Positions 1 to 64,000 of a DNA stretch of 64,000 nucleotides are shown piece after piece. The notes under the pieces are model-generated. The model saw only the letters and a program-made list of their open reading frames with translations, ran no database searches and was not told the DNA's origin. The DNA comes from Hansschlegelia quercus (GTDB lineage Bacteria; Pseudomonadota; Alphaproteobacteria; Rhizobiales; Methylopilaceae): assembly GCF_004310425.1 (NCBI RefSeq), contig NZ_SIUB01000001.1, positions 496,001 through 560,000 on the forward strand, read 5' to 3'. Numbering within the stretch: position 1 is the first letter of the stretch; each line of letters opens with the position of its first letter. The position numbers and the translations under genes are program-made.

Positions 1-380
1 GGCAGGTTGAGCGAGCGGCCCCAGGAGCGCCATTCCGCGAGGCCGTCGCCATCCATCGGCTCGGTAGCGAGCGGCACGTCGAGCGCGCGGTCGCGATGGG
101 CGAGCACGACCTCGACGCGGTCGGTCTCCGAAGTCTCGCCCGGCGCGAGACGGATCGCGACGCCCGAGAACTGCACGAGAGGAACCGCAATCCGCATCGT
201 CATGCTCCGCACCATCCTGTCCACCAGCACGCGCCCGCTCTCCAGCGTCACGCGCCGCTCTCCTCCGTCCGCCGCGGCGTCGGGCGCCGCGAAGCGCACG
301 GGAAGCGCGAAGGGATCGAGCCGGTCGGCCGATCCCGTTCCGGCGCGCGTAAGAGCGCCGGCTCCGGTCTGTCGTCCCAC
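1..380 (-). CDS. DUF6101 family protein, 3'-truncated by the window edge
   Basis: The reading frame runs off the left end of the window, so only the first 126 codons are seen. It opens with GTG at 378-380, preceded by AGGGAG on the minus strand with 8 nt spacing. The translation contains 'DRLDPFALPVRF', 'VRSMTMRIAVPL' and 'AEWRSWGRSLNLP', which I recognise as the DUF6101 family of Hyphomicrobiales. The family has no known function. No signal peptide or membrane segment is visible in the part present. The longer frames on either strand here lack this family pattern and are shadows. Confidence 0.75.
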   Translation of the reverse strand, partial: MGRQTGAGALTRAGTGSADRLDPFALPVRFAAPDAAADGGERRVTLESGRVLVDRMVRSMTMRIAVPLVQFSGVAIRLAPGETSETDRVEVVLAHRDRALDVPLATEPMDGDGLAEWRSWGRSLNL

Positions 381-632
381 TGTCCAGTCTCCCTGAAGGC
401 CCTGTTGTTGTTCGGGCTCTTCCGTTCTGTTGCTGGACTATGCCTGAGGACGCGACAGTATCGGCTTAAGGGAACTGGTGAACGATTGGTGATGCTGCGC
501 TCGTCTCGCGCCATGCTGAAGAAGAGCTTAGCCGAGAGGGTGACAATTGTCTGAACGCTGGGGCGCCTCATCCGCGGGCTTGCGCGCATTTGCGCCTTTC
601 CCCGCGCGGCCTCGCCGTATTAGAGAAGGCGC

Positions 633-1457
633 GTGGCGACACCTTCAGCGACCATCGACCTCGAGCGCCTGTCCGACCCACTCGCCGAAATCGTGCGGGA
701 GGCCGGCGCGATCGCGCTCGGCTACTTCAAGAGCGGGGCCGAGCGCTGGACCAAGGCCGACGACAGCCCGGTCACGGAAGCCGACATCGCCGTCGACCGC
801 TTTCTGGCCGCGCGCCTGCCGGAGCTCGCGCCGGGCGCAGGCTGGCTGTCGGAGGAGACCGCGGACACCACCGAGCGGCTCGACAAGCGGCTGACCTGGG
901 TGGTCGATCCGATCGACGGCACCCGCGCCTTCATCGAGGGCGCGCCGGAATGGGTCGTCTCGGTCGCCCTCGTCGAGGACGGCCAGCCGGTCGTCGGCAT
1001 GGTGTTCGACCCCTGCAATGACATCGCCTTCATCGCCACACGGGGCGGAGGCGCGTTCCGCAACGGCGTGCGCATGGCGACGCCGAACCCGGCCGAGCTG
1101 AGCGGCGCCAAGGTCGGCGGCCCTCAGGCGCTGCTCGGCCCGCTGAAGAGCTACGGCGTCCAGAAGGGCCGCTGGCATTACGCGCTCGCGAACCGGCTGG
1201 TGAAGGTCGCCGCCGGCGACCTCGACGCGGCGCTGGCGCGGCCGAACGCCCATGACTGGGACATCGCCGCCGCCCATCTGATCCTCGAGGAGGCCGGCGC
1301 GAAGCTGACCGGCTTCGACGGCGCCGCACCGACCTATAACCGACCGACGACGCGTCATGGCGGACTGATCGCGGCCCCGCCTGCGCGCGCCCAAGCCCTT
1401 AAAGACGCGCTCCACGCAGAGCGCGACGCCCTCGACGCGCTGGAGCCCTACCGATGA
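633..1457 (+). CDS. cysQ: Inositol monophosphatase family protein, CysQ-like 3'(2'),5'-bisphosphate nucleotidase
   Basis: A 274-residue metal-dependent phosphatase. The metal-binding signatures of the inositol monophosphatase fold are in order: SEET at residues 73-76, WVVDPIDGT at 89-97, and DWD at 208-210 in the second signature. CysQ members hydrolyse 3'-phosphoadenosine 5'-phosphate to AMP and so keep sulfate assimilation and sulfated-nucleotide pools in balance; membership of that subgroup is inferred from overall resemblance. The start is GTG at 633, with GAGAAGG about 4-8 nt upstream. The stop overlaps the ATG of the DUF4170 gene (ATGA), so the two are probably translationally coupled. 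An inositol-1-phosphatase (SuhB-like) role is the main alternative. Confidence 0.85.
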   Translation: MATPSATIDLERLSDPLAEIVREAGAIALGYFKSGAERWTKADDSPVTEADIAVDRFLAARLPELAPGAGWLSEETADTTERLDKRLTWVVDPIDGTRAFIEGAPEWVVSVALVEDGQPVVGMVFDPCNDIAFIATRGGGAFRNGVRMATPNPAELSGAKVGGPQALLGPLKSYGVQKGRWHYALANRLVKVAAGDLDAALARPNAHDWDIAAAHLILEEAGAKLTGFDGAAPTYNRPTTRHGGLIAAPPARAQALKDALHAERDALDALEPYR

Positions 1458-1699
1458 GCGAAGTCGCCCCCAAGCAGCTTCTTCACCTCGTCTTCGGCGG
1501 AGAGTTGGAGGACGTCTCGGGCGTCTCGTTCAGCGACGTCGAGAAGCTCGACATCGTCGGCATCTTCCCGGACTACGCTTCCGCCCGCGCCGCCTGGAAG
1601 GCGAAGGCGCAGGCGACCGTCGACGACGCGCATATGCGCTACTTCGTCGTCCACCTGCACCGCCTGCTCGATCCGGACCCGACGCTACAGGGCGCCTGA
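1454..1699 (+). CDS. DUF4170 domain-containing protein
   Basis: A small soluble protein of 81 residues. The pattern 'LHLVFGGEL', 'VGIFPDYASARAAWKA', 'MRYFVVHLHRLLDP' is typical of the DUF4170 family of alphaproteobacteria, whose function is unknown. Its ATG lies inside the stop codon of the upstream phosphatase gene (ATGA overlap), so it is very likely co-translated with it. It ends 6 bp before the convergent dmeF stop codon. The repeated linkage of this family to phosphatase genes is a recollection, not something shown here. Confidence 0.8.
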   Translation: MSEVAPKQLLHLVFGGELEDVSGVSFSDVEKLDIVGIFPDYASARAAWKAKAQATVDDAHMRYFVVHLHRLLDPDPTLQGA

Positions 1700-1705
1700 G
1701 CGGAC

Positions 1706-2731
1706 TCAAGCCGCAGCGCAGTCCTCGCCGGGGCAGCGGTTCACCTCCACCGTCACATGCGCCAGCGCGTCGAGGCCCATGAGCTTCGCCTTGTAGGTCT
1801 CCGGCGGCTGCGGGTGGTGCGTCACGAGCGCGACGATCGCGGCGACCTTGCCCGGGCCGACCCGCCACAGATGCAGGTCGCAGATCCGGACGTCCCCGAC
1901 CTCCAGCCGCGCGCGAATGGTTTTCTCGAGCGCGGGATCGGCTGGCGCGTCGGTCAGCGTGGCGGCCGTGTCGCGCAGCAGCGTCAGCGACCACGAGGCG
2001 ATCAGCCCGGCGCCGAGCACGCCGACCGCGGGATCGACCCACCGCCATCCGAACGCCCAGCCCGCGCCGAGCGCGGCGATCGCCAGCACCGAGGTCACCG
2101 CGTCGGCCAGCACGTGGAGATAGGCCCCGCGAAGGTTCTGGTCCTTGGCCCCGGCCGCATGGCCGTGACCCCGGTCATGAGCGTGTGAATGGCCATGCGC
2201 ATGAGCATGGTCGTGCCCCGTATGGGAATGCCCCCCATGCGAGCCGCCATGGTCGTGGCCGGCGTGGCCGCCGAGCAGGATGGCGCAGACGATGTTCACG
2301 ATCAGGCCGAGCACGGCGATGATCGCCGCCTCGCCATAGGCGACCGCCTGCGGATCGAGGATGCGGGCGATCGATTCGAAGCCGATCGCAAGCGCCACCA
2401 GGCCGAGAACAATCGCGTTCGCGAAGCCCGCGAGGTCGCCGACCTTGCCTGCGCCCATCGCCAGCCGCGGGTCTTCGGAGCGGCGGGCGGCGATCCTGTA
2501 GGCGAACGCCGCGACGCCGATCGCGCCGGCATGCGTCGCCATATGAACCCCGTCGGCAAGCAGCGCCATCGAGCCGGTGAGCCAGCCCGCGACGATCTCC
2601 ACCACCATGGTCGCGGCAGTGATCCCGGTGACGATCGTGGCGCGCCGCGCATTCTCGACATGGTCGTCGCCGAGAAAGCGGTGGTCGTGTTCAAAATGCG
2701 CGAGGTGCTCGCGGGCGCCTGAGGCGTGCAT
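1706..2731 (-). CDS. dmeF: CDF-family divalent cation efflux transporter, DmeF type
   Basis: A 341-residue cation diffusion facilitator. About six membrane segments are visible, with the family's metal-site pattern LLADGVHMATH and a second HVLADAVTS. Between the fourth and fifth segments lies a strongly His-rich loop (about twenty His among Gly, Asp and Ala), likely for metal binding or sensing. The N-terminal HFEHDHRFLGDDH stretch and 'MATHAGAIGVAAFAYR' are typical of DmeF proteins, which export Co(II) or Ni(II) by proton antiport. The frame is open further upstream to a TTG at 2788. The ATG at 2731 is preferred because AGGAG lies about 10 nt upstream. No metalloregulator gene is next to it. 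Confidence 0.85.
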   Translation of the reverse strand: MHASGAREHLAHFEHDHRFLGDDHVENARRATIVTGITAATMVVEIVAGWLTGSMALLADGVHMATHAGAIGVAAFAYRIAARRSEDPRLAMGAGKVGDLAGFANAIVLGLVALAIGFESIARILDPQAVAYGEAAIIAVLGLIVNIVCAILLGGHAGHDHGGSHGGHSHTGHDHAHAHGHSHAHDRGHGHAAGAKDQNLRGAYLHVLADAVTSVLAIAALGAGWAFGWRWVDPAVGVLGAGLIASWSLTLLRDTAATLTDAPADPALEKTIRARLEVGDVRICDLHLWRVGPGKVAAIVALVTHHPQPPETYKAKLMGLDALAHVTVEVNRCPGEDCAAA

Positions 2732-2795
2732 CGGCTTGTGGCTCCTTCGATCCCGACCGGAGATCGCGTCGGCGGCTCCCAGCGTCAAGCGCGGC

Positions 2796-3683
2796 TCACT
2801 CCGCGGCGGCGCCGTCGAGGCGGATCGTCATGTTATCGAGGCTCGCGACGATATGGTCCGCGAGCGCGAGCGCGGTCTCCGTCACCGCGCCCGGATTGCG
2901 CAGCAGCGCGATCTTGCAGCTCGGCAGCGGCGGAAAGCCTTCGGCGGAGCCCAGCACCCGCATCCCCGGCCGGAGCGCGGATTCCGGCAGCACCGTCATC
3001 GCGAGGCCAGCGAGCACGGCGGCGCCGACCGCCGCGAAGTTGCGGCTCGAATAAAGCACCCGGTGCGGCCGGCCGATCTCCTCCAGCTTCGCAATCGCGC
3101 TCTCGCGCCAAACGCAGGCGGCGTGGCTGAGCGCGAGCGGGATGACCGACTCCTCATGGACCACGGAGCGCTGCGACGTCACCCAGAGCAGCGGCTCCTG
3201 CCGGATGACCTCGCCGACCGGCCTGCGTGAGGCGTGGGTGATGATCGCGAGATCGAGTTCGTCGCGGGCGACGAGTTCGGTCAGGCTGTCCGACGGCTCG
3301 CACGCCACCGTGACCTCGACCCGCGGGTTGGAGCTTGAGAACCGGGCGAGAATTTCAGGCAGATAGCGCTCGGCGTAGTCGTCCGGCAGGCCGAGCCGGA
3401 CGCGGCCGGTCAGCGCGTCGTCGGCGAAGGCGGAGACCGCCTCGCGCGAGATGTGGACGATGCGCCGCGCGTAATCGAGCAGCCGCTCGCCGTCCTCCGT
3501 CAGCTTCACGCCGCGCCCGTCGCGGGCGAAGACCTGGCGGCCGACCCGCTCCTCCAGCCGCTTCATCTGCATCGAGACCGCGGATTGCGTCTTGAAGACG
3601 ATCTCGGCCGCGCGCGTGAAGGAGCCGGTGTCGACGACGGCGATCAGCGTGCGGAGTTGGTCGACATCGAGAAGAGCCGGCAC
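2796..3683 (-). CDS. LysR family transcriptional regulator
   Basis: A LysR-type regulator of about 295 residues. The N-terminal winged helix-turn-helix reads LDVDQLRTLIAVVDTGSFTR and continues through AAEIVFKTQSAVSMQMKRLEE. It is followed by a periplasmic-binding-protein-like co-inducer domain. GTG at 3683 (VPALLDVDQLR) is chosen because homologues begin close to this point and GAGG lies upstream; ATGs at 3725 and 3734 are also in frame. It is divergent from the DUF1127 gene at 3844, with about 160 bp between them. That gap contains a short dyad CGAA-CA-TTCG near 3728 and an AT-rich tract, the kind of place where LysR proteins bind. The effector is unknown. Confidence 0.85.
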   Translation of the reverse strand: MPALLDVDQLRTLIAVVDTGSFTRAAEIVFKTQSAVSMQMKRLEERVGRQVFARDGRGVKLTEDGERLLDYARRIVHISREAVSAFADDALTGRVRLGLPDDYAERYLPEILARFSSSNPRVEVTVACEPSDSLTELVARDELDLAIITHASRRPVGEVIRQEPLLWVTSQRSVVHEESVIPLALSHAACVWRESAIAKLEEIGRPHRVLYSSRNFAAVGAAVLAGLAMTVLPESALRPGMRVLGSAEGFPPLPSCKIALLRNPGAVTETALALADHIVASLDNMTIRLDGAAAE

Positions 3684-3843
3684 GGCGCGACCTCGTGAGA
3701 CATCAAGCGAGATGATGCCCCACATTACGAACATTCGTTTTTCTTATCAATTAAGCGCGCGTATCCCGGCCTCCCAGAAGCCGACCGGGCTTCTCGGACA
3801 TGCGGCCAAAGCCGCGGAAAGGACCTGACTTCAGGAGACGACC

Positions 3844-4110
3844 ATGACCGCCCATCACGTCCCGCATTCCCAGCGGACCGGCTTCGGCCCCCGCGCGTTC
3901 GACCATCTCAAGACCCAGGCGAAGGCTTTCGCAGCGACCCTGGTGCGCCGCCGCGCCGTGGGCGAGCTCGCCCGGATGGACGACCGCATGCTGGCCGACG
4001 TGGGACTGACGCGCGCCGAGGTCGAATCCGTGAACCGCTGGTCGCTCTGGGGCGACCCGACCATCCGCCTCGCCGAAGCCGCAGCCGAGCGCCACGCAAG
4101 GCAGGGGTGA
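3844..4110 (+). CDS. DUF1127 domain-containing protein
   Basis: An 88-residue protein ending in a DUF1127 (YjiS-like) module: 'RRAVGELARMDDRMLADVGLTRAEVE'. This short basic helical domain is common in multiple copies in Hyphomicrobiales. Some small members elsewhere affect RNA or phosphate and carbon metabolism, but nothing specific can be inferred for this one. The start ATG has AGGAG 8 nt upstream. The gene is divergent from a LysR regulator, a pairing that suggests LysR control of this gene. It ends 3 bp before the convergent DUF937-like gene. Confidence 0.85.
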   Translation: MTAHHVPHSQRTGFGPRAFDHLKTQAKAFAATLVRRRAVGELARMDDRMLADVGLTRAEVESVNRWSLWGDPTIRLAEAAAERHARQG

Positions 4111-4113
4111 CGA

Positions 4114-4902
4114 TCAGCCTCCCTTCTTCGCGCCGCCCCAGAACGCGTCGAAGATCTTCTCCATGGCCTTGGCGTTTTCCGCCTGCCACTCGCGGCTTCC
4201 CTCGACGAAAGCGTCGAACGGGGCGCCGCCCGCCTCCGGCCGGTCCTCGTCCCCACGACCGGCCGGAGGCGACTCGGGTTCAGGCGTGGGCCCGGAGCCC
4301 GGTCGCTCCGGCGTCGGACGCACGCCGGGGAACATGCCGTTCAGCATTTCCGCCACCATATCGCCCATCATGGTCGCAGCCTCCTTTGGCTCCGCCGCTT
4401 CTTCCTGCGCGGCGTTCCGCCCGAACGGCGCCGGGGCGCCCGCTATGTTCCGCCAGTAATCGGCGGCCGGCGCCGCGCCAGGCGCCTTCGACGCCTTCAG
4501 GAAGCCGCCGATCAGCACGCCCGCGAGCACCGGCAGAACCTTACGGATGATCTCGGCCTGCACGCCTGACGCTGCCGACGCCTGCGCCGCAACGGCGCGC
4601 GAGACGTCCGGCGAGCCGAACAGCGCGGACAGCGCGGCGTCGCCGGGACCCTGCGCGGCGGCGTCGAAGGCCGCGGACTGCATGTCGAAGGCGCGGGCAT
4701 AGGTCTCGGCGCCGAACATCTGCGACAGGCGCTCGGCCGCCTCCTCGCCCTCGGAGCGGCGCTGGAAAGCCTGGGCAAAGGCGGGAGAGACGGCCGCGGC
4801 GGCCGCCCGCATCTGCTCCGGCGACAGGCCATAGGCGCGAGCGAGATTGTCGAAGGCCTGTCCGCCCTGCGCCCGCCTCATCATCTCGAAGACGTCGAAC
4901 AT
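4114..4902 (-). CDS. DUF937-like helical protein
   Basis: A 262-residue soluble protein starting MFDVFEMMRRAQGGQAFDNLAR. Its first 150 residues are Ala-rich helices with repeated 'LFG..DVSRAVAAQASAASGV' segments and a hydrophobic 'VLPVLAGVLIGGF', resembling the DUF937/YidB-like family. The C-terminal third is Pro/Gly/Glu-rich linker ending in a helix (ENAKAMEKIFDAFWGGAKKGG). ATG at 4902 is preferred over the GTG at 4911 because GAGGGG lies 9 nt upstream. Family assignment is moderate and function is unknown. Confidence 0.7.
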   Translation of the reverse strand: MFDVFEMMRRAQGGQAFDNLARAYGLSPEQMRAAAAAVSPAFAQAFQRRSEGEEAAERLSQMFGAETYARAFDMQSAAFDAAAQGPGDAALSALFGSPDVSRAVAAQASAASGVQAEIIRKVLPVLAGVLIGGFLKASKAPGAAPAADYWRNIAGAPAPFGRNAAQEEAAEPKEAATMMGDMVAEMLNGMFPGVRPTPERPGSGPTPEPESPPAGRGDEDRPEAGGAPFDAFVEGSREWQAENAKAMEKIFDAFWGGAKKGG

Positions 4903-5050
4903 CGGTTCCACCCCTCTAACGCCCCTTCTCAGGACGATAGGCCGTTCCGGACCGAGGGCAATCGGCGGGCGCGATCGGGATCCAGGACCTTCGCCTTGTC
5001 CGCTTCGTGAACATGGCGCAAACCCTGTCGAAAATCAGGGAGAATTGCCG

Positions 5051-5722
5051 ATGGCGCGCTCGCCTTCACCCAAAGCCGATCCGAAGCCGAAGGCGCTCAA
5101 AGGCTGGCGGCGTCACGGGCTCCGGCTCGCGGCCTGCGCGGCGTTCGGCGTCGCCGCCGGAGCGCTCGCCGGTCTGTTCGCGCCGGCGAAGATCGCGACC
5201 GTCATCGGCTGGGACGCGGCGGCGGCGGCTTACGCCGCTCGAGTCTGGTTCACGCTCTCGCCGATCCCGGCCAAAGAGATCCAGACATGGTCGCGGAAGG
5301 AGGACGAAGGCCGCGGCGCGATCACGCTGATCCTAACCGCCGCCGTCGCGGGAAGCTTCGCCGCGATCTTCGACATGGTCTCCGCGAAGTCCGGCGGGGC
5401 GGCTCTGGCGCTCGGCGCCCTCACGATCCTGATCTCTTGGATGCTGCTTCATACGACCTTCGCTGCGCATTACGCCCATCGCTGCTTCGACGGCGGCCCG
5501 GACAAGCCGGGCATCGACTTCCCCGGCGGGCCGCCTGTGTTCAGCGACTTCGCCTACTATGCCTTCACGATCGGCATGACCTTCCAGGTCTCAGACACCG
5601 ACACTCAATCGAGCGCCATGCGCCGGCTGACCCTGCTGCATGGGGTCGTATCGTTCGTGTTCAACACGGTGATCATCGCGATCAGCGTGAGCCTGGCGTC
5701 GAATTTGATGGGCGGCAAATAA
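5051..5722 (+). CDS. DUF1345 domain-containing membrane protein
   Basis: A 223-residue inner-membrane protein with about five hydrophobic segments. The DUF1345 signature is the central 'LHTTFAAHYAHRCF' region followed by 'DFAYYAFTIGMTFQVSDTD' and a final 'VVSFVFNTVIIAISVS' helix. Function is unknown. The frame is open upstream to 4847, but ATG 5051 is chosen because AGGGAG lies about 8 nt upstream and the protein then starts like its relatives. It is followed by the flhA promoter region and is unlikely to share its transcript. Confidence 0.85.
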   Translation: MARSPSPKADPKPKALKGWRRHGLRLAACAAFGVAAGALAGLFAPAKIATVIGWDAAAAAYAARVWFTLSPIPAKEIQTWSRKEDEGRGAITLILTAAVAGSFAAIFDMVSAKSGGAALALGALTILISWMLLHTTFAAHYAHRCFDGGPDKPGIDFPGGPPVFSDFAYYAFTIGMTFQVSDTDTQSSAMRRLTLLHGVVSFVFNTVIIAISVSLASNLMGGK

Positions 5723-5747
5723 CCTTGAGGCGCGTTCCGGCGTCCCG

Positions 5748-5783
5748 TTAACCCAGGCTTAACCGCTCTTAACCCTCAGCTAA
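5748..5783 (+). promoter_or_regulatory. Cluster of CtrA-type boxes upstream of flhA
   Basis: TTAA at 5748-5751 and 5759-5762 are separated by exactly 7 bp, matching the TTAA-N7-TTAA consensus of the response regulator CtrA. A third TTAA at 5769-5772 is followed after 7 bp by CTAA (5780-5783). CtrA activates early flagellar genes in Caulobacter and relatives. The cluster sits 50-85 bp upstream of the flhA ATG. Recognition by CtrA is inferred from the consensus. Confidence 0.75.
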
Positions 5784-5792
5784 CCGTGCGGG

Positions 5793-5807
5793 CGGCAAAA
5801 CTTGCCG
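5793..5807. promoter_or_regulatory. Perfect palindrome CGGCAA-N3-TTGCCG in the flhA leader, ftr-like
   Basis: The 15-bp element has perfect 6-bp arms and lies about 25 bp upstream of the preferred flhA start. The same element recurs at 53541-53555 and 62343-62361, each time just downstream of a CtrA-type box in the direction of a flagellar gene. It resembles, from memory, the Caulobacter ftr sites bound by FlbD. It is not a sigma-54 promoter: the GG and GC dinucleotides are 8 bp apart rather than 10. Confidence 0.7.
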
Positions 5808-5832
5808 GGTCGCGGGTTGGCGGGGAATGCGC

Positions 5833-7983
5833 ATGACGGATCTGACGGTGGCGGAAGCCGCGAAGCCGGTCGCGGCCGCAGGCGGCGGCGTCCGGCTGCC
5901 GGTGGTCCTGAACCGCGCGTGGGACGTCGTCCGCAACGGCGACATCGGGCTCGCGCTCGGCGTTCTCGTCATCCTCTGCGTGCTGATCGTCCCGCTCCCG
6001 TCCTTCCTGCTGGACCTGCTGCTCGCGATCTCGATCATCCTGTCCGTGCTGATCCTGATGACGGCGCTGTTCATCGAGCGCCCGCTGGAATTCTCGGCGT
6101 TTCCGACCGTGCTGCTGGTCGCGACCATGCTGCGGCTGTCGCTCAACCTCGCCTCGACGCGCCTGATCCTCGCCCATGGCCACGAGGGTACGGACGCCGC
6201 CGGCCACGTCATCGAAGCCTTTGGCAACTTCGTGATGGGCGGCAATTTCGTCATCGGCGTCATCGTGTTCGCGATCCTGGTGATCGTGAACTTCGTCGTC
6301 ATCACCAAGGGTTCGGGCCGCATCGCCGAAGTCGCGGCGCGCTTCACCCTCGACGCCATGCCCGGCAAGCAGATGGCGATCGACGCGGACCTTTCGGCCG
6401 GACTGATCGACGAGGCCACCGCCAAGGTCCGCCGCAAGGATCTCGAGGACGAGAGCACGTTCTTCGGCGCGATGGACGGCGCGTCCAAATTCGTGCGCGG
6501 CGACGCGATCGCGGGCCTGCTGATCGTGTTCATCAACGTGCTCGGCGGCATGGTGATCGGCATCGCGCAGAACGGCCTTGGCTTCGCCGAAGCCGCACAT
6601 TCCTACACCCTGCTGTCGATTGGCGACGGCCTCGTCAGCCAGATCCCGGCGCTGGTGGTCTCGACCGCGGCCGGCATGCTGGTGTCGAAGGCGGGCGTCT
6701 CCGGCTCCGCCGACAAGGCGCTGATGAAGCAGCTCTCCGGCTACCCGAAGGCGCTTGCGCTCGCGGCCGTCGTCATGGGCGTGATGTCGCTGCTGCCGGG
6801 CATTCCGCTGATCCCGTTCGCGGGGCTCGCCGCCGGCGCCGGCTGGCTCGCCTATCGTTCGGAGCAGGCGAACCGCGTCGCCGACGCCGAGCGCGTCGCG
6901 AAGATCGCAACCGAGGCCGCCGGCGGCGCGGAGGGCGCCGCGGCCGAGGAGCCGGTCGCGGCTGCGCTGAAGATGGACGATCTGAAGATCGAGCTCGGTT
7001 ACGCCCTGCTGCCGCTGGTCGACGCCTCGGAAGGCCCGGACAAGCTGACTGAGCAGATCAAGGCGCTCCGCCGCACGATCGCGGCCGAGATGGGCTTCCT
7101 GATGCCGTCGGTCCGCCTGCTCGACAATCTCCAGCTCCAGCCGAACGCCTATTCGGTGAAGGTGAAGGAGGTCGAGGCCGGCGCGGGCACCGCCTATCCG
7201 GCGCAGTTCATGGTCATGGACCCGAGCGGCGGACAGGTGAACCTGCCGGGCGTCCATACGATCGAGCCGACCTTCGGCCTGCCCGCCACCTGGGTCGACG
7301 GCTCCCTGCGCGAAGAAGCCAACATCCGCGGCTACACGGTTGTGGACGCAACCACCGTGCTCTCGACGCATCTGTCCGAGATCATCAAGGCGAACATGCC
7401 GGACCTGCTGTCCTACGGGGAGGTCTCCAAGCTTCTGAAGGAGCTGCCCAAGGAGCAGCAGAAGCTCGTCGAGGACCTCATCCCGAGCCAGATCTCGACG
7501 ACCGGCGTCCAGCGGGTGCTGCAGCTGCTGCTCGTCGAGCGGGTGTCGATCCGCGACCTCGGCGCGATCCTCGAGGGGATCGCGGAGGCGATCTCCTTCA
7601 CGCGCGGCCCGGCGCAGATCGTCGAGCACGTGCGGTCGCGCCTGTCGCGCCAGCTCTGCGCGCAGCACCAGGCGATGGGCGGCTACCTGCCGCTGGTCTC
7701 GCTGTCGCCGGCCTGGGAGCAGGCCTTTGCGGAATCGATCGTCGGAACCGGTGAGGAGAAGAGCCTGGCCATGGCGCCGTCCAAGCTGCACGAGTTCATC
7801 GCAGGCGTGCGCGACCGCTTCGAGGAGGCCGCCAAAATCGGCGAGCAGCCCGTGCTGCTGACCTCGGCCACCGCCCGGCCCTTCGTGCGCTCGATCGTCG
7901 AACGCTTCCGCAACCAGACGCCGGTCATGTCGCAGAACGAGATCCATCCGCGCGCCCGCCTGAAGACGGTCGGCAGCATCTGA
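5833..7983 (+). CDS. flhA: Flagellar biosynthesis protein FlhA
   Basis: A 716-residue core component of the flagellar type III export gate. The N-terminal half has about eight membrane helices and the conserved cytoplasmic FHIPEP-type loop, with 'MLRLSLNLASTRLIL', 'VITKGSGRIAEVAARFTLDAMPGKQMAIDADL' split by family-typical charges, and 'FFGAMDGASKFVRGDAIAG'. The C-terminal half is the cytoplasmic domain that forms a nonameric ring and docks chaperone-substrate complexes. ATG 5833 is preferred over 5827 because GGGG is then about 7 nt away. The gene stands alone, 40 kb from the other export genes, behind its own CtrA-box/palindrome promoter. Confidence 0.95.
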   Translation: MTDLTVAEAAKPVAAAGGGVRLPVVLNRAWDVVRNGDIGLALGVLVILCVLIVPLPSFLLDLLLAISIILSVLILMTALFIERPLEFSAFPTVLLVATMLRLSLNLASTRLILAHGHEGTDAAGHVIEAFGNFVMGGNFVIGVIVFAILVIVNFVVITKGSGRIAEVAARFTLDAMPGKQMAIDADLSAGLIDEATAKVRRKDLEDESTFFGAMDGASKFVRGDAIAGLLIVFINVLGGMVIGIAQNGLGFAEAAHSYTLLSIGDGLVSQIPALVVSTAAGMLVSKAGVSGSADKALMKQLSGYPKALALAAVVMGVMSLLPGIPLIPFAGLAAGAGWLAYRSEQANRVADAERVAKIATEAAGGAEGAAAEEPVAAALKMDDLKIELGYALLPLVDASEGPDKLTEQIKALRRTIAAEMGFLMPSVRLLDNLQLQPNAYSVKVKEVEAGAGTAYPAQFMVMDPSGGQVNLPGVHTIEPTFGLPATWVDGSLREEANIRGYTVVDATTVLSTHLSEIIKANMPDLLSYGEVSKLLKELPKEQQKLVEDLIPSQISTTGVQRVLQLLLVERVSIRDLGAILEGIAEAISFTRGPAQIVEHVRSRLSRQLCAQHQAMGGYLPLVSLSPAWEQAFAESIVGTGEEKSLAMAPSKLHEFIAGVRDRFEEAAKIGEQPVLLTSATARPFVRSIVERFRNQTPVMSQNEIHPRARLKTVGSI

Positions 7984-8001
7984 GGGCAGCGATCAGGCTG
8001 G

Positions 8002-8110
8002 GCGTGCTTCGAGACGCCGACCTGACGGCCGGCTCCTCAGCACGAGGGATGTTCAGCAGCTCAAACGGTCCTCATGCTGAGGAGCGCCAAAGGCGCGTCT
8101 CGAAGCACGC
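8002..8110. repeat. Long imperfect hairpin, intergenic palindromic repeat
   Basis: Outer arms GCGTGCTTCGAGACG (8002-8016) and CGTCTCGAAGCACGC (8096-8110) are perfectly complementary. Inner arms at 8032-8047 and 8070-8085 (GCTCCTCAGCACGAGG versus CCTCATGCTGAGGAGC) match with one mismatch. Elements containing 'CTCATGCTGAGGAGC...GTCTCGAAGCACG' are familiar as dispersed intergenic repeats in Hyphomicrobiales. It lies just after flhA and may also shorten the flhA transcript. Confidence 0.7.
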
Positions 8111-8154
8111 AGTCGGCCGCCGCGCCCTTGGGAGGCGCGGCGGCGGCTCTTAGT

Positions 8155-8481
8155 TCACGAGCCGGTCAGCTCGGCGGAGGCGAACCAGCGGACGGCGCCG
8201 GCGGTCGCCTTGCCGCCCTGACGCTGGACGTCGGCGACGCTGGTCGCGACGCCGTCGGTCGCGTAGTGCATCACCCCGACGGAGCCGGGGCTCTGCGTGG
8301 CGGCCGCGGCAGCAGCCGACGGCGCGATCGGCGACAGCGGGCGGTCGACCGTCGAGCTCAGCACGATTGCGGGCGACGCCTCACCGGCGAGAGCCGGCCC
8401 GGCGGCGACGAGGACCGCCGAGACGGCGGCATAGGCCGCAAACGCTGCGGCGGCTGACAAGGCGACAATGCGGTTGGACAT
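8155..8481 (-). CDS. Small secreted protein of unknown function
   Basis: A 108-residue protein with a clear Sec signal peptide: positively charged start, Ala-rich hydrophobic core and an ALA-G type cleavage near residue 33. The mature part is low-complexity Ala/Ser in its first half and ends with a compact 'GGKATAGAVRWFASAELTGS'. No known domain is recognised. The ATG has TGAGG 8 nt upstream. It is divergent from a LysR gene 99 bp away, which makes it a candidate target of that regulator. Confidence 0.65.
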   Translation of the reverse strand: MSNRIVALSAAAAFAAYAAVSAVLVAAGPALAGEASPAIVLSSTVDRPLSPIAPSAAAAAATQSPGSVGVMHYATDGVATSVADVQRQGGKATAGAVRWFASAELTGS

Positions 8482-8558
8482 GACAGAACCTCAGAGTTTG
8501 GCTTCGGGTCGATTGCCCGTCGCGTCTTGAGGTCGAATGTGCTTATACCGGCATCATG

Positions 8559-8575
8559 AATCAAACCGATTGATT
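8559..8575. promoter_or_regulatory. Inverted repeat AATCAA-N5-TTGATT, possible LysR operator
   Basis: Perfect 6-bp arms surround a 5-bp spacer, directly upstream of the LysR start codon at 8581 and inside the region shared with the divergent secreted-protein gene. It has the T-N11-A-like shape often seen in LysR-type binding sites. Its position over the likely leader suits negative autoregulation. Binding is inferred. Confidence 0.5.
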
Positions 8576-8580
8576 TCATA

Positions 8581-9531
8581 ATGCCTATCGATCACGCTAA
8601 TTTAGCTAAGCTGGACCTCAACCTTCTGGTCGCGTTCGACGCGCTGATGTCGGAGGGCGCGGTCACCCGCGCCGCGGCCAAGGTCGGGCTCGGCCAGTCC
8701 GCCATGAGCCATACGCTCGGCCGGCTGCGGACCACATTTGACGACGAGCTCTTCGTCCGGACGCCGACGGGCATGCGCCCGACGCCGAAGGCCGCGGCGC
8801 TGGCCGAACCTGTCCGTGCGGCGCTCGCGCAGATGGAGGCGATCATGGCGCCGCCGGCGGCGTTCGATCCTCTCACCGCCAGGCGCAGCTTCACCATCGG
8901 GCTGCCGGACTCGACCGAGATGCTGCTCGTTCCGCGCCTCGTGGCGCATCTCAGCGCCGTCGCGCCGGGCGTCGACCTTTTGATTCGCAGCATCGACCGC
9001 ATCCGCATCCTTGATGATCTGGATTCCGGCCGCGTCGACCTCGGCATCGGCCTGTTCGAGGACGGCGCCGCGCATCACAAGCGCCGCCTGCTCCATCGCG
9101 ACAATTACGTCTGCATCTTCAATCCGGCACTGGTCGGCGTCGAGCCGCCGATCTCGCTCGAGGATTACGTCCGGCTGCCGCACGTGCTGACGAGCCTCGT
9201 CGAGAGCGCCCACGGCGTGGTCGACGACGCGCTTGGCAAGCTCGGTCTCACCCGCCGCATCGCGCTGACCTCGCCGCGCTTCAGCGCAGTGCCTTTCGTG
9301 GTGCGCGAGGCGCCGGTGATCGCGACGATGCATTCGCGCGTCGCCCGGTTCTTCGCCGGCTCGATGGGCCTCGCGATCAGCCCCGCCCCGGTCGAACTGC
9401 CTGATTTCGCGATCTCGATGATGTGGCACGCTTCATACGACAACGATCCCGCCCATCGCTGGCTGCGCGAGACGATCCGTCGCCTACGCGCAAACGAGCC
9501 GCAGGCGGTCGCGGAATTGAAGCTGGGCTGA
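8581..9531 (+). CDS. LysR family transcriptional regulator, NodD/SyrM-like subgroup
   Basis: A 316-residue LysR protein. The N-terminus 'LAKLDLNLLVAFDALM' with 'EGAVTRAAAKVGLGQSAMSH' and 'LGRLRTTFDDELFVRTPTGM' has the form of the NodD/NahR/LinR branch. A ligand-binding domain follows, with 'DSGRVDLGIGLFEDG' typical of that branch. It is divergent from a small secreted protein gene and overlaps or adjoins a 17-bp inverted repeat. The inducer is not predictable. It ends 6 bp before the convergent DUF1275 gene. Confidence 0.9.
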   Translation: MPIDHANLAKLDLNLLVAFDALMSEGAVTRAAAKVGLGQSAMSHTLGRLRTTFDDELFVRTPTGMRPTPKAAALAEPVRAALAQMEAIMAPPAAFDPLTARRSFTIGLPDSTEMLLVPRLVAHLSAVAPGVDLLIRSIDRIRILDDLDSGRVDLGIGLFEDGAAHHKRRLLHRDNYVCIFNPALVGVEPPISLEDYVRLPHVLTSLVESAHGVVDDALGKLGLTRRIALTSPRFSAVPFVVREAPVIATMHSRVARFFAGSMGLAISPAPVELPDFAISMMWHASYDNDPAHRWLRETIRRLRANEPQAVAELKLG

Positions 9532-9537
9532 GGCGCC

Positions 9538-10224
9538 TCAGGCTTTAGCGGACGCATCCGCAGGATCGGGCAGAACCATCGCGACGGCGGCGAGAACCGG
9601 CGGGGCGGCGAAGCACCAGCCCGGCGCGTAAGCGAAAAAGATCGCCGCGGCGGCGCAGCCGAGGGCGAAGACCGCAACCGCGAGCGACATCCGCTTCAGG
9701 CGCGCCTTGGCGGCGGCCCTGACGTCGTCCCGCATGTCTCTACGCATGAGTTCGGCGACGTCGATCATGATCTGGGTGGTAGTGCCGGTCATGATCGTGG
9801 TCGGCGGGAACGCCGACAGATGGAGGCGCTGGGCGGCGTTCTGTATCGCCATGGCCGCGACGAGCGCTCCGCCGATCGCGAGAGCCGTGGGCGCGTCGCC
9901 GTTCGGAAACGGCCCGAACTGGACGGCGAGCACGGACGCCGCGACCAGCAGGAGGAATTGCAGGAACAGCAGCGACCTCAGCGGCGACATCTTTGCCCGC
10001 GCGAGCAGATGACCAAGCAGCGTCGCAAGCGCCACGACCACGCAGAACAGCGGCAGCGCCAGCAGCTTCGCGAGCGTGCCGGACGCGCCGGTGACGAGCG
10101 CCGCGCCGAGCGTCACGAAGTTTCCGGTGACGTGGGTGGTGAACAGGCCGTGCAGCGCGAGAAACCCGGCAGTGTCGACGAAGCCCGCATTGAGGCTCAG
10201 CGCGGCAGGCAACGCGTCTCTCAT
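9538..10224 (-). CDS. YoaK family (DUF1275) membrane protein
   Basis: A 228-residue membrane protein with about six hydrophobic segments. The DUF1275 pattern is clear: 'LSLNAGFVDTAGFLALHGLFTTHVTGNF' near the N-terminus (broken by family-typical substitutions) and 'AMAIQNAAQRLHLSAFPPTTIMTGT' in the middle. Members are predicted small-molecule transporters without proven substrates. ATG 10224 is chosen because GGAG lies 8 nt upstream; in-frame ATGs further upstream add a poorly conserved basic leader. Confidence 0.85.
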   Translation of the reverse strand: MRDALPAALSLNAGFVDTAGFLALHGLFTTHVTGNFVTLGAALVTGASGTLAKLLALPLFCVVVALATLLGHLLARAKMSPLRSLLFLQFLLLVAASVLAVQFGPFPNGDAPTALAIGGALVAAMAIQNAAQRLHLSAFPPTTIMTGTTTQIMIDVAELMRRDMRDDVRAAAKARLKRMSLAVAVFALGCAAAAIFFAYAPGWCFAAPPVLAAVAMVLPDPADASAKA

Positions 10225-10542
10225 CGGCTTCTCCAATGTGTCGCGGGCCATGCTAGCGCAAGCGATATGCGCGCGAGAAGCAATGAACCGATCGCGACGA
10301 GGCGACGTATTCACGCCGCCCGGGGCTCTCGAGTTCGGGGCGCTCGAGGCCGTGTCGCCCCCACATGGCCATCATCGAGCGGCGGACGCCTCGGCGACGA
10401 GACGTCCGCCTTCCTTTTCCCTTTTAACGGGCGCTGCAGACGCCGGACCGAAAGGCAATGCGGCGCAGATCGGGCGGAGTCACGGTCTGGCCTTATTTTC
10501 AGGCGATCAGAATACCTCGTGCGTCGGCCAAGGGACGGGGAC
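10225..10542 (+). other. Intergenic region with a hairpin and a terminator-like hairpin, possible small RNA
   Basis: This 318-bp stretch holds no convincing gene. It contains a hairpin with stem GGGGCG/CGCCCC (10337-10342 with 10356-10361), followed by a strong terminator-like hairpin at 10381-10410 and a pyrimidine tract. No plus-strand coding gene precedes the terminator, so either a small RNA ends here or the structure belongs to the leader of the transglycosylase gene at 10543. The far left part also carries the minus-strand DUF1275 promoter. Confidence 0.4.
10381..10425 (+). terminator. Rho-independent terminator-like hairpin
   Basis: GGCGGACG (10381-10388) pairs with CGTCCGCC (10403-10410), and CTCG (10390-10393) with CGAG (10398-10401), closing on a GCGA loop. 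The run TTCCTTTTCCCTTTT follows. The stem is long and perfect apart from one C/A mismatch. No plus-strand coding sequence lies immediately upstream. Confidence 0.6.
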
Positions 10543-11562
10543 TTGAAGTCAGTCGTATTTGGGGTCGTGATTGCGGCCGGTTGCGCTCAAGGCGCTGTAT
10601 GCGCCGAACGTCAGGCCGCTCCTGCGGCCTATGACGCGATCATCGCGAAGCATGCGCGCGCCAACGGCGTGCCGGAATCCTTGATCCGGCGGATCATCGT
10701 CCGCGAGAGCCGATACAATCCCAGCGCCCGCAACGGCGGGCATTACGGCATGATGCAGATCAAGCCGGCCACCGCGAAGTCGATGGGCTATCAGGGCGAC
10801 GCCGCCGGGCTGCTCGACGCCGACACCAACCTCACCTACGGCGTGCGTTACCTCGCGGGCGCCTACAAAGTCGCCGGCGGAAATGAGAGCCGCGCTGTCG
10901 GCCTCTACGCCAGCGGCTATTACTACGACGCCAAGCGCAAGGGTATGCTGGCGGATGTCGGCATGGGCCGCGACGGCAAGTTCCGCTCTGGACCCGTGCA
11001 GCCCGCAACGACTTCTTTCCAGCTCGCGGCCGCGGAGCCTGCAAAGGTGCAGTCGGTTAAGGCGGAGCCGGTCAAAGCTGTGACCGCCCAGCCTGAGATC
11101 GCCGCCGTCCCGCTGCCGCCGGTCCGCGACGTGCAGATCGCCGCCTCGACTGCGTCTGTCGAGCGCAAGCCGTCCTTCCTCGTCCGCCAGCCTGCGAAGC
11201 CCGCTGAGGCGCAGATCGCCGCGGTTAGCACGCCGGCCGTCCCGTCGGCGCCGCTGCCGCCCGTGCGCGGCGTCATGCCGGCGGTTGTCGCCAAGGCAAA
11301 GGTTCCTGCCGCGCCGGTCGCCCAGGCTGTCGCCTCCGCAGCCGTTCCGCTGCCGCGCGCTCGCAACGCCGAGACTGTCGAGGTTCAGACGCACATCGCG
11401 GCGGCGCCGCCGAAGCGCGTGATCGGCGCCAACGCTCAGCCGGTATTGGCCTCGGCCGGCCCGACGCTGCCCATGAAGCCCCGTCAGCCCAGCGCGCCTT
11501 CGGCGCCGGCTTTGGGCTTCGCATCCGATCCGGACATGACCGGCAGCATCGGCACGCGCTGA
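10543..11562 (+). CDS. Secreted lytic transglycosylase with Pro-rich C-terminal tail
   Basis: A 339-residue exported murein transglycosylase. A signal peptide spans about residues 1-22. The SLT domain (about 25-130) has the catalytic Glu in IIVRESRYNP (E55), then GGHYGMMQIKPATAKSMGY and 'TYGVRYLAGAY'. From about residue 160 the protein becomes Ala/Pro/Val-rich. It carries repeated VPLPPVR, APLPPVR and VPLPRAR motifs (about residues 189, 237, 269) and ends with 'DMTGSIGTR', a tail common in Hyphomicrobiales envelope proteins. Start TTG 10543 with GGGA/GGGG upstream is the only start that gives a proper signal peptide. The upstream region contains a terminator-like hairpin. Confidence 0.8.
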   Translation: MKSVVFGVVIAAGCAQGAVCAERQAAPAAYDAIIAKHARANGVPESLIRRIIVRESRYNPSARNGGHYGMMQIKPATAKSMGYQGDAAGLLDADTNLTYGVRYLAGAYKVAGGNESRAVGLYASGYYYDAKRKGMLADVGMGRDGKFRSGPVQPATTSFQLAAAEPAKVQSVKAEPVKAVTAQPEIAAVPLPPVRDVQIAASTASVERKPSFLVRQPAKPAEAQIAAVSTPAVPSAPLPPVRGVMPAVVAKAKVPAAPVAQAVASAAVPLPRARNAETVEVQTHIAAAPPKRVIGANAQPVLASAGPTLPMKPRQPSAPSAPALGFASDPDMTGSIGTR

Positions 11563-11574
11563 GGGAAATCGCCC

Positions 11575-12444
11575 TCAGAGTACCCGGCTAGCGATCGCTT
11601 CGAGCTTGGCCATCAGCGCAGGGTCGCGGAAGTCGGGCGGCGTGAGGATCGCGTAGTCCAGCGCACGGTCCGAACCGACCGGGCAGGCCTCGCGCTCCTC
11701 CGGAAACTCCGCCGCCAGCCGCGCGACGAGACGCCCGGCCGCCGCAACATTTGCGCGCATCACCTCAAGAATCGAAGACACCTCCACGCCGGCTTCCTGC
11801 GGTCGCCAAGCGTCGTAATCCGTCACCATTGCGACGGTCGCATAGGAGATCTCGGCCTCGCGGGCGAGCTTCGCCTCCGGCATGTTGGTCATGCCGACGA
11901 CGGAGGCCCCCATCGCCTTGTAGGCGCTGGATTCCGCACGGGTCGAGAATTGCGGCCCCTCCATGCAGACGTAGGTTCCGCCGACGATGTGCGCGAGGTT
12001 CTCCTCGGCCGCAGCCTTGGCGAGACGCGCGACGAGGTTCGGCGCGACGGGATCCGAGAACGCGACATGGGCGACGCAGCCGGCGCCGAAGAACGAGCTC
12101 TCGCGGCGGAAGGTGCGGTCTATGAACTGGTCGACCAGCACGAACATGCCCGGCGGCAGGTCCTCGCGGTAGGAGCCGCAGGCCGACAGCGAGACGAGGT
12201 CGGTGACCCCTGCCCGCTTCAGCGCGTCGATATTCGCGCGATAGTCGATGTCGGAGGGCGAGAAGCGGTGCCCGATCCCATGGCGCGGCAGGAAGACGAT
12301 CCGCGTCGCGCCGATGCGGCCTTCCTTCAGAGGCGCCGAGGGCTCGCCCCAGGGCGTGGCGACGTCGAGCTCGCGGACATCCTGCAGTCCGGGGAGGTCA
12401 TAGAGGCCGGAGCCGCCGATGATCCCGAGCGTCGCCTTGGCCAT
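11575..12444 (-). CDS. mtnP: S-methyl-5'-thioadenosine phosphorylase
   Basis: A 289-residue cytoplasmic enzyme that cleaves 5'-methylthioadenosine with phosphate to adenine and 5-methylthioribose-1-phosphate in methionine salvage. Family motifs include the N-terminal LGIIGGSGLYDLPGL, the phosphate-site region 'FLPRHGIGHRFSPSDIDYRANI', 'CMEGPQFSTRAESSAY' and 'GMTNMPEAKLAREAEISYA' with 'VTDYDAW'. Length matches the family. It lies downstream of, and on the same strand as, the cytochrome bc1 operon, separated by a palindromic repeat. It is convergent with the transglycosylase gene. No other mtn genes are in the window. Confidence 0.95.
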   Translation of the reverse strand: MAKATLGIIGGSGLYDLPGLQDVRELDVATPWGEPSAPLKEGRIGATRIVFLPRHGIGHRFSPSDIDYRANIDALKRAGVTDLVSLSACGSYREDLPPGMFVLVDQFIDRTFRRESSFFGAGCVAHVAFSDPVAPNLVARLAKAAAEENLAHIVGGTYVCMEGPQFSTRAESSAYKAMGASVVGMTNMPEAKLAREAEISYATVAMVTDYDAWRPQEAGVEVSSILEVMRANVAAAGRLVARLAAEFPEEREACPVGSDRALDYAILTPPDFRDPALMAKLEAIASRVL

Positions 12445-12460
12445 GCCGTCTCCCCTAAAC

Positions 12461-12565
12461 CGTCATCCCGGACGGCGCGACGCGCCGAGCCGGGATCGTC
12501 AGCAGGATAACGCGCCTTTTCCCGGAGAACGATCCCGGCTCTCGCTTCGCTCGGCCGGGATTACG
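12461..12565. repeat. Dispersed nested-palindrome repeat, copy A
   Basis: Outer arms CGTCATCCCGG (12461-12471) and CCGGGATTACG (12555-12565) pair with one mismatch. Inner arms GAGCCGGGATCGT (12487-12499) and ACGATCCCGGCTC (12529-12541) pair perfectly over 13 bp. A second copy with identical inner arms is at 44611-44716. It lies between petC and mtnP. Confidence 0.8.
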
Positions 12566-12594
12566 CCGCCCCTATTGGACGCTTGAGGTTCAGG

Positions 12595-13452
12595 TCAGGC
12601 GTGTTCGGTGTCCCAGCGATGCCAGACGCGCTTCTTCACCGCGTAGAGCAGGCCGGCGAAGACGACGAGGAAGAAGATGACCACCGCGCCCAGATGCTTG
12701 CGCGCCATCATGTGCGGCTCGGCCGCCCAAGTGAGGAAGGCGGCGACGTCCTTGCCGTACTGGTCGACCGTGGTCGGCGTGCCGTCGGGATAGTCGACCT
12801 GGCCGTCCGAGATCGGCTTCGCCATGCCGATCCAGTGGCCGGGGAAGTATCTGTTGTAGTGCAGGCCGGCCTTGGGCGCCTTCACGTCGGCCGGCGGCTC
12901 CTCGTAGCCCCCGAGCAAGGCATGGATGTAGTCCTGCCCCTGCTCCTGGTACTGCGTGAAGATATCGAACACGAACTGCGGGAAGCCGCGCTCATAGGTG
13001 CGGGCCTTGGCGAGCGTCGACATGTCCGGCGGATGGGCGCCGCCATTCGCGGCGCGAGCCGCCTCCTCGTTCGGGAACGGGCTCGGGAAGCGGTCGGAGA
13101 GACGCCCCGGACGCTCGAACATGTCGCCGCTGTCGTTCGGACCGTCCTTGATCTTGTATTCCGCGGCGATGGTCTTGGCCTGCTCCTCGGAGAAACCGAG
13201 GCCGCCATGCTCCGCGAGATTGCGGAACGCCACCCGATCGAGGCTGTGGCAGTTCGAGCAGACCTCGCGATAGATCTTGAAGCCGCGCTGCAGCTGCGCC
13301 GTGTTGAACCTGCCGAACGGACCCGAGAACGACCAGCTCTGCGCCGGCGGGTGCTCCTGCTCGGCCGCCGACGCAACCATCGTCAGGCCGGGCAGCGCCA
13401 AGCCCGCGCCGAAAATGAGGGCGGCCGCGCGCGCCGCCATGCGAGCGTTCAT
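12595..13452 (-). CDS. petC: Cytochrome c1 of the cytochrome bc1 complex
   Basis: A 285-residue membrane-anchored cytochrome c. A cleavable signal peptide (about residues 1-30, ending ASA) is followed by the haem-binding CSNCH motif in 'YREVCSNCHSLDRVAFRNL'. The cytochrome c1 domain includes 'NGGAHPPDMSTLAKAR', and the axial Met lies towards the C-terminus. A single C-terminal anchor (GAVVIFFLVVFAGLLYAV) completes it. Separate, not fused, b and c1 genes are as in Rhodobacter. ATG 13452 (MNARMAARAAAL) is preferred over upstream starts because AGGA lies 9 nt upstream. It is the last gene of petABC, 32 bp after petB. Confidence 0.95.
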   Translation of the reverse strand: MNARMAARAAALIFGAGLALPGLTMVASAAEQEHPPAQSWSFSGPFGRFNTAQLQRGFKIYREVCSNCHSLDRVAFRNLAEHGGLGFSEEQAKTIAAEYKIKDGPNDSGDMFERPGRLSDRFPSPFPNEEAARAANGGAHPPDMSTLAKARTYERGFPQFVFDIFTQYQEQGQDYIHALLGGYEEPPADVKAPKAGLHYNRYFPGHWIGMAKPISDGQVDYPDGTPTTVDQYGKDVAAFLTWAAEPHMMARKHLGAVVIFFLVVFAGLLYAVKKRVWHRWDTEHA

Positions 13453-13484
13453 GATCTTGTCCTGAAGCATCGTCGCCACGCCGC

Positions 13485-14762
13485 TCACGCCGCGCCCGGA
13501 GCCGGCGGCGCCAGGCCGGGCTCCCCGGGCCGCGTCTTGACCCTCTTCAGGACGGATTCCGCGATCGACGCGGGCAGCGGCCTCGGGGTCTCGATCCGGC
13601 TGACGACGGGCAGGATCAGGAGAAGATGGAAGAAGTACCAGAAGGTCGCGAGCCGCGAGATCGGGATGTACCAGCCCTCCGGCGGCTTGGAGCCGAGCCA
13701 GCCGAGCATCACGCAGTCCACGGCGAAGATCACCAGGAAGATCCGGTAGATCGGCCGGTAGTTGCAGGAGCGCACCCTAGAGCCGTCGAGCCACGGCAGC
13801 ACCAGCAGGACGGCGATCGCCGAGAACATGGCGAGCACGCCGCCGAGCTTGGACGGGATGGCGCGCAGGATCGCGTAGAACGGCAGGAAGTACCATTCCG
13901 GCACGATGTGCGCAGGCGTGACCAGCGGGTTCGCCTCGGTGTAGTTGTCGGCGTGGCCGAGGAAGTTCGGCGTGTAGAAGACGAACCACGCGAACATGAT
14001 GAAGAAGCACACCAGCGCAAAGCCGTCCTTCAGCGTCGCATAGGGGCTGAAGGGAACGGTGTCCTTGCGGATGTCCTTCACGTCGACGCCGGTCGGATTG
14101 TTCTGGCCGACATGATGCAGCGCCCAGATATGCAGGCCGACCACGCCCGCGATCATGAAGGGCAGCAGATAATGCAGCGCGAAGAAGCGGTTGAGCGTCG
14201 GGTCGCCGACCGAGAAGCCGCCCCACAGCCACGTCACGATCGACGAGCCGACCACGGGGATGGCCGAGAACAGATTGGTGATGACGGTCGCGCCCCAGAA
14301 CGACATCTGCCCCCAGGGCAGCACGTAGCCCATGAAGGCGGTCGCCATCATCAGCAGCAGGATGATGACGCCAAGGATCCAGATCACCTCGCGCGGCGCC
14401 TGATAGGAGCCGTAATAAAGCCCGCGGAAGATGTGGATGTAGACGGCGATGAAGAACATCGACGCGCCGTTGGCGTGCAGATAGCGCAGCAGCCAGCCGT
14501 AATTGACGTCGCGCATGATCTTCTCGACCGAGCCGAAGGCGAGATCGGCGGACGGCACGTAGTGCATCGCCAGCACGATGCCGGTCACGATCTGCGCGAC
14601 GAGCATCACTGAGAGGATGCCGCCGAAGGTCCAGAAATAGTTGAGATTGCGCGGCACCGGGTAGGCGATCGCGCTCGAATGCACCAGGCCGACGATGGGC
14701 AGCCGGTCTTCGAACCACCGCGCCACGCCTGATTTCGGCTTATAGACCGAATGACCTTCCAT
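13485..14762 (-). CDS. petB: Cytochrome b of the cytochrome bc1 complex
   Basis: A 425-residue integral membrane subunit with eight helices, typical length for a full-length (not split) alphaproteobacterial cytochrome b. Visible features are the Q-site region '[10 protein letters not shown]', haem-ligand histidines in helices B and D ('[20 protein letters not shown]' and '[23 protein letters not shown]'), and the PEWY motif of the quinol-oxidation site ('[19 protein letters not shown]'). It carries two b haems and passes electrons from quinol to the Rieske centre and across the membrane. GGAGGG lies about 11 nt upstream of the ATG. It is the middle gene of petABC. Confidence 0.97.
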
Positions 14763-14825
14763 TGACGTCCGTCCCTCCAGCGCCCGCCTCGTTGGACCGG
14801 CGTCTTTTTGATTAAGAAGAGCGGC

Positions 14826-15422
14826 TCAGCCGATCTTGACCTTTGTGTCCGACTCGAAGGCGTAAGGGGGAATGTCGAGGTTCTGCGGCGCGGGCCCCCG
14901 CCGGATGCGGCCGGCCGCGTCGTAGTGCGAGCCGTGGCACGGGCAGAGCCAGCCGCCGAAATCGCCGGAATTCGCCAAGGGGACGCAACCGAGATGCGTG
15001 CAGACGCCGACGACGATCAGCCAGTTCTCCTTGCCTTCCGCAGCGCGGTTGGCGTCGGTCGCGGGCGCATCGGGCTCGAGGTTTTCGTTGCGGGCCATCG
15101 GGTCGACAAGATCGCCGAGCGGGACCTGCTTCGCCTTCTCGATCTGGTCCTTGGTGCGGTTCCAGACGAAGACCGGCTTGCCGCGCCACTTGACCGTGAT
15201 CACCTGACCTTCGGCGACCTGGGAGAGGTCGATCTCGGTCGAGGACAGAGCGAGCTCGGAGGCGTCGGGGTTCATCTGCGCGATGAACGGCCAAGCGAGG
15301 AAGCCGGCGCCGACGGCGGCCGCCGCGCCGGTCGCGAGGAAGAGGAAATCGCGCCGATCAGGATCCGGCGCGCCATGTTCATGGACGTCGTGCGTCGAAG
15401 TCGCTTCCAGGGTCGCCTCCAC
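14826..15422 (-). CDS. petA: Rieske iron-sulfur subunit of the cytochrome bc1 complex
   Basis: A 198-residue ubiquinol-cytochrome c reductase subunit. The N-terminus carries a Tat-like signal anchor: twin Arg in DPDRRDFLFLAT followed by a hydrophobic helix. The [2Fe-2S] ligands lie in CTHLGC and CPCHGSHYD, as in all Rieske proteins. The start is GTG at 15422, the only plausible start before the twin Arg, though no clear ribosome-binding site precedes it. It is the first gene of petABC. The operon promoter should lie in the 178 bp between it and the divergent trmL. Confidence 0.95.
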   Translation of the reverse strand: MEATLEATSTHDVHEHGAPDPDRRDFLFLATGAAAAVGAGFLAWPFIAQMNPDASELALSSTEIDLSQVAEGQVITVKWRGKPVFVWNRTKDQIEKAKQVPLGDLVDPMARNENLEPDAPATDANRAAEGKENWLIVVGVCTHLGCVPLANSGDFGGWLCPCHGSHYDAAGRIRRGPAPQNLDIPPYAFESDTKVKIG

Positions 15423-15600
15423 AGCGCGTTCGCGCCGCTGGCGGAGCTCTCCGCTTCGACGCCCGGCCGCTCTTTTGAACGGCTCTCATTGGGTCCGCTT
15501 CTCGCACCCACCCGAAAAACTGTCCAGCCTATGGCGAAAGTTTGAGACATCGTGTCGCAGCGCGTCTTTTTCGCGCGGCTGAATTGGGGCTAGATCGTTC

Positions 15601-16065
15601 ATGAGACTGGCGCTTTTCCAGCCCGACATCCCGCAGAACGCAGGCACGATGTTGCGCCTCGCGGCCTGCCTCGGCGTTGCAGTCGATATCGTGGAGCCCG
15701 CCGGCTTCCCGGTCTCCGACCGCGCCTTCCGCCGCGCGGGCCTCGACTATCTCGACCACGTCGAGATCGTCCGCCACGCGAGCTTCGCCGCATTCGAGCA
15801 GGCGCGTCGCGGCCGTCTGGTGCTGCTGACGACCAAGGCCGCGACCTCCTTCCTCGAGGTCGAGCACCTCCCCGACGACGTGCTGATGGTCGGCCGCGAA
15901 AGCGCCGGCGCGCCCGACGAGGTCCACGCGGTGGCCGACCTTCGGATCGCGATTCCGATGCGGCCGGGGCTGCGGTCGCTCAACGTCGCGGTGGCGGCCG
16001 CCATGGTCCTGACCGAAGCGCTGCGGCAGACCGGCGGGTTTCCATCCATGGCTCCCGAACGTTAG
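15601..16065 (+). CDS. trmL: tRNA (cytidine(34)-2'-O)-methyltransferase TrmL
   Basis: A 154-residue SPOUT-class methyltransferase, the minimal length for the family. It methylates the wobble ribose of certain tRNA-Leu species using S-adenosylmethionine. Signatures are '[25 protein letters not shown]' near the start (broken by family positions), '[16 protein letters not shown]' and '[26 protein letters not shown]', which form the trefoil-knot cofactor site. It is divergent from petABC and 29 bp upstream of hemF, so co-transcription with hemF is likely. Its ribosome-binding site is weak. Confidence 0.92.
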
Positions 16066-16094
16066 ACGGTGGCGCGCCGCTCCGGAGACCGACC

Positions 16095-16970
16095 ATGACG
16101 CTCGTCGACATCGAAGCCCGAAAGGCCCGGACAAAGGCCTGGTTCGAGGAACTGCGCGACCGGCTGCACGCCGCCTTCGAGGCTCTTGAAGACGAATCGA
16201 CGGCGGACGGCGCGCCCGGCCGGTTCGAGCGGACGCCCTGGTCGCGCACCGATCACACCGGCGCGGATGGCGGCGGCGGCGTGATGGGGCTGATGAAGGG
16301 ACGGGTATTCGAGAAGGTCGGCATCCACGTCTCGACCGTCCACGGCGAGTTCGCGCCCGAGTTCCGCAAGGACATTCCGGGCGCGATGGAGGCGCCGGGG
16401 TTTTGGGCGTCGGGCATCTCGCTCATCGCTCACCCCGTGAACCCAAACGTGCCGACTGTGCATATGAACACCCGACAGGTCGTGACCAGCAAAGCCTGGT
16501 TCGGCGGCGGCGCGGACTTGACGCCTGTGCTCGACCGCCGGCGGTCTCAAGAAGACCCGGACACGCAGGCGTTCCACGCGGCGTTCAAGCGAGCCTGCGC
16601 GGCGCATGCGGTCGCGGACTACCCGAAGTTCAAGGCGTGGTGCGACGACTACTTCATGCTGAAGCACCGCAACGAACCGCGTGGCGTCGGCGGCATATTC
16701 TACGATTGGCTCGACACCGGCGAGTTCGAGGCCGACTTCGCCTTCACCCGCGCGGTCGGCGAGGCTTTTCTTGACGTGTACCCGCACATCGTGCGTGCGA
16801 ACTTCGGGAAGAGCTGGGAGCAGAAGGACCGCGACGAACAGCTCGTCCGCCGCGGGCGCTACGTCGAGTTCAACCTGCTTTACGACCGCGGCACGATCTT
16901 CGGGTTGAAGACCGGGGGCAACGTGGCGTCGATCTTGTCGTCGCTTCCGCCGCATGCGGCTTGGCCGTGA
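16095..16970 (+). CDS. hemF: Oxygen-dependent coproporphyrinogen III oxidase
   Basis: A 291-residue cytoplasmic enzyme that oxidatively decarboxylates coproporphyrinogen III to protoporphyrinogen IX with O2 in haem synthesis. Family blocks are all present: '[20 protein letters not shown]' followed by ADLTP, '[20 protein letters not shown]' followed by GIFYDWL, and the C-terminal '[20 protein letters not shown]', ending [10 protein letters not shown]. It probably shares a transcript with trmL. It is convergent with the cca cluster. Proximity to the haem-rich bc1 operon is suggestive but not proof of shared control. Confidence 0.96.
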
Positions 16971-17009
16971 AGCGCACGGCGCGCGCGCTGAGTGCTCGAC
17001 GTTCTGTTG

Positions 17010-18230
17010 CTAAGACTTGCGCGTGTTTTCCAGGATAGCTTCCACGATTCTCGCTGCGTCCTCCGGAAACCCCGCCTCAACCCACGCGGCCTCCGCAGCC
17101 TTCAGCGCCCGCCCGAGCGCTGGGCCCTCCAGCCCGCGCGCCTTGAAGTCCGCAGCCGTCAGCGGGAATGTTGGCGGCGTCCAGCGGTCCGGCAGCGTGA
17201 TCAGCGCCGACCAATCCTCATCCCGCGCATCGACCGCCGCCAGCCGGGCGCGGTCGCGATAGGCGCTCTCGCCCAGCCAGTAGAGTGCGCGCCTGGCGGC
17301 GTCCTCGCCATCCGCGGGGGACAAGGCCGGCGTAACGTCCGCGATCGCCTCGAGCCGCTTCGATTCCACGTTCGAGAGCCGCAGCCGCGCTTTCAGCCGC
17401 GCGGCGTCCTCGCTGGTGAACTGCAGCAGCGCGGCGAGCCGCAGCAACGCGTCCGGGCGGTCGGCGTCCCGATCCACGAACCGGGCCAAGCGCGACAGGC
17501 GCGGGGCTCCGCCCGTCAGCGGCGCCAGAAGTCCCGCTTGCGCCATGGCGGCGACCGTCTCGGCAGCGCGCGGCGCGACGAGAAGTTTCAGGAGTTCGGC
17601 GCGCACGCGCTCGCCTGAAAGCCGCAAGAGCCCGTCACGCTCCGCGATCGTCGCCGCGAAGCCTGCCTCGTCCAATGGCCCACGGGCGAAGCGGGCGTGG
17701 AAGCGGAAGAAGCGCAGCGTGCGCAGATAGTCTTCGCGGATGCGCTCCCGCGCGTCGCCGATGAAGCGTACGCGCCCGGCGGCGAGATCCTCGAGGCCGC
17801 CGACATGATCGTGGACGATTCCGTCGCCGTCGAGCGTGAGCCCGTTGATCGTGAGGTCGCGGCGGCGCGCGTCCTGCGCCCAGTCACGCGTGAAGGACAC
17901 GACCGCGCGGCGACCATCGGTCTCGACGTCGCGCCGCAGCGTCGTCACCTCGAAGGGCTTGCCCTCAATCACCACCGTCACGGTGCCGTGCTCGATGCCG
18001 GTCGGCACGGGCTTCCAGCCGTTCGCCTTGGCGCGGGCGATGACGGTCTCCGGAACCGCCGTGGTGGCGATGTCGATGTCGCCGCGCGCGAGACCGAGCA
18101 TCGCGTCGCGCACCGCGCCGCCATTGACGCGGGCTTCTTCGCCATCCGAATCCAGCGCCGCAAGTAGCGCCGCGAGCGGCGTCTCGCGGAGCCAGCCGGC
18201 GTCCGGAACCCGCGCGGTCGCCTCGCTCAT
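17010..18230 (-). CDS. cca: CCA tRNA nucleotidyltransferase / poly(A) polymerase family protein
   Basis: A 406-residue class II nucleotidyltransferase. Head-domain motifs are 'VNGGAVRDAML' with 'RGDIDIATTA' (catalytic Asp pair), 'RRDLTINGLTLD', and the neck motif 'EDYLRTLRFFRFHARF'. The enzyme adds or repairs the 3'-CCA of tRNAs. The tRNA-Lys gene in this window encodes its CCA, so repair would be its role for that tRNA. The start ATG at 18230 overlaps the DUF6111 stop (ATGA). It is the last gene of the coupled cluster DUF1285-NUDIX-DUF6111-cca, whose neighbouring genes overlap by 4 bp, suggesting one transcript and coupled translation. Confidence 0.9.
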   Translation of the reverse strand: MSEATARVPDAGWLRETPLAALLAALDSDGEEARVNGGAVRDAMLGLARGDIDIATTAVPETVIARAKANGWKPVPTGIEHGTVTVVIEGKPFEVTTLRRDVETDGRRAVVSFTRDWAQDARRRDLTINGLTLDGDGIVHDHVGGLEDLAAGRVRFIGDARERIREDYLRTLRFFRFHARFARGPLDEAGFAATIAERDGLLRLSGERVRAELLKLLVAPRAAETVAAMAQAGLLAPLTGGAPRLSRLARFVDRDADRPDALLRLAALLQFTSEDAARLKARLRLSNVESKRLEAIADVTPALSPADGEDAARRALYWLGESAYRDRARLAAVDARDEDWSALITLPDRWTPPTFPLTAADFKARGLEGPALGRALKAAEAAWVEAGFPEDAARIVEAILENTRKS

Positions 18231-18502
18231 TTCGAGTCCGGCTCGACGATCCGTCCGGGCACGAAGACGCCGTTTTCGGTGTGCGCGGGGACGTAGAGCG
18301 CGCGCGTCGAGCCGCCGGTCGTCAGCGCGAGGATCGCGAGACTTGCCAGAGTGACGGCGGTTCCGGCGGCGACCAGCCAGACGAGCGGAACGCCGCGCCA
18401 ACGTTCGGGCGCGCGCCAGCCCTTGCCCGTCAACCAGAGGAAGATCGCGTAGCCGAAGAACGGCAGCAGGAAGAGCAGAGCTTGGAACGCGATGCGGCTC
18501 AT
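18227..18502 (-). CDS. DUF6111 family membrane protein
   Basis: A 91-residue protein with two transmembrane helices (about residues 5-22 and 38-60), starting MSRIAFQALLFLLPFFGYAI. The pattern through 'WLTGKGWRAPERWRG' matches the DUF6111 family. Function is unknown. ATG 18502 overlaps the NUDIX stop and its own stop overlaps the cca start, so it is held between them by 4-bp overlaps. The family is repeatedly found between these two genes in relatives, as I recall. Confidence 0.8.
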   Translation of the reverse strand: MSRIAFQALLFLLPFFGYAIFLWLTGKGWRAPERWRGVPLVWLVAAGTAVTLASLAILALTTGGSTRALYVPAHTENGVFVPGRIVEPDSK

Positions 18503-19131
18503 GGCCCGTAGAGCCGATCGTAAAGGTTCTTCACCATGCCCGCTGTCACGCCCCAGATGTTCCGCTCGCCCCACGGCATATGGTGCACGGAGCGCACGCC
18601 GCCGCGCCATTCGCGGGATTCGATCAGGTGGTTCTCCTCGCTCATCAGATGCGCGAAGGGAACCTCGAACGCGTCCGCGACTTCGCCCGGCGACAGCGTC
18701 AGCCGGTAAGAGGGGTCGATCTCGGCGACGACGCCGATGATGCCGAAGCCGGAATAGGTGACGTAAGGGTCGAGATAGCCGATCGGCCGGACCAGCGCCG
18801 GGTCGAGCCCGACCTCCTCTTCCGCCTCGCGCAGCGCGGTGGCGAGCGGCGATGGATCGCCGGGATCGCGCTTGCCGCCGGGAAACGAGACCTGTCCGGC
18901 GTGGACCCGCAGGTCGTTCGCGCGCTGCGTGAAGAGCAGCGCCGGCTCCGGCCGCGCGATGATTCCGACTAGCACCGCGGCCGCCCGCGGAATGTGCCCG
19001 GGGTCCAGCATCTCGCGTTCGCCGACGACCACCGTCTCCGGATCGTCGGGGTCCGGCGCGTGACGAAGCAGCCGCTCCGCCGCGCGGGCGCGAAGATCAT
19101 CCAGCGAGAAGGCGGCGAGGTCGGTGGTCAC
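18499..19131 (-). CDS. NUDIX hydrolase, coenzyme A pyrophosphatase-like
   Basis: A 210-residue NUDIX enzyme. The NUDIX box is visible as 'GGKRDPGDPSPLATALREAEEEVGL', preceded by 'LFTQRANDLRVHAGQVSFPG', the extension typical of CoA pyrophosphatases that cleave CoA or acyl-CoA to 3',5'-ADP and phosphopantetheine. The start is GTG at 19131, overlapping the DUF1285 stop (GTGA). An open frame further upstream lacks similarity to relatives. It is part of the coupled cluster ending in cca. Confidence 0.88.
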   Translation of the reverse strand: MTTDLAAFSLDDLRARAAERLLRHAPDPDDPETVVVGEREMLDPGHIPRAAAVLVGIIARPEPALLFTQRANDLRVHAGQVSFPGGKRDPGDPSPLATALREAEEEVGLDPALVRPIGYLDPYVTYSGFGIIGVVAEIDPSYRLTLSPGEVADAFEVPFAHLMSEENHLIESREWRGGVRSVHHMPWGERNIWGVTAGMVKNLYDRLYGP

Positions 19132-19703
19132 GCAGCCTCGCTCATGTCGAAGAACACGCCGCCGGCCCATACGCCCAGTCGCCCGTCCTTCTCCTCCGCA
19201 AGCTCCACCAGGTCGTAGACCGCGGATCGCGCCAGCAGCGCCCACAGGCCGCCGCGAACCAGCACGTAAGGCTTGAAGCCGCCGTCGGCCGCTTGTCCGA
19301 ACTTCAGCGGATGCTTGGGGCCGGCGTCCACGGTCTCGTCAACATTGGTCCGGAAGCGGATGATGCGGCCGCCCCCCTCCCCTTCGCTCGCCATCTCGAC
19401 CGCGAGGAACGGCGCGTCCTCGACCTCGATCGAAAGCTTTTCGGCCGGCGTCACCAGAACGAAGCCTTCCGGGTCGCGCCGCAGCACGGTCGAGAACAGC
19501 TTGATGAGCGCGGGGCGCTGGATCGCCGAGCCCTGGTAGAGCCATACGCCGTCGGCCTTGATGACAAGGTCGAGCGCGCCGCAATGCGAGGGATTCCAGT
19601 TCTCCACCGGCGCCGGTCCGCGCGAAGAGGCCTCGCGGGCGGCCTCCGCCAACGCCTGCATCCGCGCGGAAGAGTCGGCTGTAGGAGAGTTCAGGTCGGT
19701 CAT
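19128..19703 (-). CDS. DUF1285 domain-containing protein
   Basis: A 191-residue soluble protein with the DUF1285 pattern: 'WNPSHCGALDLVIKADGVWLYQGSAIQRPALIKLFSTVLRRD' (interrupted here only for length), 'FVLVTPAEKLSIEVEDAPF' and 'FRTNVDETVDAGPKHPL'. The family fold is known structurally but no function is proven. ATG 19703 is used rather than the TTG one codon earlier. It is the first gene of the minus-strand cluster and is divergent from the MoxR operon, 220 bp away. Confidence 0.88.
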   Translation of the reverse strand: MTDLNSPTADSSARMQALAEAAREASSRGPAPVENWNPSHCGALDLVIKADGVWLYQGSAIQRPALIKLFSTVLRRDPEGFVLVTPAEKLSIEVEDAPFLAVEMASEGEGGGRIIRFRTNVDETVDAGPKHPLKFGQAADGGFKPYVLVRGGLWALLARSAVYDLVELAEEKDGRLGVWAGGVFFDMSEAA

Positions 19704-19923
19704 CAATATTCGCTCGACGCTCCCCGTGGGCCGCTCATGGCCTCGATATCGCCGGGTTCTTGGTCGCCCGTGCGTCGATCGACAATCTATGGCTCTCGGT
19801 CGTCAGGGGTAAGGCCTCGGGCCGAGATCAAGAACGTCGACGCGGCCTTGCGAGATCGCCGGTTGCAAATGAACCCATACGGTCGTCCGATGGGCGGGTC
19901 ACGAGAGCTGAGGAGCCGACACG

Positions 19924-20928
19924 ATGAGCCAGGCTGAAGGCGCGACGGATCTCGACGCGGCCATCGTGCGCGGCGCGGAAGCGATCGGCGGGCAGATCGC
20001 CGCCGCGCGCTCGGCGATCGGCGAGGTGATCTTCGGCCAGGAAAGCGTCGTCGACCACGCGCTGCTCACCGTGCTCTGCGGCGGCCATGCGCTGCTCGTC
20101 GGCGTGCCCGGCCTCGCCAAGACCAAGCTCGTCGAGGCGATGGGCACGGTGCTCGGCCTCGACGCCCGCCGCGTTCAGTTCACGCCGGACCTGATGCCAT
20201 CCGACATCCTCGGGTCCGAGGTGCTGGAGGAAGACAGCCACGGCAAGCGCTCGTTCCGCTTCCTGCGCGGGCCGGTGTTCGCCCAGCTGCTGATGGCCGA
20301 CGAGATCAACCGTGCCAGCCCGCGCACGCAATCCGCGCTGCTTCAGGCGATGCAGGAATATCATGTCACCGTCGCCGGCGCCCGCCACGACCTGCCGCGG
20401 CCGTTCCACGTGCTCGCGACCCAGAACCCTCTGGAGCAGGAGGGCACCTATCCCCTGCCCGAGGCGCAGCTCGACCGATTCCTGCTGCAGATCGACGTCG
20501 ACTATCCCTCGCGGGACGCCGAGCGCCGCATCCTGCTCGCGACCACCGGCGCGGAAGAGGCCAAGCCCCGGCAGGCGCTGTCCACCGACGATCTCATGAG
20601 CGCGCAGCGGCTGGTGCGGCGGCTGCCCGTCGGCGAGAGCGTCGTCGAGGCGATCCTCGATCTCGTGCGCTCCGCCCGGCCGGAGACCGCGGAGAAGCCG
20701 CTTGCCGAGCAGATCGCCTGGGGGCCGGGCCCCCGCGCCAGCCAGGCGCTGATGCTGGCCGTGCGTGCCCGGGCGCTGCTCGACGGCCGCTTCGCGCCAT
20801 CGATCGACGACGTCGCGGCGCTCGCCGGCCCCGTCCTGAAGCACCGCATGGCGCTGACCTTCTCGGCCCGCAGCGACGGCCAGAGCCTCGAGGGCGTCAT
20901 CGCCAAGCTCGTCGGCCGGCTCGGCTGA
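19924..20928 (+). CDS. MoxR-family AAA+ ATPase
   Basis: A 334-residue AAA+ ATPase of the MoxR group. Walker A is the unusual 'GVPGLAKTKLVE' (G-x4-GLAKT), Walker B is 'LLMADEINRASPRTQSALL', and sensor 1 lies in 'FHVLATQNPLEQEGTYPLPEAQLDRF' (shown in part). MoxR proteins act as chaperone-like ATPases for partner proteins carrying von Willebrand A-type or DUF58 domains. It is the first gene of a four-gene operon, 5 bp upstream of the DUF58 gene, with AGGAG upstream of its ATG. Confidence 0.92.
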   Translation: MSQAEGATDLDAAIVRGAEAIGGQIAAARSAIGEVIFGQESVVDHALLTVLCGGHALLVGVPGLAKTKLVEAMGTVLGLDARRVQFTPDLMPSDILGSEVLEEDSHGKRSFRFLRGPVFAQLLMADEINRASPRTQSALLQAMQEYHVTVAGARHDLPRPFHVLATQNPLEQEGTYPLPEAQLDRFLLQIDVDYPSRDAERRILLATTGAEEAKPRQALSTDDLMSAQRLVRRLPVGESVVEAILDLVRSARPETAEKPLAEQIAWGPGPRASQALMLAVRARALLDGRFAPSIDDVAALAGPVLKHRMALTFSARSDGQSLEGVIAKLVGRLG

Positions 20929-20933
20929 CAGGC

Positions 20934-21845
20934 ATGGCGGTTCGTGCGGAGATCGTCAGTCCGGAGACCTCGCGCGTCGGCGTGCGGCACGAGAACGCGG
21001 CGCTTGATCTCGCAGAAGCGCTGCCCCGGCTCGTGGTCGCAGCGCGCCGCGCCTCGGCCACCGTCGCGCATGGCCTGCACGGCCGTAGGCGATCGGGCGT
21101 CGGCGAAAACTTCTGGCAATTCCGCCGCTTCGGGCAGGGCGACCCGGTCGGCCGCATCGACTGGCGCCGCTCGGCGCGCGACGACCATGTCTATATCCGC
21201 GAGCAGGAATGGGAGGCCGCGCACACGGTCTGGCTCTGGATCGACCGCTCGCGCGGCATGTCGTTCCAGTCGAGCCTCGCGCCCGTCGCCAAGGTCGAGC
21301 GCGCCGTGGTGCTTGGCTTGGCGCTCGGCGATCTTCTGGTGCGGGGCGGTGAGCGCGTGGGCCTGCTCGGACTCGGCCGTCCGACCGCAAGCCGCGACGC
21401 TATCGAGAAACTGGCGCAAACGCTCAGCCATGCGGGAGAAAGCAACGACCATCTGCCGCCGCCGGGCAGCCCGATCGCGCGTCGCGCCGAAGCTGTCCTG
21501 ATCGGCGATCTTCTAGCGCCGGAGGCGGACATCGCCGCGGCGGTTGGCCGGCTTTCCGGCGAAGGCGGCCGCGGCCATCTGATCATGATCGCCGACCCCG
21601 CCGAGGAGACCTTCCCCTTCGCCGGCCGCACCGAATTCGTCGATCCCGACGGCTCCCTGCGCCTTGTCGCAGGCCGCGCGGAGGACTGGCGGACGGGCTA
21701 CGCCGAACGGCTCACGCGCCACCGCGCTTCTGTCGCCGAGATCGCGCGCCGCCACGGCTGGAGCTTCACCATCCACCGCACCGACCGCCCTGCGACCGAG
21801 CCGCTGCTTGCCGTCCATGTCAGGCTGCAGGAGGCCGGAGCGTGA
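20934..21845 (+). CDS. DUF58 domain-containing protein
   Basis: A 303-residue protein with the DUF58 core 'RRSGVGENFWQFRRFGQGD' followed by PVGRIDWRRSARDDHVYIRE, then a von Willebrand A-like half with 'VWLWIDRSRGMSF' in the position of the metal-ion site. Relatives partner MoxR ATPases and are proposed to be folded or activated by them. It is followed by the DUF4159 protein gene with a GTGA overlap. No membrane segment is visible. The specific target process is unknown. Confidence 0.88.
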   Translation: MAVRAEIVSPETSRVGVRHENAALDLAEALPRLVVAARRASATVAHGLHGRRRSGVGENFWQFRRFGQGDPVGRIDWRRSARDDHVYIREQEWEAAHTVWLWIDRSRGMSFQSSLAPVAKVERAVVLGLALGDLLVRGGERVGLLGLGRPTASRDAIEKLAQTLSHAGESNDHLPPPGSPIARRAEAVLIGDLLAPEADIAAAVGRLSGEGGRGHLIMIADPAEETFPFAGRTEFVDPDGSLRLVAGRAEDWRTGYAERLTRHRASVAEIARRHGWSFTIHRTDRPATEPLLAVHVRLQEAGA

Positions 21846-24655
21846 GCGCGCTTCCGCTCGCCTTCCTCAGCCCCTGGATGCTGCTCGCGCTGCTCGCGCT
21901 GCCGGCGCTCTGGCTGCTGCTCAGGGTGACGCCGCCGCGTCCGCGCAAGGTCGATTTCCCGCCGCTCCGGCTGCTGCTCGACGTCGTCGCCAAGCGCGAG
22001 ACGCCGGTCTCCACGCCGTGGTGGCTGCTGCTGCTCCGGCTCGCGATTGCCGCGCTCGTCATCTTCGCGCTGGCGAAGCCGATCTGGAACCTGAGCGAGG
22101 GCGCGACCGGGAGCGGCCCGCTTCTGGTGGTGATCGACAACGGCTTCGGCGCGGCGCCCGACTGGTCGGAACGGCTCGCGGCGGCGGAGGCCGCCATCAC
22201 GACCGCCGGCGATGGAGACCGGCCGGTCGCGCTTGCCGCCACCGCCGACCAGCCGCGGGACCTCGGGCTCTCCACGGCGAGCAAAGCGCTCGACCGGCTG
22301 CGCGTGCTGCAGCCCGAACCGTTTACGCCCGATCGCGCGTCGATTCTTCCCGCGATCCGCAAGCTGCTCGAATCCGCCGCAGGCGCGGAAGCGCTCTGGA
22401 TATCCGACGGCCTCGAAAACGGGGGCGGCCGCGCCTTCGCGGAGGGCCTGAAGGCCGCGCTCGGCGACCACCGTTTGGTGGTGCGCGTGGATCCCACATC
22501 CTCCGCCCGCGGGCTCGCCGCCGCCGAGAACCAGCCCGCCGCGATGACCGCGAAGGCGCTTCGGGCCGAGGCCTCCGGACCCGAACCCATCACCGTGCGC
22601 GCATCGGACCTTCGCGGCCGGCCGCTCGGCGAGGCGCAGGCGCGCTTCGAGACCGGCGCCCGGGAGGCGGTCGCGAGCTTCGACATGCCGGTCGAACTGC
22701 GCAACGACGTCGCCCGGCTCGAAGTCGTCGGGGCCAAGTCGGCCGGCGCAGTCCAGGTCCTCGACCAGCGCTCCAAGCGGCGCTCCGTCGGCCTCGTCAC
22801 CGGCGCGACGTCTGATGTCGCCCAGCCGCTGCTGTCGCCGACCTATTACGTCGCGCGGGCGCTAAAACCCTTCGCTGATGTCCGCGAGGCGCGCGGACAA
22901 GGCCCGAACCAGGCCGTCGAGGCGTTCATCGCAGAAAAGCTTCCGGCGATCGTACTGGCCGATGTCGGCGCACTGACGCCCGAGACCCACGACGCGCTCG
23001 CTGCGTGGGTCCGGAACGGCGGCGTGCTGATCCGCTTCGCGGGCCCTCGCCTCGCCGCAGCGCCGGAGGACGATCTTTCGCCGGTCAGGCTTCGGCAGGG
23101 CGGACGTATTCTCGGCGGCGCGCTCGCCTGGGAGACGCCGCAGCCGCTCGCGAGCTTTTCCCCGAACGGCCCGTTCGCGCCGCTCGCCGTGCCGAAGGAC
23201 GTCACCGTCTCCCGGCAGGTGCTAGCCGAGCCCGACGCGGATCTGCCGGACCGCGTCTGGGCGACGCTTGGCGACGGCACGCCGCTCGTGACCGGCGTGC
23301 GCGAGGGCAAGGGCCTCTCGGCGCTGTTCCACGTCACCGCCGACACGCGATGGTCGAACCTGCCGCTCTCCGGAGCCTTCGTGGACATGCTCCGCCGGAT
23401 CGTCGACCTCGCGGGATCGAACCCTCCTGCAAGGACCGAAAGCGCAGCGAACGCGCCGCAACCCGCGCAGGCCGCCGCCATGCTGTCGCCGACGCGCACG
23501 CTCGACGGCTTCGGCGCCTTCCGCAATCCACCGCCGACTGCGCGTCCCGCGCCCGCCGAAGGCCGGCCGGCGGCGACCGCCGACAATCCGCCGGGCTTTT
23601 ACGGCCCGCTCGACGCCGGGGTCGCGCTGAACGCGCTGGCCCCCGACGCCGTGCTCGCCCGCGTCGATCTCTCCGGGCTGGACGTCGGAACCGCGCCGCT
23701 CGCCGTCAGCGAGCCGACGTCGGTCGCGCCGTGGCTACTCACGTTGGCCACGATCGCGGCGATCGCCGACAGCCTGGCGGTCTTCATCCTCGGCGGCGGC
23801 ATGGCGCTGCTTGGCCGTCGACGCGCGACGACCGCCGGTCTGCTGTTCGCGGGCGGGATCGGCCTCGCCTTCGCGCTCTCCGCGCCGGCCTTCGCGCAGA
23901 CGCCGCCGAAGGACACGTTCGACGAGCGCTTCGCACTCGAAGCGACGCTCTCCACGCGGCTCGCTTATGTCGTTACCGGCGATTTCGAGGTCGACCGGCT
24001 GAGCAAGGCCGGCCTCGAAGGCCTCAGCCAGACGCTCGGCGAGCGCACGGCGCTGGAGCCCGGCGCACCGATGGCGGTCGATCCGGCGAAGGACGAGCTG
24101 TCGTTCTTCCCGCTGCTCTACTGGCCGGTGGTCGACGGGCAGCCGACCCCGACGCCGGCGACGCTCGCGCGCATCGACGCCTATATGAAGCAGGGCGGCG
24201 CGATCCTGTTCGACACGCGCGACGCGCTGACCGCCACGCCCGGCGCGCAGAACGAGACGCTCAAGCGCCTGCTCGCCGGTCTCGACGTGCCGGCGCTCGA
24301 AAAGGCGCCGCCGGACCATGTGCTGACGAAGGCCTTCTACCTGCTGAACGATTTTCCCGGGCGCTATGCAGACAGCCCGCTTTGGGTCGAGGCGCTGCCG
24401 CCCGCCGAAGACGGCGAGGAGCGCCCGGCGCGCGCGGGCGACGGCGTCTCGCCCGTGATGATCACCGGCGCAGACCTCGCCGCCGCCTGGGCGGTGGGCG
24501 CCGACGGCATGCCGCTGCTGCCGACCTCAGGCGACGAACGCCAGCGCGAGATGGCCTACCGGGTCGGCGTCAACATCGTGATGTACACGCTGACCGGGAA
24601 CTACAAGGCGGACCAGGTGCACGTGCCAGCGCTGCTCGAAAGGCTCGGGCAGTGA
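21842..24655 (+). CDS. BatA-like membrane protein with C-terminal DUF4159 domain
   Basis: A 937-residue inner-membrane protein. The N-terminus has two helices with the BatA/aerotolerance-type pattern 'LSPWMLLALLALPALWLLLR' and 'LLLRLAIAALVIFALAKPIW', followed by a von Willebrand A-like domain. A second pair of membrane segments (about residues 630-690) is followed by the DUF4159 domain, with 'PLLYWPVVDGQPTPTPATLARIDAYMKQGG' (shortened) and 'GAILFDTRDA'. The start is GTG 21842, overlapping the DUF58 stop. The architecture suggests a periplasm-facing platform working with the MoxR/DUF58 pair. Confidence 0.85.
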   Translation: MSALPLAFLSPWMLLALLALPALWLLLRVTPPRPRKVDFPPLRLLLDVVAKRETPVSTPWWLLLLRLAIAALVIFALAKPIWNLSEGATGSGPLLVVIDNGFGAAPDWSERLAAAEAAITTAGDGDRPVALAATADQPRDLGLSTASKALDRLRVLQPEPFTPDRASILPAIRKLLESAAGAEALWISDGLENGGGRAFAEGLKAALGDHRLVVRVDPTSSARGLAAAENQPAAMTAKALRAEASGPEPITVRASDLRGRPLGEAQARFETGAREAVASFDMPVELRNDVARLEVVGAKSAGAVQVLDQRSKRRSVGLVTGATSDVAQPLLSPTYYVARALKPFADVREARGQGPNQAVEAFIAEKLPAIVLADVGALTPETHDALAAWVRNGGVLIRFAGPRLAAAPEDDLSPVRLRQGGRILGGALAWETPQPLASFSPNGPFAPLAVPKDVTVSRQVLAEPDADLPDRVWATLGDGTPLVTGVREGKGLSALFHVTADTRWSNLPLSGAFVDMLRRIVDLAGSNPPARTESAANAPQPAQAAAMLSPTRTLDGFGAFRNPPPTARPAPAEGRPAATADNPPGFYGPLDAGVALNALAPDAVLARVDLSGLDVGTAPLAVSEPTSVAPWLLTLATIAAIADSLAVFILGGGMALLGRRRATTAGLLFAGGIGLAFALSAPAFAQTPPKDTFDERFALEATLSTRLAYVVTGDFEVDRLSKAGLEGLSQTLGERTALEPGAPMAVDPAKDELSFFPLLYWPVVDGQPTPTPATLARIDAYMKQGGAILFDTRDALTATPGAQNETLKRLLAGLDVPALEKAPPDHVLTKAFYLLNDFPGRYADSPLWVEALPPAEDGEERPARAGDGVSPVMITGADLAAAWAVGADGMPLLPTSGDERQREMAYRVGVNIVMYTLTGNYKADQVHVPALLERLGQ

Positions 24656-24668
24656 AAGCGTATTCCGC

Positions 24669-26741
24669 ATGAACCTCGACCTCGCCTTCGCGCCGCTCAT
24701 TCCGCTCGCCGCGCTGATCGCGTTGACGCTCGCGGGCCTCGCCGTCGCGGCGCTGTGCGTGTTTGGGCGCACTCGCGGGGCGTGGCTGCGCGCAGGGGCG
24801 ATCGCCTGCCTGCTGCTCGCGCTCGCAAACCCCTCCTTCACCCGCGAGGATCGCGAGCCGCTCAGGAGCGTGCTGCCGGTCGTGGTGGACCGCTCGGGCA
24901 GCCAGACGCTCGACGGCCGCAAGGAGCAGACCGACGAGGTCCGCCGCCAGCTCGAGGTGCGGCTCCAGGGGTTGCCGAATACCGACATCCGCTGGATCGA
25001 GGCCGGCCAGGACGCTCAGGCGAGCGACGGCACCGAACTGTTCTCGGCGCTCCGCGACGGCGTCGCCGATGTGCCGCCGGAACGCCTCGCCGGCGCGCTG
25101 TTCGTGACCGACGGCGTCGTCCACGACGCGCCGCCGGACGCCAAGGCGCTCGGCTTCTCCGCGCCGATCCACGCGCTGATCACCGGTCGGCCGGACGAGA
25201 GGGACCGGCGCGTGGCGCTGACGCTCGCGCCCCGCTTCGGCATCGTCGGGCAATCGCAGCGCATCAGTTTTCGCGTCGAGGAGACCGGCAAGGGGCTCGG
25301 CCGCCCCGTACCGGTGATCGTGCGGCGCGACGGCGAGGAGATCGAGCGGCTCGACGTCAATCCCGGCGAGATCGCGAGCGTCGATGCGCCGATCGCCCAT
25401 GCCGGCGTGAACTTCGTCGAGATCGAGGCCGAGGACGCCGGCAACGAGATCACGACCGTCAACAACCGCGCCGTGCTGCCGATCGACGGCGTGCGCGAGA
25501 AGCTGCGCGTGCTGCTGGTCTCGGGCGAGCCGCACGCCGGCGAGCGCACCTGGCGCAATCTGCTGAAGGCCGACGCCAGCGTCGACCTCGTGCATTTCAC
25601 CATTCTCCGTCCGCCGGAGAAGCAGGACGGCACGCCGATCAACGAGCTCTCGCTGATCGCGTTTCCGACCAGAGAGCTGTTCGCGCAGAAGATCGACGAG
25701 TTCGACCTCATTATCTTCGACCGCTACGCCCGACAGGGCATCCTGCCGATCGTCTATTTCGACAACATCGCCCGCTATGTCCGCAACGGCGGCGCGGTGC
25801 TGGTGGCCGGCGGTCCTGATTACTCCGAGCCGGGCTCGCTCTATGAGACGCCGCTGGCGCAGGTGCTTCCCGCCGAGCCCATGGGCGGCGTGGTGGAGAG
25901 CCCGTTCCGGCCGGAACTCTCGGCGGTCGGCCGCAAGCATCCGGTGACGCGCGGCCTGCCGGGCTCGCAGACCAATCCGCCGAGCTGGGCGCCGTGGTTC
26001 CGCATGGTCGATTCTCGGCTCCGCGAGGGCGATGCGGTAATGAACGGGCCGGACGAGCGGCCTCTGCTCGTGCTCGCGCGCGAAGAAAAGGGCCGCGTCG
26101 CGTTGCTGCTCTCGGACCACGCCTGGCTGTGGGCGCGCGGCTTCGACGGCGGCGGCCCGCATGTCGACCTGCTGCGCCGCCTGTCGCACTGGCTGATGAA
26201 GGAGCCCGACCTCGAAGAGGAGGCGCTCCGCGCCCGCGCGCAAGGCAAGTCCGTGACGATCGAGCGCCAGACGCTGAAGGACGACGCCTCGCCCGTGCAG
26301 GTGACGCTGCCGAGCGGCGCGACGCGCACCGTCACGCTCGTACAGGCCGAGCCCGGCCTGTGGCGCGGCGTGCTGGAGACGCCCGAGCTTGGCCTGCACC
26401 GCGCCGAGGATGGCGCGTTCACGACGCTCGTCAATGTCGGGCCGGCCAATCCGCGCGAGCTCAGCGAGGCGGTGAGCACGGAAGCGCGCATGCGCGGCGT
26501 CGCGGAAGGCTCCGGCGGCTCGGTCCGCCGCGTGACGCCGACGCCCGGGGCTCTCGACGTCCCCCGCATCGTCGCGGTAAGCGAAGGGGCCAGGGCGTCC
26601 GGCGCGGACTGGATCGGCGTGCGGGCTGCGGAGGCGAGCGTGGTGCGCGGCCTCGGCGTGCTGCCGATCTTCTCGGGCCTTCTGGGTCTTCTTCTGCTCG
26701 TCGGCGTGTTCGCCCTGACTTGGGCGCGCGAAGGCCGGTAA
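24669..26741 (+). CDS. Large membrane protein with glutamine amidotransferase-like fold, fourth gene of the MoxR operon
   Basis: A 690-residue protein with two N-terminal membrane helices, a long periplasmic part and one C-terminal helix (GLLGLLLLVGVFALTWAREG). The middle contains 'LRVLLVSGEPHAGERTWRNLL' and 'IARYVRNGGAVLVAGGPDYSE', typical of class I glutamine-amidotransferase-like domains in this operon type. The nucleophile Cys of true amidotransferases is not obvious, so catalysis is doubtful. The first part also resembles a von Willebrand A domain ('LPVVVDRSGSQTLDGRK'). Co-transcription with moxR-DUF58-DUF4159 is very likely. Confidence 0.82.
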   Translation: MNLDLAFAPLIPLAALIALTLAGLAVAALCVFGRTRGAWLRAGAIACLLLALANPSFTREDREPLRSVLPVVVDRSGSQTLDGRKEQTDEVRRQLEVRLQGLPNTDIRWIEAGQDAQASDGTELFSALRDGVADVPPERLAGALFVTDGVVHDAPPDAKALGFSAPIHALITGRPDERDRRVALTLAPRFGIVGQSQRISFRVEETGKGLGRPVPVIVRRDGEEIERLDVNPGEIASVDAPIAHAGVNFVEIEAEDAGNEITTVNNRAVLPIDGVREKLRVLLVSGEPHAGERTWRNLLKADASVDLVHFTILRPPEKQDGTPINELSLIAFPTRELFAQKIDEFDLIIFDRYARQGILPIVYFDNIARYVRNGGAVLVAGGPDYSEPGSLYETPLAQVLPAEPMGGVVESPFRPELSAVGRKHPVTRGLPGSQTNPPSWAPWFRMVDSRLREGDAVMNGPDERPLLVLAREEKGRVALLLSDHAWLWARGFDGGGPHVDLLRRLSHWLMKEPDLEEEALRARAQGKSVTIERQTLKDDASPVQVTLPSGATRTVTLVQAEPGLWRGVLETPELGLHRAEDGAFTTLVNVGPANPRELSEAVSTEARMRGVAEGSGGSVRRVTPTPGALDVPRIVAVSEGARASGADWIGVRAAEASVVRGLGVLPIFSGLLGLLLLVGVFALTWAREGR

Positions 26742-26764
26742 GCCGGACATCGAAGGAGGACAGC

Positions 26765-27436
26765 TTGGGCTGGTGGTTCGACATCCTCCAGAGCTTCCTG
26801 CTCGCGGCCTCAGCGCTGGTGTCGATCGTCAACCCGATGGGCGGAGCGCTTATCTTCGCGCAGCTCACCGGCGATCGGACGCATGGCGAACGCATCGTGC
26901 TGGCGCGGCGCATCGGCGTCTATTCCGCCGTCGTCATGCTTTCAGCGTTGTGGATCGGCTCCTACCTGCTCGCCTTCTTCGGCATCACAATCCCCGCCCT
27001 GCGGATCGCCGGAGGGCTCGTGGTCGCGACCAGCGGATGGCGGCTGCTATCTGCGTCCGAGCACCACGAAGACCGCAAGAAGCAACAGGCCGGCGACGGG
27101 ATGAGCGAGGACGATCCGACCTTCTTCCCGCTGACCATGCCGCTGACGACCGGCCCCGGCACGATTTCGGTCGCGGTGGCGCTGGGCGCCAACCGGCCAG
27201 GCGAAGGCGCGGCGCTCGCCGCCTTTGGCCTCGGCGCCTCGCTCGCCGCGATCTCGGTCGCGATCGGGATCTGGCTCGCCTACAGCTCGGCGGACTGGAT
27301 CACCAAGCTGCTCGGCCCCGGCCGCATCAGGATCATCGCGCGGCTCGCCGCCTTCATCCTGCTCTGCGTCGGCGTGCAGATCATGCTAGGCGGCGTGACC
27401 GAGGCGCTGAAGGCCATCGTGCCCGCTCGCCCTTGA
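26765..27436 (+). CDS. MarC family integral membrane protein
   Basis: A 223-residue protein with six hydrophobic segments and the MarC pattern: 'LVSIVNPMGGALIFAQLT' in helix 1, 'PLTMPLTTGPGTISVAVALG' in the middle, and 'FILLCVGVQIMLGGVTEAL' near the end. MarC was once linked to multiple antibiotic resistance but its true role is unknown. The start is TTG at 26765 with a strong AAGGAGG 7 nt upstream. It follows the MoxR operon by 23 bp and could share its transcript. Confidence 0.88.
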   Translation: MGWWFDILQSFLLAASALVSIVNPMGGALIFAQLTGDRTHGERIVLARRIGVYSAVVMLSALWIGSYLLAFFGITIPALRIAGGLVVATSGWRLLSASEHHEDRKKQQAGDGMSEDDPTFFPLTMPLTTGPGTISVAVALGANRPGEGAALAAFGLGASLAAISVAIGIWLAYSSADWITKLLGPGRIRIIARLAAFILLCVGVQIMLGGVTEALKAIVPARP

Positions 27437-27465
27437 GCCGCCACAGAAAGTTCTATGTTGCGCGC

Positions 27466-27777
27466 ATGACCATCACCCGAACGCTCCTCGGAGCGCTGCT
27501 CTCCCTCATCCTCCTCGCGCATCCGAGGCCTGCCGCCGCGCGGCCCGCGCCGGCCTTCGCCGCGACTGTCCAGGCCCCCGTCCCTCAACAGGCGGAGGAG
27601 AAGGATGACGAGCGCTCGTGCCGCTCAGGCAAGAGCACGCGTCAGTTCGGCTGGAAGGTCGTCGCGTTCGGCGTCTCGACGCTCAAATACCTGATAGGAC
27701 TGCTGATCATCCCGATCGGCCTTTTCCTCGTCTGCATCGGCGCGGTGCTCGAAGCCGTCGAGTGGGTCGCGTGCTGA
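27466..27777 (+). CDS. Small exported or membrane protein of unknown function
   Basis: A 103-residue protein. Residues 1-25 form a signal peptide with an ALA-type end. A polar stretch containing two Cys-free charged patches and 'SCRSGKSTRQFGWKVVAFGV' follows, then one long hydrophobic helix 'LIGLLIIPIGLFLVCIGAVL' and a short 'AVEWVAC' end. No family is recognised. It lies 29 bp after marC and may be co-transcribed. Ribosome-binding sequence is weak. Confidence 0.6.
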   Translation: MTITRTLLGALLSLILLAHPRPAAARPAPAFAATVQAPVPQQAEEKDDERSCRSGKSTRQFGWKVVAFGVSTLKYLIGLLIIPIGLFLVCIGAVLEAVEWVAC

Positions 27778-27848
27778 AACGCGACGCCGCGACGCGCTCG
27801 CCTTCGCGCCGCGTCGATGCTAAACGAACGTCGCCCGCCTGAGGCCGG

Positions 27849-27924
27849 GAGCGCGTAGCTCAGCTGGTAGAGCAACGGACTTTTAATCTGTAGGTCCTGG
27901 GTTCGAGTCCCAGCGCGCTCACCA
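27849..27924 (+). tRNA. tRNA-Lys (anticodon TTT)
   Basis: A complete 76-nt cloverleaf. Acceptor GAGCGCG pairs with CGCGCTC, followed by discriminator A and an encoded CCA. The D-arm is GCTCAGCTGGTAGAGC, the anticodon loop CTTTTAA sits in stem ACGGA/TCTGT, and the T-arm loop is TTCGAGT. Anticodon TTT reads AAA and AAG lysine codons. Confidence 0.98.
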
Positions 27925-27947
27925 ACATCTCGGGGAACACTGCCGCC

Positions 27948-28103
27948 TCAGAAGAGGCTCATCACGCCCCAGATGATGAGGCCCCAGAGCACGGACGAGA
28001 TCAACGCGCCGATCGCGAAGCCCCGCGCGAAACTTCGCTTTGGGGGCCCCGCGACCTCCGCCGTTCCCGAAAGAAGCGCGTCCTGCGTCGACGAGATGTT
28101 CAT
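27948..28103 (-). CDS. Small single-pass membrane protein (51 residues)
   Basis: Translation from ATG 28103 gives a 51-residue protein beginning MNISSTQDALLSGTAEVAG. A basic linker PPKRSFARGF leads into a membrane helix 'AIGALISSVLWGLIIWGVMSLF' (stated in two parts: AIGALISSVLWG and LIIWGVMSLF) and then a TGA stop. GGGGGC lies upstream of the ATG. No family is recognised, but the amphipathic-plus-helix layout and good codon use make it a plausible small membrane protein. Confidence 0.6.
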   Translation of the reverse strand: MNISSTQDALLSGTAEVAGPPKRSFARGFAIGALISSVLWGLIIWGVMSLF

Positions 28104-28234
28104 GATCGCCCCCGGTATAGGCGAAGGCTATCCCGGGGCTCAGCGCCGCATCTATAGATACAATTGCTTACGCGGCTCATGAAACCGGAAGTTGAGGCTG
28201 GCGATGCGCGTCTTGCGCCACATGCTTCCGCCAC

Positions 28235-28420
28235 TCACATCGGCGGCTCGATCGTCGGCCCCAAAGGCGGCGATTGCGGTTCATCGATCGATGGCTCGAT
28301 CGCCGGCTCCGGGTTCGGCACGATATCGGGATCGCGGACCGGAACTTCGTCGGGTCCCGAAGGCGGCCTGACCGGCTCGCCGGGCTGAGGAGGATTGGGG
28401 ACGTTCGGTCCGGAGTTCAT
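28235..28420 (-). CDS. Proline-rich acidic small protein (61 residues)
   Basis: A 61-residue protein of repeated Pro with Glu/Asp: it begins MNSGPNVPNPPQPGEPVRPP and ends GPTIEPPM. AGGAGA lies 6 nt before the ATG, a strong signal. Short Pro-rich acidic proteins with the segment 'PNPPQPGEPVRPP' occur in Hyphomicrobiales, as I recall, without known function. No signal peptide or membrane helix is seen, so it is probably an extended cytoplasmic peptide. Confidence 0.6.
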   Translation of the reverse strand: MNSGPNVPNPPQPGEPVRPPSGPDEVPVRDPDIVPNPEPAIEPSIDEPQSPPLGPTIEPPM

Positions 28421-28475
28421 GGCGATCTCCTGTTATTTGGGTGGAACTGCGCCGCGTCAGCGGCGGCGTAACCGG

Positions 28476-28964
28476 TCAGCCTAGCGCGACCTTGCGGTTT
28501 TCTCCGAGATCGGGCCGCTCGCCCTTGATGCGGGCGCGGGCGACCTCGAACGCGACGACGAGCGGGTTGGACGAGCCGTCCCAATACTCGGCGTCATGCG
28601 GCGTCACCTTCAGCAGGCGAATGTTCGGGTCTTCCGGGCCGTCCGGAAAGTAAGCCTTTGTCATCTCGGTGAAGCGGGCGCGGATTTCCGCGCGGTCGTC
28701 GCTGACGACCGCGGTCCCCGAGAGCGAGACATATTCGTTCGCGTTCGGCTTCGCGAAAGCGAGGCAGACGTCCGGATTGGCGGCGATCTCGTCATCCTTG
28801 TGGGCGCGAACATCGGTGAAGAAGGCGATCTCGCCAGCCTCGACATCGGCCATCGCATGCATCGGACGAGCCCGCAGAGCGCCGCCGGCCTTCGAGGTCA
28901 GCATGCACACGCGAATGTCCTGGACGAGCTCCCAGACGCGGTCGACTCCGGTGGTGGCGGCCAT
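28476..28964 (-). CDS. Pyridoxamine 5'-phosphate oxidase family protein (general stress protein 26-like)
   Basis: A 162-residue flavin-binding split-barrel protein. The pattern 'VWELVQDIRVCMLTSKAGG', 'ARPMHAMADVEAGEIAFFTD' and 'HKDDEIAANPDVCLAFAKP' matches the general stress FMN/F420-binding group rather than PdxH. These proteins bind flavin and are linked to stress tolerance; the substrate is unknown. GGGAG precedes the ATG by 6 nt. It is preceded by about 100 bp and followed by a short non-coding gap. Confidence 0.85.
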   Translation of the reverse strand: MAATTGVDRVWELVQDIRVCMLTSKAGGALRARPMHAMADVEAGEIAFFTDVRAHKDDEIAANPDVCLAFAKPNANEYVSLSGTAVVSDDRAEIRARFTEMTKAYFPDGPEDPNIRLLKVTPHDAEYWDGSSNPLVVAFEVARARIKGERPDLGENRKVALG

Positions 28965-29065
28965 CGGTCACTCCCATGATTGCGGCGGTCTGAAAGAGCC
29001 GCAGCTTCGATCACTGAGAGGGAAACAGCCGGCGCGCGGGGTCGGTTCCCCCGCCGGCGTCGCGT

Positions 29066-30415
29066 CTACTGCTCGCGGAAGCTTTTCCGGAAGGAGTGCA
29101 CGACGGGGTCAATGAAATATTCCATCGCCACCCGCTTCCTCGCCTCGACATAGGCTTCGACCGGGGTGCCCGGCTTCATCTCGTCGGGTTTGGCGTAGGC
29201 CGCGAAGGCCGCCCGGTCCACCGCGACCTGCGCGGTGTAGTAGTTTTCGCGGGTCTGCGGGTCGGTGATGATGTCGGCGGCCACCTTGACCACGCGGCCC
29301 GGAATCATCGGCATGTCGCGCATCGCGAAGGTCATGAACGACACCCGCGCCGGCTGGCCCGGCTCGATGTTGCGGATCTCCTGCGGGGTCACGCGGCCCT
29401 CGATGACGAGGTCGCCGTCGACCGGCACGATCTGAAGGATCTCGACGCCGGGGCGCACGACGCCGCCGACCGTCTTCACCTGCAGGTTCAGCACATAGCC
29501 GTTGTCGGGCGAGAGGACCTGCGTGCGCGTCAGCACGTCCGCGCCGGCCGACAAGCGGGACTGGAGCCCGGCGATTTCGGAGCGAGCCTTGGAAAGCTCC
29601 GTCGAGGTGTCGCTCAGATAGGTCGTGTCGGCGTTGCGCAGGGTGATCTGCTTCTCGACCGTCTCAATCTCCGCGCGCTTGATGTCGTAGGTCGTCGCGG
29701 AGATGTCCGTATCGAGCTCGGAAATCCGCCGCTGAAGCTCCAGGATCTGCGGCTTGCGCGCGAGCCCCTTGTCCATCAGCGTCTGCGTGTCCGCAAGCTG
29801 GACATCGACAAGCCTGCGCTGCTCGTTGGAGCCGGCGATGCGCTGGTGGGCGCCCTCGATCTGGGCCTTCAGCTTCGCGATCTGGGCCTGCAGCAGGTCC
29901 TTCTTCTCCTCCAGCGACTTCACGTTCGCCTGGAAGAGCCGACTTTGGCCCATGACGAAGGACGGAAATTCGGGGTCGTCCCCCGCGGCGGCCTGCGCCT
30001 CGGCGAAGTCCGGCTCCGGCGCGCCGGCGAGTTCGGCCACGAGGCGCGCGGCTTCCGCCTGCCGGCGGGACAACGCCCCGCGGATCTGTCCGACATTCGC
30101 CTGCGCCTGCGCGCGCTCGAGGGTCACGAGCGGCTGCCCGCGTTTCACGAAGTCGCCTTCCTTGACGAGGATGGCGCTGACGATGCCGCCCTCGTAATGG
30201 CTGACCGACTTGCGGCTCGCCTCGGGCCCGACGGTTCCGCGCACCACGGCGCCGGCGGACAACGGGGCGGTCGCGGCCCAGACGGCGAAGCCGCCCATGA
30301 AGCCGAAGATCACGACGCCGCCCGCGATGGCGACGCCGCGCAAGCGGGGAGCAAGACGCTCGGGACGCCGGCGCGGCGCCTGGTCGTCGATGATCGTGGG
30401 GAGCTCGGCCTTCAT
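29066..30415 (-). CDS. HlyD-family type I secretion periplasmic adaptor
   Basis: A 449-residue membrane fusion protein. One N-terminal membrane helix (about residues 28-50) is followed by a lipoyl-like half ('VKEGDFVKRGQPLVTLE'), a long coiled coil (about 110-290) with heptads of Leu/Glu/Lys, and a barrel domain containing 'VEGRVTPQEIRNIEPGQPARVSFM' (shortened). It links the inner-membrane ABC exporter to a TolC-type outer-membrane channel. Its ATG overlaps the ABC stop (ATGA). No TolC gene and no RTX or protease substrate gene is adjacent. Confidence 0.9.
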   Translation of the reverse strand: MKAELPTIIDDQAPRRRPERLAPRLRGVAIAGGVVIFGFMGGFAVWAATAPLSAGAVVRGTVGPEASRKSVSHYEGGIVSAILVKEGDFVKRGQPLVTLERAQAQANVGQIRGALSRRQAEAARLVAELAGAPEPDFAEAQAAAGDDPEFPSFVMGQSRLFQANVKSLEEKKDLLQAQIAKLKAQIEGAHQRIAGSNEQRRLVDVQLADTQTLMDKGLARKPQILELQRRISELDTDISATTYDIKRAEIETVEKQITLRNADTTYLSDTSTELSKARSEIAGLQSRLSAGADVLTRTQVLSPDNGYVLNLQVKTVGGVVRPGVEILQIVPVDGDLVIEGRVTPQEIRNIEPGQPARVSFMTFAMRDMPMIPGRVVKVAADIITDPQTRENYYTAQVAVDRAAFAAYAKPDEMKPGTPVEAYVEARKRVAMEYFIDPVVHSFRKSFREQ

Positions 30416-32160
30416 CGTGCGGCTCCCGGCATCGAACGCACTTCTGGGGACGGCGCCACGGCGACGAGCTCGCGCAGCACCTCGGTCGGGGGCCCGAGCT
30501 TCACCAGCTGCCCGTTCTGCATGACCGCGACACGGTCGGCCAGCTGCGCGAGCGCGGGCTTGTGGGTGACCATGATGACGGTCACGCCGCGCATCTTCAG
30601 GACGTTGAGGCAGTCGACAAGCGCCCGCTCGCCCTCCCCGTCCAGGCTGGCGTTCGGCTCGTCGAGCACCACGACGCGCGTTTCGCCGTAAACCGCGCGG
30701 GCAAGCGCGACGCGCTGGCGCTGGCCGCCGGAGGGCATCGCCCCGCCATTGGCGAGCATGGTGTCGTAGCCCTGCGGCAGCGAGAGGATGAGGTCATGGC
30801 AGCCGGCGAGCTTGGCGGCTTCGACCACTGCTGCGTCGTCCGGCTCGTCGAACCGGGCGATGACGTCGCGCACGCGGCCGGAGAACAATTCGGTCCCCTG
30901 AGCGAGGTAGCCGACATAGCGGCGGCGCTGATCGTCGCGCCACAGCATGATGTCGCCGCCGTCGAGCCGGACCGCGCCACGAGCCGGCTGACGGCTGCCG
31001 ACGATCGTGCGGCAGAGCGTGCTCTTGCCGGAGCCGGAGGGCCCGATGAAAGCGACGCTTTCGCCCGCGCGAACGGAAAGCGAGACGCCCGCGAGGATCG
31101 GCTTGCCGCCCGGCGCGAACACCGAGACGCCATCGAGCGTCAGCCGGCCGTCGGGGGCCGGCAGCGCCATGGGTTCGTCGATCAGCGCCTCCGAAGCGCT
31201 CAGCAGTTCGCTGATGCGACGCCAGGCGAGCCGGCTCTGCTGCAGCCCACGCCAGGCGGCGATCGCCTGATCGAGCGGAGCGAGAGCGCGCGACAGCAGG
31301 ATCGAGCTCGCGATCATGCCGCCCGGCGTGATGTGGCCGCCGAGCGAAAGCCACGCGCCGAGCGCGAGCGTCGCGATCTGGGCGACGACGCGCAGGAACT
31401 TGCCCGCGCCGATCATCAGCGTGCCGCTGTCGGTCGCGTCGGCGAGAATGGCGGTCGCCGCGGAATTGGCGCGGCTCGCCTTTTTCGCGAGCGGGCGGCC
31501 AAGTCCCATGGCCGAGACGGTGTCGACGTTGCGCGCGGCCTCGGCCAGGACCCTCTGCGCGTCCTGCTGCCCCTTCGAGACGCGCTCCGTCGCGGGCTTG
31601 GTGACCCGGTCGTTCAGCAGCGCAAGACCGACGATCAGGATCGAGAAGACGAGGCCGAGTAGGCCAAGATAGGGGTGGATCAGCGTGCAGCCGAGCAGGA
31701 AGAGCGGCATCCACGGCACGTCGCAAAGCGAGGGCAGAGTCGGGCCCGACAGGAACTGGCGGACCGTGCGCAGGTCGTTGAAGGGCGTGCCTTCCTGCGC
31801 GCCGCTGTGCTTCACGAGACCGCGCTCGGCGCCCATCGCCGCCGCGAAGACCGGCTCGAACAGCGTGTCCTCGATCCATTCGCCGATGCGCGAGAGCACA
31901 CGCAGGCGCAACGCCTCGAGCGCCGCATAGACCGCGATGGCGGCGGCCGCGATCAGCGTCACGTAGATCAGCGTCTCGACCACGCCGCTTCTGAGCACGC
32001 GGTCATAGATCTGCATCATGTAGAGCGAGGGAACGAGGAGCAGCAGATTGATCGCGACGCTGAACACCGCGAGCAGCCCGATCGCGGGCTTCAATTCGGC
32101 CGACACGCGCTTCAGCGCAGCGGCGCCGGCCTTCCGGCCGTTCTTCTCGTCATCCGCCAT
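30412..32160 (-). CDS. Type I secretion ABC permease/ATPase, PrtD-like
   Basis: A 582-residue half-transporter: six membrane helices in the first 300 residues, then an ATPase domain. Walker A is GPSGSGKST, the signature motif is PSGGQRQRVALARA (Pro replaces the usual Leu of LSGGQ), Walker B is VVVLDEPNASLD, and the switch His is in VTHKP. There is no peptidase domain, as in PrtD/AprD exporters of proteases and lipases. ATG 32160 is chosen because GAGGGCGG lies upstream. The 150-bp leader up to the tgt stop contains the short palindrome CGAACGGTTCG near 32263. Substrate unknown. Confidence 0.9.
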   Translation of the reverse strand: MADDEKNGRKAGAAALKRVSAELKPAIGLLAVFSVAINLLLLVPSLYMMQIYDRVLRSGVVETLIYVTLIAAAAIAVYAALEALRLRVLSRIGEWIEDTLFEPVFAAAMGAERGLVKHSGAQEGTPFNDLRTVRQFLSGPTLPSLCDVPWMPLFLLGCTLIHPYLGLLGLVFSILIVGLALLNDRVTKPATERVSKGQQDAQRVLAEAARNVDTVSAMGLGRPLAKKASRANSAATAILADATDSGTLMIGAGKFLRVVAQIATLALGAWLSLGGHITPGGMIASSILLSRALAPLDQAIAAWRGLQQSRLAWRRISELLSASEALIDEPMALPAPDGRLTLDGVSVFAPGGKPILAGVSLSVRAGESVAFIGPSGSGKSTLCRTIVGSRQPARGAVRLDGGDIMLWRDDQRRRYVGYLAQGTELFSGRVRDVIARFDEPDDAAVVEAAKLAGCHDLILSLPQGYDTMLANGGAMPSGGQRQRVALARAVYGETRVVVLDEPNASLDGEGERALVDCLNVLKMRGVTVIMVTHKPALAQLADRVAVMQNGQLVKLGPPTEVLRELVAVAPSPEVRSMPGAAR

Positions 32161-32310
32161 CGACAACCGCCCTCGCCGTTCGCGACAGCTTCCATAGGAC
32201 CGCGTCGCCGACCGCGGCAACGTCCTACAATACCGTACGTGTTCGGACGATAGACACGAAAAGCCGAACGGTTCGTCACCGCGGGACGACGACAGGCACG
32301 TTTTCGCCGG

Positions 32311-34511
<2,201 letters not shown>

Positions 34512-34552
34512 GAAAGATCAGTTCCTTACGCGCACGCCGGAGCGTGGCGCCG

Positions 34553-35014
34553 TCAGGCGTCGGCGGCGACCTTGATGGACAGGATCTTGTCGGGGTTCTG
34601 CACGGGCTCGCCGCGCTTGACCTTGTCGATGTTCTCCATGCCCTCGACGACCTTGCCCCAGACGGAATACTGCCCGTCGAGCCACGGCGCGTCCCCGAAG
34701 CAGAAGAAGAACTGGCTGTCGGCGCTGTCCGGGTCCATCGCGCGGGCGGCGGAGACGGTGCCGCGGGTGTGCTTCTCCTTGGAGAACTCCGCCTTCAGGT
34801 GCTTGCCCGAACCGCCGCGGCCGGTGCCTTCCGGATCGCCGGTCTGCGCCATGAAGCCGTCGATGACGCGGTGGAACACGACGCCGTCGTAGAACTTCTC
34901 GCGCACCAGCTCCTTAACCCGGGCGACATGGCCCGGCGCGAGGTCGGGCCGCAGCTCGACCTTCACCGGTCCCTGCGTGGTCTCGATGAGAAGCGTGTTC
35001 TCGAGGTCGCTCAT
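34553..35014 (-). CDS. ppiB: Cytoplasmic peptidyl-prolyl cis-trans isomerase (cyclophilin)
   Basis: A 153-residue single-domain cyclophilin without signal peptide. Active-site blocks are 'FYDGVVFHRVIDGFMAQTGD' (Arg and Phe of the proline pocket), 'SADSQFFFCF' and 'WLDGQYSVWGKVVEGMENID'. It accelerates proline isomerisation in cytoplasmic proteins. It is the second of two adjacent cyclophilin genes; the upstream one is exported. Cyclophilin pairs next to queA/tgt and coaD are common in alphaproteobacteria. Confidence 0.92.
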   Translation of the reverse strand: MSDLENTLLIETTQGPVKVELRPDLAPGHVARVKELVREKFYDGVVFHRVIDGFMAQTGDPEGTGRGGSGKHLKAEFSKEKHTRGTVSAARAMDPDSADSQFFFCFGDAPWLDGQYSVWGKVVEGMENIDKVKRGEPVQNPDKILSIKVAADA

Positions 35015-35046
35015 TGGAAGCTCTCCTTGAATCTTGTCTTTGGCGT

Positions 35047-35598
35047 TCAGCGCGGCTGGTCCACGAGGCGGACCGCCTTGACCTTGTCCGGGTCGGAGGC
35101 CATGCCGTCGCCGTCCGCCCCCTTCTTGAGCTTGTCGACGGCGTCCATGCCGGTCACGACCTCGCCCACGATGGTGTACTGGCCGTCGAGCCAGGGCGCC
35201 GGCGCGAAGCAGATGAAGAACTGGCTGTTGGCGCTGTCCGGATCGTTGGTGCGCGCCATGCCGACCGTGCCGCGCTTGAAGCTCTCCTTGGAGAACTCGG
35301 CCTTGAGGTCGGGATATTTCGAGCCGCCCTCGCCGGTGCCGGTCGGGTCGCCGGTCTGGGCCATGAAGCCCGCGATGACGCGGTGGAACGGCACGCCGTC
35401 GTAGAACTTCTCGCGCACGAGCTGGGTGATGCGCTCGACGTGACGCGGGGCGAGGTCCGGCCTTAGCCGGATCGTCACGTCGCCCTTGGTGGTCTGCAGC
35501 ACGATCGTCGGGCCGGCGGGCGGCTTGCTCTGTGCGCTGGCGGCGGCCGGCGCGAGAAGAGCGAGAGCGAGCAGAAGCGCGGAAAGCGGTCTCATCAT
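35047..35598 (-). CDS. ppiA: Exported peptidyl-prolyl cis-trans isomerase (cyclophilin)
   Basis: A 183-residue cyclophilin with a signal peptide: 'MMRPLSALLLALALLAPAAASA'. The catalytic blocks FYDGVPFHRVIAGFMAQTGD and SANSQFFICFAPAPWLDGQY match the family. It should act in the periplasm. It and the cytoplasmic copy next door share most active-site sequence, consistent with a local duplication before targeting divergence. The tandem ATGs at 35598 and 35595 cannot be separated. It follows coaD by 43 bp. Confidence 0.9.
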   Translation of the reverse strand: MMRPLSALLLALALLAPAAASAQSKPPAGPTIVLQTTKGDVTIRLRPDLAPRHVERITQLVREKFYDGVPFHRVIAGFMAQTGDPTGTGEGGSKYPDLKAEFSKESFKRGTVGMARTNDPDSANSQFFICFAPAPWLDGQYTIVGEVVTGMDAVDKLKKGADGDGMASDPDKVKAVRLVDQPR

Positions 35599-35641
35599 CG
35601 GCGTCTCGTCAGGCGACCTGAGGGAACAAGCGTCTTGCGCG

Positions 35642-36136
35642 TCATGCGCTGCGGGCGGCGAGGCGGCGCGCCACCTCCGGCGCCACGAACGCGCCGACGT
35701 CGCCGCCCATGGCCGCGATCTGCCGCACGAGAGTGGCGCTGATCGGGCGGAACGCCGGCGCGGCCGGAAGGAACACGGTCTGCAACGTCGCATCGAGCGC
35801 GGCGTTCATGCCCGCCATCTGCATTTCATAGTCGAAGTCCGCCCCGTCTCGCACCCCCCGGATCAGGATCGTGGATCCGACGGCGGCCGCAGCCTCTACG
35901 ACGAGTCCCTGAAAGGAGATCACCTCGAGCGTCGCCCCCGACTTCGCCGCCAGCGGCGCGCCGCAGAGACGAAGCATCTCGATGCGCTCTTCGACCGAGA
36001 ACAGCGGCGCCTTGCCGACATGGGCGCCGACGCCGACGACGACTCGGTCCGTGAGCCCAAGCGCGCGGCCGAGAATGTCGAGGTGGCCGTTCGTGACGGG
36101 GTCGAACGAGCCTGGGTAGAAGGCGATGCGCGGCAT
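35642..36136 (-). CDS. coaD: Phosphopantetheine adenylyltransferase
   Basis: A 164-residue enzyme of coenzyme A synthesis that transfers AMP to 4'-phosphopantetheine. The nucleotidyltransferase signature YPGSFDPVTNGHLDIL is at the start, 'GAHVGKAPLFSVEERIEML' follows, and the ISSTLVR-type motif is ISATLVRQIAAMGGDV. It is the first gene of a minus-strand operon coaD-ppiA-ppiB-queA-tgt. Spacing of 30-45 bp and one overlap argue for a single transcript. Confidence 0.95.
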   Translation of the reverse strand: MPRIAFYPGSFDPVTNGHLDILGRALGLTDRVVVGVGAHVGKAPLFSVEERIEMLRLCGAPLAAKSGATLEVISFQGLVVEAAAAVGSTILIRGVRDGADFDYEMQMAGMNAALDATLQTVFLPAAPAFRPISATLVRQIAAMGGDVGAFVAPEVARRLAARSA

Positions 36137-36294
36137 GAGGCTCCGGTCGGCTTTGAGCGCCGCCGTGCTTAGCCCGGCATTGCCGCCGCCTGCAAGCGGC
36201 GCCGGCCATCACGCCGCGACGTGATCGACATCGTGACGCCGCGCCCTATCCAAGCCTGAGGGCCGGAAAACGCCGGTCCCGCGCAGGAGATCCC

Positions 36295-36516
36295 ATGTCC
36301 AAGCATACCTACAAGATCATCGAGATCGTCGGCTCCTCCCCCTCCTCGATCGACGACGCCATCAAGACCGCCGTCGCGGACGCCGCGAAGACCGTGCGCA
36401 ACATCGGGTGGTTCGAGGTCGTGGAGACCCGCGGTCACGTCGAAGGCGGCCAGGTCGCGCACTTCCAGGTCACGCTGAAGATCGGCTTCACGCTCGACGA
36501 CCCGGAAAGGATGTAG
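36295..36516 (+). CDS. Dodecin family protein
   Basis: A 73-residue protein of the dodecin fold: 'HTYKIIEIVGSSPSSIDDAI', then 'GWFEVVETRGHVEGGQVAHF', 'QVTLKIGFTLDD'. Dodecins form hollow dodecamers that bind flavins or CoA and store or buffer them. The Trp that stacks on flavin in many members is at W39 (GWFEVVE). AGGAGA precedes the ATG by 6 nt. It is on the plus strand between coaD and the SMR gene and is probably a single transcript. Confidence 0.9.
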   Translation: MSKHTYKIIEIVGSSPSSIDDAIKTAVADAAKTVRNIGWFEVVETRGHVEGGQVAHFQVTLKIGFTLDDPERM

Positions 36517-36593
36517 ACGCGACCCGATCGCCGCTTTTCGCGAGGCCGCCGGGCTGCGCATGATCGGGCCCGACCGATTCCGAGAGAGCAGCG

Positions 36594-36914
36594 ATGGCCT
36601 GGGCGTGTCTAGTGCTGGCGGGGATGATCGAGGTCATCTTCTCCTATGCGTTGAAGCAGTCCTACGGCTTCACGCGGCCCGTCGCTTCGGTCGCGGCGAT
36701 CGTCTCCGTCTCGGCGAGCCTTGGCCTGCTGGCCTACGCCATGAGAACCCTGCCATTGGGGCTCGCTTATCTCGTCTGGACGGGCGTCGGCGGCCTCGGC
36801 GCGCTTGCGGTCGGCGCGATCGTTCTTGGCGAAGCGATGACGCCGTTGAAGGTCGTCAGCGCCGGCTTCGTGGTCGTCGGCCTGTGCGGGTTGCGCTTCG
36901 CCTCGGCCGGCTGA
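36594..36914 (+). CDS. Small multidrug resistance (SMR) family transporter
   Basis: A 106-residue protein with four membrane helices, the size and topology of SMR proteins. The conserved membrane Glu is in 'LAGMIEVIFSYALKQSYGF', the helix-3 region reads LGLAYLVWTGVGGLGALAVG, and a final 'GFVVVGLCGLRFAS' helix follows. The family includes EmrE-like drug/proton antiporters and Gdx guanidinium exporters; which type this is cannot be decided safely by eye. It stands alone on the plus strand. Confidence 0.85.
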   Translation: MAWACLVLAGMIEVIFSYALKQSYGFTRPVASVAAIVSVSASLGLLAYAMRTLPLGLAYLVWTGVGGLGALAVGAIVLGEAMTPLKVVSAGFVVVGLCGLRFASAG

Positions 36915-37074
36915 CCGCGCGGCGTTCGAGCCGTGAACAGGCGATGAACGTCGGCTGCGGTCTGTGTTCAAGCGCGGCGGCCAGAATGCGCTCCGCCTCA
37001 GGCGTCGCTCCCCCGCCTCGAAAGGGCGACGGATCGGACACCGCCCCTCTCCGTTCCGAACGCGCATGAGGATC

Positions 37075-37100
37075 GCCCGGCCGCGGGGGAGCGGCCGGGC
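37075..37100. repeat. Perfect 10-bp hairpin between the SMR gene and the tRNA-like RNA
   Basis: GCCCGGCCGC (37075-37084) pairs with GCGGCCGGGC (37091-37100) around a 6-nt loop GGGGGA. There is no U-tract on either side. It lies in the 240-bp gap between the SMR stop and the convergent tRNA-like RNA's terminator, and could help end either transcript. Confidence 0.5.
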
Positions 37101-37114
37101 GGCGTCCCCGATCG

Positions 37115-37153
37115 ACAAAAGAAAACGGCGCCTCCCGCGAGAGACGCCGTTTC
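37115..37153 (-). terminator. Rho-independent terminator of the tRNA-like RNA
   Basis: On the minus strand AAACGGCGTCTC pairs with GAGGCGCCGTTT around a 6-nt loop, with one G-U pair, followed by the T-rich tract TTTTCTTTTGT. It starts 6 nt after the CCA end of the tRNA-like gene at 37159. It would also catch read-through from gyrA. Confidence 0.85.
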
Positions 37154-37158
37154 GAATT

Positions 37159-37233
37159 TGGAGGCCCAGCCTGGAGTCGAACCAGGATAGGGATGCGTTC
37201 CCACATCCCGGGTAGCCGTTCCCCCACCGGGCC
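37159..37233 (-). tRNA. tRNA-like RNA of undetermined identity (75 nt, non-canonical anticodon arm)
   Basis: On the minus strand the acceptor GGCCCGG pairs with CTGGGCC (one G-U), followed by discriminator T and encoded CCA. The T-arm CCTGG-TTCGACT-CCAGG is perfect, and a D-loop AACGGCTA holds the conserved GG. The central arm has a 6-bp stem GGGATG/CATCCC with an 8-nt loop TGGGAACG lacking U33, so no codon can be assigned. Acceptor, discriminator T and T-loop resemble tRNA-Cys, but the GCA anticodon is absent. An intrinsic terminator follows 6 nt later. It lies 89 bp downstream of the gyrA stop on the same strand. A degenerate tRNA or a dedicated tRNA-like RNA are both possible. Confidence 0.6.
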
Positions 37234-37322
37234 GTTCGCGAAGTCTGCCTGTTCCGGCAGGCCGCGCACAACGCTTAAAGAGCCTTAAGCCTAAGGCTTG
37301 CTTAAAGCCCGACGTGCGGCCG

Positions 37323-40055
<2,733 letters not shown>

Positions 40056-40235
40056 ACAGCTTTCGTGTCGTGTCTTCCGCGCGGGAACCTATACGATTCC
40101 GCCTTGGAAAGCCAAACTGCGAAGCGCTTATCCCCGGCCCAAAAACCTATTGATATTCAGGTAGTTACAGGCCAGCGGCATCGCCGCGGCGCTCTGGCGC
40201 GCCGAGGCGTCCGCGGCGCAGCCCGCGAGCGCGGC

Positions 40236-40745
40236 TCAGAACGGGATGTCGTCGTCCATGTCGGAATAGCCGCCGCGTCCGCCGCCGCCGCCCGCGCCTG
40301 CCGGCGCAGGCGCGCGGCGCTCGGGCGCCGGGCTCGACCGGCCGAAGCTTTCGCCGCCGCCGCCCTCATAGGCGTTGTCGTCCCCGCCGCCGCCACGGCC
40401 GTCGAGCATGGCGAGCTCGCCGCGATAGCGCTGCAGCACGATCTCGGTGGAATACTTCTCGACGCCCGAGGCGTCGGTGTATTTGCGGGTCTGGAGCTGG
40501 CCCTCGACATAGACCTTGGAGCCCTTCTTCAGGTAGCTTTCGGCCACCTTCGCCAGGCTCTCGTTGAAGATCACCACCTGGTGCCACTCGGTCTTCTCGC
40601 GGCGCTCGCCGGACTGCTTGTCCCGCCAGCTTTCCGAAGTCGCGATCCGAAGATTGACGACCGGCTCGCCGGAATTCAGGCGGCGAACCTCCGGGTCCCT
40701 GCCGAGATTTCCGACAAGGATGACCTTGTTCACGCTGCCAGCCAT
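40236..40745 (-). CDS. ssb: Single-stranded DNA-binding protein
   Basis: A 169-residue tetrameric SSB. The OB-fold (residues 1-112) starts [20 protein letters not shown] and includes '[20 protein letters not shown]'. A Gly-rich linker leads to the acidic C-terminal tip DMDDDIPF that recruits replication and repair proteins. It is divergent from uvrA across a region holding a LexA box, so it is probably SOS-induced together with uvrA. Confidence 0.97.
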
Positions 40746-40864
40746 CGCGATCTCCTAAACTTCGAGGCACCACCTTAAACCGATCGCCGCCACGGGTCGC
40801 GCCGATGCGTCGCCTTGTCCACAAGCGCGCCTTCAGCCAGTCTGTTCCGGCCCCTGGCGTTTAT

Positions 40865-40879
40865 GTTCTATTTATGTTC
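40865..40879. promoter_or_regulatory. LexA (SOS) box GTTC-N7-GTTC between ssb and uvrA
   Basis: GTTC at 40865-40868 and 40876-40879 are separated by exactly 7 bp (TATTTAT). This direct-repeat form is the alphaproteobacterial LexA site. It lies 120 bp upstream of ssb and 103 bp upstream of uvrA, which read away from it, so one repressor site could govern both. Confidence 0.85.
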
Positions 40880-40981
40880 TCTATCATTCGCGGAACGAAG
40901 CAACAAGACCTCCTTGATCCGCGCGAGGCGCACCCGACTTGAACGACGACCGGCGGCCCTCCCGTCACGGAACGACGCGAC

Positions 40982-44053
<3,072 letters not shown>

Positions 44054-44154
44054 TCGGGCGCGCATGATCAACGTGGCGTCGTGATGCTTTATTAGGCGCA
44101 CCGCCGCCATCGGTCGCTGCGGCGCCTCTTTCCGAATTATGACTGATTTTTGAA

Positions 44155-44178
44155 CAGATCGTCGCTGTTAACGATCTG
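44155..44178. promoter_or_regulatory. 8-bp-arm inverted repeat upstream of a DUF1127 gene
   Basis: CAGATCGT (44155-44162) and ACGATCTG (44171-44178) are perfectly complementary and separated by 8 bp. It lies 158 bp upstream of the DUF1127 start at 44336 in a more AT-rich stretch (AATTATGACTGATTTTTGAA just before it). It could be an operator for a dimeric regulator. No regulator gene is adjacent. The rest of the 282-bp uvrA-DUF1127 gap holds no convincing gene. Confidence 0.45.
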
Positions 44179-44335
44179 GTTACCGCCCATGTCTGGCGCG
44201 CATCGCAGCAATGTCTGCATAGGAATTGCGCAGAAGCGTCGTCCACCCCCATATGCGCGTCACGATGCTGCGGCGTCGCTTTCCTGCGCAAGGGGCGCGG
44301 AAGGGGTCCTACGCCGCGAACTTTGGACGACGAAA

Positions 44336-44506
44336 ATGCTGTTCTGGTCCTTCCTCCTCAAGCGGTACCAGGTCTGGAAGATCTACCGCTCGACCTATGC
44401 CGAGCTCGCAAATCTCGACGACCGCACGCTCGCCGACATCAATGTCGGCCGCAGCGAGATCGCCGCCATCTCGCGCCGCGCGGCGCTCCGGGCCGTCGCC
44501 GCTTGA
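44336..44506 (+). CDS. Short DUF1127-like protein (56 residues)
   Basis: A 56-residue basic helical protein: 'MLFWSFLLKRYQVWKIYRST' followed by 'YAELANLDDRTLADINVGRSEI'. The LDDR-LAD-N-RSEI pattern is DUF1127, the same family as the protein at 3844-4110. Short forms of this family occur many times per genome in Hyphomicrobiales. The gene has its own strong terminator at 44529 and an inverted repeat upstream, so it is probably monocistronic and regulated. Confidence 0.8.
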   Translation: MLFWSFLLKRYQVWKIYRSTYAELANLDDRTLADINVGRSEIAAISRRAALRAVAA

Positions 44507-44528
44507 GCGGCGCCGGTCTTCCGAACTG

Positions 44529-44557
44529 AAAAGCCCCGGCCCCGCCGGGGCTTTTTT
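44529..44557 (+). terminator. Rho-independent terminator after the DUF1127 gene
   Basis: AAAAGCCCCGG (44529-44539) pairs with CCGGGGCTTTT (44545-44555) around a short loop, followed by TTTTTTCGTTTT. The A-run before the stem makes it potentially bidirectional. Confidence 0.95.
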
Positions 44558-44610
44558 CGTTTTGAGGCGGCGCGCCAACGACGTGGAGGTGGCGGCCTCG
44601 CGCCTAAGCC

Positions 44611-44716
44611 CGTCATCCCGGCCGAGGCATCAGCCGAGAGCCGGGATCGTCTCCAGGATGAAGCGCCCCTTTTTGACGACGATCCCGGCTCGGCCTGACG
44701 GCCGTCCGGGATGACG
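44611..44716. repeat. Dispersed nested-palindrome repeat, copy B
   Basis: Outer arms CGTCATCCCGG (44611-44621) and CCGGGATGACG (44706-44716) pair perfectly. Inner arms GAGCCGGGATCGT (44638-44650) and ACGATCCCGGCTC (44679-44691) are identical to those of copy A at 12461-12565. The TTTTT between the inner arms is also shared. It lies downstream of a DUF1127 gene terminator. Confidence 0.85.
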
Positions 44717-45283
44717 GTTGAGAGCGAAACGTCGAGCACGCCACGTCTCGCTGCAGCGTTCAAGGAATATAGTCCTTGACATTCATCCCCTCTTATGATC
44801 CTCTGTGCTCGCTTCTCCCCGTCGGAAGGCGTGTCCGGACCGGCCGGCCATGCGGGGATGAAGGCGGCGCCTGCGGCGGGGATGACCGGATGTCCTCGCC
44901 CCGGGGCGGCTGCCGCAGCGCCTCGGCGGAGGTTCGCTTCCGCCAACGTGACGAGACCGCCCCGCACTAAGACGGGGAGCCGGCCATGCCGGCGGGATCG
45001 TGTGGCGGCGAGGGTTTCGAACGCCGGCTCCAAAGGCCGGAGGACGAAGTCTTCGCCCGAGGCCGAGCCTCATCGGGTTCGGTCGGGAAAGCCGCAAGGT
45101 CCCGGAGTCGTCTGCGGAGTTCGCAAAAATGCCGTGCGTGGAGCGCCGGGCGACCGGCAACTACTCTACCCCCCTGACGGTGGCCCGGCGCTCCCGCGCT
45201 TCCCATCAGACTTCGCTGTTTGACCAGCGCTGGACGAGGGCTTTCCGGGCTGCCGGAGGATTTCGCGCGTCCGCGCCACGACG
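44717..45283. other. Gene-poor, hairpin-rich intergenic stretch
   Basis: This 567-bp stretch contains no frame with a recognisable family, a ribosome-binding site and sensible composition together. It contains many short dyads: GGCGGA/TCCGCC near 44930, GCCGGC-CAT-GCCGGC near 44985, CGAAGTCTTCG near 45050, and GGGGCGG facing CCGCCCC around the first of these. I looked for RNase P, tmRNA and SRP RNA core sequences on both strands and did not find them. It may be a decayed gene or a structured non-coding region. Confidence 0.5.
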
Positions 45284-45320
45284 CCTTCGTCATCCTGGGC
45301 TGCCCCCGGGATGACGAAGG
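45284..45320. repeat. 12-bp-arm hairpin just upstream of trmFO
   Basis: CCTTCGTCATCC (45284-45295) pairs with GGATGACGAAGG (45309-45320) around TGGGCTGCCCCCG, which can pair internally. The core CGTCATCC/GGATGACG is shared with the outer arms of the nested repeats at 12461 and 44611, so this may be a short derivative. It ends 36 bp before the trmFO start codon and would sit in its leader. Confidence 0.7.
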
Positions 45321-45356
45321 TGTTCCCGCTTGCCAAACATCGCTAGGTTCCGCCGC

Positions 45357-46772
45357 ATGAGCACCAAACCCATCCACGTCGTCGGCGGCGGTCTTGCGGG
45401 CAGCGAGGCGGCCTGGGCGCTGGCCAGCGTCGGCGTCCCCGTCATCCTGCACGAAATGCGTCCCGCGCGCGGGACCGAGGCGCACCAGACGGACTCGCTG
45501 GCCGAACTCGTCTGCTCCAACTCTTTCCGTTCCGACGATGCCGAGCAGAACGCGGTCGGCCTGCTGCATCAGGAGATGCGCTCGCTCGGCTCGCTCGTGA
45601 TGCGGGCGGCGGACGCCAACCAGGTGCCGGCCGGCGGCGCGCTCGCGGTGGATAGGCACGGCTTTTCGGCGGCCGTCACGCAGGCGCTCGAAGACCACCC
45701 GCTGGTGACGATCGTCCGCGAAGAAGTCTCCGGTCTGCCGCCGGAGGATTGGGGCGACGCCATCGTCGCGACCGGCCCCCTCACCTCGCCGGCGCTGGCG
45801 GAGGCGGTGCGCGCGCTCACCGGCGAGGACGACCTCGCCTTTTTCGACGCGATCGCCCCGGTGGTCCACGCCGACAGCATCGATCGCTCGATCGCGTGGG
45901 CGCAGTCGCGCTACGACAAGGTCGGACCGGGCGGCACCGGCGCGGACTATTTGAATTGCCCGCTGAACAAGGAGCAGTACGAGGCTTTCGTCGCGGGGCT
46001 CGTGTCCGGCGAAAAGGTCTCGTTCAAGCAATGGGAGGCCACGACCCCCTATTTCGACGGCTGCCTGCCTGTCGAGGTCATGGCGGAGCGCGGGCCGGAG
46101 ACGCTGCGCCACGGCCCGATGAAGCCGATGGGCCTCACCAACGCGCACAAACCTGAGGAGAAGGCCTACGCCGTCGTCCAGCTCCGGCAGGACAATGCGC
46201 TCGGCACGCTGTTCAACATGGTCGGCTTTCAGACCAAGCTGAAGCACGCCGAGCAGGTCAGGCTGTTCCGCACCATTCCGGGGCTGGAGAACGCCGAGTT
46301 CGCGCGGCTCGGCGGTCTGCACCGCAACACCTATCTCAACGCGCCGAAACTGCTCGACCGCACGCTCAGGCTAAAAGCGCTGCCGAGGCTTCGTTTTGCC
46401 GGCCAGATCACGGGCTGCGAGGGCTATGTGGAGAGCGCGGCAATCGGCATCCTCGTCGGCCGCTTCGCCGCGGCCGAGGCGCTTGGCCGGCATGCCTCCT
46501 CGCCGCCCTTGACCACCGCGCTCGGCGCTTTGCTCGGCCACATCACCGGCGGCCATCTCGCGGTCGAAAGCGAAGGCCCAAAGAGCTATCAGCCGATGAA
46601 CGTCAATTTCGGGCTGTTCCCGCCGGTCGAAGAGCCGATCCGGGCGCCCGACGGCGGGCGCGTTCGCGGCGCGGCCAAGACGCAGGCGAAGAAGCGCATG
46701 CTGACCGACCGCGCCCGCGCCGATCTCGCGCGCTGGCTTGACGGAGCGCCGTGGGCCGAGGCCGCGGAATGA
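45357..46772 (+). CDS. trmFO: Methylenetetrahydrofolate--tRNA-(uracil-5-)-methyltransferase
   Basis: A 471-residue folate- and FAD-dependent enzyme that makes ribothymidine-54 in the tRNA T-loop. The FAD-binding motif is [16 protein letters not shown], followed by '[14 protein letters not shown]' with the catalytic-loop Cys, and '[17 protein letters not shown]'. '[19 protein letters not shown]' and 'NVNFGLFPP' complete the family blocks. ATG 45357 is preferred; a TTG 27 bp upstream is in frame but falls near the leader hairpin. Its stop overlaps the DUF3253 start (ATGA). Confidence 0.95.
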
Positions 46773-47047
46773 GCGAGACGATCGAGGATCTGGTGCTGCG
46801 GCTCGCGACCGAGCGAGGTCTGGGCAAGACGATCTGCCCGACAGAAGCCGCGCGGGCGGCGGCCGAGCAGCGTGGCGAGGACGATTGGCACGGCCGGCTT
46901 GGAGGCGTGAAGGCTGCGGCCGTCAGGCTCGCCAAGCGCGGCGCGGTCGCGATCTACCGCAAGGGCAAGCCGGTCGACCCGGACGATTTCCGCGGCGTCT
47001 ACCGCATCGGCCTGCCGAAGCCGCCGGATGATTCCTCGACGGAGTGA
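46769..47047 (+). CDS. DUF3253 domain-containing protein
   Basis: A 92-residue protein: '[20 protein letters not shown]' then '[20 protein letters not shown]' and '[20 protein letters not shown]'. This is the DUF3253 winged-helix-like family; function unknown. Its ATG lies within the trmFO stop codon, so it is probably co-translated with trmFO. An open frame starting 18 bp earlier (GTG) is inside trmFO and is less likely. Confidence 0.82.
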
Positions 47048-47102
47048 CGCGGAGGCGAGCCGGCTGCGTATCCCGTCTGGTGTCAGACATTGGAGGTTCG
47101 CC

Positions 47103-47486
47103 GTGTTCAAAAGCCGTCATGCATTCGCCGCCGCGCTCGCGGCCGTCGCCCTGTCCGTCGCGCCCGCGCTGTCGGAGCCGTTCTCGCAGCCGAAATTCGA
47201 CGCCGCGATGAAGGCCGGCGCGCCCATCGTCGTCCATGTCAACGCCACTTGGTGCCCGACCTGCATGATGCAGAAGCCCGTGCTGTCGAAGCTCCTGAGC
47301 GAGGATCGCTACGGCAAGTTCAGGGAGTTCGTGGTGGATTACGACCAGGGCAAGGACACGATGCGCGCGCTGAAAGCGCCCGACCGCAGCACCATCATCG
47401 TGTTCGCCAAGGGGAAGGAGACCGGCCGCGGCGTCGGCGACGTGTCGGAGGCTTCGGTATCGAGCCTCTTGAACACCGGGCTCTGA
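47103..47486 (+). CDS. Secreted thioredoxin-like protein with CPTC site
   Basis: A 127-residue protein with a signal peptide (MFKSRHAFAAALAAVALSVA ... ALS) and a small thioredoxin fold. The redox motif is NATWCPTCMMQKPVL, and a cis-Pro candidate lies in 'KAPDRSTIIVFAKG'. Periplasmic thioredoxin-like proteins of this kind reduce or oxidise disulfides in cytochrome maturation or envelope repair; the partner is unknown. GTG 47103 is chosen because GGAGG lies 7 nt upstream and the signal peptide then starts correctly. Confidence 0.85.
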   Translation: MFKSRHAFAAALAAVALSVAPALSEPFSQPKFDAAMKAGAPIVVHVNATWCPTCMMQKPVLSKLLSEDRYGKFREFVVDYDQGKDTMRALKAPDRSTIIVFAKGKETGRGVGDVSEASVSSLLNTGL

Positions 47487-47508
47487 GGCGCGTGCCGTCA
47501 GGCCGGCC

Positions 47509-50061
47509 TCAGCCCTCCGACTCCATCGTGTCCTTTACCGCTTGCACCAACTGCTTCAGCGAGAACGGCTTTGGCAGGAAGGCGAAGGTCTCGCCCTCGG
47601 GCAGGTTCTTCTTGAAGGCGTCTTCGGCGTAGCCCGAAACGAAGATGATCTTGAGGTCGGGCTGCGTCTTGCGAAGCTCGCGCAGCAGGCTCGGGCCGTC
47701 CATCTCGGGCATTACGACGTCGGAGACCACGAGCTCGATCGAGGGCCCATGCTCCTTCATGCGCTCGAGCGCCTCGACGCCGGAATTGGCCTCGATCACG
47801 GTGTAGCCGCGGGAGGCCAGCGCTCGGGAGCCAAAGGCGCGCACGGCGTCCTCGTCTTCGACCAGCAGCACGGTCCCGCGGCCGGTCATGTCCTGCGCGG
47901 AAGCGGCGGCGGAGGCCGCCGCCGTCGGCTTGGCGTCCTCCGCCTCAACCCCGGTAAAGCGCGGCAGCAGGATGCGGAAGGTGGCGCCCTTGCCCGGCTC
48001 CGACAGCGCGAAGACATAGCCGTCGGTCTGCTTGACGATGCCGTAGACCGTCGAGAGGCCGAGACCGGTGCCCTTGCCGACCTCCTTGGTGGAGAAGAAC
48101 GGCTCGAAGATCTTGTCGAGGATCTCCGGCGGAATGCCGGGGCCGGTGTCCTCCACGTCGATCAGCACGTAGTCGCCCGGCGTCAGTTCGACGTCGCCGA
48201 AGGAGGGAACCTCGCTCGCCGGCACGTTGCGCGTCCGCACGGTGACAAGCCCGCCGGCGTCGCCCATCGCGTCGCGGGCGTTGACCACGAGATTGATGAT
48301 CACCTGCTCGAACTGGTTGAGGTCCGCCTTCACCTTCCAGAGGTCGCGGCCGTGGACGAGCTCAAGCTTGACGTTCTCGCCGACGAGCCGAGCCAGCAGC
48401 ATGCGGACGTCCGCCAGCACGTCGCCAAGCGCGATGACCTGCGGGCGCAGCGTCTGGCGGCGGGAGAAGGCGAGCAGTTGGCGGACCAGGCTCGCCGCCC
48501 GGTTCGCGTTCTGCTTGATTTGCATGATGTCCTGGAAGGACGGATCGGTCGGCCGGTGGTTCGCGAGCAGCAGGTCGGAATAGCCGATGATCGCAGTGAG
48601 CACGTTGTTGAAGTCGTGCGCGACGCCACCGGCGAGCTGGCCGACCGCGGTCATCTTCTGGCTTTGCGCGAACTTCGCCTCCAGCGCCCGCTGGTCGGTG
48701 GTGTCGAGCGCGTAGACGACGGCCGCCTCGTGATCGTCGCCCTCGCCGTCGTCGACGCGCGCCACGAACAGCCTCGCCGAGCGGCCGACCTCACCCGGCA
48801 GCGTGACGTCGACCGGCGGCACGTCGCCAGCCCCGCCGGCGGCGGCGGCGATCGCCGCCTCGATGACGGTGCGGTCGCGCTGCTCGGCGAAGACGCTGGC
48901 GATCATGCGCTCAGCGCCGCCTTCGCCGCGCAGCCGGTCGCCGAAGAGCTTAGCGAAGGGCGCGTTCGTTCGCAGCACCCGGCCTCGGGCGTCGACGGTC
49001 GCGATCGCGAGCGGCGTGTTGTTGAAGAAACGCGCGAACCGCACTTCCGCCGCGCGCAGCGGCTCGGAGACGTCTGCGCCCGGGCCCCGGTCGAGCACCA
49101 GAGTGCGCGAGGCGCCCGGCGTCCCGTCGGCCGAGAAGGCGACGGCGTGGAGCAGGCGCGCGGGCAGCGAACGTCCGCCGCGGGTTCGGAGGTCGACGTC
49201 GATGATCTCGGTCGTGGTGGCGCCCGGCGTGGGCTGAACCTGCTCGACGAGCGACGCGCCGTCGCCCGCCAGCACGTCGCTCAGCTTCAGCGAGCCCGCG
49301 CCGACGCGCGTCAGGTCCTGGTCGAGCCAGCCCGCGAGCGTGGCGTTCATGTAGACGATCGAGCCGTCGCCCTCGGCCGCGAAGAAGCCGGCCGGCGCGT
49401 GATCGAGGAAGTCGACGGCGTGCTGCAGCTCCTGGAAGACATTCTCGTGCCGCTCACGCTCGGCCGTTACGTCGGCGAGCGTCCAGACGGTCTCGAGCCC
49501 GCCGGCGCCGGGCCGCGCCACCGGTCGTACGCCGATGCGGAACCAGGCGGCCTGTCCCTCGGGCAGCGTCGCCCGCGCCTCCTCGAAGGCGCGCTTTCCG
49601 GCCCGCGCGGCCTGCGCCAGGCGGTAGATCGCCTCGGCGACGTCGGCGTTGCCCGCGAAGACGCGCTCGACGGTGCGGGCCGCGGCGGCGTTCTCGGCCC
49701 GGGTCAGATCGAGATAGGCTTCGTTCGCGAAAACGATGCGTCCGCCCTCGTCGGTGACGAGCACGCCTTCTTCGGCGGTGGCGGCGATGGCGCGGGCGAG
49801 GTCGTCCCGGCCTCCGCCGCGGGCGAACTGGATCAGCCCGAGCGCGCCGGCGAACAGCGCGAAGACGCCGACGACCGAGAGCGCCGCGAGCAGCGCGAGG
49901 ATCCAGGACTGAGCCGCCTCGTCCTGCAGGAAGGAGATCGCGAGGCCTGCCCCGACCAAAGCGGACGCCAGCAGCAGGACGAGCGCGACCGATCCGGGCC
50001 TGCCGCTACGATCGATCGGCGGCTCGGCGGCCATACGCTCACCCTCGGCGACGCTGCTCAT
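47509..50061 (-). CDS. cckA: Hybrid sensor histidine kinase CckA
   Basis: An 850-residue membrane kinase. Two N-terminal helices (about 25-44 and 52-76) are followed by PAS-type sensor domains. The H-box is in '[20 protein letters not shown]', the N-box is [12 protein letters not shown], the G-boxes are DTGPGIP and GKGTGLGLS, and the C-terminal receiver has '[12 protein letters not shown]', [10 protein letters not shown] and KPF. This order is that of CckA, which feeds phosphate through ChpT to CtrA and CpdR in cell-cycle and motility control. It is the last gene after flhB, 111 bp downstream, at the end of the flgB operon. ATG 50061 has AGGA upstream. Confidence 0.93.
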
Positions 50062-50172
50062 ACTTCCTCACGGACGGCGATTCGGCGTGAGCCGGCGCCG
50101 ATCGGAACCATGCTGCGCCACGGTGCAGGATTCAACAGGCTGAACGCCTCATCCAACAGGGACTTGAGGCGG

Positions 50173-51237
50173 TCACCGCCGGCTCTTGCGGCGCATGACG
50201 AAGCCGATGACCTCGGCGACCGCCTTGTAGTGCTCGGCCGGAATCTCCCGGTCGATCTCGATGGCGGCGTGAAGCGAGCGCGCGAGCGGCGGGTTTTCCA
50301 CAACCGCGACGCCCGCCTCCTCGGCGACCCGGCGTATCCGGAGCGCGACGGCGTCGACGCCCTTCGCTACGCAGAGCGGCGCGCTCATGCCGGACTCGTA
50401 TTTGAGCGCGACGGCGTAGTGGGTCGGGTTGGCGATCACCACGGTTGCGCTCGGCACCGCCGCCATCATGCGCTTCTTGGAGCGCTCCAAGCGGATGCGC
50501 CGGATGCGGCCTTTCACATGCGGGTCGCCTTCCTGCTGCTTGTGCTCCTCCTTGACCTCCTGAAGCGTCATCATCAGGCGCTGGCGCCAGCGATGGCGTT
50601 GCCAGAGGTAGTCGGCCATCGCGATCGCGGCGAACACGCCGGCGGCCGAGGCCAGCACGCGCAGCGCAAGCGAATTCAGCGCCGGCAGAAGCGTTTCGAC
50701 GTCGGCGTCCGTCATCGCCGCGAGGCGGCTGCGCTCGGGCCAAAGCACGAGCGTGATGACCGTGCCGACAATTCCGAGCTTGAGCAGGCCCTTGAGGAAG
50801 TTGACGAGGCTTTCCGGCGAGAACAGCCGCTTGAAGCCGGCGATCGGCGACACCTTCGAGAACTTGGGCGCGAGCGCCTCGGTGGTGATCTGGAAGGGGT
50901 GCTGAACGACATTCGCGGCGATCGCGGCGACCGCCAGCAACAGCATCGGCAAAGCGAGCGCAGCGCCGATCGCGAGCCCGAGGCCTCCGGCCATGTTGAT
51001 CAGCGCAGGTCCGTCGAGCGCGAAGGTCTGCGGCCGCTGCAGGAACATCGCCAGCGTCGGCTTCAGACTGGAGGCGGCCGATCCGCCGAAGGCGGACAGC
51101 GCAAGCGTCGAGGCGGCTAGGCCGAACCAGACGTTGATCTCCTGGCTCTTCGCGACGTCGCCGCGCTTGGCGGCGTCCTCGATCTTCTTGCGTGTCGGTT
51201 CTTCTGTCTTTTCGCCGCCGCTCTCGCTCTCGGCCAT
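50173..51237 (-). CDS. flhB: Flagellar biosynthesis protein FlhB
   Basis: A 354-residue export-gate protein with four membrane helices and a cytoplasmic C-terminus. The autocleavage site is NPTH (residues 270-273) in 'VVIANPTHYAVALKYESG', where cleavage switches substrate from rod/hook to filament type. The N-terminus 'TEEPTRKKIEDAAKRGDVAKSQEI' is typical. It follows fliR by 4 bp and precedes cckA. Confidence 0.96.
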   Translation of the reverse strand: MAESESGGEKTEEPTRKKIEDAAKRGDVAKSQEINVWFGLAASTLALSAFGGSAASSLKPTLAMFLQRPQTFALDGPALINMAGGLGLAIGAALALPMLLLAVAAIAANVVQHPFQITTEALAPKFSKVSPIAGFKRLFSPESLVNFLKGLLKLGIVGTVITLVLWPERSRLAAMTDADVETLLPALNSLALRVLASAAGVFAAIAMADYLWQRHRWRQRLMMTLQEVKEEHKQQEGDPHVKGRIRRIRLERSKKRMMAAVPSATVVIANPTHYAVALKYESGMSAPLCVAKGVDAVALRIRRVAEEAGVAVVENPPLARSLHAAIEIDREIPAEHYKAVAEVIGFVMRRKSRR

Positions 51238-51241
51238 CGCA

Positions 51242-52003
51242 TCAGCCTCCGGCGATCGCGCGCAGCGAGTCGCCGACGCTGCCGAGAAACACGCTCATCA
51301 GAACGCCGATCACGAGAGCGAGCAGCGCAAAGCCGGCGATCAGCGTCAGCGGCGAGGCGATGAAGAACACCTGCAGCTGCGGCATGAGCCGCGACAGGAC
51401 GCCGAGCCCCAGATTGAAGATCATGCCGAAGACGAGAAACGGCGCGGAGATCTGGACGCCGATCCGGAAGGCGTCCTCGACCGAGCGGACGGCCAGCGCG
51501 GCGGCGTCGCCCGTCGCGGGAAACGCGCCCGGCTTAAAGGCGTCGTAGCTCGCGCCGATCGCGCCGATCGCGAGGTGGTGCAGGTCGGTGGCGAAGATCA
51601 GCGAGACGCCGACCAGCGTCAGGAAGGTGCCGACGATCGCGCTCTGCTGCCCTTGCGTCGGGTCGACCGTCATGACGAAGGCGAGGCCGAGTTGGTTCGC
51701 GATGACGTTGCCGGCGACCGAAAGCGCCGACATCGCGAAGCGCGCGACGAAGCCGAGCGCGAGGCCGACCGCGAGTTCGGAAATCGCCATGCCGATCAGG
51801 CCGACCGCGTTCGCGGCGTCGACCTGATAAAGCGGGCGGGCGAAGGGGAAGAACACGAAGGCGAGCAGCACCGCGATCGTCAGCCGGAAGCGGGCGGAGA
51901 CGTTCTGCTCGCCGATGCCCGGCAGCAGCATCACGAGAGCGCCAACGCGCGCGAGCACCAGCAGGAAGGCCGCGACCTCGTTCGGCAGCAGATCGAAGGT
52001 CAT
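51242..52003 (-). CDS. fliR: Flagellar biosynthetic protein FliR
   Basis: A 253-residue export-gate membrane protein with about six helices. It starts MTFDLLPNEVAAFLLVLARV and continues with 'GALVMLLPGIGEQNVSARFR'. 'QISAPFLVFGMIFNLGLGVLSRLMPQLQVFF' (shortened) is the helix region shared by FliR/SpaR. It works with FliP and FliQ in the export channel. It lies between fliQ (22 bp) and flhB (4 bp). Confidence 0.95.
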   Translation of the reverse strand: MTFDLLPNEVAAFLLVLARVGALVMLLPGIGEQNVSARFRLTIAVLLAFVFFPFARPLYQVDAANAVGLIGMAISELAVGLALGFVARFAMSALSVAGNVIANQLGLAFVMTVDPTQGQQSAIVGTFLTLVGVSLIFATDLHHLAIGAIGASYDAFKPGAFPATGDAAALAVRSVEDAFRIGVQISAPFLVFGMIFNLGLGVLSRLMPQLQVFFIASPLTLIAGFALLALVIGVLMSVFLGSVGDSLRAIAGG

Positions 52004-52025
52004 CGGCCCGCCCCGGAGCGGCGCA

Positions 52026-52292
52026 TCACCCGCCGGCGACGATCCGTCCGGCGATCCGCGCCATATGCGCCGCCATGGCGTCGCCCATGAAGGGCAGCGC
52101 GATCAGCATGGCGACGAACAGCGCGAGGATCTTAGGGACGAAGACGAGGGTCGTCTCCTGGATCTGCGTGAGCGCCTGGATGAGCGAGACCGCGACGCCG
52201 ACGACCAGCGTGACGACCATCAATGGCCCGCCCACTTTGAGGATGGTCCACAGTGCGTCGCGGGCGACGTCGAGGATTTCGGGAGCGTTCAT
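52026..52292 (-). CDS. fliQ: Flagellar biosynthetic protein FliQ
   Basis: An 88-residue export-gate protein of two membrane helices: 'ALWTILKVGGPLMVVTLVVG', 'AVSLIQALTQIQETTLVFVPK' (split for length) and 'ILALFVAMLIALPFMGDAM'. The TQIQE-TL-FVPK loop is diagnostic. ATG 52292 gives the usual length; the longer frame upstream overlaps the fliE gap. It follows fliE by 16 bp. Confidence 0.95.
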   Translation of the reverse strand: MNAPEILDVARDALWTILKVGGPLMVVTLVVGVAVSLIQALTQIQETTLVFVPKILALFVAMLIALPFMGDAMAAHMARIAGRIVAGG

Positions 52293-52308
52293 GGGACTGG
52301 CCTTCAGA

Positions 52309-52629
52309 TCAGATCGGCATCCGCATGATTTCCTCATAGGCCGCGATCACCTTGTCACGGACGCTGACGAGAGTATCCAAGGCGAGTTCGCTCTCGGCCA
52401 CCGCCGTCACGACGTCGACGACGTCGGATTTGCCGCCGGTCACCGCCTGCATCGCCTGCGCGTCGGTCGCCCGGCCCTGCTCGGCCATGCCCGCGAGCGA
52501 CTTCTCTAGCATCTCGCCGAAGCCGCCGCCGGCTTTCTGGGCCGCGGCCGCGCCGCCGCCCGTGGTCGCGGAGCCGATGAGGTTCGCAATGCTCGCATAG
52601 GCGCCGGCGGCGGAGACGGGGCTCGCCAT
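52309..52629 (-). CDS. fliE: Flagellar hook-basal body protein FliE
   Basis: A 106-residue rod-base adaptor that joins the MS ring to the rod. The conserved C-terminal half reads 'DVVDVVTAVAESELALDTLV' then SVRDKVIAAYEEIMRMPI, the family signature. The N-terminus is Ala/Gly-rich. It lies between flgC (13 bp) and fliQ (16 bp) in the flgB operon. Confidence 0.95.
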   Translation of the reverse strand: MASPVSAAGAYASIANLIGSATTGGGAAAAQKAGGGFGEMLEKSLAGMAEQGRATDAQAMQAVTGGKSDVVDVVTAVAESELALDTLVSVRDKVIAAYEEIMRMPI

Positions 52630-52642
52630 GGATCAGTTCCCT

Positions 52643-53053
52643 TCAGGCCTTGAGGATGTCGAGAGTGCGCGAGATCATCCGCCGCGCAGCGCCGACCATG
52701 TTGAGGTTCGCTTCGTAGCTCCTCTGCGCGTCGCGCATGTCGGTCTGTTCGATCAGCGAATCGACGTTTGGCAGCCGGACGTTGCCGCTGGCGTCCGCCA
52801 TCGGGTTGCCGGGTTCGTGGCGGACGCGGAAGTCCGACTGGTCGCGCTGGACCTTGCCGAGCGTCACCACCTGCGCGGAGAGCTCGCTGTGGAAGTCGGA
52901 CTTCAGCGTCGGCACCTTGCGGCGATAGGGATCGGCGCCGACGGTCTTCGCGGTCGAATCGGCGTTCGCGATGTTCTCGGCGATGATCCGCATGCGGCCT
53001 GCCTGGGCCTTGAGCCCGGCTGCGGCGACGCCGATCGCGCGATTGAGGTCCAT
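52643..53053 (-). CDS. flgC: Flagellar basal-body rod protein FlgC
   Basis: A 136-residue proximal rod subunit. The N-terminal rod motif 'GVAAAGLKAQAGRMRIIAEN' with IANADSTAK and the C-terminal 'DMRDAQRSYEANLNMVGAAR' helix are both present, as in the flagellar axial family. It is exported without a cleaved signal. It follows flgB by 19 bp. Confidence 0.95.
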   Translation of the reverse strand: MDLNRAIGVAAAGLKAQAGRMRIIAENIANADSTAKTVGADPYRRKVPTLKSDFHSELSAQVVTLGKVQRDQSDFRVRHEPGNPMADASGNVRLPNVDSLIEQTDMRDAQRSYEANLNMVGAARRMISRTLDILKA

Positions 53054-53072
53054 GGTCTAGCGGCTCCGGGAC

Positions 53073-53456
53073 TCAGCGCCGCCCGAGCGCGGTGCGGATG
53101 AGGCCGAGGCTCTTCTGGTAGAGCATCGTCGCCATCTGATGATCCATTTGGTTCTGGGACGCCTTCATCATCTGTTCTTCGAGGACGACGGTGTTGCCGT
53201 CCGGCGTGCGCTCGAAGCCGTCCGCGGAGCGCGACCGAGGGTCGCCGCCGGCGCTCGCGAGCGTCAGATGCCTGGGGTCGGTCTGGCTCGGAATGACGAA
53301 GGAGGCGGGGTCGTCGATCGGCTTCAGCTCGCTCGCCCGGAAGCCCGGAGTGGCTGCATTCGCGACGTTTTCCGCCAGCAGACCCTGGCGCGCCTCATGC
53401 CAGCGCATCTTCGTCTTCAGCGCCGCGAACAGCGGCGGCTCGACCGATCCGACCAC
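53073..53456 (-). CDS. flgB: Flagellar basal-body rod protein FlgB
   Basis: A 127-residue proximal rod subunit starting (GTG) VVGSVEPPLFAALKTKMRWH, with the rod motif 'RQGLLAENVANAATPGFR' and a C-terminal helix 'MATMLYQKSLGLIRTALGRR'. GTG 53456 is chosen because GGGAGG lies 6 nt upstream; the frame extends upstream without family similarity. It is the first gene of flgB-flgC-fliE-fliQ-fliR-flhB-cckA. Its promoter region holds a CtrA-type box and a CGGCA-N5-TGCCG palindrome. Confidence 0.93.
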   Translation of the reverse strand: MVGSVEPPLFAALKTKMRWHEARQGLLAENVANAATPGFRASELKPIDDPASFVIPSQTDPRHLTLASAGGDPRSRSADGFERTPDGNTVVLEEQMMKASQNQMDHQMATMLYQKSLGLIRTALGRR

Positions 53457-53540
53457 GACACGCCTCCCTTCGGCGAAGAAGTTCGGAGCTTCGGACGCGG
53501 CGCGGCCAAGGCTCGGCTTTTCGCGGATTGCGCGTCCGCC

Positions 53541-53555
53541 CGGCAAAATCTGCCG
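53541..53555. promoter_or_regulatory. Palindrome CGGCAAAATCTGCCG upstream of flgB, ftr-like
   Basis: A 15-bp element with perfect 5-bp arms, the same size and core as the flhA palindrome at 5793. It lies 85-99 bp upstream of flgB. The CtrA-type box at 53565-53579 is on its far side, 24 bp centre to centre. On the other side, facing fliO, a different dyad AACGG-N7-CCGTT spans 53581-53597. Confidence 0.65.
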
Positions 53556-53564
53556 CCTTCAGGG

Positions 53565-53579
53565 TTAACGAGCGGTTAA
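53565..53579. promoter_or_regulatory. CtrA-type box TTAA-N7-TTAA between flgB and fliO
   Basis: TTAA at 53565-53568 and 53576-53579 with exactly 7 bp between. The box lies in the 190-bp region shared by the divergent flgB and fliO operons. It could drive either or both. Recognition by CtrA is inferred from the consensus. Confidence 0.75.
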
Positions 53580-53644
53580 GAACGGCAAGTTTCCGTTCAC
53601 CTTGCTCGTGACTTTGGCTATGAGGAACAGGCGGGTCACTGTTC

Positions 53645-54964
53645 ATGACTCGCAAGCGTTCGAGCGGGTCGCCGTCTTCGGAGGCCGCTCCCGGCCGCTC
53701 CGCGCTTTCGAGAGTGAGGTTAGATCGCGTGTTCGACCAGGTCCTCGGCGGCGTCCCGACGCCTCTCAAGCTGTTCATCGCCCTTGCGATCGTCATCGCG
53801 CTGATCGTGATCGCCGCGTGGCTGACCAAGCGTTTCGGCGGCCAGCGGCTCGGCGCCGCCGCGCTGTCCGGGCGCTCCCGCCAGCCCCGACTGGGCGTCC
53901 TCGACGTGCTCGCCGTCGATGGCCGCCGCCGTCTGGTGATCGTGCGGCGGGACAATGTCGAGCATCTCGTGATGATCGGCGGCCCGAACGATCTCGTGGT
54001 CGAAAGCGGCATCCTGCGGGTTCCCGCCAATGCGCCGGCGCAGCGCGAGCCGCAGCTGGGCCCCGTTGCGCCGGAACCGGTCGCGCCGCGCGCGACGCCG
54101 CCGCAGCCCACGCCGCCGCTGCCGCCGCGCCCCGCGCCGCTGCCGAGCGCACCGCAGCTTCGCCCCGTCGACCAGCCCGTGCGCGCGCCACGGTCCGTCG
54201 AGGCGCCGCCGATTGTGCCGTCTCCGTCGGTGACGATTCCGGTCGCCCCGCCGCCCCCTCCCTCCAAGGGCCCTGCCGCGCCCAGGCCCGCGCCGGTCGT
54301 CACCGCGCCGACGGTCTCCGTCCCGGCCTCTAAGCCGACCACGCCCGCGCCTGCGGCTCCGCCTTCGCCGCCCGAGAATGCGCCGGCCAAGCCTTCGGCG
54401 AGCCCTGCGCCTTCCGCGAGCGTGGCTCCTGCGCCGATCCCGACGCCTGCCGCCGCCGAGACGCCGGCCGAGCCGCGGCCGGCAGCGCGCCCGCTCGTCG
54501 CGGCCGGCGCGACATCCGCCGCTTCGGCTGCGATCGCCGCGGCGCCATCCAAAGCCGGAATTGCAAGCCCGTCCGACATCGCGGAGCGGCTCGCCGCTGC
54601 TTTGAAGCGGCCGATCTCCGCGCAGTCCCGCGCTCCGCTGGCGGCGGCGCCGAAGCCCGAACCGAAGGCCGCGGAGACGTCGGCGGCCGCCACGGCGGAA
54701 CCGGCCAAACCCGAACTCGGCCAGACCGAGGCGAAGGCGGCGGATGAGGCAGAGCTCGACGCCCAGGCCGAGACGCCTGAAGCAGACGCCGGAGCGCCTG
54801 AAGTCACTGTGCCGTCGAAGGACGCCGAGGACAGCCCCGCCCCTGAGGTCAAGCCGGAGCCACGGGCTGAGGCGGAGTCTCAGGCCGACGGCGAAGACCC
54901 GTTCTCGCTCGAAGCCGACCTCGCGGCGCTGCTCGGCCGGGACATGGGCAAGGCCAAGAGCTGA
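53645..54964 (+). CDS. fliO: FliO-family flagellar protein with very long Pro/Ala-rich tail
   Basis: A 439-residue protein. One membrane helix (about 42-60, LFIALAIVIALIVIAAWLTK) is followed by the FliO core 'RLGVLDVLAVDGRRRLVIVR' and 'NVEHLVMIGGPNDLVVE'. From about residue 130 to 420 it is a Pro/Ala/Glu-rich tail, ending in a conserved-looking 'DPFSLEADLAALLGRDMG' segment. FliO proteins are usually about 100-150 residues, so the tail is a large addition. It precedes fliP by 14 bp and should assist FliP assembly. A GTG at 53729 is an alternative start that removes the Ser/Arg-rich leader. Confidence 0.8.
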   Translation: MTRKRSSGSPSSEAAPGRSALSRVRLDRVFDQVLGGVPTPLKLFIALAIVIALIVIAAWLTKRFGGQRLGAAALSGRSRQPRLGVLDVLAVDGRRRLVIVRRDNVEHLVMIGGPNDLVVESGILRVPANAPAQREPQLGPVAPEPVAPRATPPQPTPPLPPRPAPLPSAPQLRPVDQPVRAPRSVEAPPIVPSPSVTIPVAPPPPPSKGPAAPRPAPVVTAPTVSVPASKPTTPAPAAPPSPPENAPAKPSASPAPSASVAPAPIPTPAAAETPAEPRPAARPLVAAGATSAASAAIAAAPSKAGIASPSDIAERLAAALKRPISAQSRAPLAAAPKPEPKAAETSAAATAEPAKPELGQTEAKAADEAELDAQAETPEADAGAPEVTVPSKDAEDSPAPEVKPEPRAEAESQADGEDPFSLEADLAALLGRDMGKAKS

Positions 54965-54978
54965 CGGAGGCCGGCCCC

Positions 54979-55728
54979 GTGCCGCGCTCTGTACCGCGAC
55001 TCAAGTTCGCCGCCGCCGGCGGGCTGACCTTCGCCGCGGCGTTTCTCTTCGGCCTGCCCGCGGTCGCGCAGACCATGACGCTCGACCTCGGCACGGGCGG
55101 CGTCAGCGAACGCGCGCTCCAGATCGTCGCGCTCATCACGGTCCTGAGCCTCGCGCCGTCGATCCTGGTGATGATCACCAGCTTCACCCGGATCGTCGTG
55201 GTCCTCTCGCTGCTCCGGACTGCGATCGGCACGCAGACGGCGCCGCCCAACTCCGTCGTCACGGCGCTCGCGCTGTTCCTCACCGCCTTCGTAATGGCTC
55301 CGACCTTCCAGGCGTCCTACGATCAGGGCATCGCGCCGCGCATCGCCGGGCAGATCGACGACACGACGGCCTTCCAGCGCGGCATGGCGCCGTTCCGCAC
55401 CTTCATGCTCGGCCATGTCCGCGAGAAGGACCTCGCGCTGTTCCAGGACCTCTCCCGCGAGCCGCGGCCGGAGACGGCGGAGCAGGTGTCGCTGCGCGTC
55501 CTCGTCCCGTCCTTCATGATCTCCGAGCTCCGGCGGGCCTTCGAGATCGGCTTCCTGCTGTTCGTGCCCTTCCTCGTCATCGACCTCGTGGTCGCCTCGG
55601 TGCTGATGTCGATGGGCATGATGATGCTGCCGCCGGCGATCGTGTCGCTGCCGTTCAAGCTGATCTTCTTCGTGCTGGTTGACGGCTGGAACCTGGTCGC
55701 CGGCAGCCTCGTGCAGAGCTACGGCTGA
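54979..55728 (+). CDS. fliP: Flagellar biosynthetic protein FliP
   Basis: A 249-residue export-channel subunit. A signal-like hydrophobic N-terminus (to about residue 30, VAQ) is followed by 'VLSLAPSILVMITSFTRIVV', 'VLSLLRTAIGTQTAPPNSVV' and the late helices 'VLMSMGMMMLPPAIVSLPFK', all diagnostic of FliP. The start is GTG at 54979. It is convergent with the large TPR gene, 27 bp apart. Confidence 0.96.
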   Translation: MPRSVPRLKFAAAGGLTFAAAFLFGLPAVAQTMTLDLGTGGVSERALQIVALITVLSLAPSILVMITSFTRIVVVLSLLRTAIGTQTAPPNSVVTALALFLTAFVMAPTFQASYDQGIAPRIAGQIDDTTAFQRGMAPFRTFMLGHVREKDLALFQDLSREPRPETAEQVSLRVLVPSFMISELRRAFEIGFLLFVPFLVIDLVVASVLMSMGMMMLPPAIVSLPFKLIFFVLVDGWNLVAGSLVQSYG

Positions 55729-55755
55729 ACCAGCGCCGACCGCTGCCGGAAACGC

Positions 55756-58700
55756 TCAGGCCTTGGTCGGCGTCGCCGAGGCGGTCTTGTCGGATGGCAG
55801 GTCTTCGGCGGAGCGCGCTTTGTATTCGCGCATGAAGGCGTCGAAGGTTGAGCTGGTCGCGATCGACCGCGCGATCTCGCGGAACGCGTCGCCGCGCATC
55901 TCGACCGGCGCCGTGACCACGTCGAAGCTCTGCGCTTCCGGGCTGTTCGTCATCTTCGACGCGAACTTGTTGCGAAGCCTGTCCACGCCCATCGCGTCGC
56001 CAGCGAGCGACAACGCGATCGCCGCGCGCATCACCTGCGTCCGCTGGTCGGAGTCGAGCGGCGCCGGATCCTTCCACGCGGCGCCGAGCAGGCGCTCGAG
56101 CGCTTCGCCCGCGTCCGCCCAGCGTCGGGCCGTCCACAGCATGTCGGCGGCGAGGCGGGCCCCTTGCGCGCCCTCGATGCCTTCCGCCATCTCGAGCGCA
56201 AGGTCGGTGCGCCCCGACATGGCCAAAGCGCGGGCTTCGAGCACAAGGCGCGTATTCGCAAGCGAAGCCGGCAGATCGGCCTGCCGCGTCCGCCGCAGCA
56301 CGTCCACGGCCTTGGCCGGTTTGTTGTTCATGAGGTCGATCAGGGCCGCCCGCGCGGCGACCTGCGCTCGCGCGGCGCCCGACAGCCGGTTGTCGATCTG
56401 GTAGTCGAGCAGGGCCGAGGCTTGATCCAGCAGATCGACGTCGACCAGCTTGTCGGCCAGCTTGCGGACGAGTTCGTCGCCGCGCTTGCCGCTCGGGCTC
56501 AGCTCCTGGAAGTCGTAGAACAGCGAGAGCGCGTCGAGCTTGGAGATACGATCGAGCCCGCCGCCGAGGAACAGGTTCACGAACCTGTCCTGCATCCTGT
56601 CCTGAAGCGCGCGCGAGTTCTCCGTGTCGGGGAAGGCTGAGACCGCCGTCCTCAACGTCGTGAAGGCGTCGCGCCAGCGCTCGACGTCGCCGTAGAGGTC
56701 GACGAGCTGCGCCAGCGCCTCGGCTTCGATCCAGTCGCCGCGCCAGCCGGTGACCAACTGGTCGAGACGCTCGATGGCGGCGTCCGGCTTGATCTTGCCT
56801 GACTTGAGCCCAAGCTCGACCGACCGCAGCTCGGCTTCCGCCGCGATCTCCGGATCAGGGCCCTTGACCAGCGCGTCATAGGCCGTGAGCGCTTTGTCGA
56901 CTTCTCCGACCGCCTCGTAGACGCGGGCGCGCATGATCTCGCGACCGCCGATCCCGCGCAGCGTCGGCAGCACTTCCAGGCGCTCGAATTGCGTCACCGC
57001 CTGCGCGCGATCACCGGCGTCGAGCGCGAGCGAAACCGCGAGTTCGATGAAGCGAGATTGCAGACGCCCGGGAAGCTGCGGCAAAGCTGACCCCCCCGAC
57101 CTGAGCGCGTCGCGCGCCGGTCCCACGCGGCCGAGATCGGCGAGCGCGGCCGCGCGCCAGAGCGCCGCCTCAGAGCTTGCAGCGAGGTCCGGCTTCGAAA
57201 GGAGCGCCAGCGCCTCCGTCGAGCGGCCGAGCTGGACGTCGGAGGCCGCCAACAGGATCGAGGCGCGGGGATCGCGGGCGGCGGCCTTGTCGTCCTCGAT
57301 CGTGGCCTCGACAACCGCCTTGGCGTCGGCCGGTCGTGCGCGCAACTGATAGAAGCGCGCGAGGTTCAGACGGGCGTCGGTGCGCTGTTCGGTCGGCGCC
57401 ATCGCGGCGAGCTCGATCAGGGCGTTCTCACGCGCATTGAACGGCTTCGCCGCTTCGTCGGCCGCAAGCGCTCCATTGAGGATCGGCGCGGTGGCCGGAA
57501 GGCCGGGCGTCCCGGCTCCCGCGTTCGGGTCGAGCATCGACAGCGCGAGGCTGGAGTCGCGGCGGACGATGATGCGGTCGAGGTCGCCATTGACGTGGAG
57601 ATCGTCCGCGATCGGGCTGATCGCGACGCCTTGCCCCGTCGCAAGGACAGAGAATTCAACGAATTGCTGCGGCCGCACCACGCCGCGCGCGGGGCCGGCG
57701 AGCGTCGCGATCGAAAGCGCGTCGCCGATCTCGGGATCGCGGATCTGCCGGATCGTGCCGAGACCCTGCGCTTCGATCTCGATCGCCGAACGGCCGTTCG
57801 CGCCGAAAGCCGGCTTGACCGCAAGCGGGCTGCTGCGGCTCACCATGTCGTCGCCGAGAGAGATCACCCAGTTCGAGCCGTCGAGCGAGACCGTGAGCAG
57901 GCGCGGATCCGACAGCGTCAGCCGGACGAGCCGGCCGCTGTCGAGCCCCGATTGGCTCGCGGCCGTGACGAGCCCGCCCGATCCCTTGACGATCGCGTCG
58001 AGCCCGAGCTCTTCCGGCTGGTCGAACACGGCCCACAGCGTCTTGTTCCGCCGGAAGATCGCGGCGGGCGTCGGCTGCGAGAACGGGAACACCAGCCGCA
58101 GCGTATCGCCGTCCTTCACGACCGAAGCGATACCGGGCATCGACGGCGCAGGCTTCGCCGTCGGCGCCGGCTTGGCCGCGGGCTGGGCCGGCGCCGTTTC
58201 GGCGACCTTTGCAGCCGGGGCTGCGGCAGGCTGCGCGACAGGCGCGGCCTTTTCTGCAGGAGCCGCAGCGGCGGGCGCGGGCGCCGGCTTCACGTTCGGC
58301 GCGGCGGCCGGTTTCGCAGGCTGCTCGTCATGGGGCGCAGCGTGGTCGTCGGCCGCGACCGCCTTGCGTTCTCCCCTGTCGATGTCGAGGACGTAGGCGC
58401 CCTGCTCGCGGAAACCCCGAACGCCGACTTTCGCCGGAGCGGGAATCATGACGACCAGCGCTTCATTCGTACGCGCGGTCTCGATGTCGGCCACGCTGTC
58501 CGGCAGAGTCGACCGGGCGCGGGCGACATCAAAGGCCAGGTTAGCGCCGAAGGTCACCGCCACCTTGTCGCCGATGCGCTTGAAGCCGACGTCGACGTCG
58601 TCGTCGACCTTGAAGGAAAGGCGGGAGAAAGTCGGCTGCTCGGCGCCGGTGACGTCGAGCGCGATCTTGGGCCGCATACGGCGGAGCTCCTCCTCCGCCT

Positions 58701-59148
58701 TCAAAACGCGCGCTTCGCGGGCCTCGCGGCCGAGCGCGGTCACGACGTCCTTCGGCAGCGGCGGCGGGGTGCCCGTCCAGTTCGACGGCAGAAGATCCAG
58801 AAAGAGCTTGTCTCCGGCCTCATTGACGCTGAGGCGCGCGGGTTTCGTCAGCGCCACGCGCAGACCCCGTCCGTCCGGGTCGCGCCGGATGACGTTGACG
58901 AAACCGCCGAGGCCGCTGGAGAGCGGAGCGAAGTCGGCCTTCACCGGATCGGAGAACGACAGGATGAGCACGTTGTTCGCGAGCTTGGCGTCGTAGCCCG
59001 GCAGCCGATCGAAGGAGAGCACGATCCGGCCATAGCCCTCCGGAGCTATCGCCGCCGTCACGGTGGCGTCGGCCGCGCGCGCGGGCGCGCTGGCTGCAAT
59101 CGCCAGACCGACCCACGCGATGACCGCAAGCAGCCTACCCGACGACAA
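55756..59148 (-). CDS. Large periplasmic protein with AMIN-like modules and TPR repeats, flagellar cluster
   Basis: An 1130-residue exported protein. A signal peptide (residues 1-25, ending ARA) is followed by three similar beta-rich modules (about 28-120, 160-257 and 338-433). Each has the run V-x-F...hhh.F, a central Pro/Ala linker separates the second and third (264-337), and they resemble AMIN-type peptidoglycan-binding folds. From about residue 580 to 1100 the protein is Ala/Leu-rich helical TPR-like sequence. It is the last gene of fliL-fliM-DUF6468-motE-like. By position it may be a stator or rod partner such as the MotC/MotK group, but no direct similarity was recognised. Confidence 0.7.
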   Translation of the reverse strand: MSSGRLLAVIAWVGLAIAASAPARAADATVTAAIAPEGYGRIVLSFDRLPGYDAKLANNVLILSFSDPVKADFAPLSSGLGGFVNVIRRDPDGRGLRVALTKPARLSVNEAGDKLFLDLLPSNWTGTPPPLPKDVVTALGREAREARVLKAEEELRRMRPKIALDVTGAEQPTFSRLSFKVDDDVDVGFKRIGDKVAVTFGANLAFDVARARSTLPDSVADIETARTNEALVVMIPAPAKVGVRGFREQGAYVLDIDRGERKAVAADDHAAPHDEQPAKPAAAPNVKPAPAPAAAAPAEKAAPVAQPAAAPAAKVAETAPAQPAAKPAPTAKPAPSMPGIASVVKDGDTLRLVFPFSQPTPAAIFRRNKTLWAVFDQPEELGLDAIVKGSGGLVTAASQSGLDSGRLVRLTLSDPRLLTVSLDGSNWVISLGDDMVSRSSPLAVKPAFGANGRSAIEIEAQGLGTIRQIRDPEIGDALSIATLAGPARGVVRPQQFVEFSVLATGQGVAISPIADDLHVNGDLDRIIVRRDSSLALSMLDPNAGAGTPGLPATAPILNGALAADEAAKPFNARENALIELAAMAPTEQRTDARLNLARFYQLRARPADAKAVVEATIEDDKAAARDPRASILLAASDVQLGRSTEALALLSKPDLAASSEAALWRAAALADLGRVGPARDALRSGGSALPQLPGRLQSRFIELAVSLALDAGDRAQAVTQFERLEVLPTLRGIGGREIMRARVYEAVGEVDKALTAYDALVKGPDPEIAAEAELRSVELGLKSGKIKPDAAIERLDQLVTGWRGDWIEAEALAQLVDLYGDVERWRDAFTTLRTAVSAFPDTENSRALQDRMQDRFVNLFLGGGLDRISKLDALSLFYDFQELSPSGKRGDELVRKLADKLVDVDLLDQASALLDYQIDNRLSGAARAQVAARAALIDLMNNKPAKAVDVLRRTRQADLPASLANTRLVLEARALAMSGRTDLALEMAEGIEGAQGARLAADMLWTARRWADAGEALERLLGAAWKDPAPLDSDQRTQVMRAAIALSLAGDAMGVDRLRNKFASKMTNSPEAQSFDVVTAPVEMRGDAFREIARSIATSSTFDAFMREYKARSAEDLPSDKTASATPTKA

Positions 59149-59242
59149 GCCGGTTCCTCCGGAAGCGCGGCCTGTCGCCGCTCAACCGGGACCTTAATCG
59201 TCAAGGCGTTGGCAAGCCGTTACCACCGCGGGAAGTCGACGC

Positions 59243-59989
59243 TTATTGCGAGGCTGGACGGCCGCCGATCTTGGGCAGTTCGCTCGCCGCAAGCTCCGCC
59301 GGCGGCGGACCGACGTCGCGACGGGCCAGGGACACGGTGAGCCGCTGGGCCGCTTCTGGCGCCATCGCGCCGAGAATGTCGGAGAGCTTCGAGGGCTTCA
59401 TCATCGCAGCCACCTCGAGCAGGACGCGCGGGTCGAGCTTCTCGAAGATCGCGGCGGCCTGCTTGACCTTCATGGCCTCGTACATGGTGACGAGGTCCTT
59501 GTAGCGGGCCTGCTCTTCGTCGGTCCGCTTCTTGTCCTCGCTCGCGATCGTCTCCTCGATGCGCTTCAGCTCCTGGAGACGGTCCTCGAGCCGCTTTTCA
59601 GCCGCCTTCAAAAGATTCTCGCGCAGGTCGATTTCAGCGGAGCGGCTGTCGAGCTGCTCGCGCCTTTTGGAAAGCGCCTCGACGAGCGCCGGCTGCGCCG
59701 AGGCCGGCTCGGTGAGCAGGCCCTGGGAGGGAGGGCTCGCGGTCGGCGGGTTCTCCACCCGCTCGGTCGAAACTTTGCGGACGCCGTTCTCCGGCGCAGC
59801 TGAGGGCTTAGTCTCCTCCCGACTGGCTTCAGCGGGCGCAGGCGCCGCGGGCTTCGCGTCCTCTGAGGCGTGCGCGGGCGGCACGAACAGGATGCTCGAA
59901 TGGGTCGCGAGCCCGACGAGCTTGAGCGCGAGCAAAGCCCCGGCGGCGGTCATCATGGCCGGCATGAGGCGGATGCGCATGAGGTTCAC
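59243..59989 (-). CDS. MotE-like flagellar motility protein
   Basis: A 248-residue protein with an N-terminal membrane anchor or signal, a Pro/Glu linker, a coiled coil (about 100-165) and a C-terminal domain 'MKVKQAAAIFEKLDPRVLLE' then VAAMMKPSKLSDILGAM, the MgtE-N/FliG-like helical domain. In Sinorhizobium, MotE is a periplasmic chaperone for the motor protein MotC; here the family assignment is from the layout and that domain. The start is GTG 59989, overlapping the DUF6468 stop, with GGGAG upstream. The large TPR gene follows 94 bp later. Confidence 0.8.
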   Translation of the reverse strand: MNLMRIRLMPAMMTAAGALLALKLVGLATHSSILFVPPAHASEDAKPAAPAPAEASREETKPSAAPENGVRKVSTERVENPPTASPPSQGLLTEPASAQPALVEALSKRREQLDSRSAEIDLRENLLKAAEKRLEDRLQELKRIEETIASEDKKRTDEEQARYKDLVTMYEAMKVKQAAAIFEKLDPRVLLEVAAMMKPSKLSDILGAMAPEAAQRLTVSLARRDVGPPPAELAASELPKIGGRPASQ

Positions 59990-60510
59990 GCCGCGCTCCC
60001 AAGGCTGAGCGCGCGAATGCGCGTCGAAAACATCTCGGCTGCGGCGGCTGTCGCAAGCGAGGGGCTGATGGCGCGGATCGCCTCGGCGCGCTCGGCGGCG
60101 GCGCGGGCCTCCTTGCGAGCCTCCTCACGCTCGACCTCGAGCTTTTCAACCTCGACGCGCTCGGACAGGCGATGGGTGTGATCGCGGGCGGCCTTGGCGA
60201 TGCGGGTGATGCGCTCGATCACCTCCTCGCCCGCGCCGAGCTGCCCCGCCATTTCGAGGCTGAGCGCCTGGGCGCGGCCGAGGCGTTCCGACAGCGTCTC
60301 CTCGCAGGCGCCCACGGTCGCCCGGAGCGCGATGATCGAACGCTCCGCCGCGTGGGTCGCCGCGACCAGCTCGCCGATCGTCTGGCGCATGGCGCCCTCG
60401 TCGGCGCGCAGGCGCTTCAGCCGACGGTCGAGCACGGCGCAATAGACGATCGTGGCCGACAGCAGGAGCGCGACCATCCCTTCGATCGCAAAACCGAGAA
60501 TCCCGTCCAT
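59986..60510 (-). CDS. DUF6468 domain-containing flagellar-associated protein
   Basis: A 174-residue protein with one N-terminal membrane helix ('GFAIEGMVALLLSATIVYCA') followed by 'VLDRRLKRLRADEGAMRQTI' and a long coiled coil. This is the DUF6468 family, found next to fliM in Hyphomicrobiales. Function unknown; a membrane-anchored coiled coil near the switch gene suggests a motor accessory. The ATG overlaps the fliM stop by one base (TGATG), and its own stop overlaps the motE-like start, so the three are translationally coupled. Confidence 0.85.
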   Translation of the reverse strand: MDGILGFAIEGMVALLLSATIVYCAVLDRRLKRLRADEGAMRQTIGELVAATHAAERSIIALRATVGACEETLSERLGRAQALSLEMAGQLGAGEEVIERITRIAKAARDHTHRLSERVEVEKLEVEREEARKEARAAAERAEAIRAISPSLATAAAAEMFSTRIRALSLGSAA

Positions 60511-61670
60511 CACGACGCCTCCGTGCGAAGTTCCGCCGACGCTTCGAAGACCGCGAGCGTGGTTCGGGATCGTCTCAGCGGCCGCGCGACCTGGATCGCC
60601 ACGTTCTCGCCCGCGCGGCCCATGCGCGCCTCCGTCAGAACCTGGTCGCCGCAGCGGAGCTCGACGAGATGGTCCGGCTTGATGTCGAGCATCAGCGTGT
60701 CGCCGACGTCGAGGTTCATGATGGTCTTGAGCGGCAGCTTCTTCTCGTAGAGCACGGCGGCGACCTCGGCCTTGGCGGCCCAGATCTCGGTCGCGAGATG
60801 GCCCTCCCAGGTCGTGTCGCGGCCGAACTTCTCGCCCATGAACATCTGCAGCAGGATGTCGCGAATGGGCTCTAGGGTCGCGTAGGGGATCAGGATCTCG
60901 ATCGCGCCGCCGCGCTCCTCCATGTCGACGCGCAGCGTGACGAGGATCGCGGCGTTGGCGGGACGGGTGATCGCTGCGAAACGCGGGTTCGTCTCCAACC
61001 GGTCGAGCGAGAAGTCGACCGGGCTCACCGGACGGAAGGCGTGCTCGGCGTCGGTCAGCACCACCTCGATCATGCGCTGGACGAGGCTGGTCTCGATGGT
61101 GGTGTACGGCCTGCCCTCGACCTTCATCTTGGTCACGCCGCGGCGCCCGCCGAGCAGCACGTCGATGATCGAGTAGATCAAAGCGCTGTCGACGGTCATC
61201 AGGCCGAAACCGTCCCATTGTTCAGCCTTGAAGACCGAGAGGATCGCCGGCAGCGGGATCGCGTTGAGATAGTCGCCGAAGCGCACTGAGCGCATGCTGT
61301 CGAGCGAGACCTCCACGTTGTCGGAGGTGAAGGTGCGCAAGCTCGTCGTGAGCAGCCGGACCAGCCGGTCGAACACGATCTCGAGCATCGGCAGGCGCTC
61401 GTAGGAGACGAGCGCCGAGTTGATGATCGCGCGTATGCCGGAGCTGTCGGTGAGACCGAGCTCCTGCGGGTTGAAGCCCAGCAGGGTGTCGATCTCATCC
61501 TGGTTCAGGATGCGATCGGGCGACTTCTGGTCGCCGCTGACCGTCTTCGGGTCGTCGAGCATGGCGGCCCAGCCGCCGGCGGGGGCGCCGACCTCCCCCA
61601 CCTGCTCGGTCATCGCCGCTTCCCATTCAGCGGCGAGATCGTCGTCGGTTGTCGCGTTTTCTCCGGCCAT
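60510..61670 (-). CDS. fliM: Flagellar motor switch protein FliM
   Basis: A 386-residue C-ring subunit. The CheC-like middle domain reads 'LPMLEIVFDRLVRLLTTSLR' and 'SVRFGDYLNAIPLPAILSVF', and the C-terminal SpoA domain ends the protein ('LPLKTIMNLDVGDTLMLDIKPDHLVEL', split for length). An N-terminal leader of about 50 residues precedes 'RILNQDEIDTLLGF'; the classic CheY-binding LSQ-EIDALL motif appears here in shortened form (LNQDEIDTLL). It follows fliL by 21 bp. Confidence 0.95.
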   Translation of the reverse strand: MAGENATTDDDLAAEWEAAMTEQVGEVGAPAGGWAAMLDDPKTVSGDQKSPDRILNQDEIDTLLGFNPQELGLTDSSGIRAIINSALVSYERLPMLEIVFDRLVRLLTTSLRTFTSDNVEVSLDSMRSVRFGDYLNAIPLPAILSVFKAEQWDGFGLMTVDSALIYSIIDVLLGGRRGVTKMKVEGRPYTTIETSLVQRMIEVVLTDAEHAFRPVSPVDFSLDRLETNPRFAAITRPANAAILVTLRVDMEERGGAIEILIPYATLEPIRDILLQMFMGEKFGRDTTWEGHLATEIWAAKAEVAAVLYEKKLPLKTIMNLDVGDTLMLDIKPDHLVELRCGDQVLTEARMGRAGENVAIQVARPLRRSRTTLAVFEASAELRTEAS

Positions 61671-61691
61671 GGATCGAGCTCCTTCGACCGC

Positions 61692-62234
61692 TTACTGGAT
61701 CACGATGTCCCTGAAGAGCACGGCGGCGACCTTTGCCGGCGCGACGGCGGTGTTCACCCGCCGCAGCAGCTCTTCCTTCAGCCGATAGGCGCCGGAGGAG
61801 CCGCGGATATCTTCGGGGCGAAGCTCCCGGAGATGCGTCTGGAAGCTGTCCAGCACGCGCGGCATCATCGGCTTGATGATCGCGGCCATCTCAGGCTTGT
61901 CGACCTCGAGCGAGATGTTCAGGCGGACGTAACGCGGCTTCTGGCTGTCGGCCGTCGCCAGGTTCACGGTCATTTCGGGCAGATCGACAAAGGCGGCGCC
62001 GGCTTCCGCCGCGCCATGCTCGTCGCCTCCCGCCTTGGCCTCGCCGTGGCCGCCTTCTTCGCCGTGCTCGGCGGCGGCGGCTTCCGCGTGATCGCCCCCC
62101 TTGCCGCCGAACATCATGAAGCCGCCGGCGCCGCCGAGGAGCAGCACGAGCGCCGCCGCGCCGCCGATGATGATCAGCTTCTTTTTCTTCGATTTCACGG
62201 CTGCAGCCGGAACGCCGTCTTCGGTATTCGCCAT
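61692..62234 (-). CDS. fliL: Flagellar basal body-associated protein FliL
   Basis: A 180-residue single-pass membrane protein. After MANTEDGVPAAAVKSKKKK comes one helix (LIIIGGAAALVLLLGGAGGF), then an acidic His/Glu/Gly-rich linker (about 47-85) and the conserved periplasmic domain 'FVDLPEMTVNLATADSQKPR', 'YVRLNISLEVDKPEMAAIIK' and 'RVNTAVAPAKVAAVLFRDIVIQ' (split for length). FliL surrounds the stator and raises motor torque. ATG 62234 gives the usual N-terminus; an ATG at 62270 with AGGA 10 nt upstream is also possible. Confidence 0.9.
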   Translation of the reverse strand: MANTEDGVPAAAVKSKKKKLIIIGGAAALVLLLGGAGGFMMFGGKGGDHAEAAAAEHGEEGGHGEAKAGGDEHGAAEAGAAFVDLPEMTVNLATADSQKPRYVRLNISLEVDKPEMAAIIKPMMPRVLDSFQTHLRELRPEDIRGSSGAYRLKEELLRRVNTAVAPAKVAAVLFRDIVIQ

Positions 62235-62295
62235 GTCGCTCGCGTCCGCGACGCAAGCGCCGCGCTCCATGTCCGCCGATCCTCGCCGGCATGGT

Positions 62296-62331
62296 TAACG
62301 GATAGGTCGCAAAGCTTAACGAAACCTTGAG
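62296..62331. promoter_or_regulatory. CtrA-type box(es) between fliL and flgF
   Basis: TTAA at 62317-62320 is followed after 7 bp by TTGA (62328-62331), one base from the CtrA consensus. A further TTAA is at 62296-62299. The region is shared by the divergent fliL-fliM operon and flgF-flgG. Recognition by CtrA is inferred. Confidence 0.55.
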
Positions 62332-62342
62332 ATCGCCCCCGC

Positions 62343-62361
62343 CCCGGCAAAACCTGCCGGG
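62343..62361. promoter_or_regulatory. Palindrome CCCGGCA-N5-TGCCGGG upstream of flgF, ftr-like
   Basis: Perfect 7-bp arms around AAACC; the core CGGCAAAACCTGCCG (62345-62359) matches the elements at 5793 and 53541. It lies 28 bp (centre to centre) from the CtrA-type box, on the flgF side. The flgF GTG is about 187 bp further on, so the flgF leader would be long if transcription starts here. Confidence 0.7.
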
Positions 62362-62547
62362 CAGATTGCGCCGCCCGACCGGCTGCCGCCCATCGACAAC
62401 GCGGCCCCGATCGCCGGCGGCCCCCTCATCTTCGAGCGTTTTTCGCGTCTGGCACGCCGGCTGCACATTGAACGGCGGACAGGGCGGCCGTCGGGGAGGA
62501 TGGCAGTCAGGTTCTTATCGCTGGAACTGAACCCTCGGGAGCGTGTG

Positions 62548-63294
62548 GTGGAAAACGCCTCTCTGGTCGGGTTGTCGCGACAGGTCGTCCTGCAGCGCGA
62601 ACTCGACGTGATTTCAAACAATGTCGCGAACATGAACACTGCCGGCTTTAAGGCCGAGCAGATGTCGTTCGAGGAGTTCGTGTCGCCGAAGGCGCGCGAC
62701 AACAACTTTGCGCGACGCGACCGGCCGCTGTCCTTTGTCGAGGATCGCGCGACCTGGCACGATTTCTCCGGCGGCGTCGTGCAGACGACCGGATCGGACA
62801 CGGACGTCGCGATCGACGGCGAAGGCTTCTTCGTCGTCGAGGCCGCGGGCGGCCAGCGCTACACCCGCAACGGAGCGTTCCAGATCAACGCGCGGGGCGA
62901 ACTCGTGACGAACGAGGGCGCTCGGGTGATGTCGACCTCCGGTCCGATCCAGCTCGGCCCGACCGAGACCGGGCTCTCGATCTCAAAGGACGGCACGATC
63001 GCGACCAGCGAGGGCATTCGCGGACGCCTAAAGGTCGCTCTCTTTGACAATCTGCAAGCCATGACAAAGGCCGGCGGCAGCCTGTTCTCGACCGACGCTC
63101 AGCCGACCGACGCGACGACCAAGACTACCCGGCTCATCCAGGGCGCGGTCGAAAAGTCGAACGTCCGTCCAGTCGTGGAGATGAGCCGCCTCGTCGAGGT
63201 GACCCGCTCCTACTCCACCGTCTCCGCCATGCTCGACAAGCAGGACGACATACGTCGGACCGCGATCGAGCGCCTCGCCGACGTCCCGGCCTGA
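62548..63294 (+). CDS. flgF: Flagellar basal-body rod protein FlgF
   Basis: A 248-residue proximal/distal rod subunit. The N-terminus 'VENASLVGLSRQVVLQRELD' with VISNNVANMNTAGFKAE is the rod motif of FlgF/FlgG. 'SDTDVAIDGEGFFVVEAAGG' and 'RYTRNGAFQINARGELVTNEG' follow, and the C-terminal 'VEMSRLVEVTRSYSTVSAML' helix closes it. GTG 62548 is chosen because GGGAG lies 6 nt upstream and it matches the family start. It precedes flgG by 27 bp. Confidence 0.93.
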   Translation: MENASLVGLSRQVVLQRELDVISNNVANMNTAGFKAEQMSFEEFVSPKARDNNFARRDRPLSFVEDRATWHDFSGGVVQTTGSDTDVAIDGEGFFVVEAAGGQRYTRNGAFQINARGELVTNEGARVMSTSGPIQLGPTETGLSISKDGTIATSEGIRGRLKVALFDNLQAMTKAGGSLFSTDAQPTDATTKTTRLIQGAVEKSNVRPVVEMSRLVEVTRSYSTVSAMLDKQDDIRRTAIERLADVPA

Positions 63295-63321
63295 CCCGTC
63301 GAGCCTGAAGGATCATAAGCG

Positions 63322-64000
63322 ATGCGCGCTCTCTACACGGCTTCGACGGGCATGGCCGCCCAGGAAGCCAACGTTGAAATCATCTCGAACAACATCGCGA
63401 ACATGCGCACGTCTGGCTTCAAGAGAAGCCGGGCGGAGTTCCAGGACCTGCTCTACCAGTCGATGCGAAGGGTCGGGTCGGCGACGTCGGACTCCGGAAC
63501 AGTGCTGCCCACCGGCGTCGACATCGGCTCCGGCGTCAAGCTGGTCGCCACGCCCCGCGTGATGAGCCAGGGCACGGTGACGTCCACCGAGAAGCCCTAT
63601 GATATGGCGATCAAGGGCGACGGCTTCTTCCAGATCGATCTGCCAGACGGCACGACCGCCTATACCCGGGACGGCTCCTTCGAGCTCGACCCGAACGGCC
63701 AGCTTGTGACGGCAGAGGGTTACACCGTCCAGCCCGGCATCACCGTTCCGAGCAACGCTACGGCGGTGACGATCAGCGCTACCGGCCTCGTCGAGGCGAC
63801 GCTGCCGGGGCAAACCGCCGCTCAGCAGCTTGGCCAGATCCAGCTCGCGCGCTTTATCAACACCGCCGGCCTCGAAGCCAAAGGCGACAATCTTTTCCTA
63901 GAGACTCCGGCGAGCGGCACGCCGCTGCAGGACGTGCCCGGCGGGGAAGGCTTCGGCACGGTGCTGCAATCCTACCTCGAGCAATCGAACGTCAACGCCG
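63322..64000 (+). CDS. flgG: Flagellar basal-body rod protein FlgG, 3'-truncated by the window edge
   Basis: The first 226 of about 262 residues of the distal rod protein. It begins MRALYTASTGMAAQEANVEI and 'ISNNIANMRTSGFKRSRAEF', the FlgG signature. 'YDMAIKGDGFFQIDLPDGTT' and the long 'LPTGVDIGSGVKLVATPRVM' segment distinguish it from FlgF. It runs off the window just before its C-terminal helix (SYLEQSNVNA is the last seen). Co-transcribed with flgF. Confidence 0.95.
   Translation, partial: MRALYTASTGMAAQEANVEIISNNIANMRTSGFKRSRAEFQDLLYQSMRRVGSATSDSGTVLPTGVDIGSGVKLVATPRVMSQGTVTSTEKPYDMAIKGDGFFQIDLPDGTTAYTRDGSFELDPNGQLVTAEGYTVQPGITVPSNATAVTISATGLVEATLPGQTAAQQLGQIQLARFINTAGLEAKGDNLFLETPASGTPLQDVPGGEGFGTVLQSYLEQSNVNA

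Follow-up and report, generated by a model that had tools for sequence, protein, structure and literature searches.

The window, a stretch of 64,000 nt from the Hansschlegelia quercus genome, carries on its minus strand a gene for a 75-nt tRNA-Cys-like and apparently non-decoding RNA with an encoded CCA end (37159–37233; GGCCCGGTGGGGGAACGGCTACCCGGGATGTGGGAACGCATCCCTATCCTGGTTCGACTCCAGGCTGGGCCTCCA). The gyrA gene (37323–40055, minus strand) lies 89 nt upstream, and an intrinsic terminator, consisting of a 14-bp hairpin and a T-rich tail (37117–37153, minus strand), begins 6 nt past the CCA. A small ORF on the plus strand (36594–36914), which resembles an SMR-type multidrug exporter by translation, is located between the RNA gene and coaD. 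ARAGORN, independently of the original prediction, called exactly the same span as a 'tRNA-???' with a four-letter 'ggaa' loop.

The RNA has a 7/5 acceptor/T domain and a short variable loop (4 nt). Its features, all on the minus strand, include an acceptor stem with 5′ strand GGCCCGG (37227–37233) and 3′ strand CUGGGCC (37163–37169), the discriminator U73 and CCA end (37159–37162), a D-arm with a 3-bp stem and G18G19 (37210–37224), and the T-arm CCUGG-UUCGACU-CCAGG (37170–37186); the D-stem is paired in every row of the alignments A1 and A3, and the acceptor stem and T-arm are supported by alignment with relatives. The acceptor stem, encoded CCA, U73, D-loop GG, and perfect T-arm that had been read from the letters alone are thus borne out. 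The sequence and alignments also place all core residues (U8, A14, G18G19, and T54–C56) in the RNA, and an L-shape is therefore plausible in the window's genus. In its acceptor stem, CCA, T-arm, and core residues, the RNA matches an elongator tRNA; judging from covariation, it lacks the 5-bp anticodon stem, 7-nt loop, U33, and readable triplet of one. At 37159–37233, no Rfam family reached its gathering score: the general tRNA model (RF00005) gave no match at its gathering threshold or even at E ≤ 10, and the tRNA-Sec model (RF01852) gave 18.8 bits against a gathering score of 47, the long variable arm being absent. RF00005 also gave no match above its gathering threshold in eight loci of relatives, and ARAGORN called no tmRNA at 37159–37233, where the terminator begins only 6 nt past the CCA. 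The covariance models thus returned no normal cloverleaf, in keeping with the earlier view that no normal anticodon can be read.

In a DNA search, the 75-nt sequence had a single match in each of the 13 genomes sampled from the window's genus (the Methylopila/Hansschlegelia group, window genome included). The same 5′ half occurs in named records of Methylopila, Hansschlegelia, and Chenggangzhangella and also in a genome labeled Chelatococcus sambhunathii and in 'Rhizobiaceae bacterium CPCC 101076'; phage and plasmid collections gave no match to the window RNA. Covariance model R2 detected the RNA in the window genome with E = 2.9e-20, a value to which the window copy contributed as part of the training set. 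Chance sequence, already discounted in the original prediction, does not account for these matches. Within 1.5-kb flanks, 12 of the 13 loci have gyrA upstream and 11 have coaD downstream, so that a search for the RNA downstream of gyrA in related genomes succeeded within the genus. The RNA body contains 21 variable columns, mainly in the central arm, and exists in 11 variants in the genus, compared to 2 variants of canonical tRNA-Cys that differ at one site.

The central arm

In place of an anticodon arm, the RNA has a 7-bp stem (GGAUGUG/CGCAUCC) capped by a GGAA tetraloop (37191–37208, minus strand). The tetraloop (37198–37201, minus strand) is of the GNRA type and is invariant in the genus; it is GGCA in G014, a genome outside the genus but in the same family, and UGCA in many copies from other families. 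In alignment A1, stems were paired in 99.6% of cells, and the central stem showed two-sided changes with pairing kept at 5 of 6 tested pairs; in the cross-family alignment A3, two-sided changes were found at 7/7 pairs. The compensatory changes that had been proposed as a check on this stem are therefore present. The first reading of the arm as a 6-bp stem with an 8-nt loop gives way to a 7-bp stem with GGAA, which is favored by covariation and by RNAalifold, where a G–C closing pair was added; the companion claim, that the arm has no readable anticodon, holds. Because the central arm presents no triplet, ordinary decoding by the RNA is excluded in the window's genus as far as this predicted structure is concerned.

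tRNA-Cys ancestry and relatives in other families

Models R1 and R2 both found canonical tRNA-Cys(GCA) as the next best match in the window genome, and R1 also recovered ordinary tRNA-Cys(GCA) genes. These matches, and the fact that relatives still carry GCA, support descent of the RNA from tRNA-Cys, of which it is a paralogue. They also vindicate the earlier remark that it looks like tRNA-Cys but lacks GCA: the discriminator is U73, and GCA is seen in the shrunken loop of relatives. Shared with canonical tRNA-Cys(GCA) are U73, GGCC at positions 1–4, a short variable loop, and similar D- and T-arms, whereas acceptor positions 5–7 are CGG rather than ACG, and the 7-bp stem and GGAA tetraloop stand where the canonical molecule has a 5-bp stem and a 7-nt loop with U33 and GCA. 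Canonical tRNA-Cys was present in 34/34 genomes searched. Exactly one strong CysRS match was found in each of 26 genomes searched, the other matches being weak synthetase cross-hits; a dedicated second CysRS was therefore rejected for these 26 genomes.

Judging by sequence matches, the RNA occurs in five or more families of the order, including that of the window (coded here as f1, f35, f29, f14, and f6; f1 contains both the window's genus and G014). A pattern fixed on the acceptor ends recovered aberrant copies in G014 and in families f35, f29, and f14. Elsewhere in the class, the same strict pattern returned only one ordinary tRNA-Cys (G558), an absence that is weak evidence. Within f35, the pattern matched in 48/120 genomes and 22/47 genera. 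With model R2, copies overlooked by the pattern came to light at the same site in G799, G792, and G807, as did a degenerate copy in G809 and further copies in G017 (f1), G179 (f29), and G141 (f6). Extra partial Cys-like matches in f1 proved to be tRNA-Phe. Among 68 distinct relatives, the acceptor stem and T-stem were 100% paired and the acceptor stem showed two-sided compensatory changes at 6 of 7 pairs, in an alignment that was fitted to the model and is thus biased towards structure, as A3 is not. U73 and CCA were each present in 67/68, the window copy among them; the f35 pattern search left position 73 free. The D-loop GG dinucleotide was absent in roughly half of the 68 sequences, and the tRNA elbow is therefore likely to be altered in those relatives.

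In most relatives outside the genus, the central stem is 5–6 bp long and the loop, for example GUGCAA or AUGCAU, retains a U33-like U and GCA while its size and context drift; if the flanking letters pair, these arms become 7-bp stems capped by UGCA. Other loops, lacking GCA, occur in G783, G824, and G870, and GCA is absent throughout the window's genus. The series UGCA to GGCA (in G014) to GGAA (in the window's genus) can be read as a path in which each change is explicable by a single substitution. The GCA and U33-like U of most non-genus relatives would suit a tRNA-Cys that still decodes, for example in frameshifting or at UGY codons, through an unusual 6-nt or 8-nt loop. We regard such decoding as quite improbable, given the loops without GCA in the window's genus, G783, G824, and G870, the missing D-loop GG in roughly half of distinct sequences, and the canonical tRNA-Cys in every genome tested.

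In f35, the usual gene order is carA-...-methyltransferase-RNA-carB-greA, and in G014 and G017 the RNA gene stands after carB-greA. This common neighborhood supports common descent of the f1 and f35 copies, with a move to gyrA in the window's genus. Its place 89 nt past the gyrA stop codon and ahead of a terminator would also fit a processing or 3′-end punctuation element of the gyrA mRNA, but we consider this highly improbable because the gyrA site is specific to the genus and relatives with the same upstream element (see below) lie at carB, lepA, and elsewhere; a function tied to gyrA was rejected on the same grounds. The class I methyltransferase next to the RNA gene in f35 was rejected as a partner: it occurs in most f35 genomes without a pattern match and is absent from the window's genus and from every f1 genome tested. 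As the sole candidate neighbor tested as a partner enzyme, it does not co-occur with the RNA.

Several individual copies are unusual. The copy at the usual site in G809 (L218:1309-1382, minus strand) is decayed, with a broken T-loop and central loop and an acceptor stem that is still fully pairable. G854 (L179) and G881 (L167/L168) each contain two unlike copies with differing central loops, those of G854 being about 1 kb apart, and a copy in G807 (L225:254-327) ends in CTCTT, so that CCA is not encoded. Genomes such as G185 (family f41, genus g91) have a further tRNA-Cys whose 7-nt GCA loop is normal but whose body resembles that of the aberrant family (L233:4155-4228, minus strand; GGAATGGCTAC, with a CCTGG T-arm). 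This gene sits among genes for AMP-binding enzymes; it may represent a 'before' stage or may belong to a biosynthetic cluster.

Decay of the kind seen in G809 implies that the RNA is dispensable in places. Together with presence that is patchy between genera and drift faster than that of canonical tRNA-Cys (11 variants in the genus against 2), this one clearly degenerate copy might suggest that the whole group consists of functionless, decaying tRNA-Cys duplicates, perhaps left by integrative elements. Such a pseudogene origin is improbable, however: the stems covary, acceptor pairing is 100%, the GGAA loop is invariant, and paired sites show a non-neutral pattern; moreover, 13/13 genomes have one copy each, the upstream element and terminator are kept, and the neighbors are housekeeping genes. 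The original prediction had argued from the terminator that the unit was unlikely to be debris, and the conservation, covarying stems, and retained flanking signals in the window's genus agree. Of the three options it offered, degenerate debris falls away for that genus, and a tRNA used outside translation and a tRNA-like regulator both stand.

The upstream element and terminator

The terminator had been placed 6 nt beyond the RNA, and its hairpin was confirmed in the window and recurs: a strong hairpin (−22 to −36 kcal/mol) followed the RNA in 11/11 distinct genus orthologues folded. On the other side of the gene, the element TTAGGCTTAA (37285–37294, minus strand) lies at −61, and a putative −35 sequence of the gene's own promoter, TTGTGC (37266–37271, minus strand), stands between this element and the gene; orthologues have TTGnn at a similar position. 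The family consensus of the element is TTARSNNTA / TTAAnnTTAA. TTARSNNTA (best form TTAASSTTAAC) was found upstream of 26 of the 31 first-found copies, mostly at exactly −58 or −61; among other tRNA genes it preceded 1 in 58, and it occurred in 0.8% of random windows of 54 nt. Because the element had been defined on these 31 copies, we tested it on 41 later-fetched loci and found it at −62 to −57 in 15, compared to 0.06% of random positions; these held-out loci are mutually related, and a binomial p-value is thus not to be taken literally. The element travels with the gene across loci, whether at gyrA, carB, lepA, or elsewhere.

The exact sequence TTAASSTTAAC had only 7 strand-wise matches per genome in three genomes of the Methylopila group; the matches fall at 4–5 places, among them the RNA gene, genes for flagellin, and one for an outer-membrane protein. 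In the Methylopila group, TTAAnnTTAAC likewise precedes genes for flagellins and outer-membrane proteins, and in f35 it occurs near outer-membrane protein and other genes (L146, L150, L143, and L133, flagellin; L147, L155, L154, and L134/L135, outer-membrane protein; L144/L145, a PAS-like gene). The motif was not assigned as a CtrA box: its spacing here is TTAA-N2-TTAA, as opposed to TTAA-N7-TTAAC for CtrA (PMC7200025).

An element held at a near-fixed distance and common to flagellin and outer-membrane protein genes in Methylopila would suit a regulator. The RNA could be an uncharged tRNA mimic or decoy, its level set by the TTAAnnTTAA element, with CysRS, EF-Tu, RNase P, or an enzyme that targets tRNAs as its binding partner, or else a source of tRNA fragments. 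The loss of GCA in the window's genus fits such a role, and Bacillus cereus tRNA-Other provides a precedent (PMC3399842). Nevertheless, a decoy for anything other than CysRS would have no need of the CCA, U73, and exact acceptor pairing kept nearly everywhere or of the GCA kept in most copies, and because the D-loops and central loops vary, the RNA offers few constant surfaces for binding. Taken by itself, a regulatory decoy is a rather unlikely account; it is nonetheless the main rival to a cysteine donor and nearly as likely.

Possible roles outside the ribosome

The RNA retains the acceptor stem, T-arm, U73, and CCA, and its anticodon arm has become a stable hairpin unable to present an anticodon. 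Because relatives in at least five families keep the acceptor half and the promoter element, the RNA probably has a so far undescribed job outside protein synthesis, and we hold with good confidence that it is a functional non-decoding tRNA-Cys paralogue acting outside elongation. As read from the sequences, selection is on the acceptor/T half, U73, and CCA, plus GCA in most lineages. These are the features seen by CysRS and by acceptor-reading enzymes, and a cysteine donor outside the ribosome is thus the simplest model. Transcription of the RNA would start at its own promoter, RNase P would trim the transcript, and the single CysRS would charge it, mainly via U73 and also via GCA where it is kept. 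An enzyme that recognizes no more than the acceptor/T half would then use the Cys-RNA, so that cysteine is delivered outside the ribosome and decoding is left to canonical tRNA-Cys. U73 alone is able to confer cysteine identity on minihelices (PMC9976931). Charging in the window's genus may be weak or absent, however, because GCA, a major CysRS determinant, has been lost there. We favor, at a little under even chances, a dedicated non-decoding tRNA-Cys paralogue whose Cys-RNA supplies cysteine outside the ribosome; for the donor role as such, our expectation is slightly lower still.

Three known systems resemble the RNA in part. The selC* tRNA-Cys (Mukai et al., 2017; reviewed in PMC7609411) is likewise a structurally unusual tRNA-Cys with U73, but it has a tRNA-Sec-like 8/4 body, a long variable arm, an intact anticodon, and sometimes an accompanying CysRS* and SelB*. 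The window RNA shows neither that body nor the long arm, it has no anticodon, and no second CysRS goes with it. B. cereus tRNA-Other is a tRNA-like RNA reported to be inactive in translation and thought to act outside it, as the missing anticodon alone suggests for the window RNA; tRNA-Other, however, retains its anticodon, flanks a genomic island, and has been reported from some Bacilli (PMC3399842), whereas the window RNA is found in five or more families of one order and has housekeeping neighbors (gyrA/coaD in the genus, carA/carB/greA in the case of f35) instead of a place at the edge of a genomic island. The 3-thiaglutamate pathway uses Cys-tRNA as a non-ribosomal cysteine donor in Cys-tRNA-dependent peptide ligation (PMC9016710). 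It is a functional analogy only, and its abstract mentions no dedicated tRNA. None of selC*, tRNA-Other, and aminoacyl-tRNA-dependent biosynthesis matches in body, distribution, and anticodon loss together. We found no earlier description of such an RNA in the literature searched, outside of which most subscription journals fall. The family is easily overlooked in annotation, as most copies are 'tRNA-???' in ARAGORN and are missed by Rfam.

To our knowledge, non-translational tRNAs are few, and the known ones mostly keep their anticodons. Our broadest reading, offered tentatively, is of a new family of tRNA-Cys paralogues in one order that has its own regulator, has shed its anticodon in visible steps from UGCA to GGCA to GGAA, and would serve as a cysteine carrier or charge sensor in a non-ribosomal pathway. 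With its intermediate stages, covarying stems, and separate promoter element, such a family would illustrate the route by which a tRNA leaves translation. It would also point to a new use of cysteinyl-RNA, or to a novel tRNA-like regulator, in an order whose bacteria are associated with soil and plants.
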